From contig JAHFEZ010000006.1 of NCBI GenBank assembly GCA_023248265.1, positions 1 to 36,140 on the forward strand: a stretch of DNA of 36,140 nt, written 5' to 3'. This stretch comes from Deltaproteobacteria bacterium. Lineage in GTDB: Bacteria > Bdellovibrionota > JACOXK01 > 2-02-FULL-40-11. The translations under genes and the position numbers were made by a program. The notes beneath the pieces are model-generated. The model was not told the DNA's origin. It saw only the letters and a program-made list of their open reading frames with translations, and did no database searches. Positions 1-36,140 of the stretch are shown piece by piece (position 1 is the first letter of the stretch; every line of letters starts with the position of its first letter).

Positions 1-48
1 TAAAAGTGCAAGGGATATACCAACTTTTCTAAATTTTGAGCTCATCAT
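1..48 (-). CDS. Possible start of a secreted protein, cut by the left edge
   Basis: Two tandem in-frame ATG codons (start at 48 or 45) open a frame that continues to the window edge. The 16 visible residues (MMSSKFRKVGISLALL) look like the start of a Sec signal peptide: a basic segment followed by a hydrophobic run. A further in-frame ATG lies at 66. No convincing Shine-Dalgarno sequence precedes any of the three. It is co-oriented with the YD-repeat gene that ends at 150, so it may be the next gene of the same transcript. Function cannot be inferred from so little sequence. Confidence 0.35.
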   Translation of the reverse strand, partial: MMSSKFRKVGISLALL

Positions 49-149
49 TTTTATTAACAAAGTCATGGGGTTATTTAGTTCTCATCTAATTTTAATCTTT
101 GTTTCTGAGTCATCTTTTTAATCACTCGACTACTTTTTAAACACTTCAC

Positions 150-1847
150 TTAAATATTTAAACTGACACCTGCGGGCCGAATAATATCAAGAAGGCTCTG
201 GAATGCAGCTGTTACATCCACGGCAATTTGTCTGCCTGCAGTGCTTTTAACATTGGTGATTTCACCTCCAGCATTGTAGCTTACGACAATGGAACCTGTC
301 CCCTCTAAGGATATTTTAGTTGGTTTTCCCAGTTCGTTGTAGTCGAAAAATATTTTCCTGCCTCCTTGATCCTGGAGCTGCTTAATGCGCCCTTTGGTGT
401 CGTAAAAAAGCTGAACCGAGATATTTTTTGTCTTGTTAAATGCATAGGAGAGGTTTCCATTGGCATCGTACCTAAATTCTGTGGTATTTGTGGTGTCTGC
501 TGCAGGTTGTTTTAAGTTGGGATTGGCTTGAACTACTTTTGATACTTTATTGAACGTATTTTCATAGGAGAGTTCAACTTTTTCTCCGGAAGGAGAAACT
601 TTGTTTTTGAGCAGTCCGTTGGCATAATATTCAAATTTTGTCACTTTTCCATCTTGAGCAATGGATATTGGTTTTCCACAACATGCATTGTAAGCTGTTT
701 CTGTGCGTACGCCATCTAAGACGGTTACAATTTTTGAGGTATAAGATGTCCCATTTTCGCGTTCCCCAAATTCATATTCATATTTATCGACGGTTGTAAC
801 TTGAGTGGGTTTTTTACCGACTTCTTTTGTAACTAAGACATTAAAATATTTATCCGGAGCGCCTTTTGTATCGTATTGATACGTCGAAAGAATATCTTCA
901 GGCCCTTCGTGATACGTAATGCGGTCTTCGGTGTCATACTTCATGACTTCTTTTTGACTAGAGGCGTTATAGGCAATCTCTGTCATGTGGTGTGTAGGCA
1001 TATATTGGTAAGTAAAATCATACCCCCTGGCATTTTTGGCATAAATTAAATTTTCTTCTTTGTCATACTTGTAAGAACATTTTGTTCCCAAGGGACTGGT
1101 CACAGATTCTATGAACCCTTTGGCTGTATAGGAAAAAGTAATTTGTCTTCCGCTGAGATCAGAGACCTTGGCCAAGCGACCGTTGGTGTCATAGTCAAGA
1201 TTTAAAAAGTTTTTATTGGGGTCTTCTTTTCGAATGAGGAGCCCTTGTTCACTAAAGAATTCTTTTTTTCCATCCGCAAAAGTTCTTAGCCACTGAGATG
1301 TGCCCGCCTTAGACTTTATTTTTTCAAGTGTTTCTGGCCCTCGGTCATTTGCATAGAGCTTGATTCCCATCGCAATGGGTTTGGTAACTTTATATTCCAA
1401 GGCAAGCTTGTGACGAAACTCCACATCGTTTTTTAAAGAGTCTTTGAGTGTTTCAGATTTTGAAGCTGGGGGAACTTTTTCGTAGATGGCATTAATAAAC
1501 TCCGCAACATTTTTTTGGCCATATTTTTCAGGGGTAAAGGTTGTTTCAAAGCCGCCTCCAAATTCTGTGATGGTTACTGTCCCTTCAGGGGTGACCTTAA
1601 AAAGGGTATCAAAGTTACTTCCCCATTTATGGCCAAACATTCCATAAAAGTTTGACTTGGAGTTAAAGGAGCGTTCCAGTTCGAGATTGTAGCCATGGCC
1701 TGGTACGGAAAAGTCTTTAAAATAGTGGTTGATGTTGCCATTTTGAACGTTGACCACTCCTTGGCTAAACACGTAACCTATTGAAATCACATAGATTATT
1801 ACTATATTTTTAAAGATTCTCATTAGGTTTTTCATTAGGTCTCTCAT
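150..1847 (-). CDS. Secreted YD/RHS-repeat protein at the 3' end of the Tad operon
   Basis: A 565-residue protein with an N-terminal signal peptide (hydrophobic run, residues ~10-29). A segment resembling the DUF6531 N-terminal domain of Rhs proteins follows (pattern NVQNGNINHYFKDFSVPGHG, then FGHKWGSNFD). After that come many YD-type repeats, for example YDTNGRL, YDKEENL and YDTKGRI. Start 1847 is chosen over the in-frame ATG at 1868 because AAGGGGG lies 6 nt upstream of it. It follows tadB by about 30 nt (9 nt for the longer start), so it is probably the last gene of the pilus operon. Known Rhs/YD proteins form large beta cages at the cell surface or carry toxins. This one is short, lacks the DPxGL-type core boundary, and ends shortly after its last repeats, so no toxin tip is visible. 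A pilus-associated surface or export role is inferred only from position. Confidence 0.8.
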   Translation of the reverse strand: MRDLMKNLMRIFKNIVIIYVISIGYVFSQGVVNVQNGNINHYFKDFSVPGHGYNLELERSFNSKSNFYGMFGHKWGSNFDTLFKVTPEGTVTITEFGGGFETTFTPEKYGQKNVAEFINAIYEKVPPASKSETLKDSLKNDVEFRHKLALEYKVTKPIAMGIKLYANDRGPETLEKIKSKAGTSQWLRTFADGKKEFFSEQGLLIRKEDPNKNFLNLDYDTNGRLAKVSDLSGRQITFSYTAKGFIESVTSPLGTKCSYKYDKEENLIYAKNARGYDFTYQYMPTHHMTEIAYNASSQKEVMKYDTEDRITYHEGPEDILSTYQYDTKGAPDKYFNVLVTKEVGKKPTQVTTVDKYEYEFGERENGTSYTSKIVTVLDGVRTETAYNACCGKPISIAQDGKVTKFEYYANGLLKNKVSPSGEKVELSYENTFNKVSKVVQANPNLKQPAADTTNTTEFRYDANGNLSYAFNKTKNISVQLFYDTKGRIKQLQDQGGRKIFFDYNELGKPTKISLEGTGSIVVSYNAGGEITNVKSTAGRQIAVDVTAAFQSLLDIIRPAGVSLNI

Positions 1848-1877
1848 TGGATTCCCCCTTGTTATCATTTTGTTCCT

Positions 1878-2738
1878 CTATATTCTTATCGTCACAATTT
1901 TTTTAATCATGAGTGCTCCCACTCCAATCAAAGTGAGCATAATAGCCAGAAGAATATAGCCAGGAAGTGTTGTAAATAAGGGCTGCATGTGGCTAGAATC
2001 GATAGAGTTAAGCACAATCATCAAAACAAAGGGGGCCATGGTTAAAATGCGTCCTTGCCATACCCCTTGAGCCGTAATGGCTGAAATTTTATTTTCTAAT
2101 TTTAGGCGTTCACGAATGGTATGCACAATGGTATCAAATGTTTCAGCCAAATTTCCCCCTGTTTCTCGAAGAACGATGACAGCGGTTACAAACATCTCGA
2201 CATCTTCTGTTTTCATTCGGGCTGCAAAATTTTGAAATGATTTTTCAACCGGTACTCCAATACGTTGTTCCGATAAAACAAGATTCATTTCTTGAGACAA
2301 AGGATCTGGCATTTCTTCAACCACGATTTGGAGGGTTTGCATAAGGCTGAGCCCTGATCTTAAAGAATTAGCCATGAGGGTAAGACCATCGACAAGTTGC
2401 ATGTTGAGTTTTCGTGTTCGGCTTTTCAAAAGAAATTCAATGAAAGGGCGGGGTAATTTAAATCCCACTCCGATTACACCCAGGGCAGAGATCAAACCCA
2501 AAAAAGTATTTCCCCAGAATGCTGAAAAAGCCAAGATTCCAAGAATAAATGGGCCCAACATTAAAATTCGAAATGCACGTTTGGGTGGGATGGGAATAAA
2601 CATGAGATCTAGTTGATTGGCCACCCAATCCGCATCTTTGACGGTGTGGCGTTCAATGGCTTCGTAAGATACAAGTGTCGCAAAGAAAACCAGAGCGCCG
2701 ATCAAAATAAGACCTGCCCATAAAAGCAAGGGGGTCAT
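1878..2738 (-). CDS. tadB: TadB-like inner-membrane platform protein (T2SSF domain)
   Basis: 286 residues, usual length for TadB. Hydrophobic segments lie near the N-terminus, around residues 57-90, and at the C-terminus (two segments, ~233-280). The central cytoplasmic T2SSF domain holds the conserved pattern of a stretch rich in SLRSGLSLMQ, then ETGGNLAE, then the TadB-type ITAQGVWQGRIL before the C-terminal helices. In Tad systems TadB and TadC form the inner-membrane platform that couples the TadA ATPase to pilin assembly. The start overlaps the TadZ-TadA stop by 4 nt (ATGA), so translation is probably coupled. Identification as TadB rather than TadC rests on the GRIL-type motif and on its place directly after tadA. 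Its usual partner tadC lies about 11 kb away at the other end of the locus. Confidence 0.9.
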   Translation of the reverse strand: MTPLLLWAGLILIGALVFFATLVSYEAIERHTVKDADWVANQLDLMFIPIPPKRAFRILMLGPFILGILAFSAFWGNTFLGLISALGVIGVGFKLPRPFIEFLLKSRTRKLNMQLVDGLTLMANSLRSGLSLMQTLQIVVEEMPDPLSQEMNLVLSEQRIGVPVEKSFQNFAARMKTEDVEMFVTAVIVLRETGGNLAETFDTIVHTIRERLKLENKISAITAQGVWQGRILTMAPFVLMIVLNSIDSSHMQPLFTTLPGYILLAIMLTLIGVGALMIKKIVTIRI

Positions 2739-4726
2739 GGGGTGTCCTCGGACTTGTCTGTTTTGCGTTTTATAAAAAATCCTTTAGGAATACGAAGCCC
2801 TTTTTTCTCAAGATCATGAATGAACTGGGGGACAGCTCCCGTAAATACAAACTCTCCTAAAACTTTGCCATGAGCATCGAGTCCTTTTTGTTTGAAGACA
2901 ACAATATCTTGCATGGTAATGACATCTTTTTCCATGCCTGTGACTTCGCTGATTTGAACTACTTTTCTACTTCCATCGGAAAAACGAGAAATTTGAACGA
3001 TTAAATGAACGGCAGCCGCAATTTGTTCTCGGATGGCACGAGAAGGAAGATCCATGCCTGCCATCATGACCAGCGTCTCTAATCGTGAGAGACAATCTCT
3101 GGGGCTATTGGAGTGAACGGTGGTTAAAGAGCCATCATGCCCTGTGTTCATGGCTTGAAGCATATCCAAGGCGGCTCCGTCTCGACATTCTCCCACCACA
3201 ATGCGGTCAGGCCTCATCCGAAGGGTATTTCGGACCAAATCTCGAATTGTAATGGCGCCCGTACCTTCGATATTGGCGGGCCGGCTTTCTAATCGGCACC
3301 AATGAGGTTGGGTCAACTGTAACTCAGCAGAATCTTCAACCGTAATAATACGTTCTGTGGATGGAATAAAAGAGGAGAGCACATTTAAAAGCGTTGTTTT
3401 TCCAGTCCCTGTTCCACCGGAAACCACACAATTTTGTCGAGCTTCAATAGCTGCTCTTAAAAAATCTGCCATCTCATCTGTTACGGATCCAAACTTCATG
3501 AGGTCAGAAACAATATAAGGTTTTCTTGAAAACTTTCGGATGGTGATGGTCGGTCCTTGAATGGCCAAAGGAGGAATGATGGCGTGTACCCGAGAACCAT
3601 CGGGAAGACGCGCATCACAATACGGAGTTTTTTCATCAATCCGTCGGCCCAAGGGGGCCACAATTCTCTCGATAATTCCTATCAGTTGGCTATTGCTTGT
3701 AAAGGTCAAAGGTGAGAGTACAATTTTGCCATTTTTTTCAATATAAATTTGGTCTTTGCGATTTACCATGATCTCTGTGACCGTCGGATCTGCCAGAAGC
3801 ACTTCCAACGGGCCCAGCCCCAAGGCTTCATCTAAGATTTCTTTGATGAAAAGCTCAGTGATATTTCTATCTCCCATGTGAATATTTTCTTTTTCCATGA
3901 TGGTAGTGGCCGCTTGCTTTGTTTTTTCTCGCAGCAAAGCCATTTTTTTGGGATCACTGCCTGTTTCTGTATCTAGTTTTTTAAGATTAAGTTCAGAAGT
4001 AAGGAGTTTGAGTACTTTCATTTTAAGAAGCGTGCGCTGATCTTTAGGGGCTTCTTCTTGGGCAAAGCGGTTGTAGAGTTTGGGTTGCTGCTGAGCCTGA
4101 GCCGGCAGTGCACCTTCTGTGCCTGTGGCTTGGAGAGGAACGGCCGTATCTTCTGCAACGATTTGGCGCATTTTTTGAAGAGCGACGCCTTTTTCTAAAA
4201 TCTTTTTGGTGTGAATAATTTTAGCAAGCTGCATCATGTAGTGGGTGGCCATGCTTTTGGGATGGGTCGTAACAAATGCAATTTTAGTATGAGCCGATTC
4301 TGAAATAACAGGATCATCCACCAGGGCTCCTAAAATATTACAGTTTAATTGTTTTTGAACGAGCGAAGGATTAACTTTATGAGCATGGTAGCGATTTAAA
4401 ATAACGTAGACCAAATCTTTGGGTAGAAAAGCATAGATCGTTTCTAAAAGTTTTCGAGTTTCATTTAAAGAGGAAGTTTCGCATTCTGTTGGAATCAAAA
4501 CCACAGAGGCTTGGTTTAAGATTTTTTTTGTTTTCTCGGAAAGGTTGGGATGGCAGTCTGCAATGACAAGAGAGTAGTGTGGCAGAAGAGATTCTTGGAA
4601 TGCTTCTTCCGTTGTATAAAAAGAATTTTCTTTTTCAATCTGAAAGGCAGAGGTTAGGTTAAAAGCCAGGCTTGTCTTCCCACTGGAGGGAGTTCCTAAG
4701 ATGGCTATAACGAATGCAGACGTCAT
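2735..4726 (-). CDS. tadA: TadZ-TadA fusion: MinD-like domain joined to the CpaF/TadA pilus ATPase
   Basis: 663 residues in one frame. Residues ~1-190 resemble a MinD/CpaE (TadZ) ATPase. They show a P-loop GTPSSGKTS at 11-19, a DCHPN segment in the switch II position, an IPTECETSSLNET strand and an ILNRY segment. The P-loop lacks the MinD signature lysine of KGGxGK. A Q/A/P-rich linker (~200-225) leads into a full TadA/CpaF secretion ATPase. That part has Walker A GGTGTGKTT at 437-445, the Asp box around GECRDGAALD, and the His box around HDGSLTTVHSNSP. TadA powers Flp pilus assembly, and TadZ normally localises the machine to a pole as a separate protein. The fusion implies permanent 1:1 stoichiometry. 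The start overlaps the cpaC stop (TAATG) and the end overlaps the tadB start. Confidence 0.93.
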   Translation of the reverse strand: MTSAFVIAILGTPSSGKTSLAFNLTSAFQIEKENSFYTTEEAFQESLLPHYSLVIADCHPNLSEKTKKILNQASVVLIPTECETSSLNETRKLLETIYAFLPKDLVYVILNRYHAHKVNPSLVQKQLNCNILGALVDDPVISESAHTKIAFVTTHPKSMATHYMMQLAKIIHTKKILEKGVALQKMRQIVAEDTAVPLQATGTEGALPAQAQQQPKLYNRFAQEEAPKDQRTLLKMKVLKLLTSELNLKKLDTETGSDPKKMALLREKTKQAATTIMEKENIHMGDRNITELFIKEILDEALGLGPLEVLLADPTVTEIMVNRKDQIYIEKNGKIVLSPLTFTSNSQLIGIIERIVAPLGRRIDEKTPYCDARLPDGSRVHAIIPPLAIQGPTITIRKFSRKPYIVSDLMKFGSVTDEMADFLRAAIEARQNCVVSGGTGTGKTTLLNVLSSFIPSTERIITVEDSAELQLTQPHWCRLESRPANIEGTGAITIRDLVRNTLRMRPDRIVVGECRDGAALDMLQAMNTGHDGSLTTVHSNSPRDCLSRLETLVMMAGMDLPSRAIREQIAAAVHLIVQISRFSDGSRKVVQISEVTGMEKDVITMQDIVVFKQKGLDAHGKVLGEFVFTGAVPQFIHDLEKKGLRIPKGFFIKRKTDKSEDTP

Positions 4727-6252
4727 TATTTTACTCTAAACTTTCTTTTGAGCTCCTCGGATCCTTCGGAAGCAGATTTAATAACTTCAGGGGTAACGAA
4801 AACAACAAATTGGCTCTTATTGTTTTGAAAAGATTTGGAGCGATAGAGATTAAATAAAAAATTCTGAGTGGCCGTGCCTTCAGGAAGTTTATTGTAATTG
4901 GTGAGCATGTTATTGGTGACCAGTCCTCCGATGGCTGCACTTTCTCCAGATCCTACAATGAGGATCGTATTGATTTTGTTTTGTCCAATGGAAGGAACGC
5001 CTTGCTCGTTAAATCCCAAAACAGTTTTGAGTTGAAATTCAACATCCACCCGCATGGCATTCGATTCTTGAAGGGTGGTAGGTTTAATTTTCATGAGGAG
5101 TCCCACATCCACATATTGTGTGGCTTGTTGTGTCCCTCCTCCAGAGGAGAGAAAAACGCTAATAGGAATTTGAATGGCGTTATTTAAAGTTCCTTCTTCG
5201 TTGTCTTGAACAATAAGAGAGCTCGACTCTAACACACGCGCATGGCCATGGGTTGTTGCACTGTTGAGTTTGGGAATGAGGCTATCAAGAGTGCCTGTGA
5301 CTGTTGTTGTTAGCTTTCCACCTTTGAGCTCAATATTGGACGTGTCTCGTATTCCAGGGGTCCAGTTGAAAGAAAAGTTTTTGGCATAGTTTTTATTGAG
5401 TTCTACATAATGAATGACGATTCGAACCATTTTGGCAGGTTCTGCAGCAGGTTTGGGTTTGATGATGAGAAGATTGACCACAACCGGAGGGCCTCCTTCG
5501 GGGCGCTTAATGACACCTTCTTTTTCTCCCGCGGTAATAAAAATGTCGGGCACGTAGGTTTTTGCTGTTTCAATGGCTATGACTGCATTTCTGTCGGGGT
5601 CGGCATCCGGTCCCCGAGGAACTTCTCCTTCGACCAAGAATCTTTGATTGACAGCTCGAACGGTGACTTCTTTAAATCCCATTTTTTGGATATCCTCTTG
5701 AATTTTTCCAGCAATGATTTTTTGGGCCACAGGACTTAAGGTGGCAATAATACCCACTTCTTCTTTGGCATATTGATTTGTGACGGTGACGATGCGGTTT
5801 AAATCTGAAGGAAGCAGAATTTCTCCATCAATCAAGATTTTTCTTCCAAAAATTTTAATTCGAATGCCTTCAATTTCTCCTAACAAATCTTGGAGTTCTT
5901 TGGCAGTTTTGGCCAAATCACTCACAACAACGGTGAGCACATACCTTCGTTTTAAAACACCTGTTTGGTCATAGATATCTAAAGAGGTTTTTCCTGCCTT
6001 AAGGGGAACCAGGATCATTTTTCGAGCTTCACGATCAATTTGATATCGCAAAACCTGGGGATCTCCTAAAGCAATGTTTCCAGGAGCAAAGTCAAAATCA
6101 AAGGTCTCTGTGATCCCAGCTGTTAGGCGTGCTGAAACTGTTTTTTCAGCTTTGGCTTTTTCTTGCTGTGCAGAGGCAGCAATAGAAAAAAAAGCTCCTA
6201 AAAAAAGAAGTAAGATAGGAGAAAAGGCTCTTTTAGTAAACAGGTGTAACAT
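4726..6252 (-). CDS. cpaC: CpaC/RcpA-type outer-membrane secretin of the Tad pilus
   Basis: 508 residues with a clear signal peptide ending near AASA (residues ~1-28). The N-terminal region matches the pilus-formation N-domain: the GDPQVLRY segment, then a strand-rich region up to ~110. A BON-like segment lies around residues 190-210. The C-terminal half is a secretin domain with YVDVGLLMKIKPT and the conserved GGLVTNN stretch before the final strands. CpaC/RcpA forms the outer-membrane pore through which the Flp pilus leaves the cell. AGAGGA lies upstream of the ATG at 6252. The gene overlaps the end of cpaB by 20 nt and the start of the TadZ-TadA gene by 1 nt, so it sits inside a tight operon. 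Confidence 0.93.
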   Translation of the reverse strand: MLHLFTKRAFSPILLLFLGAFFSIAASAQQEKAKAEKTVSARLTAGITETFDFDFAPGNIALGDPQVLRYQIDREARKMILVPLKAGKTSLDIYDQTGVLKRRYVLTVVVSDLAKTAKELQDLLGEIEGIRIKIFGRKILIDGEILLPSDLNRIVTVTNQYAKEEVGIIATLSPVAQKIIAGKIQEDIQKMGFKEVTVRAVNQRFLVEGEVPRGPDADPDRNAVIAIETAKTYVPDIFITAGEKEGVIKRPEGGPPVVVNLLIIKPKPAAEPAKMVRIVIHYVELNKNYAKNFSFNWTPGIRDTSNIELKGGKLTTTVTGTLDSLIPKLNSATTHGHARVLESSSLIVQDNEEGTLNNAIQIPISVFLSSGGGTQQATQYVDVGLLMKIKPTTLQESNAMRVDVEFQLKTVLGFNEQGVPSIGQNKINTILIVGSGESAAIGGLVTNNMLTNYNKLPEGTATQNFLFNLYRSKSFQNNKSQFVVFVTPEVIKSASEGSEELKRKFRVK

Positions 6253-7090
6253 CGGTTCCTCTAAATTCTAGCCAACGAGGCTCTCGCCGAGTTTTAATTT
6301 CTTGTTGTCTGGCGCCTTTTGAACTTCTAGGTCCTAAAATTTTCTCAGAATCTGTGGTATAAAGTTTTTCGATAGAACGGTCGTCTGGATTTCTTAGAGC
6401 CAAAAAGATACTGCCTTCTCCTGCCGTTAACAAAAATACAATGCCCTGGGCTTCTTCTGGAGTTGTTTCGAGAGTGACCGTAGTATATTTGGCTTCTTTT
6501 CGTAAATCTCGTTTCACTTCTTTTCCAGAAATGGGATCTTTTGATATTTCAGTTGGAATCGAAGCAATGACATTTCGTCCTGTGGCAATGACCAAAACAT
6601 CTTGAAGCACGGTTTTGACTTCGCGTTGTTCCCGATCGCCTTGGCCATAGTCAATAGAAGAGAGCACATCCACACGATCTCCTGGACGAATCAGTCTTCC
6701 AGCTCCATGAATGTCTGTCGCAGGAACCGTGATGGCTCTTTTTCCTTTGCTAACCCGAGAAGAAAGTTTGCTTTGGGTTTCTTCAAAAAGAAGTTTATTT
6801 TGTAAAAGTTGTTCCCCTTTTTTAATAGGAACTGTTGTGATGAGCCCCAAGACATCTTTGCTGTCGCTATAGGTTCCTGGCTGAACGTAGGTTTGAGGAA
6901 CAGAATCAATGCGAACCATGGTTTCATCAAGGGTGGTGAGTTCATTGATATCTTGATTGGCAACAACGACTTTTTTGGGTGAGGCCATTTCTAAAATAGA
7001 AACTTTTTGTTGGCTCACGAAAGAATAGATGAGGACAACGGCCAAAACAGCCACTACGAGTGATATTAAAACAGCTCTTGGATTTCCCAT
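6233..7090 (-). CDS. cpaB: CpaB/RcpC-type Flp pilus assembly protein
   Basis: 285 residues from the start at 7090, chosen because GAGGGGG lies 8 nt upstream; a longer frame to 7132 would overlap the preceding gene more. One N-terminal membrane segment (~residues 6-25) is followed by a SAF-type domain (VVVANQDINELTTLDETMV, ~40-100) and the conserved GKRAITVPATDI segment. A putative pore-lining C-terminal part follows. CpaB/RcpC is a periplasmic or membrane-anchored partner of the secretin CpaC. It overlaps the upstream tadE stop at 7104 only if the long start is used; with the chosen start the gap is 13 nt. It overlaps cpaC by 20 nt downstream. Confidence 0.92.
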   Translation of the reverse strand: MGNPRAVLISLVVAVLAVVLIYSFVSQQKVSILEMASPKKVVVANQDINELTTLDETMVRIDSVPQTYVQPGTYSDSKDVLGLITTVPIKKGEQLLQNKLLFEETQSKLSSRVSKGKRAITVPATDIHGAGRLIRPGDRVDVLSSIDYGQGDREQREVKTVLQDVLVIATGRNVIASIPTEISKDPISGKEVKRDLRKEAKYTTVTLETTPEEAQGIVFLLTAGEGSIFLALRNPDDRSIEKLYTTDSEKILGPRSSKGARQQEIKTRREPRWLEFRGTDVTPVY

Positions 7091-7103
7091 ACGTGGTTCC
7101 CCC

Positions 7104-7439
7104 TCAACAGGTGTTATCTCGACAAATCCCAATTTTAATGGTCACAGATCCCGAAGGATTTTCTCCTTCCAATAAAGGAAGCCCTCGAGTTTGGATCGGT
7201 GAAGAGGGGAGGCTGATGACTTCTCGAGAAGGCATTCCACCCCACCCATTGGCTCTGTTATGGATTTGACGAAGAAGATGCATTCTTGCACTTTCTTGGG
7301 TTAGTTGAGCCTGGTAAATGGATTTAAAAATTTGAAAACTAAAAATCATGAGGAAAAAAAGAATGGGAAGTACAATTAAAAGCTCTACGATAGCTTGCCC
7401 CTGTGGGGCTTGTCCTTTTTGGGCTTGTTGTTTATTCAT
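7104..7439 (-). CDS. TadE-like minor pilin, second copy
   Basis: 111 residues. The N-terminus carries a prepilin-like site, G followed by QAIVEL, directly before a ~22-residue hydrophobic helix (LIVLPILFFLMIFSFQIF). This is the TadE/TadF layout: a class III-like leader followed by one membrane helix and a small periplasmic domain. The Glu at +5 is present; the usual Tyr/Phe at +6 is Leu. Two Cys residues close the protein and could form a disulfide. It overlaps the upstream TadE-like gene by 8 nt and precedes cpaB. TadE-type pseudopilins are processed by TadV and are needed for pilus assembly. Confidence 0.8.
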   Translation of the reverse strand: MNKQQAQKGQAPQGQAIVELLIVLPILFFLMIFSFQIFKSIYQAQLTQESARMHLLRQIHNRANGWGGMPSREVISLPSSPIQTRGLPLLEGENPSGSVTIKIGICRDNTC

Positions 7440-7875
7440 TATCTAAAACTCCTCCTCCTGCCAAAACATCTGCGGCCGAAGGCTCAGAAAGTACAGGAGA
7501 ACTACTTTTTAATTTTAAAAGTGCTTCAGATGCGGGGCCCCACAGAGGGATGTAGCTTAAGAGCTGGTAGCCTAAGCTAAATCTTTGAGTGCCTCCTTCA
7601 AAAACTACAAAGTTACTTCCCGCAGGTTGTGAAAAGTGAACCATGGGAAGGTGACTTGCCGTGGGTGTTCCTACCAGAGCTTCCATGTAGAGAGGGCCAC
7701 TGCCCGCTTGCACGGATTCTGCTCGTGCAGCCATAAATGTGGTGTAGTGGATGACGTTTGCAAAAACGTAGCTTAACGAAAGCTGCGTATGAGCCAAAAC
7801 AAGAAAAACCAAAAGGACAATCACAAATAAAAACTCTGTCAGGGTTTGTCCTTTGTTATTTTTCAGATTTTTCAT
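7432..7875 (-). CDS. TadE-like minor pilin, first copy
   Basis: 147 residues. Residues 8-15 (KGQTLTEF) form a prepilin-like cleavage site with Glu at +5 and an aromatic residue at +6. A single hydrophobic helix follows immediately (FVIVLLVFLVLAHTQLSL), and the remaining ~110 residues should be periplasmic. The start codon overlaps the stop of the preceding Flp-like gene (ATGA), and the 3' end overlaps the next TadE-like gene by 8 nt. The globular part has no motif I recognise. The family call rests on the leader, helix, size and operon position. Confidence 0.78.
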   Translation of the reverse strand: MKNLKNNKGQTLTEFLFVIVLLVFLVLAHTQLSLSYVFANVIHYTTFMAARAESVQAGSGPLYMEALVGTPTASHLPMVHFSQPAGSNFVVFEGGTQRFSLGYQLLSYIPLWGPASEALLKLKSSSPVLSEPSAADVLAGGGVLDNE

Positions 7876-8060
7876 TTAAATCCAATCCCTGTATTTAGGT
7901 TTTCTTCAATCACAACCCTTTTAAGTTCTGGCGCTCCTTTTCTAAACGCCCCGCGAATAAAGAGCCCCACTTTCAACATGACGAGCGCCACAAACGATAA
8001 GAGCAATAAGTACTCTACGACCGTTTGGCCGCGGCTTTTATGACAGCAAGAACCTTTCAT
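7872..8060 (-). CDS. Second Flp-like pilin or pseudopilin
   Basis: 62 residues from the ATG at 8060. The leader (MKGSCCHKSRG) is followed by QTVVEY and a hydrophobic helix, matching the Flp prepilin consensus G|xxxxE(Y/F). The chain continues past the helix for about 30 residues (RKGAPELKRVVIEEN...), slightly longer than the main Flp. It begins 28 nt after the flp stop. An upstream in-frame TTG at 8105 would overlap flp and add a Cys-rich leader; I prefer the ATG, although neither has a clear Shine-Dalgarno. It may be a minor pilin, or a second major pilin used under other conditions. Two adjacent Cys residues in the leader would be removed on processing. Confidence 0.75.
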   Translation of the reverse strand: MKGSCCHKSRGQTVVEYLLLLSFVALVMLKVGLFIRGAFRKGAPELKRVVIEENLNTGIGFK

Positions 8061-8088
8061 GAGACACAAAAAGCGGGCACAAAAAACG

Positions 8089-8265
8089 TTACTGCATTTG
8101 CCCAATGGCGCTACTAATTTTTTCTCCTACCGCCTGGACAATTTGATTAAATTTTCCCCTAAACACCGTAAAAAAGAGCACAATAATGGCAGCCACAAAG
8201 CCTAGCATCATCACATACTCCAGGGTGTTTTGCCCCTTACGGTTACGTAATAGTTTATGGAACAT
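8089..8265 (-). CDS. flp: Flp major pilin
   Basis: A 58-residue protein. It has a basic leader, MFHKLLRNRKG, the cleavage motif G|QNTLEY, and a hydrophobic helix (VMMLGFVAAIIVLFFTVF). A short C-terminal amphipathic tail ends in GQMQ. This matches the Flp family in length and consensus; TadV/CpaA would cleave after the Gly. AAGGGAGG lies 4 nt upstream of the ATG. A strong promoter and a ~100-nt leader precede it, unlike its tightly packed neighbours, consistent with high expression of the structural subunit. The prepilin peptidase itself is not in the window. Confidence 0.9.
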   Translation of the reverse strand: MFHKLLRNRKGQNTLEYVMMLGFVAAIIVLFFTVFRGKFNQIVQAVGEKISSAIGQMQ

Positions 8266-8370
8266 ATGTCCTCCCTTCCTTAAGGTCTTATCGGTTATTT
8301 TTCTGCAAAAATTAGGTCAAAAAGTGATACCAAAAAGTAACTAATGAACACCAACGTCCTTTATCTATAA
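8266..8370 (-). other. ~100-nt untranslated leader of flp
   Basis: This is the only sizeable gap inside the 14.7-kb pilus locus, where other neighbours overlap or lie within about 30 nt. It contains no ORF with a ribosome site. I see no strong hairpin or known riboswitch motif. Length alone suggests room for post-transcriptional control or mRNA stability elements for the major pilin. Confidence 0.4.
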
Positions 8371-8398
8371 AGTATACCAGAAATTATATTGATATCAA
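8371..8398 (-). promoter_or_regulatory. Strong sigma70-type promoter for flp
   Basis: On the minus strand, TTGATA (8393-8398) is separated by 16 nt from TATACT (8371-8376), which is preceded by TGg, giving an extended -10. The predicted start is near 8364, about 100 nt upstream of the flp ATG. The -35 lies inside a 10-bp palindrome, TTGATATCAA (8389-8398), which could serve as an operator. It lies just beyond the stop of the PP2C-like gene, so flp and downstream genes can be transcribed independently of tadC and the FHA genes. Confidence 0.6.
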
Positions 8399-8410
8399 TA
8401 GGTTATAAAA

Positions 8411-9157
8411 CTATGTGCTTAATATCAGGGCTGTGACATCAAAGTGAGGACTTTGATGGTGAGCGGCTTCCACGAGTGACTTAGTTAACTCATTGAAATT
8501 ATTTATATTTTTATTAATTTGAGCTGCAATTTGTTCATGTGAAAGAGAGTTGATAAGACCTGAAGAAGCCAGGAAAAAAAGATCTTCTTCCTTAAAGTTT
8601 TTTTCGCAGGGACTATTGATTTCTAAGGTTTCTTGTTTGCCCAAAAAATTGAGAGGAATATTATGTTGAGAATCCAAAGGGAGCCAATTTTTGTGTTGGG
8701 CGAGAGATTGGTCAACTGTAAGCTGGGTCAAATGGCCTTTACGGTAGAGGTAAGCCCTACAATTTCCAACACTTGCAATAACAATTTTTTGTGGCAAAAC
8801 CAATGCGACAATCACAGAACATCCCATCTCCCCCATTTTATTTTCATGAAGTGCGCGCTCGACAATCTTGCTATTGGTTTGAAGAAGAGCCATGTGCAGT
8901 AAATTTTCTTCAAGACTTAAGCCTTCTTTTTTTTCAAAAGGCCAGGTGGCTTCTGTGCCTAAAGATGTGGATTGAAGAAATCTTGGAATAAATTCACAGG
9001 CCATCTGGGCAGCCAAAGATCCCCTGCGTGCGCCCCCCATTCCATCTGCAACAACATAAATCTGCGCATCAGCATCGATCATAGTGGCATCTTCGTTGCA
9101 TGAAGCACCTGTTTTGGCGATACTCAAAGCACACCTTTGCAAAGAAAGATTATTCAT
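8411..9157 (-). CDS. PP2C-family phosphatase-like protein with altered metal-site residues
   Basis: 248 residues from the ATG at 9157, which overlaps the stop of the preceding FHA gene by 8 nt; the longer frame to 9253 lies within that gene. PP2C landmarks are visible: NEDA (21-24), VVADGMGG (35-42), GMGCSVIVAL and SVGNCRAYLYRKG (129-141). These give the fold and the first metal-site Asp residues (D23, D38). However, the motif normally SDGL reads SSGL (199 is Ser), and the motif normally DNxT reads FDVT (239-242). The phosphate-binding Arg before NED is also absent. PP2C enzymes remove phosphate from Ser/Thr. This copy may be weak, use one metal ion fewer, or act as a phospho-protein reader. 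It follows three FHA genes, so it probably serves the same phospho-Thr circuit. Confidence 0.85.
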   Translation of the reverse strand: MNNLSLQRCALSIAKTGASCNEDATMIDADAQIYVVADGMGGARRGSLAAQMACEFIPRFLQSTSLGTEATWPFEKKEGLSLEENLLHMALLQTNSKIVERALHENKMGEMGCSVIVALVLPQKIVIASVGNCRAYLYRKGHLTQLTVDQSLAQHKNWLPLDSQHNIPLNFLGKQETLEINSPCEKNFKEEDLFFLASSGLINSLSHEQIAAQINKNINNFNELTKSLVEAAHHQSPHFDVTALILST

Positions 9158-11072
9158 ATTTTTTGAGTTTGTTTTGAGCTTTTTGATGGTATTCGTCGCT
9201 AGCGGGAATTCGATCCACAATCCATTTAAATTTTTCTTTTGCAGAATCCACACGTCCTACGTTTTCGTCGATAATGGCTTCAGTATATTCTTTTTTGGCA
9301 AGGCCGTGTAGAGAAAAGAGAGTTTTTTCTAGCAAGGCTTTGGCTTCGATGTGGGTGGGATATTCTTTTAAAATTCCATCTAAAATTTCTTTGGCTTTTA
9401 AATATTCTTTGGACTCCATTAAAACTTTTGCTTGGGTGATCAGAGGCAGATATTTTTGTTCCATTTGTTCTTTTGTAAATGTAATGAATTGTTCTGCTTT
9501 GGCATAATATTGGGACTGAATTCCTTCCATGTGAAGTACCTTTCTCCAGGTGTCCAAAGCTTCTTGCATTTTTCCCTCTTGAGCAAGTTTGCTTCCTTGG
9601 GCCAGAAGTTTTTCAGCTTGTTTATTATGTGAAGGAGGTTTTTGGGAGGCCACCTTTGGTTTTTCCTCGGACGCAGGGGATTTTCCCGAAAGTTTTTCTT
9701 GGACAATTTCTCGTCTTTTTTGAGCCTCTTCCAAGTCAGGTTGGAGCTCTAAAATTTTATCGTATTCTTCAAGTGCTTTTTCCCACTGTTGGCGATTAAA
9801 ATAATCTAGGGCTACAGATAAGTGATACTGAATATCTTCTTCTAGCTTTTTTTCTTCTCGTTGGGCTTCTCGTTTTTGAGCTTCTAAAGATTGATCTTCA
9901 AATGTTTGTCGGATAATCACATTTAAATCCAGGGCAGGCTTATAATGGGGAGCAATGCGCAAAGCTTCTTGAGCCACCACTTGGGCCTTTTCGTATTGTC
10001 TGTTTTTATAATAGTCCTTGGCTTCTTGCATTTTAGCCAAGACATACTCTCGATCCACTTGAGTGAGAGAAGCAAGCTCATCGGGTGTTTCTTCAAGGCG
10101 ACTCTTTGATATACTCTCGGTTTTGGATTCTTGAGCTTGGGCAAGGGTGCGTTCTTGAGGAGCTTTTGGTTTTTGTTTTTGTTCTATGAGTAAAAATAAG
10201 CCCACAAGAAGAATCAAACTACCTAATGCAAAAAACAGTTTTCTTTGTTTCATCCTATAGGAGGGAGCTTTGGGCTCCCATGGCGGAGGTAACATTCCAG
10301 ATTGTGTAGCATCTGGACTCAACACAGAAACAGGGACCAGTTCAAACGCTTCATCGACGAGAGCAAATTGAAGGATACAATCCCCTAATTGGATTTGATC
10401 GCTGCTTGAAAGAGGCATTTCTGTTTCAATTTTTTGATGGTTTAGAGAAGTTCCATTCGTACTTCCTGAATCTTTGAGATAGTAGGTGTTATTCTTTACG
10501 TAAATATGTGCATGGTCACGAGAAACTTTAGAATCGTCCAAAGGAATGTCACACTCGGCATCTCGACCCAAAATGATATCCCCCCCTAAAAGATCATACT
10601 GGAGATGAGGGCTTACACCCTGAAGGATGATTAATTTGGCCTTGATCGGTCTTGTGGTGATTTTTGTTTCTTCAGCAGGCTTTTTTTCTTCAATGACTTG
10701 CTGGAATGCTTCTTCTGGGGGTTCTTCGCTCATGATAAAAGGGAAAGGTTCGGAAGGCAATGCTTCCTCAGAGTCTTCTGTAGAAAGGGTAAAGGAATAG
10801 GGTGGAATTTCAAAGGAAATAGGGCCCAGGGCTAAGGAGATCTCTTGGCGTTCAATATTTTTTCCATCAAAAATAAGTTTTCCTGTTGGCGAAAGTCTGG
10901 TGAGGAAGAGCTTTCCTTCTTTCCACTCGATCTTGGCATGGGTTCTAGAAATATGAGGGTCTGCAATCATCAAAGAATTTTGAGAGTCTCGTCCAATGGT
11001 AAAAAGGTCTTTTTCAAGGGTGTGCGTTCCTAAAACTTCTTTTTGTTTTTTATAAGTAAGTTTTGTTTTCAT
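9150..11072 (-). CDS. Double-FHA, single-pass membrane protein with TPR-like periplasmic part
   Basis: 640 residues. FHA-a (~10-95) has IGRDSQNSL and ISRTHAKI, but TGK replaces the usual NGT. FHA-b (~146-240) is canonical, with LGRDAECDI, VSRDHAHI and STNGT. A membrane helix lies at ~279-298. A long helical part follows, with charged heptad-like stretches and TPR-like repeats (for example YYKNRQYEKAQVVAQEALRIAPHYKPAL and YFNRQQWEKALEEYDKILELQPD patterns). FHA domains bind phosphothreonine peptides on the cytoplasmic side. The TPR part may scaffold pilus components as TadD does. Its ATG directly follows the stop of the previous FHA gene (TAAATG), so the pair is probably translationally coupled. 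Confidence 0.85.
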   Translation of the reverse strand: MKTKLTYKKQKEVLGTHTLEKDLFTIGRDSQNSLMIADPHISRTHAKIEWKEGKLFLTRLSPTGKLIFDGKNIERQEISLALGPISFEIPPYSFTLSTEDSEEALPSEPFPFIMSEEPPEEAFQQVIEEKKPAEETKITTRPIKAKLIILQGVSPHLQYDLLGGDIILGRDAECDIPLDDSKVSRDHAHIYVKNNTYYLKDSGSTNGTSLNHQKIETEMPLSSSDQIQLGDCILQFALVDEAFELVPVSVLSPDATQSGMLPPPWEPKAPSYRMKQRKLFFALGSLILLVGLFLLIEQKQKPKAPQERTLAQAQESKTESISKSRLEETPDELASLTQVDREYVLAKMQEAKDYYKNRQYEKAQVVAQEALRIAPHYKPALDLNVIIRQTFEDQSLEAQKREAQREEKKLEEDIQYHLSVALDYFNRQQWEKALEEYDKILELQPDLEEAQKRREIVQEKLSGKSPASEEKPKVASQKPPSHNKQAEKLLAQGSKLAQEGKMQEALDTWRKVLHMEGIQSQYYAKAEQFITFTKEQMEQKYLPLITQAKVLMESKEYLKAKEILDGILKEYPTHIEAKALLEKTLFSLHGLAKKEYTEAIIDENVGRVDSAKEKFKWIVDRIPASDEYHQKAQNKLKKYE

Positions 11073-12038
11073 TTAAAATCCATGCCCCACAGAAATCAAA
11101 GCCTGTGCTTCTGAAATTTTTTGTTCACTCTCGCAATATTTTTCAAAATCCGGATTATCAATGCTATAGTTTCTTTCTGCTCGAACTGCACAAAAACCCT
11201 CTGGAGGTTTTCGGTATTTTAAAAGAGTCATCACTTGTATAAAATGATGAATGGCCAGCTGGTATTGAGCGCTATTAAAATAATTAATACCCGCTTTATA
11301 AGAAGCATTTACATCTTCGGTAATAGAGTCTTCTGTTTTTTTCAAATAAAGTTTTGCCAAGCGATGTTCAGGATAGAGTTCTAAGGATGTTTTAAAATCA
11401 TCAATGGCTCTTAAATAATTTTTAGATAAAAGCTCTCGATATCCTGAAAGATAAAAGTGATTGGCCTTTTCCCAGTTGATGGAATAGGCTTCTTTTGAAA
11501 CTTCTGGCAATTCCTTGGCTGTAGAAGGGCCTGGTGAAGACGTTGTCTTTTGAGCAGATGAAGCAGGCGGGCGAGAGGGCTGCATCATGACCCAAATGAG
11601 AAGCGCCACCAATAAAAGCCCTATTCCATACAGAAAAGGTCTAAGAGAAAAAGGGCTTCGAATTTGAGTGGACTGAGGGGTAATAATTTCTTGTTGAGGC
11701 ATGCCTCCCCCTCCGGTGTGGGTAAATTGAAAGGTGTGAGATCCAATTTGGATAACATCTCCATTTTGCAATTGCTGATTTAAGATCCTTCGTCGATTTA
11801 CCAAAGTTCCATTCGGTGTGTTGAGATCTGAAATAAAATACAGGCCATTTTCATAGCTAATTTGAACATGATGGCGAGAGGCACGGTTGTCATCTAACAC
11901 AATATCATTATCTGAGGCACGCCCGACATGAAGGGTTTCATGGCCCAAGGTATAGTGATTGCCTTTGTTATTTCCAGAAAGAATTTCTAAAGTGGGTGCG
12001 GTTTGTGTGAGCTCTTTTTTTTCTGCAGCATCAGCCAT
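11073..12038 (-). CDS. FHA-TM-TPR membrane protein
   Basis: 321 residues. An N-terminal FHA domain (~16-106) has VGRASDNDIVLDD, ASRHHVQI and TPNGTLVN, all key contacts intact. A proline/glycine linker precedes a membrane helix (~135-152), and a helical TPR-like domain (~185-300) follows. The arrangement matches the neighbour downstream, suggesting an old duplication. It begins 3 nt after the stop of the FHA-PAS gene and abuts the next FHA gene. Inferred role: cytoplasmic phospho-Thr reader that connects to a periplasmic scaffold of the pilus machine. Confidence 0.85.
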   Translation of the reverse strand: MADAAEKKELTQTAPTLEILSGNNKGNHYTLGHETLHVGRASDNDIVLDDNRASRHHVQISYENGLYFISDLNTPNGTLVNRRRILNQQLQNGDVIQIGSHTFQFTHTGGGGMPQQEIITPQSTQIRSPFSLRPFLYGIGLLLVALLIWVMMQPSRPPASSAQKTTSSPGPSTAKELPEVSKEAYSINWEKANHFYLSGYRELLSKNYLRAIDDFKTSLELYPEHRLAKLYLKKTEDSITEDVNASYKAGINYFNSAQYQLAIHHFIQVMTLLKYRKPPEGFCAVRAERNYSIDNPDFEKYCESEQKISEAQALISVGHGF

Positions 12039-12041
12039 GGT

Positions 12042-13574
12042 TTAATCCATCCTCTTTAGGTTAATGATATAAAAATCCACTTGGTTTGTGGGATTTTTAG
12101 TTGCAGAAACAGCCAATTGATAGCGATGAGCGTGAACATCTAGACTTTCTTGAGTTTCAATTCCAAAAGCAGCTTGATTGAGACCATGTGAAATATTTTT
12201 AGCCAGCTCTTCATTTTTAAGAATTTCTAAAATATTTTGATTCAAGACTTCTTGAATTCTTAAATCTGAAATTTTTTCAAAAGAAGGATTCATGTGAGTG
12301 ATCTGATAAGAAGGATTTAAGATCACAACTCCATCGGGCAGAACTTGGAGTAAATTTTTTAATATTTCATCTGTATTTTCAGTAAACTTTTCTTCAGAAA
12401 CTCTTCCTTCTTCAGGGAGCTTTGAAATCAGATCGCGCGTTTTTTTAAAAACTTTATTAATGGTGTGGACAATTTGGTTAATTTCTTCAAACTTGGTTTT
12501 CAGTTCTAAGTGACGGTATCCTTTCTGGCTGGCGGTATCAATTTCGCTATAGATTTTTTTGAATGCAATGGATGTTACGTAATGAAACAGGAAATAAAAA
12601 CCCACGCCTGTAAGAAGAGAAATCAGAAAAAACTTTAAGAGAAGCTGGGAATATTCCTGAGGAGAAATTCCAATCCCCTCCACGTTAAAAACAACCTGAA
12701 CCACCGCTCCTACAACGTCTCGATCTTCGACAGAGGAATAAAGATATAGGGGGTAGGAGATTAAAACTTCTCGATCATTAATTTTTTCAAAGGAAAGTTT
12801 TTTGACTTCGGAGCCTCTTAAGAAAACCTCTCGATTATCCAGGGCTTGATCTAAGCGTTCTGCAGGCGCTAAAATTCTTTTTGTTTTTGGGTCGATGATA
12901 TTCACCAGCAAAATACGCTCTTCTTGTTGGGCCAGTGCGGTTGTTAAATTAAAATTATCTGCCATGAGTAAGTTTTCTTTGAGACTTAAGTGTTTTTGAT
13001 TTTCTGTTCCAATGCGCTTAGCAATAAATTCTCCGCGTTTAATAGCTTCTGTTTGAAGCTTTACTTGGGCATGATTCAGCAAAGAAGGAATGGTGACAAA
13101 AAAGTTGGCCAGGATAAGAGCTGAAAATAAAATCAGCGTGACATATTTCCACTCTAAATGTTGTACGATCATTTGAATGGTGGGTTCAAAGGCCTCTTTG
13201 AGGGCTTGAATTTTTCCATTGAGAAAAGATTTGGATGCCAATGGTGGTGGAGCAGGTTGAAGGGGAGGGGTGGATGCTATTTTTCTTTCTTTTGCAATAG
13301 AGAGCTCCAAGACAACCTCTTGAAAAGAAATGCGGTCTCCCGGCCGAAGATCTTTTTTTCGAATCTTCATCCCATTGACAAAAGTTCCGTTTTTGCTTTC
13401 CAGATCTTCAATCGTGACTTTCCCAGAGACAAGGGTCAAAAGCGCTTGTTTTTTGGAGACCACAGTGGAATTGAGTTGGATATCACACTCGGGGATTCTG
13501 CCGATCAAAGTATTTCCTTCACGAAGAATAAATTCTTTAGGCTCTAGCCCTTGTAAAATGACAAGTTTATACAT
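12042..13574 (-). CDS. FHA-sensor-PAS transmembrane protein
   Basis: 510 residues from the ATG at 13574 (GAGG 9 nt upstream; the longer frame starts with TTG). An N-terminal FHA domain (~1-95) has IGRIPECDI and SKNGTFVNG, but its central motif reads VSKKQA instead of the usual SRxHA. A proline-rich linker leads to TM1 (~146-164), an extracytoplasmic sensor-like region of ~145 residues, TM2 (~312-334), a helical HAMP-like connector, and a C-terminal PAS domain (~403-510; LPDGVVILNPSYQITHMNP). There is no kinase, cyclase or phosphatase domain. It resembles a receptor whose output is binding rather than catalysis. It overlaps the DUF192 gene by 8 nt. Confidence 0.82.
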   Translation of the reverse strand: MYKLVILQGLEPKEFILREGNTLIGRIPECDIQLNSTVVSKKQALLTLVSGKVTIEDLESKNGTFVNGMKIRKKDLRPGDRISFQEVVLELSIAKERKIASTPPLQPAPPPLASKSFLNGKIQALKEAFEPTIQMIVQHLEWKYVTLILFSALILANFFVTIPSLLNHAQVKLQTEAIKRGEFIAKRIGTENQKHLSLKENLLMADNFNLTTALAQQEERILLVNIIDPKTKRILAPAERLDQALDNREVFLRGSEVKKLSFEKINDREVLISYPLYLYSSVEDRDVVGAVVQVVFNVEGIGISPQEYSQLLLKFFLISLLTGVGFYFLFHYVTSIAFKKIYSEIDTASQKGYRHLELKTKFEEINQIVHTINKVFKKTRDLISKLPEEGRVSEEKFTENTDEILKNLLQVLPDGVVILNPSYQITHMNPSFEKISDLRIQEVLNQNILEILKNEELAKNISHGLNQAAFGIETQESLDVHAHRYQLAVSATKNPTNQVDFYIINLKRMD

Positions 13575-13917
13575 CGTTATCTTCCTCAAATTTTAAAATA
13601 TCTCCCACGTGAATGTTCCACTGTTTGATGGTTCCAGCCGGAAGCTCAATAACTTCCTTGGCTCTAAGATGAAGGACTGTCAGTCGATTGGGTTTTAAAT
13701 CAGAGTAAAGGTGCAGGACTTTTCCTTTGGAACTCATAAAAATGGCATCAATGGGAAAACGCATAAAAAAAGTATGAATAGAATTACAAGGACTTAAAAC
13801 CAGTGCTTCATTGGGGGAAAGAGCTTCTTTTCCAAGAAGTCCTTTGAGTCTTGCAAGCCATGTTTTGGCTCGCGTAGCTTTTTGAGTCAGCAGCATATTA
13901 TTTTTTATAATTTTCAT
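13567..13917 (-). CDS. DUF192 family protein
   Basis: 116 residues from the ATG at 13917, preceded by GGAG at 9 nt; alternative in-frame starts at 13932 and 14058 run back toward or into tadC. The DUF192 signature is clear: LARLKGLLGKEAL, then CNSIHTFFMRFPIDAIF, then ELPAGTIKQWNIHVGD. No signal peptide is seen with this start, whereas many family members are exported. The molecular function of DUF192 is unknown. It is often seen beside Tad genes. Here it lies between tadC (30 nt upstream) and the FHA-PAS gene (8-nt overlap). Confidence 0.88.
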   Translation of the reverse strand: MKIIKNNMLLTQKATRAKTWLARLKGLLGKEALSPNEALVLSPCNSIHTFFMRFPIDAIFMSSKGKVLHLYSDLKPNRLTVLHLRAKEVIELPAGTIKQWNIHVGDILKFEEDNDV

Positions 13918-13946
13918 CGATAGGGGCTCCATAAATTTTCTTGATG

Positions 13947-14864
13947 TCAAAAAAACTCTCCTGTTTCTCCTCCTCCAAAGCCTCCGGAAAAAAGCTGAAT
14001 AATGAGTCGGACAATCAAGGGGCCTAAAACCACAATAAACACCGCAGGCACAATGCAAAAGATCAAAGGAATAAGAATTTTTTGGGCGGCTTTGGCGCCT
14101 TCTTTTTCAGCTCGAATAAAGCGTTCACTTCGGATTTGATCAGATTGGGCTTTTAAAACTTGGCTAATGCTGGCTCCCATTTGATCTGCAGTTACCAAGA
14201 CAGCTACAATTGAAGAAATTTCTGGCATGTTAATCCGAGCCGCCATGTTTCGTAAGGCATCCGCACGGGTGGTCCCTAGTTTTAGTTCTTGAAGGACGGT
14301 TTTGAGTTCATCAATTAAAGGGCTTTGGTTTGCTTTTTCTACCACGCGTTGAATGGCCCCCATAAAATCTAGTCCTGCTTCCGTGCATAGACTTAAAAGA
14401 TCAATCACAAAGGGAATGGCATTTCGGATTTTAATCTGGCGATCTTTGATTAGACTGGTAAGCCAAAGTTCGGGGAAAAAGTAGCCCAAGGAGCCAAAAA
14501 TAAAAATTAAAATAAGCGGATTTATAAGATTCAATGCAAAATTATACACAATAGCCATCAAGGGTAGAGAGATGGCAAGAAAGAGCTTGAAACAAAAGAA
14601 TTCATCTGGAGTCAACTCTTCGATCATCCCTGCAGATTGGATCTTTCTCTTTTTTTCTTTTCTAAAATTTTCAATAGGGAGGTTTTGTACAGAGGGCAAA
14701 AGATATGTACGAAGAATGGGCATCGAAAGGCGCAAGATCAAAGACTGGGAAACGGCCGTCGAAACGACCCCTTTTTGCCCCCCAGGGCCTTGCCCCACTT
14801 TAAAAAATTGGTAGGCCAGAACATAAACGCTGATTCCTACCAGTATATAGGCTATCCACACCAT
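13947..14864 (-). CDS. tadC: TadC-like inner-membrane platform protein (T2SSF domain)
   Basis: 305 residues, usual length. An N-terminal helix, two central hydrophobic segments (~100-150) and two C-terminal helices flank a T2SSF domain. That domain has LCTEAGLDFMGAI, then a MGASISQVLKAQSDQIR segment. The end shows the TadC-type IPLIFCIVPAVFIVVLGP. GGAG lies 9 nt upstream of the ATG. It is the first gene of the pilus cluster, divergent from meaB, with a 12-bp palindrome just upstream. Its partner tadB is at the far end of the locus, which is unusual. The protein ends in a Gly/Phe-rich tail. Confidence 0.9.
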   Translation of the reverse strand: MVWIAYILVGISVYVLAYQFFKVGQGPGGQKGVVSTAVSQSLILRLSMPILRTYLLPSVQNLPIENFRKEKKRKIQSAGMIEELTPDEFFCFKLFLAISLPLMAIVYNFALNLINPLILIFIFGSLGYFFPELWLTSLIKDRQIKIRNAIPFVIDLLSLCTEAGLDFMGAIQRVVEKANQSPLIDELKTVLQELKLGTTRADALRNMAARINMPEISSIVAVLVTADQMGASISQVLKAQSDQIRSERFIRAEKEGAKAAQKILIPLIFCIVPAVFIVVLGPLIVRLIIQLFSGGFGGGETGEFF

Positions 14865-14885
14865 ACTTCTTTTCTCCAGTCTTCT

Positions 14886-14897
14886 TATCGGCCGATA
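14886..14897. promoter_or_regulatory. 12-bp perfect palindrome between tadC and meaB
   Basis: TATCGGCCGATA is a perfect inverted repeat located 22 nt upstream of the tadC start in the 81-bp divergent gap. It is GC-rich within AT-rich surroundings. Position and symmetry fit an operator for a dimeric regulator of tadC, meaB or both. I see no convincing -35/-10 pair for either gene to anchor it. No second copy was noticed elsewhere in the window. Confidence 0.4.
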
Positions 14898-14945
14898 TGT
14901 AATAAAAATTGAGCAAAATCATTTGTTTGTGTTAAGCAAGGAAGG

Positions 14946-15896
14946 ATGAATTTAGCGGCTCAAATGTTAGGGGGGGATGTGAAAGCGCTGACACGGTTGA
15001 TTACTCTGATTGAAAATCAATCCCCCGAGGTGATGAAGCTAATGCCCCAAATCTATCATAAGATCTATCAAAAGGGAGGCAAGGCTTTTGTTCTAGGGAT
15101 TACAGGGCCTCCTGGGGCAGGGAAAAGTACCCTGGTGGACCAACTTGTGAAGTTCATCCGAAAAAAAGAAAATAAAACAGTAGCCGTGTTGGCCATTGAT
15201 CCCTCCAGCCCCTTTAGTGGAGGAGCTGTATTGGGAGATCGCATTCGTATGCAATCGCACGCTCAAGATTCTTCTGTTTTTATTCGAAGTTTAGGGGCTC
15301 GAGGTTCTTATGGAGGACTTTCTCGAGCGACCAAAGAAATTGTGCGTCTCTTTGATGCTTTTGGTTTTGATTTCATTCTGGTTGAAACCGTCGGTGTGGG
15401 GCAAAGTGAGCTTAGCATTATGGAAATTTCTGATACGACGGTTGTTGTCTTGGTTCCAGAATCTGGCGATACTGTTCAGACAATGAAAGCAGGGCTTTTA
15501 GAAATTGCCAACATTTTTGTGGTGAATAAATCAGACCGCCCCAATGCGTCCCAAATGAAACATCAACTTATAGAAATGGTGGGGCTTGAACATTTGCAGA
15601 AAGAAAAATGGAAGACGCCTGTTTTACAGACTCAAGCTGTCAAAGGGATAGGTATTGAAGAACTATGGGGGCAGATTTTAGAACATTCTCAATTTTTAAA
15701 GAAAAACGATGAAGCCTCAGAGCATAAAAAAAGACAAGAACGTAGAGGAGAGTTTTTAGAAATCTTAACTCTTGCCTATCAAAAGGATTTTTTGGTGCGT
15801 GCTCAAAAAGAAGCTTTTTTGAAGAATCTCTTAACTCAGGTTGAAAAGGGGCTTAAAGATCCCTATACAGCGGCCTTCCAGATTATAAAAAAATAA
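14946..15896 (+). CDS. meaB: MeaB/ArgK-type P-loop GTPase, methylmalonyl-CoA mutase chaperone
   Basis: 316 residues. G-protein motifs are present: Walker A GPPGAGKST (~55-63), the DPSSPFSGGAVLGDRIRM segment typical of MeaB, the switch region VETVGVGQSE, and NKSD for guanine recognition. MeaB protects and reloads the adenosylcobalamin-dependent methylmalonyl-CoA mutase. The mutase subunits are not in the window. AAGGAAGG lies directly before the ATG with short spacing (about 3 nt from AAGGA). The gene is divergent from tadC and has no partner downstream, so it appears to be monocistronic. Confidence 0.95.
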   Translation: MNLAAQMLGGDVKALTRLITLIENQSPEVMKLMPQIYHKIYQKGGKAFVLGITGPPGAGKSTLVDQLVKFIRKKENKTVAVLAIDPSSPFSGGAVLGDRIRMQSHAQDSSVFIRSLGARGSYGGLSRATKEIVRLFDAFGFDFILVETVGVGQSELSIMEISDTTVVVLVPESGDTVQTMKAGLLEIANIFVVNKSDRPNASQMKHQLIEMVGLEHLQKEKWKTPVLQTQAVKGIGIEELWGQILEHSQFLKKNDEASEHKKRQERRGEFLEILTLAYQKDFLVRAQKEAFLKNLLTQVEKGLKDPYTAAFQIIKK

Positions 15897-15934
15897 ATAA
15901 TTTCAAATAGTTGTCATATTTTTGATTATTTTTC

Positions 15935-15964
15935 TTGCGCGCTTTTTCACTTGTTTGCTACACT
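15935..15964 (+). promoter_or_regulatory. Possible promoter for the subtilase gene
   Basis: TTGCGC (15935-15940) and TACACT (15959-15964) are spaced 18 nt apart, about 70 nt upstream of the start at 16035. The match to sigma70 consensus is moderate. The remaining sequence between meaB and this gene is AT-rich with no clear terminator. Confidence 0.3.
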
Positions 15965-16034
15965 TAGATTTAGCGATTTAGCATTCACGCCTTATAGACC
16001 GACAATCCGAAGTTTAAAGAAATAGGAGGCTCTC

Positions 16035-17741
16035 ATGGGAAGAATTCGAGTATTCTTTCTCTGTAGTACTCTAGTCATTTTCACCTTCGGGAGTATGCTT
16101 CATGCCAAAAATTCTCAACCACCCTCTCAGCCATTGGGGGCTTATGTTCCAGGGGAAATTCTTGTCAAAGTAAAAGAATCGGCACTTTCCTTTCCTCTGT
16201 TTCAAGAGCAACTGCATCAATTGACGGGAGCCAAAGTGATTCAAAATTTTGAATCTGTCCCTGGGCTTCAGCATCTTTATGTTGGAAAAAGGGATCTCCA
16301 AGAAATGGTGTCGTATTATGAGGCTCAACCCTGGGTGGAGTATGCAGAGCCCAATTTTATTTATACGATTGATCAACCTAAGTTTTCAGAAGAAGCGGGC
16401 CAACTTCCCACTGATCCTCTCTTTTCTCAACTGTGGGGACTTCACAATACAGGACAAAAAGATTCTAAAGGAAATGATGGTTTTCAAGATGCAGATATTG
16501 ATGCTCCTGAAGCCTGGGAGACCACCCAAGGAGATAAGAACGTCCTTGTTGCTGTCATTGATACAGGAATTGACTATACCCATGAGGATTTAGCCGCCAA
16601 TATATGGACCAATCCAGGGGAGATTGCGGACAACAAAATTGATGATGATGGGAATGGTTTCATTGATGACATTCATGGATGGGATTTTTCCAATTCGGAC
16701 AATGATCCCATGGATGATCACAGTCATGGAACGCACGTATCTGGAACGATTGGAGCTATCGGCAATAATGGGAAAGGTGTGATTGGGGTTTCTCCCAATG
16801 TGCGTCTTATGGCCGTCAAATTTTTAGGTGCAGGGGGATCAGGTACTTTGGATGCTGCAGTTTTGGCCATTGGGTATGCAGTCAAAATGAAGGCGCGAAT
16901 TTTAAATAACAGCTGGGGAGGGGGAGGGTATTCTCAGGCTCTTGCCGATGTGATTGAAACAGCCAATAAGAATAATGTCCTATTTGTGGCAGCGGCTGGA
17001 AACGATAGTACAAATAACGATGTTAGCAAACACTATCCTTCAAGCTATGAACATCCCAATGTGGTTGCTGTGGCAGCCACCACCAATCAAGATGCTCTGG
17101 CTAAATTTTCAAACTATGGATTTAAGTCGGTGCATGTGTCTGCTCCAGGGGAAAACATTCTAAGCAGTGTGCCCAACAACGACTATAAAGTGTTTAGTGG
17201 AACTTCCATGGCCACCCCTCATGTGGTTGGAGTTGCAGCTTTATTGCTAGCGGGTGACCCAACCCTTACGCCTACGGCCATTAAAGAAAGGCTCATGAAA
17301 ACTTCGGATGAGATTTTATCTATCCGACGAAGAGTAGCTTCTTCAGGAAGAGTAAATGCCTTCAATGCTGTTCACAATAAAATTCCTCCGAAGAAAAGTC
17401 CTAAAGATCCTGGCAGTTGGATAGAGGGGGCCTATCCACTTTCAACCCCTCATAATTACCCCAACAATGCCAAGGAAACATGGACGGTTCACCAAGAAGG
17501 GGCTACACACCTAAAAATTCATTTTGCTAAATTTGATACAGAAGAAGGCTATGACCAAGTGAAAATTAAGGATAAAACGGGTGCCGTTATTGATCTCTTA
17601 GAAGGGGCTGCAGGAGAAACATGGACATTTATCGTGCTTGGGGATACAGCTACGATTTCTTTTGAATCCGACGATAATGTTGCTAAGTATGGTTTTGACA
17701 TTGATAAATACGCCTATAGCTTAGCCCCACCCGCTCCGTAA
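16035..17741 (+). CDS. Secreted subtilisin-like serine protease (S8) with CUB-like C-terminal domain
   Basis: 568 residues. A signal peptide (~1-24) is followed by a prodomain (~35-113; PGEILVKVKES and VEYAEPNFIY), as in fervidolysin-type subtilases. The S8 catalytic domain has Asp176 (VIDTG), His231 (HSHGTHVSG), the oxyanion Asn near 291 (NNSWGG) and Ser391 (SGTSMATPH). A loop at 203-213 (DDDGNGFIDD) looks like a calcium site. The C-terminal ~110 residues resemble a CUB-like domain (YPLSTPHNYPNN, then FDTEEGYDQVKIKD, then SFESDDN). The enzyme should be exported and self-activated by prodomain removal. AGGAGG lies 6 nt before the ATG. It appears to be a single-gene unit. Confidence 0.95.
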   Translation: MGRIRVFFLCSTLVIFTFGSMLHAKNSQPPSQPLGAYVPGEILVKVKESALSFPLFQEQLHQLTGAKVIQNFESVPGLQHLYVGKRDLQEMVSYYEAQPWVEYAEPNFIYTIDQPKFSEEAGQLPTDPLFSQLWGLHNTGQKDSKGNDGFQDADIDAPEAWETTQGDKNVLVAVIDTGIDYTHEDLAANIWTNPGEIADNKIDDDGNGFIDDIHGWDFSNSDNDPMDDHSHGTHVSGTIGAIGNNGKGVIGVSPNVRLMAVKFLGAGGSGTLDAAVLAIGYAVKMKARILNNSWGGGGYSQALADVIETANKNNVLFVAAAGNDSTNNDVSKHYPSSYEHPNVVAVAATTNQDALAKFSNYGFKSVHVSAPGENILSSVPNNDYKVFSGTSMATPHVVGVAALLLAGDPTLTPTAIKERLMKTSDEILSIRRRVASSGRVNAFNAVHNKIPPKKSPKDPGSWIEGAYPLSTPHNYPNNAKETWTVHQEGATHLKIHFAKFDTEEGYDQVKIKDKTGAVIDLLEGAAGETWTFIVLGDTATISFESDDNVAKYGFDIDKYAYSLAPPAP

Positions 17742-17762
17742 ATGTATTTTTGCATCAGGGAC

Positions 17763-17790
17763 TTGTATTCTTATTCCTCAGGGGTATAAT
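17763..17790 (+). promoter_or_regulatory. Orphan sigma70-type promoter
   Basis: TTGTAT (17763-17768) and a perfect TATAAT (17785-17790) are spaced by 16 nt. No ORF with a ribosome site follows in the next 250 nt on this strand, so transcription from about 17797 would make a non-coding RNA. See the following feature. Confidence 0.5.
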
Positions 17791-17796
17791 TTAATT

Positions 17797-18012
17797 AGGA
17801 CGATGGTAACGGGCTTTTTTCCAGATAGCTTAGCCTGACCCAGCAAATCTTTCTGAGGTCGAGAAAAGGCTAAATATGAGAAAAAAGTCGTCGTTATCTG
17901 AAAGAGCTGATATCTACTTCATCTTGGGAGAGAAACAAACGATGAAGGGCAAAAAAATAATAAAAGTGAAAATACGGTTGTGAAAAACCGCAGAAAGTTT
18001 ATCGGCTTTTTT
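17797..18012 (+). ncRNA. Candidate structured non-coding RNA of unknown class
   Basis: This covers most of the only gene-free stretch over 300 nt (17742-18047). Downstream of a good promoter lies a nested hairpin. CAGATA (17822-17827) pairs with TATCTG (17895-17900). TTAGCCT (17830-17836) pairs with AGGCTAA (17867-17873). GACCCAG (17837-17843) pairs with CTGaGGTC (17853-17860), leaving a 9-nt loop. A further small hairpin, CGGTT/AACCG, lies at 17975-17990. The element GGCTTTTTTCC occurs twice (17812-17822 and 18004-18014), flanking the structure. The long interrupted rod is reminiscent of 6S RNA, but I cannot confirm any family. The features that would identify RNase P, tmRNA or SRP RNA are not apparent. 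Confidence 0.35.
17984..18012. terminator. Weak bidirectional terminator-like hairpin
   Basis: AACCG and CGGcTT can pair around a 12-nt loop. A run of six T follows on the plus strand (18007-18012), and a run of five A (17983-17987) gives a T-run on the minus strand. It could end both the candidate RNA on the plus strand and mltD on the minus strand. The stem is short and has a bulge. Confidence 0.3.
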
Positions 18013-18047
18013 CCCCGCTGCCACCGCCCGTCTTTTTGAACATCCTG

Positions 18048-19160
18048 CTAGCCTTCCTCGGAAACTTCATGTGCTTTGACGGGAATAATGAGTTGTTGGC
18101 CGGGGCGCAAATACGTGCCAGATTTAAGATGATTCATTTCTAAGATGGGCTGAATGCCTATTTTATAAAAGTGAGCAATTTTATAGAGCGTATCTCCAGG
18201 ACGAATTTTATGGGTATGAAAAAGCATCTTTCCTTTAGGCTTAAGCTCAGCATATTTTTCTTCAAAGATTTCTTTTTTTCCAGTAGGAATTCTTAGCATG
18301 TATTCTGTAACATCCGGAGGCGTACACCATCGTAAGAGCTCTGGATTTAGGGCATGTACCTCTTCGTAAGGGGCATCTATGATTTCAGCAACGGTTCTTA
18401 GATCTGTGGGTTCTGTAACGGTGACCGTATCAAATTCAAAGGGCTCTTCATATTCTACATCAGAAAATCCATATTTTTCAGGATTTTTGGCAATCAAAGC
18501 TGCAGCAATGAGTTTGGGAATATATTGTCTGGTTTCAGGCTTCAAATATCGAAAGCGTGCCATTTGCCAAAAGTCTTCTGTATTGTGTCTCAGAATGGCA
18601 TGTTTAATTTTATTTTCTCCAGCGTTATATCCAGCAGCGGCTAAAAGCCACGAATCAAACATATCATAGAGTTCTTTTAAGTATTGAGAAGCTGCTTTGG
18701 TAGATTTGATGGGATCTCGTCTTTCATCCATCCACCAATTAATGTTCAGTCCATAGCGTTTTCCTGTGCCTTGGATAAATTGCCAAGGGCCTGCAGCTTT
18801 GGCTCTGGAATAAGCACGGGTATTAAACCCACTTTCAATCATGGCCATATACACAAGATCTGTGGGTAAATTATTTTCTTTTAAAATTCCTTGCATCACT
18901 GGAATATAGCGTTGAGAGCGTGCCAACCAGCGAACAAAATGAGGACGGTGAGCTGTTTGAAAATAATGAATGAAGTTTTCCACCTGTTTATTGATAACAA
19001 TGGGGATATTAAATTCTGAAGCTTGGCCAGAAAGATAAGACTCTAAAGCTTGTTCTTCTTCAGGAGTGAGCTCTTTTTCTTTGTAATTTCCGGTACTTGC
19101 ACAGCCTATCCATGTCCCAAAAAATAAAAAAAGAGCCATTAATAAATAACGGTTCTTCAT
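18048..19160 (-). CDS. mltD: MltD-like membrane-bound lytic murein transglycosylase
   Basis: 370 residues. A lipoprotein signal peptide ends in WIGC, so Cys20 would be lipidated. The SLT catalytic domain (~75-240) has the catalytic Glu109 in AMIESGFN, then AAGPWQFIQGTGKRYGL and the AAAGYNAGENKI motif. A LysM domain (~315-363; HKIRPGDTLYKIAHFYKIG) binds peptidoglycan. MltD cleaves the glycan backbone to 1,6-anhydromuropeptides at the outer-membrane side of the wall. Only one LysM is present, fewer than in some relatives. The promoter lies 9 nt from the ATG with no Shine-Dalgarno, suggesting a leaderless mRNA. Confidence 0.92.
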   Translation of the reverse strand: MKNRYLLMALFLFFGTWIGCASTGNYKEKELTPEEEQALESYLSGQASEFNIPIVINKQVENFIHYFQTAHRPHFVRWLARSQRYIPVMQGILKENNLPTDLVYMAMIESGFNTRAYSRAKAAGPWQFIQGTGKRYGLNINWWMDERRDPIKSTKAASQYLKELYDMFDSWLLAAAGYNAGENKIKHAILRHNTEDFWQMARFRYLKPETRQYIPKLIAAALIAKNPEKYGFSDVEYEEPFEFDTVTVTEPTDLRTVAEIIDAPYEEVHALNPELLRWCTPPDVTEYMLRIPTGKKEIFEEKYAELKPKGKMLFHTHKIRPGDTLYKIAHFYKIGIQPILEMNHLKSGTYLRPGQQLIIPVKAHEVSEEG

Positions 19161-19169
19161 GTATTTTAT

Positions 19170-19198
19170 AGAATACCGGTTTATAAGGGTTCTGTCAA
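19170..19198 (-). promoter_or_regulatory. Consensus promoter immediately upstream of mltD
   Basis: On the minus strand, a perfect TTGACA (19193-19198) is spaced 17 nt from TATTCT (19170-19175). Only 9 nt separate the -10 from the ATG at 19160, placing the predicted start about 3 nt before the start codon. No Shine-Dalgarno is present in these bases. Confidence 0.65.
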
Positions 19199-19205
19199 TT
19201 TAAGC

Positions 19206-19233
19206 TTGATCTTGCGGAATTCTGTGTTAGGAT
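19206..19233 (+). promoter_or_regulatory. Possible promoter for the Fis-like gene
   Basis: TTGATC (19206-19211) and TAGGAT (19228-19233) are spaced 16 nt apart, about 38 nt upstream of the ATG at 19271. The match to consensus is moderate. It is divergent from the mltD promoter, with the two -35 elements 7 nt apart. Confidence 0.4.
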
Positions 19234-19270
19234 GCCTCTCACTTTTACCTTTAAGAAGGAGGTTACACGT

Positions 19271-19600
19271 ATGGTTGATCAGGTCGTCAATGAGAGAACA
19301 GAGTCAGCAAAAGTTACACCACAGCCTGCTTTGAATAAAAATGTATTTAAAGATTTTCCATTGGAAGATTTGGTTCATTCAAAACTAGAGTCCTTTATTG
19401 ATCAGATTCAAGGATATGATGTGAATGATCTTTATCCGATTATTTTAGAACGTGTCGAGCGACCTTTGATTCAATTGATTTTGAAGAAGACACGTGGCAA
19501 CCAAGTGCGCGCAGCTCAAATGTTGGGGATCAATCGAAACACCCTTCGCAAAAAAATAAATCATCTAAAAATTAAAATTAGAAAACCGTACGTAGAGTAG
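19271..19600 (+). CDS. Fis-type helix-turn-helix DNA-binding protein
   Basis: 109 residues from the ATG at 19271, chosen because AAGAAGGAGG ends 8 nt upstream; the longer frame to 19232 lies across this ribosome site. The C-terminal ~45 residues form a Fis-family HTH as in Fis and NtrC-type regulators (GNQVRAAQMLGINRNTLRKKI). The N-terminal part is acidic and mostly helical, compatible with a Fis dimer core (LILERVERPLIQLIL). Fis-like proteins bend DNA and act as nucleoid or promoter factors. Length is close to enterobacterial Fis (98). Exact orthology is not certain. Confidence 0.85.
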   Translation: MVDQVVNERTESAKVTPQPALNKNVFKDFPLEDLVHSKLESFIDQIQGYDVNDLYPIILERVERPLIQLILKKTRGNQVRAAQMLGINRNTLRKKINHLKIKIRKPYVE

Positions 19601-19609
19601 CGGACTCTA
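19593..19609. terminator. Hairpin overlapping two convergent stop codons
   Basis: TAGAGT (19593-19598) and ACTCTA (19604-19609) form a 6-bp stem with a 5-nt loop, followed on the plus strand by a T-rich tract (acttcttttaaattttt). The stem includes the stop codons of both the Fis-like gene (19598-19600) and the small minus-strand gene (19607-19609). It probably ends the Fis-like transcript; on the minus side the T-tract is more distant. Confidence 0.45.
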
Positions 19610-19795
19610 AACTTCTTTTAAATTTTTATTTACAATATCTCTTAAGTAAGTAGCCATTGCTTTTCGTAAGATAGGCTCCGTGACGCGTTTAGGTTGGATG
19701 CCTATTCTTTTAAGAATGTCTGCGAGTTCTTTTTTGATGAGTTTAGGGGGTAATCCGCTCAACCGCACGACTTTTTTAAAGAGAGCATTGCCCAT
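19607..19795 (-). CDS. Small protein of unknown function downstream of pabB
   Basis: 62 residues, basic and predicted helical (MGNALFKKVVRLSGLPP, then a segment rich in K, L and I). AAGGAG lies 7 nt upstream of the ATG, a strong ribosome site that argues for a real gene. It starts 21 nt after the pabB stop and is probably co-transcribed with it. No signal peptide, membrane helix or metal motif is seen. I do not recognise the family. The KKELADILKRIGIQP stretch could be a small DNA- or RNA-binding helix pair, but this is speculation. Confidence 0.6.
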   Translation of the reverse strand: MGNALFKKVVRLSGLPPKLIKKELADILKRIGIQPKRVTEPILRKAMATYLRDIVNKNLKEV

Positions 19796-19816
19796 GAAAG
19801 TTCTCCTTATGCGTAA

Positions 19817-21190
19817 CTACTGTGAAACTGCGGATGTGAGTGCACGCCCCTTATGAAGTGTTTCTTCATATTCTTCTTTGGGGTCTGAGTCCCACACGAT
19901 ACCTCCACCTACAGGGAAAAAAATGTTCCCATTTTGGTGCATAATCGTACGAATAGCAATATTCAGATCCATTTGTCCACGAGAATCGATATATCCTAGA
20001 GCTCCTGTATAAATTCCTCGGTTGTGGTGTTCAAGTTCGTCAATGATTTGCATGGCTCGAAGCTTGGGGGCACCTGTAATAGAACCTCCCGGAAAGCAAG
20101 CATGCAAGATATCTGTCAGCTTTTTTGTTTTCAGGTGACCTTGAATAACAGAAACCAAGTGATGCACCGTAGCATAGGATCTCAGTTCATAAAGAGTGGG
20201 AACACATATGGAGCCAAGCTGGCAAATTTTTCCAAGGTCATTTCGTTCTAAATCTACAATCATCATAAGCTCTGCTCTATTTTTTTCGCTTTCTAGTAAA
20301 AAGCGTTTTAAACTTTCATCTTCCGAGGGAGTTTGCCCCCTTCGGACGGTACCTTTAATGGGTTCTGTTTGAATAAGCCCTTGAGAATTTGTTTGTAAAA
20401 AACGTTCAGGGGAAGAACACAAAATTTGTCCTTCCCCAAAATTTAAATAAGCCGAAAATGGCGCAGGATTTAAAGTTCTTAGGTTTTTGTAGAGAGTGTA
20501 GGGAGGGGTGTTTGAAGAAGTTTGAAAACAGTGCGACAAATTGACCTGATAAATTTCTCCATATTTAATGTACTCTTTAGCCTTTTGGAGCATTCTTTCA
20601 TATTCATCATAAGAAAGATTTGAGGATATTGTCCCCTCCTTCAGAAGATATTCTCCAGAATGGCTCGCTTCACTGCGCTTTATTTCTGTCGAATATTTTC
20701 TGAAGGAGGGGAGACTATTTTCACGATTTTCTTCTGTTGAGGATACTGTTTCCTTCAAATAGATAAAGTTTTCATTGCTGTGAGAAGTTAACTCCAGTGT
20801 AATTAAAAAAGTTCTATTTTGTAAATGATCAACAACAAAAAAGGTGTCATAGAATCCGAAGAGAATATCAGGTATATGGAAAGGCTCTTTTCTAGAAGGT
20901 CCTAAGTGGGTTTCCCACTGTCGGATGGCTTCGTAACTGATAAATCCAACAGCACCCCCTAAAAAAGGAATATGAGTGAGGGCCGACGAAAACTGAATTT
21001 TTATTTTGGAGAGAGCGTGGAGCTCTTCTTCAATTTTTTCAAGAGACTGCACAACTTTGTAAGGAAAAGCACCCAAAAAAGAATATCGTCCTTCGGAAGA
21101 ACTATCCAAAAAAAAGCTGTGGGGTTGGTTTGAAAAAGGCTCAAATAACTCCGCAGCCGTTTTCTCAGTCTTAATTTCTAGCCACTTCAT
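19817..21190 (-). CDS. pabB: Aminodeoxychorismate synthase component I
   Basis: 457 residues, full length for the chorismate-binding family. The N-terminal domain (~1-140) has SSSEGRYSFLGAFPY. The chorismate-utilising domain (~195-455) has GEIYQVNLSH, PAPFSAYL and SSPERF, then GGSITGAPKLRAM and GGGIVWDSDP. The sequence PIKGT with Lys279 marks PabB; TrpE has Ala at that place. The enzyme converts chorismate to 4-amino-4-deoxychorismate for folate synthesis, with ammonia from a PabA subunit not seen here. The promoter ends 10 nt before the ATG and there is no Shine-Dalgarno, suggesting a leaderless mRNA. A small gene follows in the same direction. Confidence 0.9.
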   Translation of the reverse strand: MKWLEIKTEKTAAELFEPFSNQPHSFFLDSSSEGRYSFLGAFPYKVVQSLEKIEEELHALSKIKIQFSSALTHIPFLGGAVGFISYEAIRQWETHLGPSRKEPFHIPDILFGFYDTFFVVDHLQNRTFLITLELTSHSNENFIYLKETVSSTEENRENSLPSFRKYSTEIKRSEASHSGEYLLKEGTISSNLSYDEYERMLQKAKEYIKYGEIYQVNLSHCFQTSSNTPPYTLYKNLRTLNPAPFSAYLNFGEGQILCSSPERFLQTNSQGLIQTEPIKGTVRRGQTPSEDESLKRFLLESEKNRAELMMIVDLERNDLGKICQLGSICVPTLYELRSYATVHHLVSVIQGHLKTKKLTDILHACFPGGSITGAPKLRAMQIIDELEHHNRGIYTGALGYIDSRGQMDLNIAIRTIMHQNGNIFFPVGGGIVWDSDPKEEYEETLHKGRALTSAVSQ

Positions 21191-21200
21191 AAGAAAAATA

Positions 21201-21229
21201 ATTCTATACTAGGAGTAGAGAGAACACAA
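21201..21229 (-). promoter_or_regulatory. Promoter close to the pabB start
   Basis: On the minus strand, TTGTGT (21224-21229) is spaced 17 nt from TAGAAT (21201-21206). Ten nt separate the -10 from the ATG at 21190, so transcription should begin about 3-4 nt before it. The same geometry is seen at mltD and htpX. Confidence 0.5.
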
Positions 21230-21239
21230 TTATGGCAAT

Positions 21240-21488
21240 CTAGCTGGTAAATAACTTGTCGATCAAATTTTCTGCTCGTTTCCCTTTTTCAGTGGGTTCA
21301 TAGTGCTCATCAAAGCCATGTAGGGAAAGCCAATCTAAGCATAGTTCACGAAGCTCCTCCGCTTCCTCATTTGTGAGCGTCCGCTGTTGATGCTTTGCTT
21401 GATTAATTGTGTCTTTCAAAGCAGGCGTTAACTCTGAATCAAGGATGTCGAGGAGAAAATCTAAATCTGAATTAGAAAGATGTATCAT
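21240..21488 (-). CDS. Small acidic protein of unknown function
   Basis: 82 residues, acidic and helical, no signal peptide or membrane segment. AGGA lies 7 nt before the ATG. The sequence MIHLSNSDLDFLLDILDSEL followed by a Glu-rich stretch (NEEAEELREL) does not match a family I know. It lies between pabB (50 nt downstream) and a divergent secreted protein gene. A weak TTGAAA-17-TAGGAT promoter overlaps its ribosome site. Confidence 0.55.
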   Translation of the reverse strand: MIHLSNSDLDFLLDILDSELTPALKDTINQAKHQQRTLTNEEAEELRELCLDWLSLHGFDEHYEPTEKGKRAENLIDKLFTS

Positions 21489-21535
21489 AACATAATCCTA
21501 TGTGGGATTGCCTTTTGTTTCAATCAGGTTTTCAG

Positions 21536-21563
21536 TTGCATTATCAGATAAGGGGTGTATAAG
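21536..21563 (+). promoter_or_regulatory. Likely promoter for the secreted protein gene at 21604
   Basis: TTGCAT (21536-21541) and TATAAG (21558-21563) are spaced 16 nt apart. The predicted start near 21570 lies downstream of the longest possible start codon (21502), which supports initiation at 21604, where a signal peptide begins. Confidence 0.45.
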
Positions 21564-21603
21564 AAAACACTTTCAGTTGCCCTCCCTAAAGATCGTTACA
21601 GAT

Positions 21604-22908
21604 ATGCAGAAAAGTCGTCATTGTTTTAACAGTGTGTTCTTAATTTTGATTCTCATACTTTCGGGCTATGCCAAAGCGAATAACCCAGCTGAACAGGATC
21701 GAGCCTGCGAACGTTTATTGAGTCCGATTTTGGATCAACTTAATATTTATCAACGTGCTTTTGATGGTATTGAGATCAAAGATTCTAAAGATATTGTATT
21801 AGACGGCAACCAAAATTATTTGGCACGTCGAAGTATCCTTTCATTCGATTTCTTTCCTGTCGAACAATTTTCAGTATCACCTGACGGGAACCTCTTAGCT
21901 CTTTCATGGGAAAATAGGCTGGGATTCCTGGATGAAAACAGGAGAAATCAGATTGTTTTAATTGATGTCAGCGGTTCTGAGGCAAAGCTTGTGGGAGTTC
22001 TCAATAGTAATGATCCCAATTTTCAGACGCCTGATTCCATAGTTTTTTTAACTCAAAACGTCATTCGTGTGGGGCGGTTTAAGGAGAAAGTAGAAGAAGA
22101 TGCTAATAATGGATTGGGGTATCAAGTTAATTATGAATTTTATGATTTTTCTTCCCATAACATTGTTTCTTTTAATTCTTTGGTAGAACCGCTGATTCAA
22201 GGCTCTATCGTTCATGTCAGGGCGTTTAGTGATCAAGTTTATTTGGTGGCTTACACGGATAAAACACAAGGGGCTGATTTACGACTCCGCTATCGCTTTG
22301 TATTTATAGAGCCATCCTCTGAGTCTATTGAAAAGTGGAGAGTCATGCTACCTCAAATGCCACAGAGATTAACTCCTGAGGGGTTACAAAATATTATTCA
22401 TAATCCGGTAGATGAAAGAGATGTTTTTGCGGGACCAGAGAAAGTTGCCATTCATAGCTCCTTTTTAGAAGAAGGAGAGTGGCAAGGATATGTTATTAAA
22501 GTAACGCAAAGTAAGGTGGGCTTAACAAAGATTAAAGATCAAGAATATAACGATGGAACAACAAAGGTCGTTCGAGTCCATGGGAATCCACAGGCGCAGG
22601 CCATTATTGACCACCTTGGACAATTGCGTATTAAAACGAAAAGTGGCGTTAAAGTTTGGCAAGACGAAGCCTTAGAGCATGTATATTCAAGTCCTACACA
22701 AGTAGAAAATGGTTTTGTTGCAGTGCAAGGAAATCACCCAAACTATGCTCATCTTTTACTTCTTCCCAGAGGGAAAGTGGTTATTCTAACTGATGAACGT
22801 TTACTTCTATCCGTAATTCGTCCAGACCGTCTGTATGGTTTATCCATGCGCTCGGGGCCGTCCGGGACAGAAGAATTATACTTTGTCCGCATCCCTTTAT
22901 CTCAATAA
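21604..22908 (+). CDS. Secreted protein of unknown function, propeller-like
   Basis: 434 residues from the ATG at 21604. A signal peptide (MQKSRHCFNSVFLILILILSG) is followed by a mature chain of repeated beta-rich segments, such as QFSVSPDGNLLALSWENRLGF and DSIVFLTQNVIRVG. The SPDGN motif is typical of WD40/TolB-type propeller blades, but I cannot delimit blades. No catalytic motif is seen. No good Shine-Dalgarno precedes the start. It ends 1 nt from the stop of the convergent HEMLH protein gene. I do not recognise the family. Confidence 0.65.
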   Translation: MQKSRHCFNSVFLILILILSGYAKANNPAEQDRACERLLSPILDQLNIYQRAFDGIEIKDSKDIVLDGNQNYLARRSILSFDFFPVEQFSVSPDGNLLALSWENRLGFLDENRRNQIVLIDVSGSEAKLVGVLNSNDPNFQTPDSIVFLTQNVIRVGRFKEKVEEDANNGLGYQVNYEFYDFSSHNIVSFNSLVEPLIQGSIVHVRAFSDQVYLVAYTDKTQGADLRLRYRFVFIEPSSESIEKWRVMLPQMPQRLTPEGLQNIIHNPVDERDVFAGPEKVAIHSSFLEEGEWQGYVIKVTQSKVGLTKIKDQEYNDGTTKVVRVHGNPQAQAIIDHLGQLRIKTKSGVKVWQDEALEHVYSSPTQVENGFVAVQGNHPNYAHLLLLPRGKVVILTDERLLLSVIRPDRLYGLSMRSGPSGTEELYFVRIPLSQ

Positions 22909-22909
22909 T

Positions 22910-24196
22910 TTATGGTTTTTGGAGGAGGGTTTTGCGAAGCATGGTTTTGACTGCGTTGACCTGTTCTTGGGGGAGGCGGCTGAGAATGGGTAATGCTTTT
23001 TTTACTTCAGAGATCATGGGGATATATTTTTCGGGAATGGTAAGTCCTTGTTCTTGAATCAGTTCATGAAAGGCGCGTATGAAAACTTTATTGGAATAAG
23101 TAAAATTATCTCGAGTATAAATGGGATTATAAAAAGCTCGTCTTTGATAGGAATAGAGGTGAGCTTCAAGCTCATCGAAAAGATATTGGGCTCGGGCAAA
23201 AGTAATGTAGGTGTTGTAGAAGGAAGAAGAAACAGGGCATTTGAATAGATTGTACATCATTCCTCGGTTGACACTGTTGATGAGGTCTAAGTGATACTGC
23301 ACTAGATCATCCCAGGTTATTTTTTCTTTACCCTTGAGTTCATTAAAGCGTCGTTGGCCTTGAAGAAGGTGAAGCATTTCATGATCAATGGCCAAAAGCC
23401 AGTCATCAATATTTCGAGTGGCCCTAGGATTGATGATAAGATATTTGAGATTCTTGGCTTTGGCGACTGTTTCAATATTATCTTGAATTTGTTCTTCTGG
23501 TATAAACTTGAGTTCTACCGGTAGAACTTGATCTGAGGGTAAATCTAAATATTCCCGAGTTTTTTGAAAAAGTACTTGCCACTCTTCTTTACTGCGAAGT
23601 CTTTGCAGCTCGGCATATTTGGTATAGGTGCGCTCCAAAACAAAATATTTTTCATCTTGCAGATTGAGTTTTTCAAGCATCGTTACCAAAAACTCAACGG
23701 AAGAGGCCACAGGTTCGTGCACTTGTCGGGGGAGAAACTCTGCAGGTGTGAACGCAACGAATTCATCAAAGATACCATCTAGATCTATATCTCTAAATTC
23801 ATATTTATGGCCTGAGGTATTCTGTTCTTGAAAGGGGGTGTAATCAAAGACAACTCGATCTATTTTTTGATCTGAGTTTTTGTTTTCTGTATCAATCACT
23901 ACATTTTTAATATTAACCCATTCGGTTGTTTTATCGATGTTCCCATCTTCATTAAAGTCGTATTCTTCCCTCAAGGGTTTGTTATCATAAGAATAATAGT
24001 ACCATGTGTCATAAACCCCGTTGCCTGGGCCTGGAGAAGTGTTCAGAGGAAAGTTGTCATATTGAGTGACTCTAGCATTAAATCGGACACTTTGACGCTC
24101 TTGGGCCTGCTCAGCCACTGCAGAAGAACTATACAGCAGTGACGAAAAAGCGCACCCAAGGCCCAGAAACCCTATTAAAAGCCTCTCTATGTCCAT
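22910..24196 (-). CDS. Secreted putative zinc metalloprotease with calcium-loop-like repeats
   Basis: 428 residues with an N-terminal signal peptide (~1-28, ending SSSAVAEQ). The first half has EF-hand-like acidic loops: DFNEDGNID at 80-88, an Asp-rich stretch at 102-113 and DIDLDGIFDEF at 136-146. The second half has AIDHEMLHLL, where His272, Glu273 and His276 form an HExxH zincin site. ELEAH at 342-346 may supply the third ligand, as in gluzincins. The family is not one I recognise. GAAGG lies 4 nt before the ATG. It follows dnaB by 42 nt on the same strand and may be read through from it. Confidence 0.7.
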   Translation of the reverse strand: MDIERLLIGFLGLGCAFSSLLYSSSAVAEQAQERQSVRFNARVTQYDNFPLNTSPGPGNGVYDTWYYYSYDNKPLREEYDFNEDGNIDKTTEWVNIKNVVIDTENKNSDQKIDRVVFDYTPFQEQNTSGHKYEFRDIDLDGIFDEFVAFTPAEFLPRQVHEPVASSVEFLVTMLEKLNLQDEKYFVLERTYTKYAELQRLRSKEEWQVLFQKTREYLDLPSDQVLPVELKFIPEEQIQDNIETVAKAKNLKYLIINPRATRNIDDWLLAIDHEMLHLLQGQRRFNELKGKEKITWDDLVQYHLDLINSVNRGMMYNLFKCPVSSSFYNTYITFARAQYLFDELEAHLYSYQRRAFYNPIYTRDNFTYSNKVFIRAFHELIQEQGLTIPEKYIPMISEVKKALPILSRLPQEQVNAVKTMLRKTLLQKP

Positions 24197-24238
24197 AGAA
24201 CCTTCATCATAAAATTAGAATAGCAAAAGATGTGCCAG

Positions 24239-26845
24239 TTATTCCGTGGCTCGAGCTAAATTTTCAAAAGAAGTGTATTGCTGCAAAAAGGCCAATCGAA
24301 CAAGACCTGTGGGGCCATTTCTTTGTTTGGAAACAATAAATTCTGCAGTGCCTTTCCAATCACTATTTTTATCATAAACTTCATCTCGATAAATAAATCC
24401 AATGATATCTGCATCCTGTTCAATAGCTCCCGAGTTATGACTGATGATTCCATCTGCTAGCCACGAAGCGGGTCCTGGTACCGTCAGATCAAATACGTCT
24501 TCTGTCCCATCTGGAATAATCTCGACAACTTGATCCCAAAATAGATCATTGGTGGCGCATTCTTTGAGTTTGGTATCATCAAGAATATTTGCATATTCTA
24601 AAACAGTTCTTCGCGAAGGAGAAAAATTAAAATGTGAACTTCCTCCATAGGCAACCCCTCGGATAGCTTGCATGGTTCTATGGGACATTCCTTCTTCTGC
24701 CATCAGGTGTCTTACCTGATTAAATATCTCTTTTGGAAGAGTGTCGACATTGGTATTCTCTTCCACTCCAACAAGGCTTTGAGCGAGATGGTTCGCGTTT
24801 TTTACACGAGGGCCAAAAGCACCAACCTGATCTAAGAAACACTTAACATGACTGATTCCAAAAATATTAACTGTATACCAAACGGATTTCTTTTGATGTA
24901 CCTTGTATATACGAGCAACTATACCAAGTCTAAGCAGAAGAAACGCAACGTCATTTGCTAAACCACCACTAGCCGTTGCGAAAGAAACAGATGGACTTCC
25001 TCTCGTCCCTGCTTTGCGAAGAGTAATTGTGCCGTCTGTTGCCCATAAATGTTGTAATAGGAGAGCGATTTGTTGATTTGATAATTTAAACGCATCTTGG
25101 GGTATCTGCTTATAATGAGAACGTTGTCCAAAGATGCCAAGCCCTCTCAACCAGGCATTCACACCTTTAGGTACCCATCTATTTCCATTGCCACTGATAA
25201 GAAGTTGATGCCAGTTGCCCCTTCCTGGATAAAGTTTAACGGTAGCTCCAAATTCTTTTTCAGCACATTCTTTGACAAGATGGCTATTTTCATCGGAGCC
25301 CGTCGTATATCGTAGAGGTTGACCTACCAGGTAACTGCCATCTCCTATTAAATGGCCTAATAGAGCTATTTTTCCGTTCGACCATTGGAGGGTGTCTTTG
25401 GGTTCTGGAATTTGACGGGCTAAGGCAACCCGGCCTCCTGGAGATAAATTTTTAACCCTCATCCAGCCATTGGATCCCCATAAGCGATGTTTATCTGTTG
25501 TTCTGATAGTTCTTCCACTGGCCAAACAAACTTTGTAGATGGGGCGTTTCCCGACACACCAGACTTTATCACTTTGAGCACTGATAATTTTCCCCTCAGG
25601 AGAAACAGCAAGAACTTCTGGTTTTGAGTCTACTAATTTTTTAATGGGAACTCTTTGACCATCCTTTAAAACAACGAGCGTTTCACCTGTGACGCATTCT
25701 CTTAGGTCAGCCATTTGGGGGCGTTTGTCATTTCTATTTTCAACGGCACGGTTTAGCTGAGAAAGTGCAATCACAGGAACCGAAAGTTCTTTAGCAAGAG
25801 CTTTGAGCCCACGTGAGATTTCAGAAATTTCTTTTTCTCTGGATTCCAAATGATAGGTGCTTCGCATGAGTTGAAGATAGTCTACAATAATGAGCCCGAT
25901 TTTTTGTTCTACTTTTAAACGTCGACACTTGGCTCTAATTTCAAGAACAGAAAGTGAAGGAGAGTCATCAATAAAAATGGGAGCTTCAGAAAGTTGACCT
26001 GCGGCCTTGGTCAATTTGGGCCAATCTGTTTCAGTGAGCCTTCCAATGCGCAGTTTCGTTGCATCAACTTTGGCAAGCGAAGTGAGCATCCGCATAACCA
26101 ATTGTTCTTTAGACATTTCAAGCGAGAAAAAAACGGCTGGGATTTTTGTATGAATTGCTGCATGTTGAGCAATGTTTAATACGAGACTTGTTTTTCCCAT
26201 AGAAGGACGGCTGGCCACGATGATGAGATCTGAAGGTTGAAAACCTGAGGTGAGACGATCTAATTCTTCAAACCCGCTGGGAACTCCTGTGATACTTTCT
26301 TTTCTTTCATAGAGATGCTCAATAACTTTAAAACTAGATTTTACAATTTCTCGAATGGGAGTAAATCCTGCTTTGTATCGTCGATTGGAGACATTAAAAA
26401 TAGATTGTTCGGCCGTATCTAAAAGAGAATCCAGCTGAGAACTTCCTTCTTCATAGCCTTTGGTAACGATTTCAGTAGCGACAGAAATAAGATTTCTTAG
26501 CAATGCTTTTTCTCGAACAATTTTAGCATAATAAAGAACATTGGCAGCCGTAGGAACATTGTTAATGAGAGTGGCCAAATAACTAGATCCTCCTACTTCA
26601 TTGAGAATCCCCATGTTTTTAAGTTCTTGGGTGAGAGTGACAAGATCGGCGGGCTCTCCTCGCTCTGAAAGAGAAATCAAGGCTCTAAATATTTTTTGAT
26701 GAGAAGGTTTATAGAAATCTTGGTCTGCTAAAAGTTCAATGGCTTTATACAAAGATTCATTTTCAAGTAAAATACCGCCCAAAACAGATTGTTCTGCTTC
26801 AATATTTTGGGGTGGAACCTTATGGACATCGGGGGAAGCGGCCAT
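24239..26845 (-). CDS. dnaB: Replicative DNA helicase DnaB, interrupted by an intein
   Basis: 868 residues encode a 447-residue DnaB split by a 421-residue intein. The N-extein (1-383) holds the N-terminal primase-interaction domain (PPQNIEAEQSVLGG), Walker A SRPSMGKTS, Walker B IIVDYLQLM, and the motif SQLNRAVE-NDKRPQMADLRE. The C-extein resumes with SGAIEQDADIIGFIYR. DnaB is the hexameric 5'-3' helicase of the replisome. Joined at the splice site the extein reads continuously, and its length is normal. It lies 13 nt after rplI in the ribosomal-protein operon. No strong ribosome site is seen, so translation may be coupled to rplI. Confidence 0.97.
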   Translation of the reverse strand: MAASPDVHKVPPQNIEAEQSVLGGILLENESLYKAIELLADQDFYKPSHQKIFRALISLSERGEPADLVTLTQELKNMGILNEVGGSSYLATLINNVPTAANVLYYAKIVREKALLRNLISVATEIVTKGYEEGSSQLDSLLDTAEQSIFNVSNRRYKAGFTPIREIVKSSFKVIEHLYERKESITGVPSGFEELDRLTSGFQPSDLIIVASRPSMGKTSLVLNIAQHAAIHTKIPAVFFSLEMSKEQLVMRMLTSLAKVDATKLRIGRLTETDWPKLTKAAGQLSEAPIFIDDSPSLSVLEIRAKCRRLKVEQKIGLIIVDYLQLMRSTYHLESREKEISEISRGLKALAKELSVPVIALSQLNRAVENRNDKRPQMADLRECVTGETLVVLKDGQRVPIKKLVDSKPEVLAVSPEGKIISAQSDKVWCVGKRPIYKVCLASGRTIRTTDKHRLWGSNGWMRVKNLSPGGRVALARQIPEPKDTLQWSNGKIALLGHLIGDGSYLVGQPLRYTTGSDENSHLVKECAEKEFGATVKLYPGRGNWHQLLISGNGNRWVPKGVNAWLRGLGIFGQRSHYKQIPQDAFKLSNQQIALLLQHLWATDGTITLRKAGTRGSPSVSFATASGGLANDVAFLLLRLGIVARIYKVHQKKSVWYTVNIFGISHVKCFLDQVGAFGPRVKNANHLAQSLVGVEENTNVDTLPKEIFNQVRHLMAEEGMSHRTMQAIRGVAYGGSSHFNFSPSRRTVLEYANILDDTKLKECATNDLFWDQVVEIIPDGTEDVFDLTVPGPASWLADGIISHNSGAIEQDADIIGFIYRDEVYDKNSDWKGTAEFIVSKQRNGPTGLVRLAFLQQYTSFENLARATE
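24434..25696 (-). mobile_element. DnaB intein with LAGLIDADG homing endonuclease
   Basis: Residues 384-804 of the dnaB product. The intein begins with Cys (CVTGETLVV, block A). Block B contains TDKH with its conserved Thr and His (RTIRTTDKHRLW). It ends with VFDLTVPGPASWLADGIISHN (block F/G split), with penultimate His and terminal Asn; the first C-extein residue is Ser. Two LAGLIDADG-type motifs are ALLGHLIGDG (intein 111-120) and LLLQHLWATDG (intein 212-222). Splicing joins ADLRE to SGAIEQ in a highly conserved part of the helicase core. The endonuclease would cut intein-free dnaB alleles and promote lateral spread. All blocks look intact, so both splicing and homing may be active. Confidence 0.95.
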
Positions 26846-26858
26846 GAGAGTGTTCTAC

Positions 26859-27305
26859 TTATTCCTCTGCCTTAACAGTGACGGTGAGTGTGGCTGTAAC
26901 CTCAGGATGCAGTTTAATAGGAACTTGAAAATTTCCAAGGGCTTTTAAGGGCTCTCCAAGTTCAATCGTACGTTTTTCAATGTGTAATCCATGTTGGGAA
27001 AGGACTTTATGAATATCTTGACTGGTTACAGAGCCAAAAAGTTTTTGATTGGCTCCTACTTTCTTGGCAATGGTGCAGGTAAACTCAGTAATCTTTTTTG
27101 CCAGCTCTTCAAATTGACCCTTGTGTTGAGAAAGTTTTTTGAGGATTGATTTTTTATGTTGCTCAATATTTTTAATATTTTGAGGGGTTGCAAGAAGGGC
27201 CTTTTTTTGTGGAAAAAGATAATTCCTGGCAAATCCATCTGAAACATTTACAACATCTCCAGGCTGTCCCAGTTTTGTAACTTCTTCTTTTAAAATGACT
27301 TTCAT
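26859..27305 (-). CDS. rplI: Ribosomal protein bL9
   Basis: 148 residues, standard length. The N-terminal domain has the signature (MKVILKEEVTKLGQPGD, then NVSDGFARNYLFPQKKA), followed by the long connecting helix and the C-terminal domain (VTSQDIHKVL and PVKLHPEV-like strand). bL9 binds 23S rRNA and helps keep the reading frame. AAGGGGG lies 6 nt upstream of the ATG. It stands between a DUF2232 membrane protein gene (15-nt gap) and dnaB (13-nt gap), an order common in this group. Confidence 0.97.
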   Translation of the reverse strand: MKVILKEEVTKLGQPGDVVNVSDGFARNYLFPQKKALLATPQNIKNIEQHKKSILKKLSQHKGQFEELAKKITEFTCTIAKKVGANQKLFGSVTSQDIHKVLSQHGLHIEKRTIELGEPLKALGNFQVPIKLHPEVTATLTVTVKAEE

Positions 27306-27320
27306 GGGTGTCCCCCTTTC

Positions 27321-28301
27321 TTAAAGTTTGGGTTTGAGTACGGGTTTTTTATTTTGCTTTCCAATGTGACTTCTAAAATTAATCCAAAGATCAAATAAGC
27401 CAAAAGATGCCGGTAAAAAAGGAAATAAAATCAAAAGAATATATCCCAGCGCTTTTTGAAACAGGGCATAATTCTTATATGAAAAATAAAAAGCAGCAAT
27501 GGCAACTCCTTGTAAAAAATAAATCACAAGAACAATGGCAAAAATGTTTTTTGCAATGGGTGTAAGAATCGGGATGGTAATTTCATTAAAGAAGAAAGAC
27601 GCAATAAAAAGCCAGACCAAATGATCTGGAGCTTTCCATTTGGTTAAATCTTCTCGGCTGAGAGAAACATGAAAGAAACGAAGAAGGACTGTGGCCAGCC
27701 AAAGGGCCAGTAAAAGTCCACCTATCATATATCCAAAAAGTTTTTCTTGAATCCAAGAGGCCGAAATTGCACCTGCAGCTTGAGCAACCTGTGTTAGTTT
27801 TTCTTTAAATTGTTCAAATTGAACAGGGTTTAACTTTTTAAAAGACACAAAAGAAGCTTCACTTTGGTCTAAGAGATTGGGCAAGGAACTTATATACTGA
27901 GTGGCGTGATCATGTAAGAAGACATAGAGGTGTCCCTTGGACACACATCCTAAAATACCCATATAAATAACAACCAAAAGAACTGTTGTCCTCAAGATGA
28001 GCTGATCTGTGGGAAGTTTGAACTGAGAGAGCTCTGAAAAAAGAAGTGCTACCAACGGGGTTGTTACAAGAAATATCAAGAAAGATGCAGGAGATCCCAT
28101 CGTCAAAGCTAATCCCAGGGCTAGGAAAGAAAGTAGATAACCTGCGCGTCGTCCATGTCTTTTAAATCCATACATCAGAGGAATTGGAGCCAAAAAGATC
28201 AAAAGATGACTTTGGAAAAAAAGAAGGGATAAAAAAGGAAGTATTAAAAATTGTCCTAGAGATTCTATCCGCTGCTTTAGATTTTGATATGAAAGGTTCA
28301 T
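27321..28301 (-). CDS. DUF2232-type polytopic membrane protein
   Basis: 326 residues with about eight hydrophobic segments. The position between rpsR and rplI, the length and the topology match the DUF2232 family seen in this place in many Gram-positive and deltaproteobacterial genomes. Function is unknown. It starts 3 nt after the rpsR stop and ends 15 nt before rplI, so it is part of the ribosomal-protein operon. No catalytic motif is visible. Confidence 0.75.
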   Translation of the reverse strand: MNLSYQNLKQRIESLGQFLILPFLSLLFFQSHLLIFLAPIPLMYGFKRHGRRAGYLLSFLALGLALTMGSPASFLIFLVTTPLVALLFSELSQFKLPTDQLILRTTVLLVVIYMGILGCVSKGHLYVFLHDHATQYISSLPNLLDQSEASFVSFKKLNPVQFEQFKEKLTQVAQAAGAISASWIQEKLFGYMIGGLLLALWLATVLLRFFHVSLSREDLTKWKAPDHLVWLFIASFFFNEITIPILTPIAKNIFAIVLVIYFLQGVAIAAFYFSYKNYALFQKALGYILLILFPFLPASFGLFDLWINFRSHIGKQNKKPVLKPKL

Positions 28302-28304
28302 GAA

Positions 28305-28553
28305 TTACATTTCTGTCAAAGCGTAAGGTAAAAGAGCAATTTGGCGCGCGCGTTTAATGGCACGTGTGAGCGCTCGTTGATGAAATGCGCATGCTCCCGA
28401 AATTCGGCCGGGTACAATTCTAGCCCGTTCTGAAACATAATTTTCAAGAAGTTGTTGATTTTTATAATCAATCACCAACTCTGAATCTGCACAAAAGCGA
28501 CATATTTTCTTTCTGCGTCTTTTATTATCTTCCTTCGTCTGTTCTCTTTTCAT
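28305..28553 (-). CDS. rpsR: Ribosomal protein bS18, zinc-binding form
   Basis: 82 residues from the ATG at 28553, chosen because AAAGGAG lies 5 nt upstream; an in-frame ATG at 28568 is possible. The core matches bS18 ([26 protein letters not shown], split here for length: [17 protein letters not shown]). Cys18, Cys21, Cys55 and His58 form CxxC and CxxH pairs, the C+ form expected to hold zinc. bS18 pairs with bS6 on the 30S platform. The gene overlaps the rpsF end by 28 nt. Confidence 0.95.
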
Positions 28554-28860
28554 TTGTTCTCCTTTCATTTTCTTCTAAGCGGATGGTGAGCTGCTTAAGA
28601 ATATCGTCCCGAAGCTGAAGAGTGCGTTCAATTTCAGAAATAGCTCCAGGTTCAGCCGTATAATGAACACGTACGTAATGACCTGTGGTTTGTTTATTAA
28701 TTTTATACCCAAGTCTTCGACTTCCCCAGTCCTCTGCGCCATTGACTGTTCCTTGAAAACGCTTGACGATGTCGGAAATTTTGTTATTAAGCTCTCCCAA
28801 TTTTGCTTCAGAAATACCGGGATCTGCAATATAGACTGTTTCGTAATGATTAACTGCCAT
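28525..28860 (-). CDS. rpsF: Ribosomal protein bS6
   Basis: 111 residues. The bS6 fold is evident ([33 protein letters not shown]-like middle segment, then [17 protein letters not shown]). AAGGAG lies 8 nt upstream of the ATG. It is the first gene of the rpsF-rpsR-DUF2232-rplI-dnaB run and has a 95-nt gap to pth. The C-terminal tail is Glu/Arg-rich and overlaps rpsR. Confidence 0.96.
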
Positions 28861-28868
28861 CGTATGTA

Positions 28869-28917
28869 CTCCTTATGGTTAAAAGCCCCTTCTGTAAGAG
28901 AGGAGGAGCAAGGGTTT
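28869..28917 (-). promoter_or_regulatory. rpsF leader with hairpin and CU-rich anti-Shine-Dalgarno tract
   Basis: The leader contains a possible stem (CCCTT with AAGGG, spanning 28881-28917). Its loop holds CTCCTCCTCTC. The CTCCT there can pair with AGGAG of the rpsF ribosome site at 28869-28874. This would give two competing states and a means of translational control. I could not match it to the known bS6:bS18 leader motif. Confidence 0.3.
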
Positions 28918-28955
28918 CACTAGATGTATTTTAAGGGTACACCCTATATCACGAT

Positions 28956-29498
28956 TTATCGAAGGTCAATAAGCGTTTTTTCGAGGAGTTCAGAGGATTT
29001 TTTTAAAAGCAAAGGAAGCTTTTGTTTTTCTTCGGTATTAAACTGACTTAAGACATAATCTGAAACTTCTGTGGTATCACCAAAAGGGGGGGGGCGCCCT
29101 ACACCCATCCGAAGTCGCAAAAACTGATCTGTTCCCAAGGCTTCCATGATAGATTTTAAACCATTGTGTCCTGCATGACCTCCTTTAACTTTTTTTCGAA
29201 TGGTTTCAAAAGGGAGATCAATATCATCATGTATGATAATCGTTTTTTGAGAGGGGATTTTATAAAAATCCATAAAATGTTTAACCGCTGGGCCGCTTAA
29301 GTTCATAAATGTTTGGGGTTTTATGAAAAATATTTTTTGATCAAAGAGGGTTACTTCTGAATAGTGGGCATTAAATTTTTTTGAGGTAATTTCAAAAGAA
29401 TATTGTTTGGAAAAAAAGTCTAAGACTAAAAACCCAATGTTGTGGCGAGTATTATGATACTGATTACCCGGATTTCCAAGTCCAACAACGAGGATCAA
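28956..29498 (-). CDS. pth: Peptidyl-tRNA hydrolase
   Basis: 180 residues, slightly short of the E. coli enzyme (194). The signature is present: GLGNPGNQYHNTRHNIGF with catalytic His19, then IHDDIDLPF, and GGHAGHNGLKSI. It recycles peptidyl-tRNA released from stalled ribosomes. The frame starts with TTG at 29498, 3 nt after the rplY stop; no upstream ATG fits the family start. A C9 homopolymer (29086-29094 on the plus strand as G9) encodes RPPPF and is a potential slippage site. The gene order rplY-pth is common. Confidence 0.93.
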   Translation of the reverse strand: MILVVGLGNPGNQYHNTRHNIGFLVLDFFSKQYSFEITSKKFNAHYSEVTLFDQKIFFIKPQTFMNLSGPAVKHFMDFYKIPSQKTIIIHDDIDLPFETIRKKVKGGHAGHNGLKSIMEALGTDQFLRLRMGVGRPPPFGDTTEVSDYVLSQFNTEEKQKLPLLLKKSSELLEKTLIDLR

Positions 29499-29501
29499 AA
29501 A

Positions 29502-30251
29502 TTATTTTTTCCCTTCTTCTTTCTTTTTAGGCGCTTCTTCTTTTTTGCCAGCAGCGGCTTTGGGTTCTTTACCCCCCTCAGCAGCTGGAGCTTGAGCTGG
29601 GGCCCCTTCTGTGCCTGGAGCAGCAACAGCAGCTTCTGTCGTAGGCGCTTCTTCTTTTTTCACTTCTTCTTTGGGTATGGCCACTGTGACAATCGTGTCA
29701 TCATGGGTGAAAGTGATCTCGTAGTCTTTCCCTTGAGACATATTTTTTAAATCAGACATATGGAAGGCATCTCCAACTTTAAGAGGCGTGACATCAATTT
29801 CAATGTGCGCAGGAATGGCATGGGGGAGACATTTTACATCCACTTCTCGAAGGACGGGCTGGACAATTCCTCCTTGAGTAAGCCCTTCTGCTTTTCCAAC
29901 AAAGTGAAGAGGAACTTTAATGGTCACCGTTTGTTTGAGATCAAGTTCATAAAAATCAGCATGGAGATATTGAGAGTAAACAGGATGTTTGGTTAGGTCT
30001 TTAACAATGACAGTTTTTTTGCCAAAAGATTTGGATCCTTCTTCAACAAGCGTCAGAAGGGTGTTAATGCCTCCTCCTTTAAGGAGTGCTTTTTTAAGAG
30101 AGGAAGGATTTACAGAGATAGAAAAATTTTTTTTACTTTTCCCGTAAATAACAGCAGGAATCAGTCCTTGAGTTCTAATTTTTCGATTGGCTCCTTTTCC
30201 CGCAGCTTCCCTGGCTGTGACTTTCAATTCAACTTGTGCCATATCTTTCAT
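29502..30251 (-). CDS. rplY: Ribosomal protein bL25, long CTC type
   Basis: 249 residues from the ATG at 30251 (AAGGAG 5 nt upstream; other ATGs at 30269 and 30242 are possible). The N-terminal 5S-rRNA-binding domain (~5-95; TAREAAGKGANRKIR and LIPAVIYGK) and the CTC-type C-terminal beta domain (~100-190) are complete. A low-complexity tail of ~55 residues rich in Ala, Pro, Glu and Lys follows and ends KKKEEGKK. It lies between prs and pth. Confidence 0.95.
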   Translation of the reverse strand: MKDMAQVELKVTAREAAGKGANRKIRTQGLIPAVIYGKSKKNFSISVNPSSLKKALLKGGGINTLLTLVEEGSKSFGKKTVIVKDLTKHPVYSQYLHADFYELDLKQTVTIKVPLHFVGKAEGLTQGGIVQPVLREVDVKCLPHAIPAHIEIDVTPLKVGDAFHMSDLKNMSQGKDYEITFTHDDTIVTVAIPKEEVKKEEAPTTEAAVAAPGTEGAPAQAPAAEGGKEPKAAAGKKEEAPKKKEEGKK

Positions 30252-30270
30252 ATTGGCTCCTTCTTTCATC

Positions 30271-31221
30271 TTAAATGAAAAGACTACTGACAGATTCTTT
30301 ATTATGTACGCGTTTAATTGCTTCTCCTAAAAGAGGAGCAATCGATAATACTTTTATTTTTTTATTTGTCCGAAACTCATCTCTTAAAGGAATTGAGTTT
30401 GAAACAATTACTTCTTCCAGTCCTGCTTTTATAATTCGTTCATAGGCAGGGCCAGAAAAAACTCCATGTGTGGCACAAGCAAACACACGAGCTGCTCCTT
30501 TGTCAAGAAGCACTTGAGAGGCTTCAGCCAAGGTTCCAGCTGTGTCGATGATGTCATCGACGATAATGGTTGTTTTTCCTTGGACATCCCCAATGAGGTT
30601 CATAGCTTTGGCCTGGTTTGGGCCCAGTCGTCTTTTATCCACAATTGCAAGCCCTGCATTCAGGCGCTTTGCATAGGCTCTGGCGCGTTCCACTCCTCCT
30701 GCATCTGAAGAAACAATGACAAGATGGTCTCCCTCTCCCAACTGATCATGAATGGTGTTGATCATGACAGGAGAGGAGTAGAGGTGATCGAAGGGCACGT
30801 TAAAAAAACCTTGAATTTGTCCCGCATGAAGCTCCATGCTGATGACGCGACTTGCACCACTGGCCACAATAAGATCAGCCACAAGCTTTGAGGTAATGGG
30901 AGTTCGGGGCGCTACTTTGCGATCTTGTCTGGCATATCCATAGTAGGGAATGACGGCAGTGATACTATTGGCCGAAGCTCTTTTTAGGGCATCGATCATA
31001 ATCAAAAGTTCCATAAGATTAGAATTGACAGGAGGACACGTAGATTGGACGACAAAAACATCGTGTCCTCGGACGGATTCTTCAATTTGAACAAAAATTT
31101 CTCCGTCGCTAAAGCGTTTCACTTCGCACTGTCCTATGGGGATTTCTAGAAATTGACAAATTTCTGCCGTAAGAGCGGGATTAGAATTGCCAGAAAAAAT
31201 TTTTAACTGTCCAGTATCCAT
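30271..31221 (-). CDS. prs: Ribose-phosphate pyrophosphokinase
   Basis: 316 residues from the ATG at 31221, which fits the family start (MDTGQLKIFSGNSNPALT); the longer frame reads into the tRNA gene and is rejected. Motifs include YYGYARQDRK, HAGQIQGFF, and the PRPP-binding loop VDDIIDTAGT. It makes PRPP from ribose 5-phosphate and ATP for nucleotide, His and Trp synthesis. It sits 9 nt downstream of the tRNA-Gln 3' end and 19 nt ahead of rplY. Confidence 0.96.
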   Translation of the reverse strand: MDTGQLKIFSGNSNPALTAEICQFLEIPIGQCEVKRFSDGEIFVQIEESVRGHDVFVVQSTCPPVNSNLMELLIMIDALKRASANSITAVIPYYGYARQDRKVAPRTPITSKLVADLIVASGASRVISMELHAGQIQGFFNVPFDHLYSSPVMINTIHDQLGEGDHLVIVSSDAGGVERARAYAKRLNAGLAIVDKRRLGPNQAKAMNLIGDVQGKTTIIVDDIIDTAGTLAEASQVLLDKGAARVFACATHGVFSGPAYERIIKAGLEEVIVSNSIPLRDEFRTNKKIKVLSIAPLLGEAIKRVHNKESVSSLFI

Positions 31222-31230
31222 AATAAAAAT

Positions 31231-31305
31231 TGGCTGGGGCGGCAGGATTCGAACCTGCGAATGCAAGGTCCAAAGCCTTGTGACTTACCGCTTGTCGACG
31301 CCCCA
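31231..31305 (-). tRNA. tRNA-Gln (anticodon TTG)
   Basis: 75 nt including an encoded CCA. The acceptor stem TGGGGCG pairs with CGCCCCA. The anticodon stem CAAGG/CCTTG encloses loop CTTTGGA, giving anticodon TTG (Gln). The T arm is GCAGG-TTCGAAT-CCTGC. The D arm has GAC/GTC and the AAGCGGTAA loop, typical of glutamine tRNA. It is embedded between spoVG (10 nt upstream) and prs (9 nt downstream), so it is probably cut from the polycistronic mRNA by RNase P and a 3' nuclease. Confidence 0.97.
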
Positions 31306-31315
31306 ATGAAACCTT

Positions 31316-31576
31316 TTATTCATTCTTAACAGCTTTATTATATTCCGCGAGAACCTTCGATTCTATTAAGTCTCTCGTTTCGTTATTCAGGGGATGTGCT
31401 GTATCTTTAAAAGATCCATCTTTTCGTTTTTTACTTGGCATGGCTACAAATAAGCCTTTGGTGCCTTCAATAACTTTTAAATCTCGAACCACAAAACAAT
31501 TGTCAATGGTGATTGTTACATAAGCTTTGAGTTTCTCCTCATCAACAGGAAAAACTCGTACTTCTGTAATTTCCAT
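31316..31576 (-). CDS. spoVG: SpoVG family RNA-binding regulator
   Basis: 86 residues, typical of the family. The conserved core is evident (EITEVRVFPVDEEKLKAYVT, then DLKVIEGTKGLFVAMPSKK). SpoVG proteins bind RNA and DNA and influence gene expression in both spore-forming and non-spore-forming bacteria. It lies 4 nt after ispE and 10 nt before tRNA-Gln, an order seen often in Deltaproteobacteria. Nothing indicates sporulation. Confidence 0.95.
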   Translation of the reverse strand: MEITEVRVFPVDEEKLKAYVTITIDNCFVVRDLKVIEGTKGLFVAMPSKKRKDGSFKDTAHPLNNETRDLIESKVLAEYNKAVKNE

Positions 31577-31580
31577 GGCT

Positions 31581-32441
31581 TCATGCCCTCCCCTGTGTAA
31601 CCCATGCTAGCCAACTTTTTTTTTCAAAATAGGTGGCTGCGTGTTCAGCCATTCTCCTGGTTTTAAACATTCCATATAAAGAGGAGCCACTTCCTGATAA
31701 AGCTGCTTTTTTTGCCCCCAGTTTAACCAGTGTTCGTTTTGCTTCTTCTAAGTAAGGATAGAGTGGGAAGAGTGCTTTTTCAAAGTCATTTTCCCAATGG
31801 TTCCTTTTTAGAAAAAACTTATAATTTTTAACACTCCCTCCTTTTTTTGTCAACGAATTCACCCTATTAGCTTTGTCCCACTGGGCATACGCCCAAGGAG
31901 TTGAAATAGGAGAGCCAGGGTTTAAAACCAAGAACCATTCTTTCAATTTTAAGCGTAAAAGCTTTATTTTTTCTCCTCGTCCCCGCACAAAGGCAGGGTG
32001 GGCATATAAAAAGAAGGGGACATCGGAGCCCAGGTGCAAAGCCAACTCTTCAAGCTTTTTTTGGGAAAGAGGAGCGCCATAGAGCTTGTTCAAAGTTAAT
32101 AGTGTTGTTGCAGCATTAGAACTTCCTCCTCCCAGGCCTGCGCCTAAGGGAATATTTTTTTGAACTCGAATGGAAATAGAAGGTGTGAGGCCAGTCGTTT
32201 TAAAAAAAAGGGTCGCTGCTTTCCAGATAAGATTTTGTTTTTGAGGGAGTGTCGATTTAAGGGGCCGGTGTAATGTTAATTTTTTTTGCTTTGTCTGAGA
32301 AAAGATCAAGGTATCTCCCAAAGATTTTAAGGGAACCATGAGGCTATAAATAGAATGAAACTGATCTTTTCTTTTTTTCCCAATAAAAAGAGAAAGATTA
32401 AGTTTTGCGGGAGAAAAAACTTTAAGGGACTTCAATGACAA
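31581..32441 (-). CDS. ispE: 4-diphosphocytidyl-2-C-methyl-D-erythritol kinase
   Basis: 286 residues. GHMP-kinase motifs are visible: FSPAKLNLSLFI at the N-terminus, the ATP loop IPLGAGLGGGSSNAATTL (~96-113), and AALSGSGSSLYG near the C-terminus. The enzyme phosphorylates CDP-ME in the MEP pathway to isoprenoids. No ATG fits; a TTG at 32441 (or 32435) inside the 3' end of htrA is the likely start. The active-site position usually read as FH(E/M)xxS appears as QFHSIYSL. It overlaps htrA by 20 nt. Confidence 0.92.
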   Translation of the reverse strand: MSLKSLKVFSPAKLNLSLFIGKKRKDQFHSIYSLMVPLKSLGDTLIFSQTKQKKLTLHRPLKSTLPQKQNLIWKAATLFFKTTGLTPSISIRVQKNIPLGAGLGGGSSNAATTLLTLNKLYGAPLSQKKLEELALHLGSDVPFFLYAHPAFVRGRGEKIKLLRLKLKEWFLVLNPGSPISTPWAYAQWDKANRVNSLTKKGGSVKNYKFFLKRNHWENDFEKALFPLYPYLEEAKRTLVKLGAKKAALSGSGSSLYGMFKTRRMAEHAATYFEKKSWLAWVTQGRA

Positions 32442-33933
32442 TCAGCTTAAGTTCTCTTTCTCGGAGGACCTTAAAGAGATATGAGTTTCCTTTTTTAAAC
32501 TTTGAGACACTATTTTTAAAATCAGAAATATCACCCACTTTTTGTTTGTCGACTTCAACAATGATATCACCTTTTTCAAAACCAGCTTTTTGGGCAGGAC
32601 TTTCTTCTTCAACATCCGTAACAACCACTCCAGAAGAAAGCTCGAGTTTTTCTTTAAGCCCTGGATAATTTTTTAAATCTTCAACTTGAAGCCCCAGTTT
32701 AGGCTTGTCTTCTTTTTTCTCTTTAGATGATTTTTCTTTCTTGGCACGATCTTCATCTTCGTCTTTACGTTCAATCGGGGTTACAGAAAATGTCTTTTCT
32801 TTTCCTTCTCGAAGAACTTTCAAAGATGAAGCCTTTCCAACAGGAGCTTTTCCTACTTCTTGGAGGAGATCGCGACCAGACTTAATGGGTTTCCCATTAA
32901 ACTCAATAATGACATCATATACTTGAAGACCTGCTAAATCTGCAGGTTCTCCCTTAACAACTTCTGCGACCACGACCCCTTCTTGTCCTTTAGTGAGTTT
33001 GAGATATTTTACCAAGTCTTCTGTGAGTTCATACCATTGAATGCCAATAAATCCTCGGACGGCATGTCCTTTTTCCATAAGCTGAGGAAGGATATTTTTT
33101 GCGACATTAATGGGGATGGCAAATCCAATAATGCCTTGAGCTCGGGCATCGGTGGCCACATTAACCCCAATAACTTCTCCTTGAATGTTGATGAGAGGCC
33201 CTCCGCTATTTCCAAGGTTAATAGAAGCATCTGTTTGGATAAAATCATTATAAGGGTGAGTAGTTCCTTCTCCGAAAAGCCTTTCTTTGGCACTTACAAT
33301 TCCATGAGAAACGGTGTGTCCGTAGCCAAAAGGATGCCCAATGGCTGCAACCCACTCGCCCACTTCGAGTTTATCGGAATCTCCCAGGGGCGCCACAGGA
33401 AGATCGATCTCTTTGGGATCGATTTTAATTAAAGCAATATCGGTGCGCTTATCTTTTCCAATGACTTTGGCATCGTAGCTTTTTTTGTCTGTCTCTTTGA
33501 GTTTCACCTTGATTTCATCGGCTTTTTCAATGACGTGGTTATTGGTGATGATATAACCTTCTTTGCTAATGATAAAACCCGATCCTAAGCTTTGTTGTTT
33601 AAAGTCTTTAGGATGTTTGGGAAATTGTCTTCCAAAAAAATCATCAAAAAATTGTTTAAAAAATTCATCGTTTTCAAATCCTTCCAAAGGAGAACCCACT
33701 TTAATAGTTTGAGAAGTATTGATGTTGACCACCGTGGGTTTTAACTTTGCTGCAATTTTAACAAAGACTTGAATGTCTGAAATAGCTTGGGAGGGCGTCA
33801 TAGGAGGACTATTTTCAGTCCACACAGGAGATTTGGCTACCCCAAGGCTAACGGACTCTTTTTGGGTGAGATATGCAAAAGAAGCGGCGACTCCCAGTGT
33901 AAAAACAAGAGCAAGGAGTGTAAACTTTTTCAT
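32422..33933 (-). CDS. htrA: HtrA/DegP-type periplasmic serine protease with two PDZ domains
   Basis: 503 residues. A signal peptide (~1-20) precedes a trypsin-like domain with catalytic His133 (NNHVIEK), Asp165 (RTDIALIKI) and Ser243 (GNSGGP). PDZ1 (~280-375) contains VYDVIIEFNGKPI. A Lys/Glu/Asp-rich linker (~385-408) follows, and PDZ2 (~412-500) contains FEKGDIIVEVDKQKV. The family degrades or refolds damaged envelope proteins and can trigger sigma-E pathways. The upstream DUF1844 gene overlaps it by 4 nt, so translation is probably coupled. Confidence 0.95.
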   Translation of the reverse strand: MKKFTLLALVFTLGVAASFAYLTQKESVSLGVAKSPVWTENSPPMTPSQAISDIQVFVKIAAKLKPTVVNINTSQTIKVGSPLEGFENDEFFKQFFDDFFGRQFPKHPKDFKQQSLGSGFIISKEGYIITNNHVIEKADEIKVKLKETDKKSYDAKVIGKDKRTDIALIKIDPKEIDLPVAPLGDSDKLEVGEWVAAIGHPFGYGHTVSHGIVSAKERLFGEGTTHPYNDFIQTDASINLGNSGGPLINIQGEVIGVNVATDARAQGIIGFAIPINVAKNILPQLMEKGHAVRGFIGIQWYELTEDLVKYLKLTKGQEGVVVAEVVKGEPADLAGLQVYDVIIEFNGKPIKSGRDLLQEVGKAPVGKASSLKVLREGKEKTFSVTPIERKDEDEDRAKKEKSSKEKKEDKPKLGLQVEDLKNYPGLKEKLELSSGVVVTDVEEESPAQKAGFEKGDIIVEVDKQKVGDISDFKNSVSKFKKGNSYLFKVLRERELKLIVIEVP

Positions 33934-34229
33934 GGGTTTTTATTTTCCTTTATATAGTGCATGCGAAGGGAATGTAAGAGATTATCCATCAGTTTTTCTT
34001 CGTCCGGAGTTAAATTTCCTTTTGTTTTTTCTTTTAAAATAGCGAGCAAGTCAATATTTTGTTTGGCTTCTTCTAAATTTTTTTCGCTTTTATTATTAAG
34101 AGGATTGGGTGCAATTCCTAAGTTAATGAGGGCAGCAGAACCTAACGAAAATACAAAGGTAGAAAAATCAATCATTCGAGATTCTTGGCGAGATTCTTGG
34201 CTGGGGGCTTTGGCTTGTGGATCAGACAT
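33930..34229 (-). CDS. DUF1844 protein
   Basis: 99 residues from the ATG at 34229, which overlaps the htpX stop (ATGTCTGA, 8 nt). The DUF1844 core is clear: IDFSTFVFSLGSAALINLG, then AKQNIDLLAILKEKTKGNLT, then an acidic LMDNLLHSLRMHYI stretch. Function is unknown; the first helix is moderately hydrophobic. Between htpX and htrA, its context is envelope protein quality control. Confidence 0.88.
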   Translation of the reverse strand: MSDPQAKAPSQESRQESRMIDFSTFVFSLGSAALINLGIAPNPLNNKSEKNLEEAKQNIDLLAILKEKTKGNLTPDEEKLMDNLLHSLRMHYIKENKNP

Positions 34230-35079
34230 AGGCTCTGTAGTTTTTAAGTCGTTCAATACGTTGTTCAATGGGAGGATGCGTACTAAAAAGCTTAATGAAA
34301 GAGCCTAGCGGAAAAGGATTCACAATAAAAAGATGAGCGGTAGCAGGAGTGGCCTTTTCCAAAGGAATTTGCTGGGCAGCTGCATGAATTTTTTGAAGTG
34401 CACAGATGAGCCCATGAGAGCTCCCTGACAATTGGGCGCCTGTTGCATCAGCTTGAAATTCTCGCGAGCGAGAAATGGCCATCTGAATAAGCGAGGCAGC
34501 CAGCGGAGCTAAAATCGCCATAAACAAAAATCCTAAAACACCTCCATGACGATCATTTTCATCGCGCCTACCCCCCATTCCACCAAAAATGGCAGCCCAT
34601 CTGGCCATATTTGCAATCATCACAATGCAGCTTGCAATCGTTGCGGCAATGGCACTGATCATTGTATCTCTATTTTTGATGTGACCCATTTCATGGGAGA
34701 GAACGCCTTTGAGTTCCTCTGTATTTAAAATTTTAAGAAGACCATCTGAAACAACCACAACTCCATGTTCAGGATTTCGGCCCGTTGCAAAGGCATTGGG
34801 AGCATACGAAGGAATTCTATAGATTCGAGGCATGGGCATGTGTGCTCTTTGCGCAATTTCTCGAACCAATCCATGAATTTCATGTTCTTCTTCCAAGGGC
34901 TGTGCGCGGTAGAGCGCCAAAACAATTTTGTCTGAAAACCAATAGGAGCCCACATTCATGACCCCTGCAAAAACAAAGGCAATCATCATTCCTGATGGGC
35001 CTCCTAAGAGTTGGCCAATATAGATGAGAAGAACGGAAAGTAATGTAAGAAGTACAGTTGTCTTTAGTTGGTTTGACAT
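34222..35079 (-). CDS. htpX: HtpX-type membrane zinc metalloprotease
   Basis: 285 residues from the ATG at 35079 (longer frame to 35187 extends through the promoter and is rejected). Two N-terminal helices (~8-48) and a further hydrophobic pair after the active site match HtpX. The zincin motif is HEMGH (His129, Glu130, His133), with the third ligand in SREFQADATGA. HtpX degrades damaged or misfolded membrane proteins. A consensus promoter ends 10 nt from the ATG and no Shine-Dalgarno is seen, so the mRNA should be leaderless. Begins the htpX-DUF1844-htrA-ispE-spoVG run. Confidence 0.93.
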   Translation of the reverse strand: MSNQLKTTVLLTLLSVLLIYIGQLLGGPSGMMIAFVFAGVMNVGSYWFSDKIVLALYRAQPLEEEHEIHGLVREIAQRAHMPMPRIYRIPSYAPNAFATGRNPEHGVVVVSDGLLKILNTEELKGVLSHEMGHIKNRDTMISAIAATIASCIVMIANMARWAAIFGGMGGRRDENDRHGGVLGFLFMAILAPLAASLIQMAISRSREFQADATGAQLSGSSHGLICALQKIHAAAQQIPLEKATPATAHLFIVNPFPLGSFIKLFSTHPPIEQRIERLKNYRAYV

Positions 35080-35089
35080 AGTGACATAA

Positions 35090-35118
35090 TATATAGGGAT
35101 TTTGACTCGTATTGTCAA
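35090..35118 (-). promoter_or_regulatory. Consensus promoter for htpX
   Basis: On the minus strand, a perfect TTGACA (35113-35118) is spaced 17 nt from TATATA (35090-35095). The predicted start is near 35083, only ~4 nt before the ATG at 35079. The -35 lies within the 9-bp palindrome ATTGTCAAT and overlaps the -35 of the divergent promoter. Confidence 0.65.
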
Positions 35119-35139
35119 TGAGATGGTGCATGGTATAAT
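35112..35139 (+). promoter_or_regulatory. Extended -10 promoter for the small membrane protein
   Basis: TTGTCA (35112-35117) is spaced 16 nt from TATAAT (35134-35139), which is preceded by TGg (extended -10). The start near 35146 gives a short leader to the ATG at 35165. Its -35 overlaps that of htpX by 5 bp on the opposite strand, so the two promoters may exclude each other. Confidence 0.6.
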
Positions 35140-35164
35140 AAAAACAAGTGGGACGTTTGTTCTT

Positions 35165-35500
35165 ATGTTTAGAAATAAGCTTATCACATGGATATCATTA
35201 GGATTTATTCTAAGTGGAGCTGCCCTTATGGTGGCGTGGGGAGGCTACCATGTGTGGGTGGATTTTCTTTCCTCTTCAGAGGTGCTAGGGGTGACGCTCA
35301 ATCAAAAGACCCTGGCCAATCTTTCCGTATTTATCCTGATTCCCTTTGTCTTTAGCGGGATGCTGATGGCTGTGTATCGTTTTTCTGTGGATCTTGCGAT
35401 GAAAATCCTAGGCCAGGCAAGCCTTTTGGTGACGCTCATTGGGAGCATTCTTTATTATCTTTTTGTACTTACGATGATGGTTACTTTATCGTCTAGATAA
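35165..35500 (+). CDS. Small three-helix membrane protein of unknown function
   Basis: 111 residues from the ATG at 35165, the first one downstream of the predicted transcription start; in-frame TTG 35102 and ATG 35123 precede it. Hydrophobic segments lie at ~8-28, 49-70 and 82-105. No conserved catalytic motif is seen. It is divergent from htpX and overlaps the 3' end of the TonB-domain gene by 15 nt tail to tail, where the sequence TCTAGA lies within both 3' ends. I do not recognise the family. Shared regulation with htpX could suggest a membrane-stress role. Confidence 0.6.
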   Translation: MFRNKLITWISLGFILSGAALMVAWGGYHVWVDFLSSSEVLGVTLNQKTLANLSVFILIPFVFSGMLMAVYRFSVDLAMKILGQASLLVTLIGSILYYLFVLTMMVTLSSR

Positions 35501-36140
35501 GAAGACAAAAATATTAGACATGCCTCGGGTTTCGACCACAAAACTCCAGGTCAAATAGACTTTTCCATCTTTTTCAATCATGCCTGAAGGTGGATTGGGG
35601 AAGGGAGCAGCCCGTTCGAAAGCTTTGAGAGCTGCATCATCGACATCTTCAACTCCTGAATTTCGAACAATTTGAACTTTAGAAAGCTCTCCTTTGTTGG
35701 TGAGAATAATATTGAGCTTGGTAATGAGATCGTGGTCTCCTAAATTTTGTCCTTTAGCAAAAATTCTATCGACTCGGCCTTGAAGCTCGGGTTCCCAGTA
35801 CATTCGCAAACGATCCTTGATTCTTTCAAAGTAAGAATAAAACTGAAACTCTCGTGTATTTAAAGCTGTCTGGGCGCCTTCTTGGATATTGGGAAGATAA
35901 TCATCGGTTGTTGAAGGAGGACTTACAGCCGAAGGCTTTCTGGGTTTTGAAAGAATTTGAGGTTTAAGTCCCAAGTCAGCCAGGGAAAGCATTTTTTTAG
36001 CTGGAGCAGGAGGGGTGGATGGAGAAGAATTTTTCGTCTTACCCGCCCGCGCGGCCTTGGTTTCTTCTTGAACCGATTGATTATATTTGCTGACATACTC
36101 AGATTTTTTAGGAGGTGTTTGATCCACTGGAGGTTCTGTG
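35486..36140 (-). CDS. TonB/AgmX-type envelope protein, 5' end outside the window
   Basis: At least 217 residues; the frame continues upstream to the window edge in a proline-rich stretch (EPPVDQTPPKK). A GTG at 36127 is probably internal, not the start. A Pro/Ser/Lys-rich linker (first ~85 residues) leads into a C-terminal TonB-like domain (~120-205). Its pattern is KLNIILTNKGELSKVQIVRNSG, then DDAALKAFERAAPFPNPP. Such proteins carry energy or force from the inner membrane to outer-membrane partners. The missing N-terminus should hold a membrane anchor. The last 15 bp overlap a convergent gene. Confidence 0.8.
   Translation of the reverse strand, partial: TEPPVDQTPPKKSEYVSKYNQSVQEETKAARAGKTKNSSPSTPPAPAKKMLSLADLGLKPQILSKPRKPSAVSPPSTTDDYLPNIQEGAQTALNTREFQFYSYFERIKDRLRMYWEPELQGRVDRIFAKGQNLGDHDLITKLNIILTNKGELSKVQIVRNSGVEDVDDAALKAFERAAPFPNPPSGMIEKDGKVYLTWSFVVETRGMSNIFVFLSRR

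Follow-up and report, generated by a model that had tools for sequence, protein, structure and literature searches.

A probable standalone structured RNA gene, with a possible triple-strand core, at a convergent gene junction in one family of uncultured bacteria

Does the gap between two converging genes on contig JAHFEZ010000006.1 encode an RNA and, if so, of what kind? The window, the 36,140-nucleotide stretch of DNA that was analysed, belongs to a genome (G000) of 1.16 Mb that is 61.6% complete, and the stretch studied here, 17742–18047, is the entire gap between a stop codon at 17741 on the plus strand and a stop codon at 18048 on the minus strand. An earlier note, made from the letters alone, described this stretch as a candidate small RNA with a promoter, three nested stems, a T-run and a direct repeat, and likened its rod shape to 6S RNA; the convergent gene setting escaped it. 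The promoter, with its 16-nt spacer, and the T-run are both present, and the statement that the stretch holds no ORF with a ribosome site agrees with our search, in which no ORF of at least 60 amino acids starts and ends inside 17742–18047. The flanking genes and the inferred limits of the transcript are as follows.

16035–17741, plus strand: subtilase with CUB domain (PF00082, PF00431), flanking gene
17763–17768, plus strand: −35-like hexamer TTGTAT (3/6 to TTGACA); hexamer and 16-nt spacing also in G002, not conserved in G004 or G005
17785–17790, plus strand: −10 box TATAAT; identical, 6–7 nt upstream of AGGACG, in four of four genomes
17797–18037, plus strand: inferred transcript of about 240 nt, from the AGGACG start to the end of the T-run; start and end conserved
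18033–18037, plus strand: T-run, 3′ end; T-rich run at the equivalent place in all four genomes
18048–19160, minus strand: SLT transglycosylase with LysM, MltD-like (PF01464, PF01476), flanking gene

Within the window by itself, the promoter does not exceed chance and the predicted fold exceeds it only modestly; it is clearly the relatives that decide. The TTGTAT/TATAAT pair lies below the threshold of the promoter scanner, which found 5 promoter-like sites in 16800–19000 where 4.9 were expected, and a terminator scan returned 2 sites against 2.5 expected, none of them at the end-closing helix P1 described below. The plus strand of 17795–18040 folds with a z-score of −2.58, a value equalled by 3 of 200 shuffles, and the minus strand is weaker against its own shuffles (z −1.64). 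The elements of three relatives give z-scores of −5.02, −2.51 and −3.31.

The element occupies the identical convergent junction, between a subtilase and an SLT/LysM transglycosylase gene, in G000, in its congener G002 and in two further family members, G004 and G005, with lengths of 203–241 nt; in G004, the TATAAT box immediately abuts the subtilase stop codon. A nucleotide search of 97 genomes, G000 included, gave G002 as the sole long match (78% over 280 nt), together with split matches in G004 and G005 that cover just the two ends of the element; the remaining matches are short. A covariance model built from the four carriers (R1) was run against 368 phylum genomes, where the carriers score 207–228 bits, as expected by construction, and the best of the rest, which is without the motifs, scores 26.7 bits. 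At E ≤0.1 this model matches 38 genomes, of which 4 are real, and among the other 34 the four that were inspected (G206, G138, G204 and G184) are without the element's motif set. Scanning for the 5′ motif in one genome per species yielded 13 loci, 3 of them real (G002, G004 and G005); the 10 others, from other taxa, were rejected by eye, each of them missing at least one of box, A tract and 3′ motif. As far as seen, the RNA appears confined to one family of uncultured bacteria and, since it is represented by only four sequences, the statistics are thin. In the outgroup G006, nothing more than a simple GC-rich hairpin separates the genes of the convergent transglycosylase/subtilase pair, and the RNA gene therefore probably arose inside a pre-existing gene junction.

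No reading frame is conserved in the element. G002 alone has an ATG-started frame of about 51 codons, which begins at the ATGG that follows AGGACG and traverses the element; in G000, G004 and G005 this frame stops prematurely (by eye). At the end of the subtilase gene, positions 17716–17732 (ATAGCTTAGCCCCACCC) resemble the RNA stretch at 17825–17841 (ATAGCTTAGCCTGACCC) in 15 of 17 bases; the gene end in G002 differs from this G000 version.

The two ends of the transcript are predicted to be joined by a helix, P1, that the earlier note had overlooked.

17798–17813, plus strand: P1, 5′ strand; covariation
18014–18029, plus strand: P1, 3′ strand; covariation

Across the four genomes, 51 of 52 cells of the 13 P1 pairs are standard pairs, and three double compensatory changes are present, from G-C to A-U in G002 and again in G004, and from G-C to U-A in G005 (counts made on the joined cores, alignment A4). 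The combined pairing and double-change values are reached by 4 of 500 shuffles, and slid-partner controls show 29–62% pairing and zero double changes. Two G·U pairs within P1, U11-G74 and G3-U82, are possible on the plus strand only, which fits with plus-strand transcription. An alternative end pairing, ACGGGC/GCCCGU, was rejected because it is disrupted in G002 and G004, two genomes in which compensation restores P1 (A4, by eye). That P1 joins both ends is, on this comparative evidence, very probable. Compensatory changes in relatives, which the earlier note had named as a check, are found in these three double changes and, taken with the −10 box, start and end conserved in four genomes, they lend the candidate small RNA good support; the stretch is very probably a real standalone structured RNA gene.

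Inside P1, the element contains three short tracts and several hairpins.

17814–17821, plus strand: U tract 1, CUUUUUUC; invariant in four of four genomes
17823–17827, plus strand: Px, 5′ strand AGAUA (part of the CAGATA stem); exact partner past the A tract in G000, G004 and G005, not in G002
17830–17873, plus strand: inner hairpin TTAGCCT..AGGCTAA with GACCC..GGTC; retained in G002, without an alignable counterpart in G004 or G005
17880–17887, plus strand: A tract GAAAAAAG, complementary to both U tracts; present in four of four genomes
17895–17899, plus strand: Px, 3′ strand UAUCU, complement of the Px 5′ strand
17917–17947, plus strand: hairpin CUUCAUC/GAUGAAG; predicted fold, equivalent in G002
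17975–17990, plus strand: hairpin CGGUU-GUGAAA-AACCG; predicted fold, CGAUU/GAUCG in G002 with one double change
18006–18013, plus strand: U tract 2, CUUUUUUC; UUUUUUC invariant in four of four genomes, first C in three of four (A in G004)

All three stems of the earlier note are present in the window, with differing reach among the relatives. CAGATA/TATCTG (17822–17827/17895–17900) reappears in G004 and G005 with altered partner sequences and is broken in G002, whereas TTAGCCT/AGGCTAA (17830–17836/17867–17873) and GACCCAG/CTGaGGTC (17837–17843/17853–17860), both properly nested, are recognisable inside the genus only. The letters of Px differ among G000, G004 and G005, with a chance of 2–5% per genome as estimated by shuffling, and the two hairpins beyond the Px region are kept within the genus (G000 and G002).

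The direct repeat GGCTTTTTTCC reported previously is exact at 17812–17822 and 18004–18014, and between its copies lies an overlooked A6 tract (17881–17886) that is complementary to both. The two U tracts adjoin P1 and face one another, with U tract 2 leading directly into the helix. U6, GA6G and U6 are retained in all four genomes even though the interior is poorly alignable outside the genus, where interiors align 0 to 3.5 sd above shuffled sequence. The word GA6G itself occurs in 1–4% of shuffled A-rich interiors, and its first origin is thus unremarkable. Of the helices bordering the U-rich loop, the one on the P1 side is supported and the one on the far side varies, Px being exact in three genomes and another helix preferred in G002; the upper stem UAAGCUU/AAGUUUA of G002 was rejected as the pairing that the flank of U tract 1 adopts in general, since G000 and G005 prefer other folds. 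With P1 held, and in a folding energy model without base triples, pairing of A6 with U tract 1 beats pairing with U tract 2 by 4–9 kcal/mol in all four genomes, which leaves the invariant U tract 2 without any better role as a strand of an ordinary helix. The unconstrained minimum-energy folds of G000 and G005 skip the U1:A6 helix, and folds containing it lie within 1.3 kcal/mol.

We suggest that GA6G pairs with U tract 1 by ordinary base pairs and that U tract 2 most likely occupies the groove, forming a third strand along the U:A helix and parallel to the A tract, an arrangement that satisfies the strand directions. A C+·G-C triple against P1, followed by six U·A-U triples, would then constitute an ENE-like core and would yield a rigid, degradation-resistant rod bearing the variable hairpins. 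As the U and A tracts are invariant, covariation cannot support the triple strand, and we regard such a core as a real possibility at somewhat less than an even chance.

The MALAT1 triple helix contains a C+·G-C triple, and in the element, too, each U tract is flanked by a C toward P1 and the A tract contains a G, from which such a triple could form. It also shares with ENE and MALAT1 a stem with facing U tracts and an A-rich tract able to dock, and in the available part of one source the ENE is described as a U-rich internal loop that takes up an A-rich tract (PMC11411715). One U strand of the element runs straight into the closing helix, as in MALAT1, where the same portion of that source has the third strand directly joined to P1 (PMC11411715). 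The differences are that the ENEs named there are in viral and eukaryotic long RNAs (PMC11411715, available part), whereas the element is bacterial and its triple strand is proposed, and that the A tract of the element is located between the U tracts in the chain rather than at a 3′ end or in a poly(A) tail. The literature searched, some of it accessible in part, contains no bacterial ENE-like RNA, which is no proof of absence from print.

Among known RNAs, 6S was the class to which the earlier note had pointed, and the comparison does not bear this out. At gathering thresholds, Rfam returns tRNA only from the whole window, where a tRNA-Gln (anticodon ttg) is located at 31231–31305 on the minus strand. 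A cmscan of the stretch with E up to 10 and a search of the genome with RF00013 gave no 6S; SNORD50, frnS and mir-320, seen in the stretch at E up to 10, are far below their gathering scores and were dismissed as chance. We also built a 6S covariance model (R2) from 14 6S RNAs of the phylum (alignment A3), of 86 genomes with an RF00013 match; G059, whose locus begins at a contig end, was left out of this alignment. On the four element loci, with filters off, R2 gives nothing above 9.9 bits, compared with 113.7 bits for the 6S of G003, and with RF00013 also without a match and the genomic place differing from that of the relatives' 6S, an identity with 6S was rejected. The element does resemble 6S (RF00013) in being a standalone gene and in its rod shape, closed by a helix at the ends and interrupted by an internal bubble, but it differs in its length of 203–241 nt as against about 180, its genomic place, its U6/A6/U6 core and the lack of a model match. 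tmRNA and RNase P RNA were likewise rejected, as they are found above cut-off elsewhere, the former in G000, G002, G003, G004 and G006 and the latter in G000, G002, G004, G005 and G006. No match above cut-off was obtained for RNase P RNA in G003 (best 18.6 bits, C40:1601–1667) or for tmRNA in G005 (best 27.9 bits, C82:2720–2793), both probably reflecting assembly gaps. Hfq (PF17209) was detected in none of seven genomes of the same class (G000 and G002–G007; G000 61.6% and G004 100% complete), and this makes an ordinary Hfq-dependent small RNA less likely. With such RNAs the element shares its own promoter, a terminal U-run and an intergenic gene; it differs in being far more structured, in having no identified seed region and in hosts without detected Hfq. 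The RNA appears to be a new family, matched by no Rfam 15 model.

A further likeness to 6S is one of distribution: in the element's bacterial family, 6S is detected only in a genome without the element. 6S RNA is described, in the available part of one source, as present in almost all bacteria (PMC8998176). RF00013 scores above cut-off in 81 of 97 genomes and, within the family, in G003 alone. R2 gives 113.7, 139.7 and 112.8 bits in G003, G006 and G007, respectively, all three being in the model and scoring by construction; the positive controls outside the model, G041 and G058, score 61.2 and 42.6 bits and were both missed by the RF00013 search, a difference that the stricter filters of that search may explain in part. 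With R2, nothing above 15.1 bits is present in G000, G001, G002, G004 (100% complete) or G005. In G003 and in the outgroups G006 and G007, the 6S gene is located upstream of a response-regulator gene, and this usual place is without 6S in G005 (a 140-base gap), G004 (another gene) and G002 (two ORFs). No genome with both RNAs was seen.

Trees group G003 with G005 (97/96 for RpoB, 82/86 for the transglycosylase, 100/99 for five genes joined), which implies that 6S was lost at least twice and the element once. A single clade of element-bearers is rejected with RpoB (p 0.036) and with the five genes (p 0.0077), but not with the transglycosylase alone (p 0.124); these tests were set up after inspection of the RpoB tree, and the p values are indicative. 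The RpoB tree leaves out the partial G008 and G023 rows and uses the first piece only of G007. The simplest history would be an ancestor with both RNAs, followed by two 6S losses and one element loss. G003, which keeps 6S and is without the element, has no subtilase gene beside its transglycosylase gene, and the loss of the element may be incidental. Neither RNA is detected by R1 or R2 in G001 (same genus, 71% complete), and for G024, G042, G071 and G078 (91, 76, 83 and 97% complete) R2 gave no convincing 6S and the nucleotide search no long match with the element, indicating that 6S loss does not require the element. The exclusion within the family is therefore only suggestive, and an overlap of the element with 6S function in global transcription control, proposed from this pattern, seems rather doubtful.

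Taken as a whole, the explanation that we favour is of a standalone gene on the plus strand with its own sigma70-type promoter, ending at the U-run and producing a regulatory RNA of about 240 nt, most likely trans-acting, in which P1 would zip the two ends together and the U6 tracts would sit directly on P1. Including an ENE-like core and an overlap with 6S, this composite account, drawn from sequence comparison, has in our estimate a little less than an even chance of being right. The main competitor is a standalone RNA of unassigned target that is unrelated to 6S and has no triple strand, where U1:A6 is an ordinary helix and U tract 2 a protein-binding site or spacer. The gene-level evidence for it is identical, ordinary folding accounts for U1:A6, and certain genomes that gave no long match with the element likewise have no detected 6S; by itself, it leaves unexplained the U6CC invariance at both ends and the abutment of both tracts on P1, and we rate it as quite plausible, yet short of probable. 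The same tracts could alternatively act as a switch, with A6 pairing in turn with U tract 1 or U tract 2 to give two folds, attenuator-like or ligand-driven. Constrained folds for both pairings can be obtained in all four genomes, and Px and U1:A6 compete in plain secondary structure, but the energy cost of the U tract 2 pairing in each genome and the absence of a close downstream gene on the same strand to control, the next gene being convergent, make a switch improbable.

Two further readings were weighed. A strongly diverged 6S or other housekeeping RNA would fit the rod, end-closing helix and internal bubble, as well as the failure to detect 6S elsewhere in element-bearing genomes; set against this are the lack of any score with RF00013 or the phylum 6S model even with filters off, the different genomic place and, for tmRNA and RNase P RNA, their detection above cut-off elsewhere in G000, G002 and G004, which refutes both, and we consider such an origin very unlikely. 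Even less credit is due to a mere bidirectional terminator and spacer for the convergent genes, a reading suggested by the position between two converging stop codons and by the simple hairpin at the G006 junction, since it conflicts with a −10 box and start conserved in all four genomes, with a structure of 200–240 nt whose end-to-end helix covaries, and with a terminator scan that stays below expectation and places no site at P1.

Returning to the favoured regulatory RNA, its most far-reaching version, in which an ENE-like RNA arose in one family and took over the work of 6S, which was then lost at least twice independently while a 6S-keeping lineage dropped the new RNA, is in our view unlikely. 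The element offers a testable candidate for what stands in for 6S where it is missing, as an RNA trading places with 6S within one bacterial family. Should the U/A/U core prove to be a triple strand, an RNA-protecting fold of viral and eukaryotic long RNAs would extend to a bacterial RNA. Without either claim, the element represents an RNA family with clear bounds and without a match among the Rfam 15 models.
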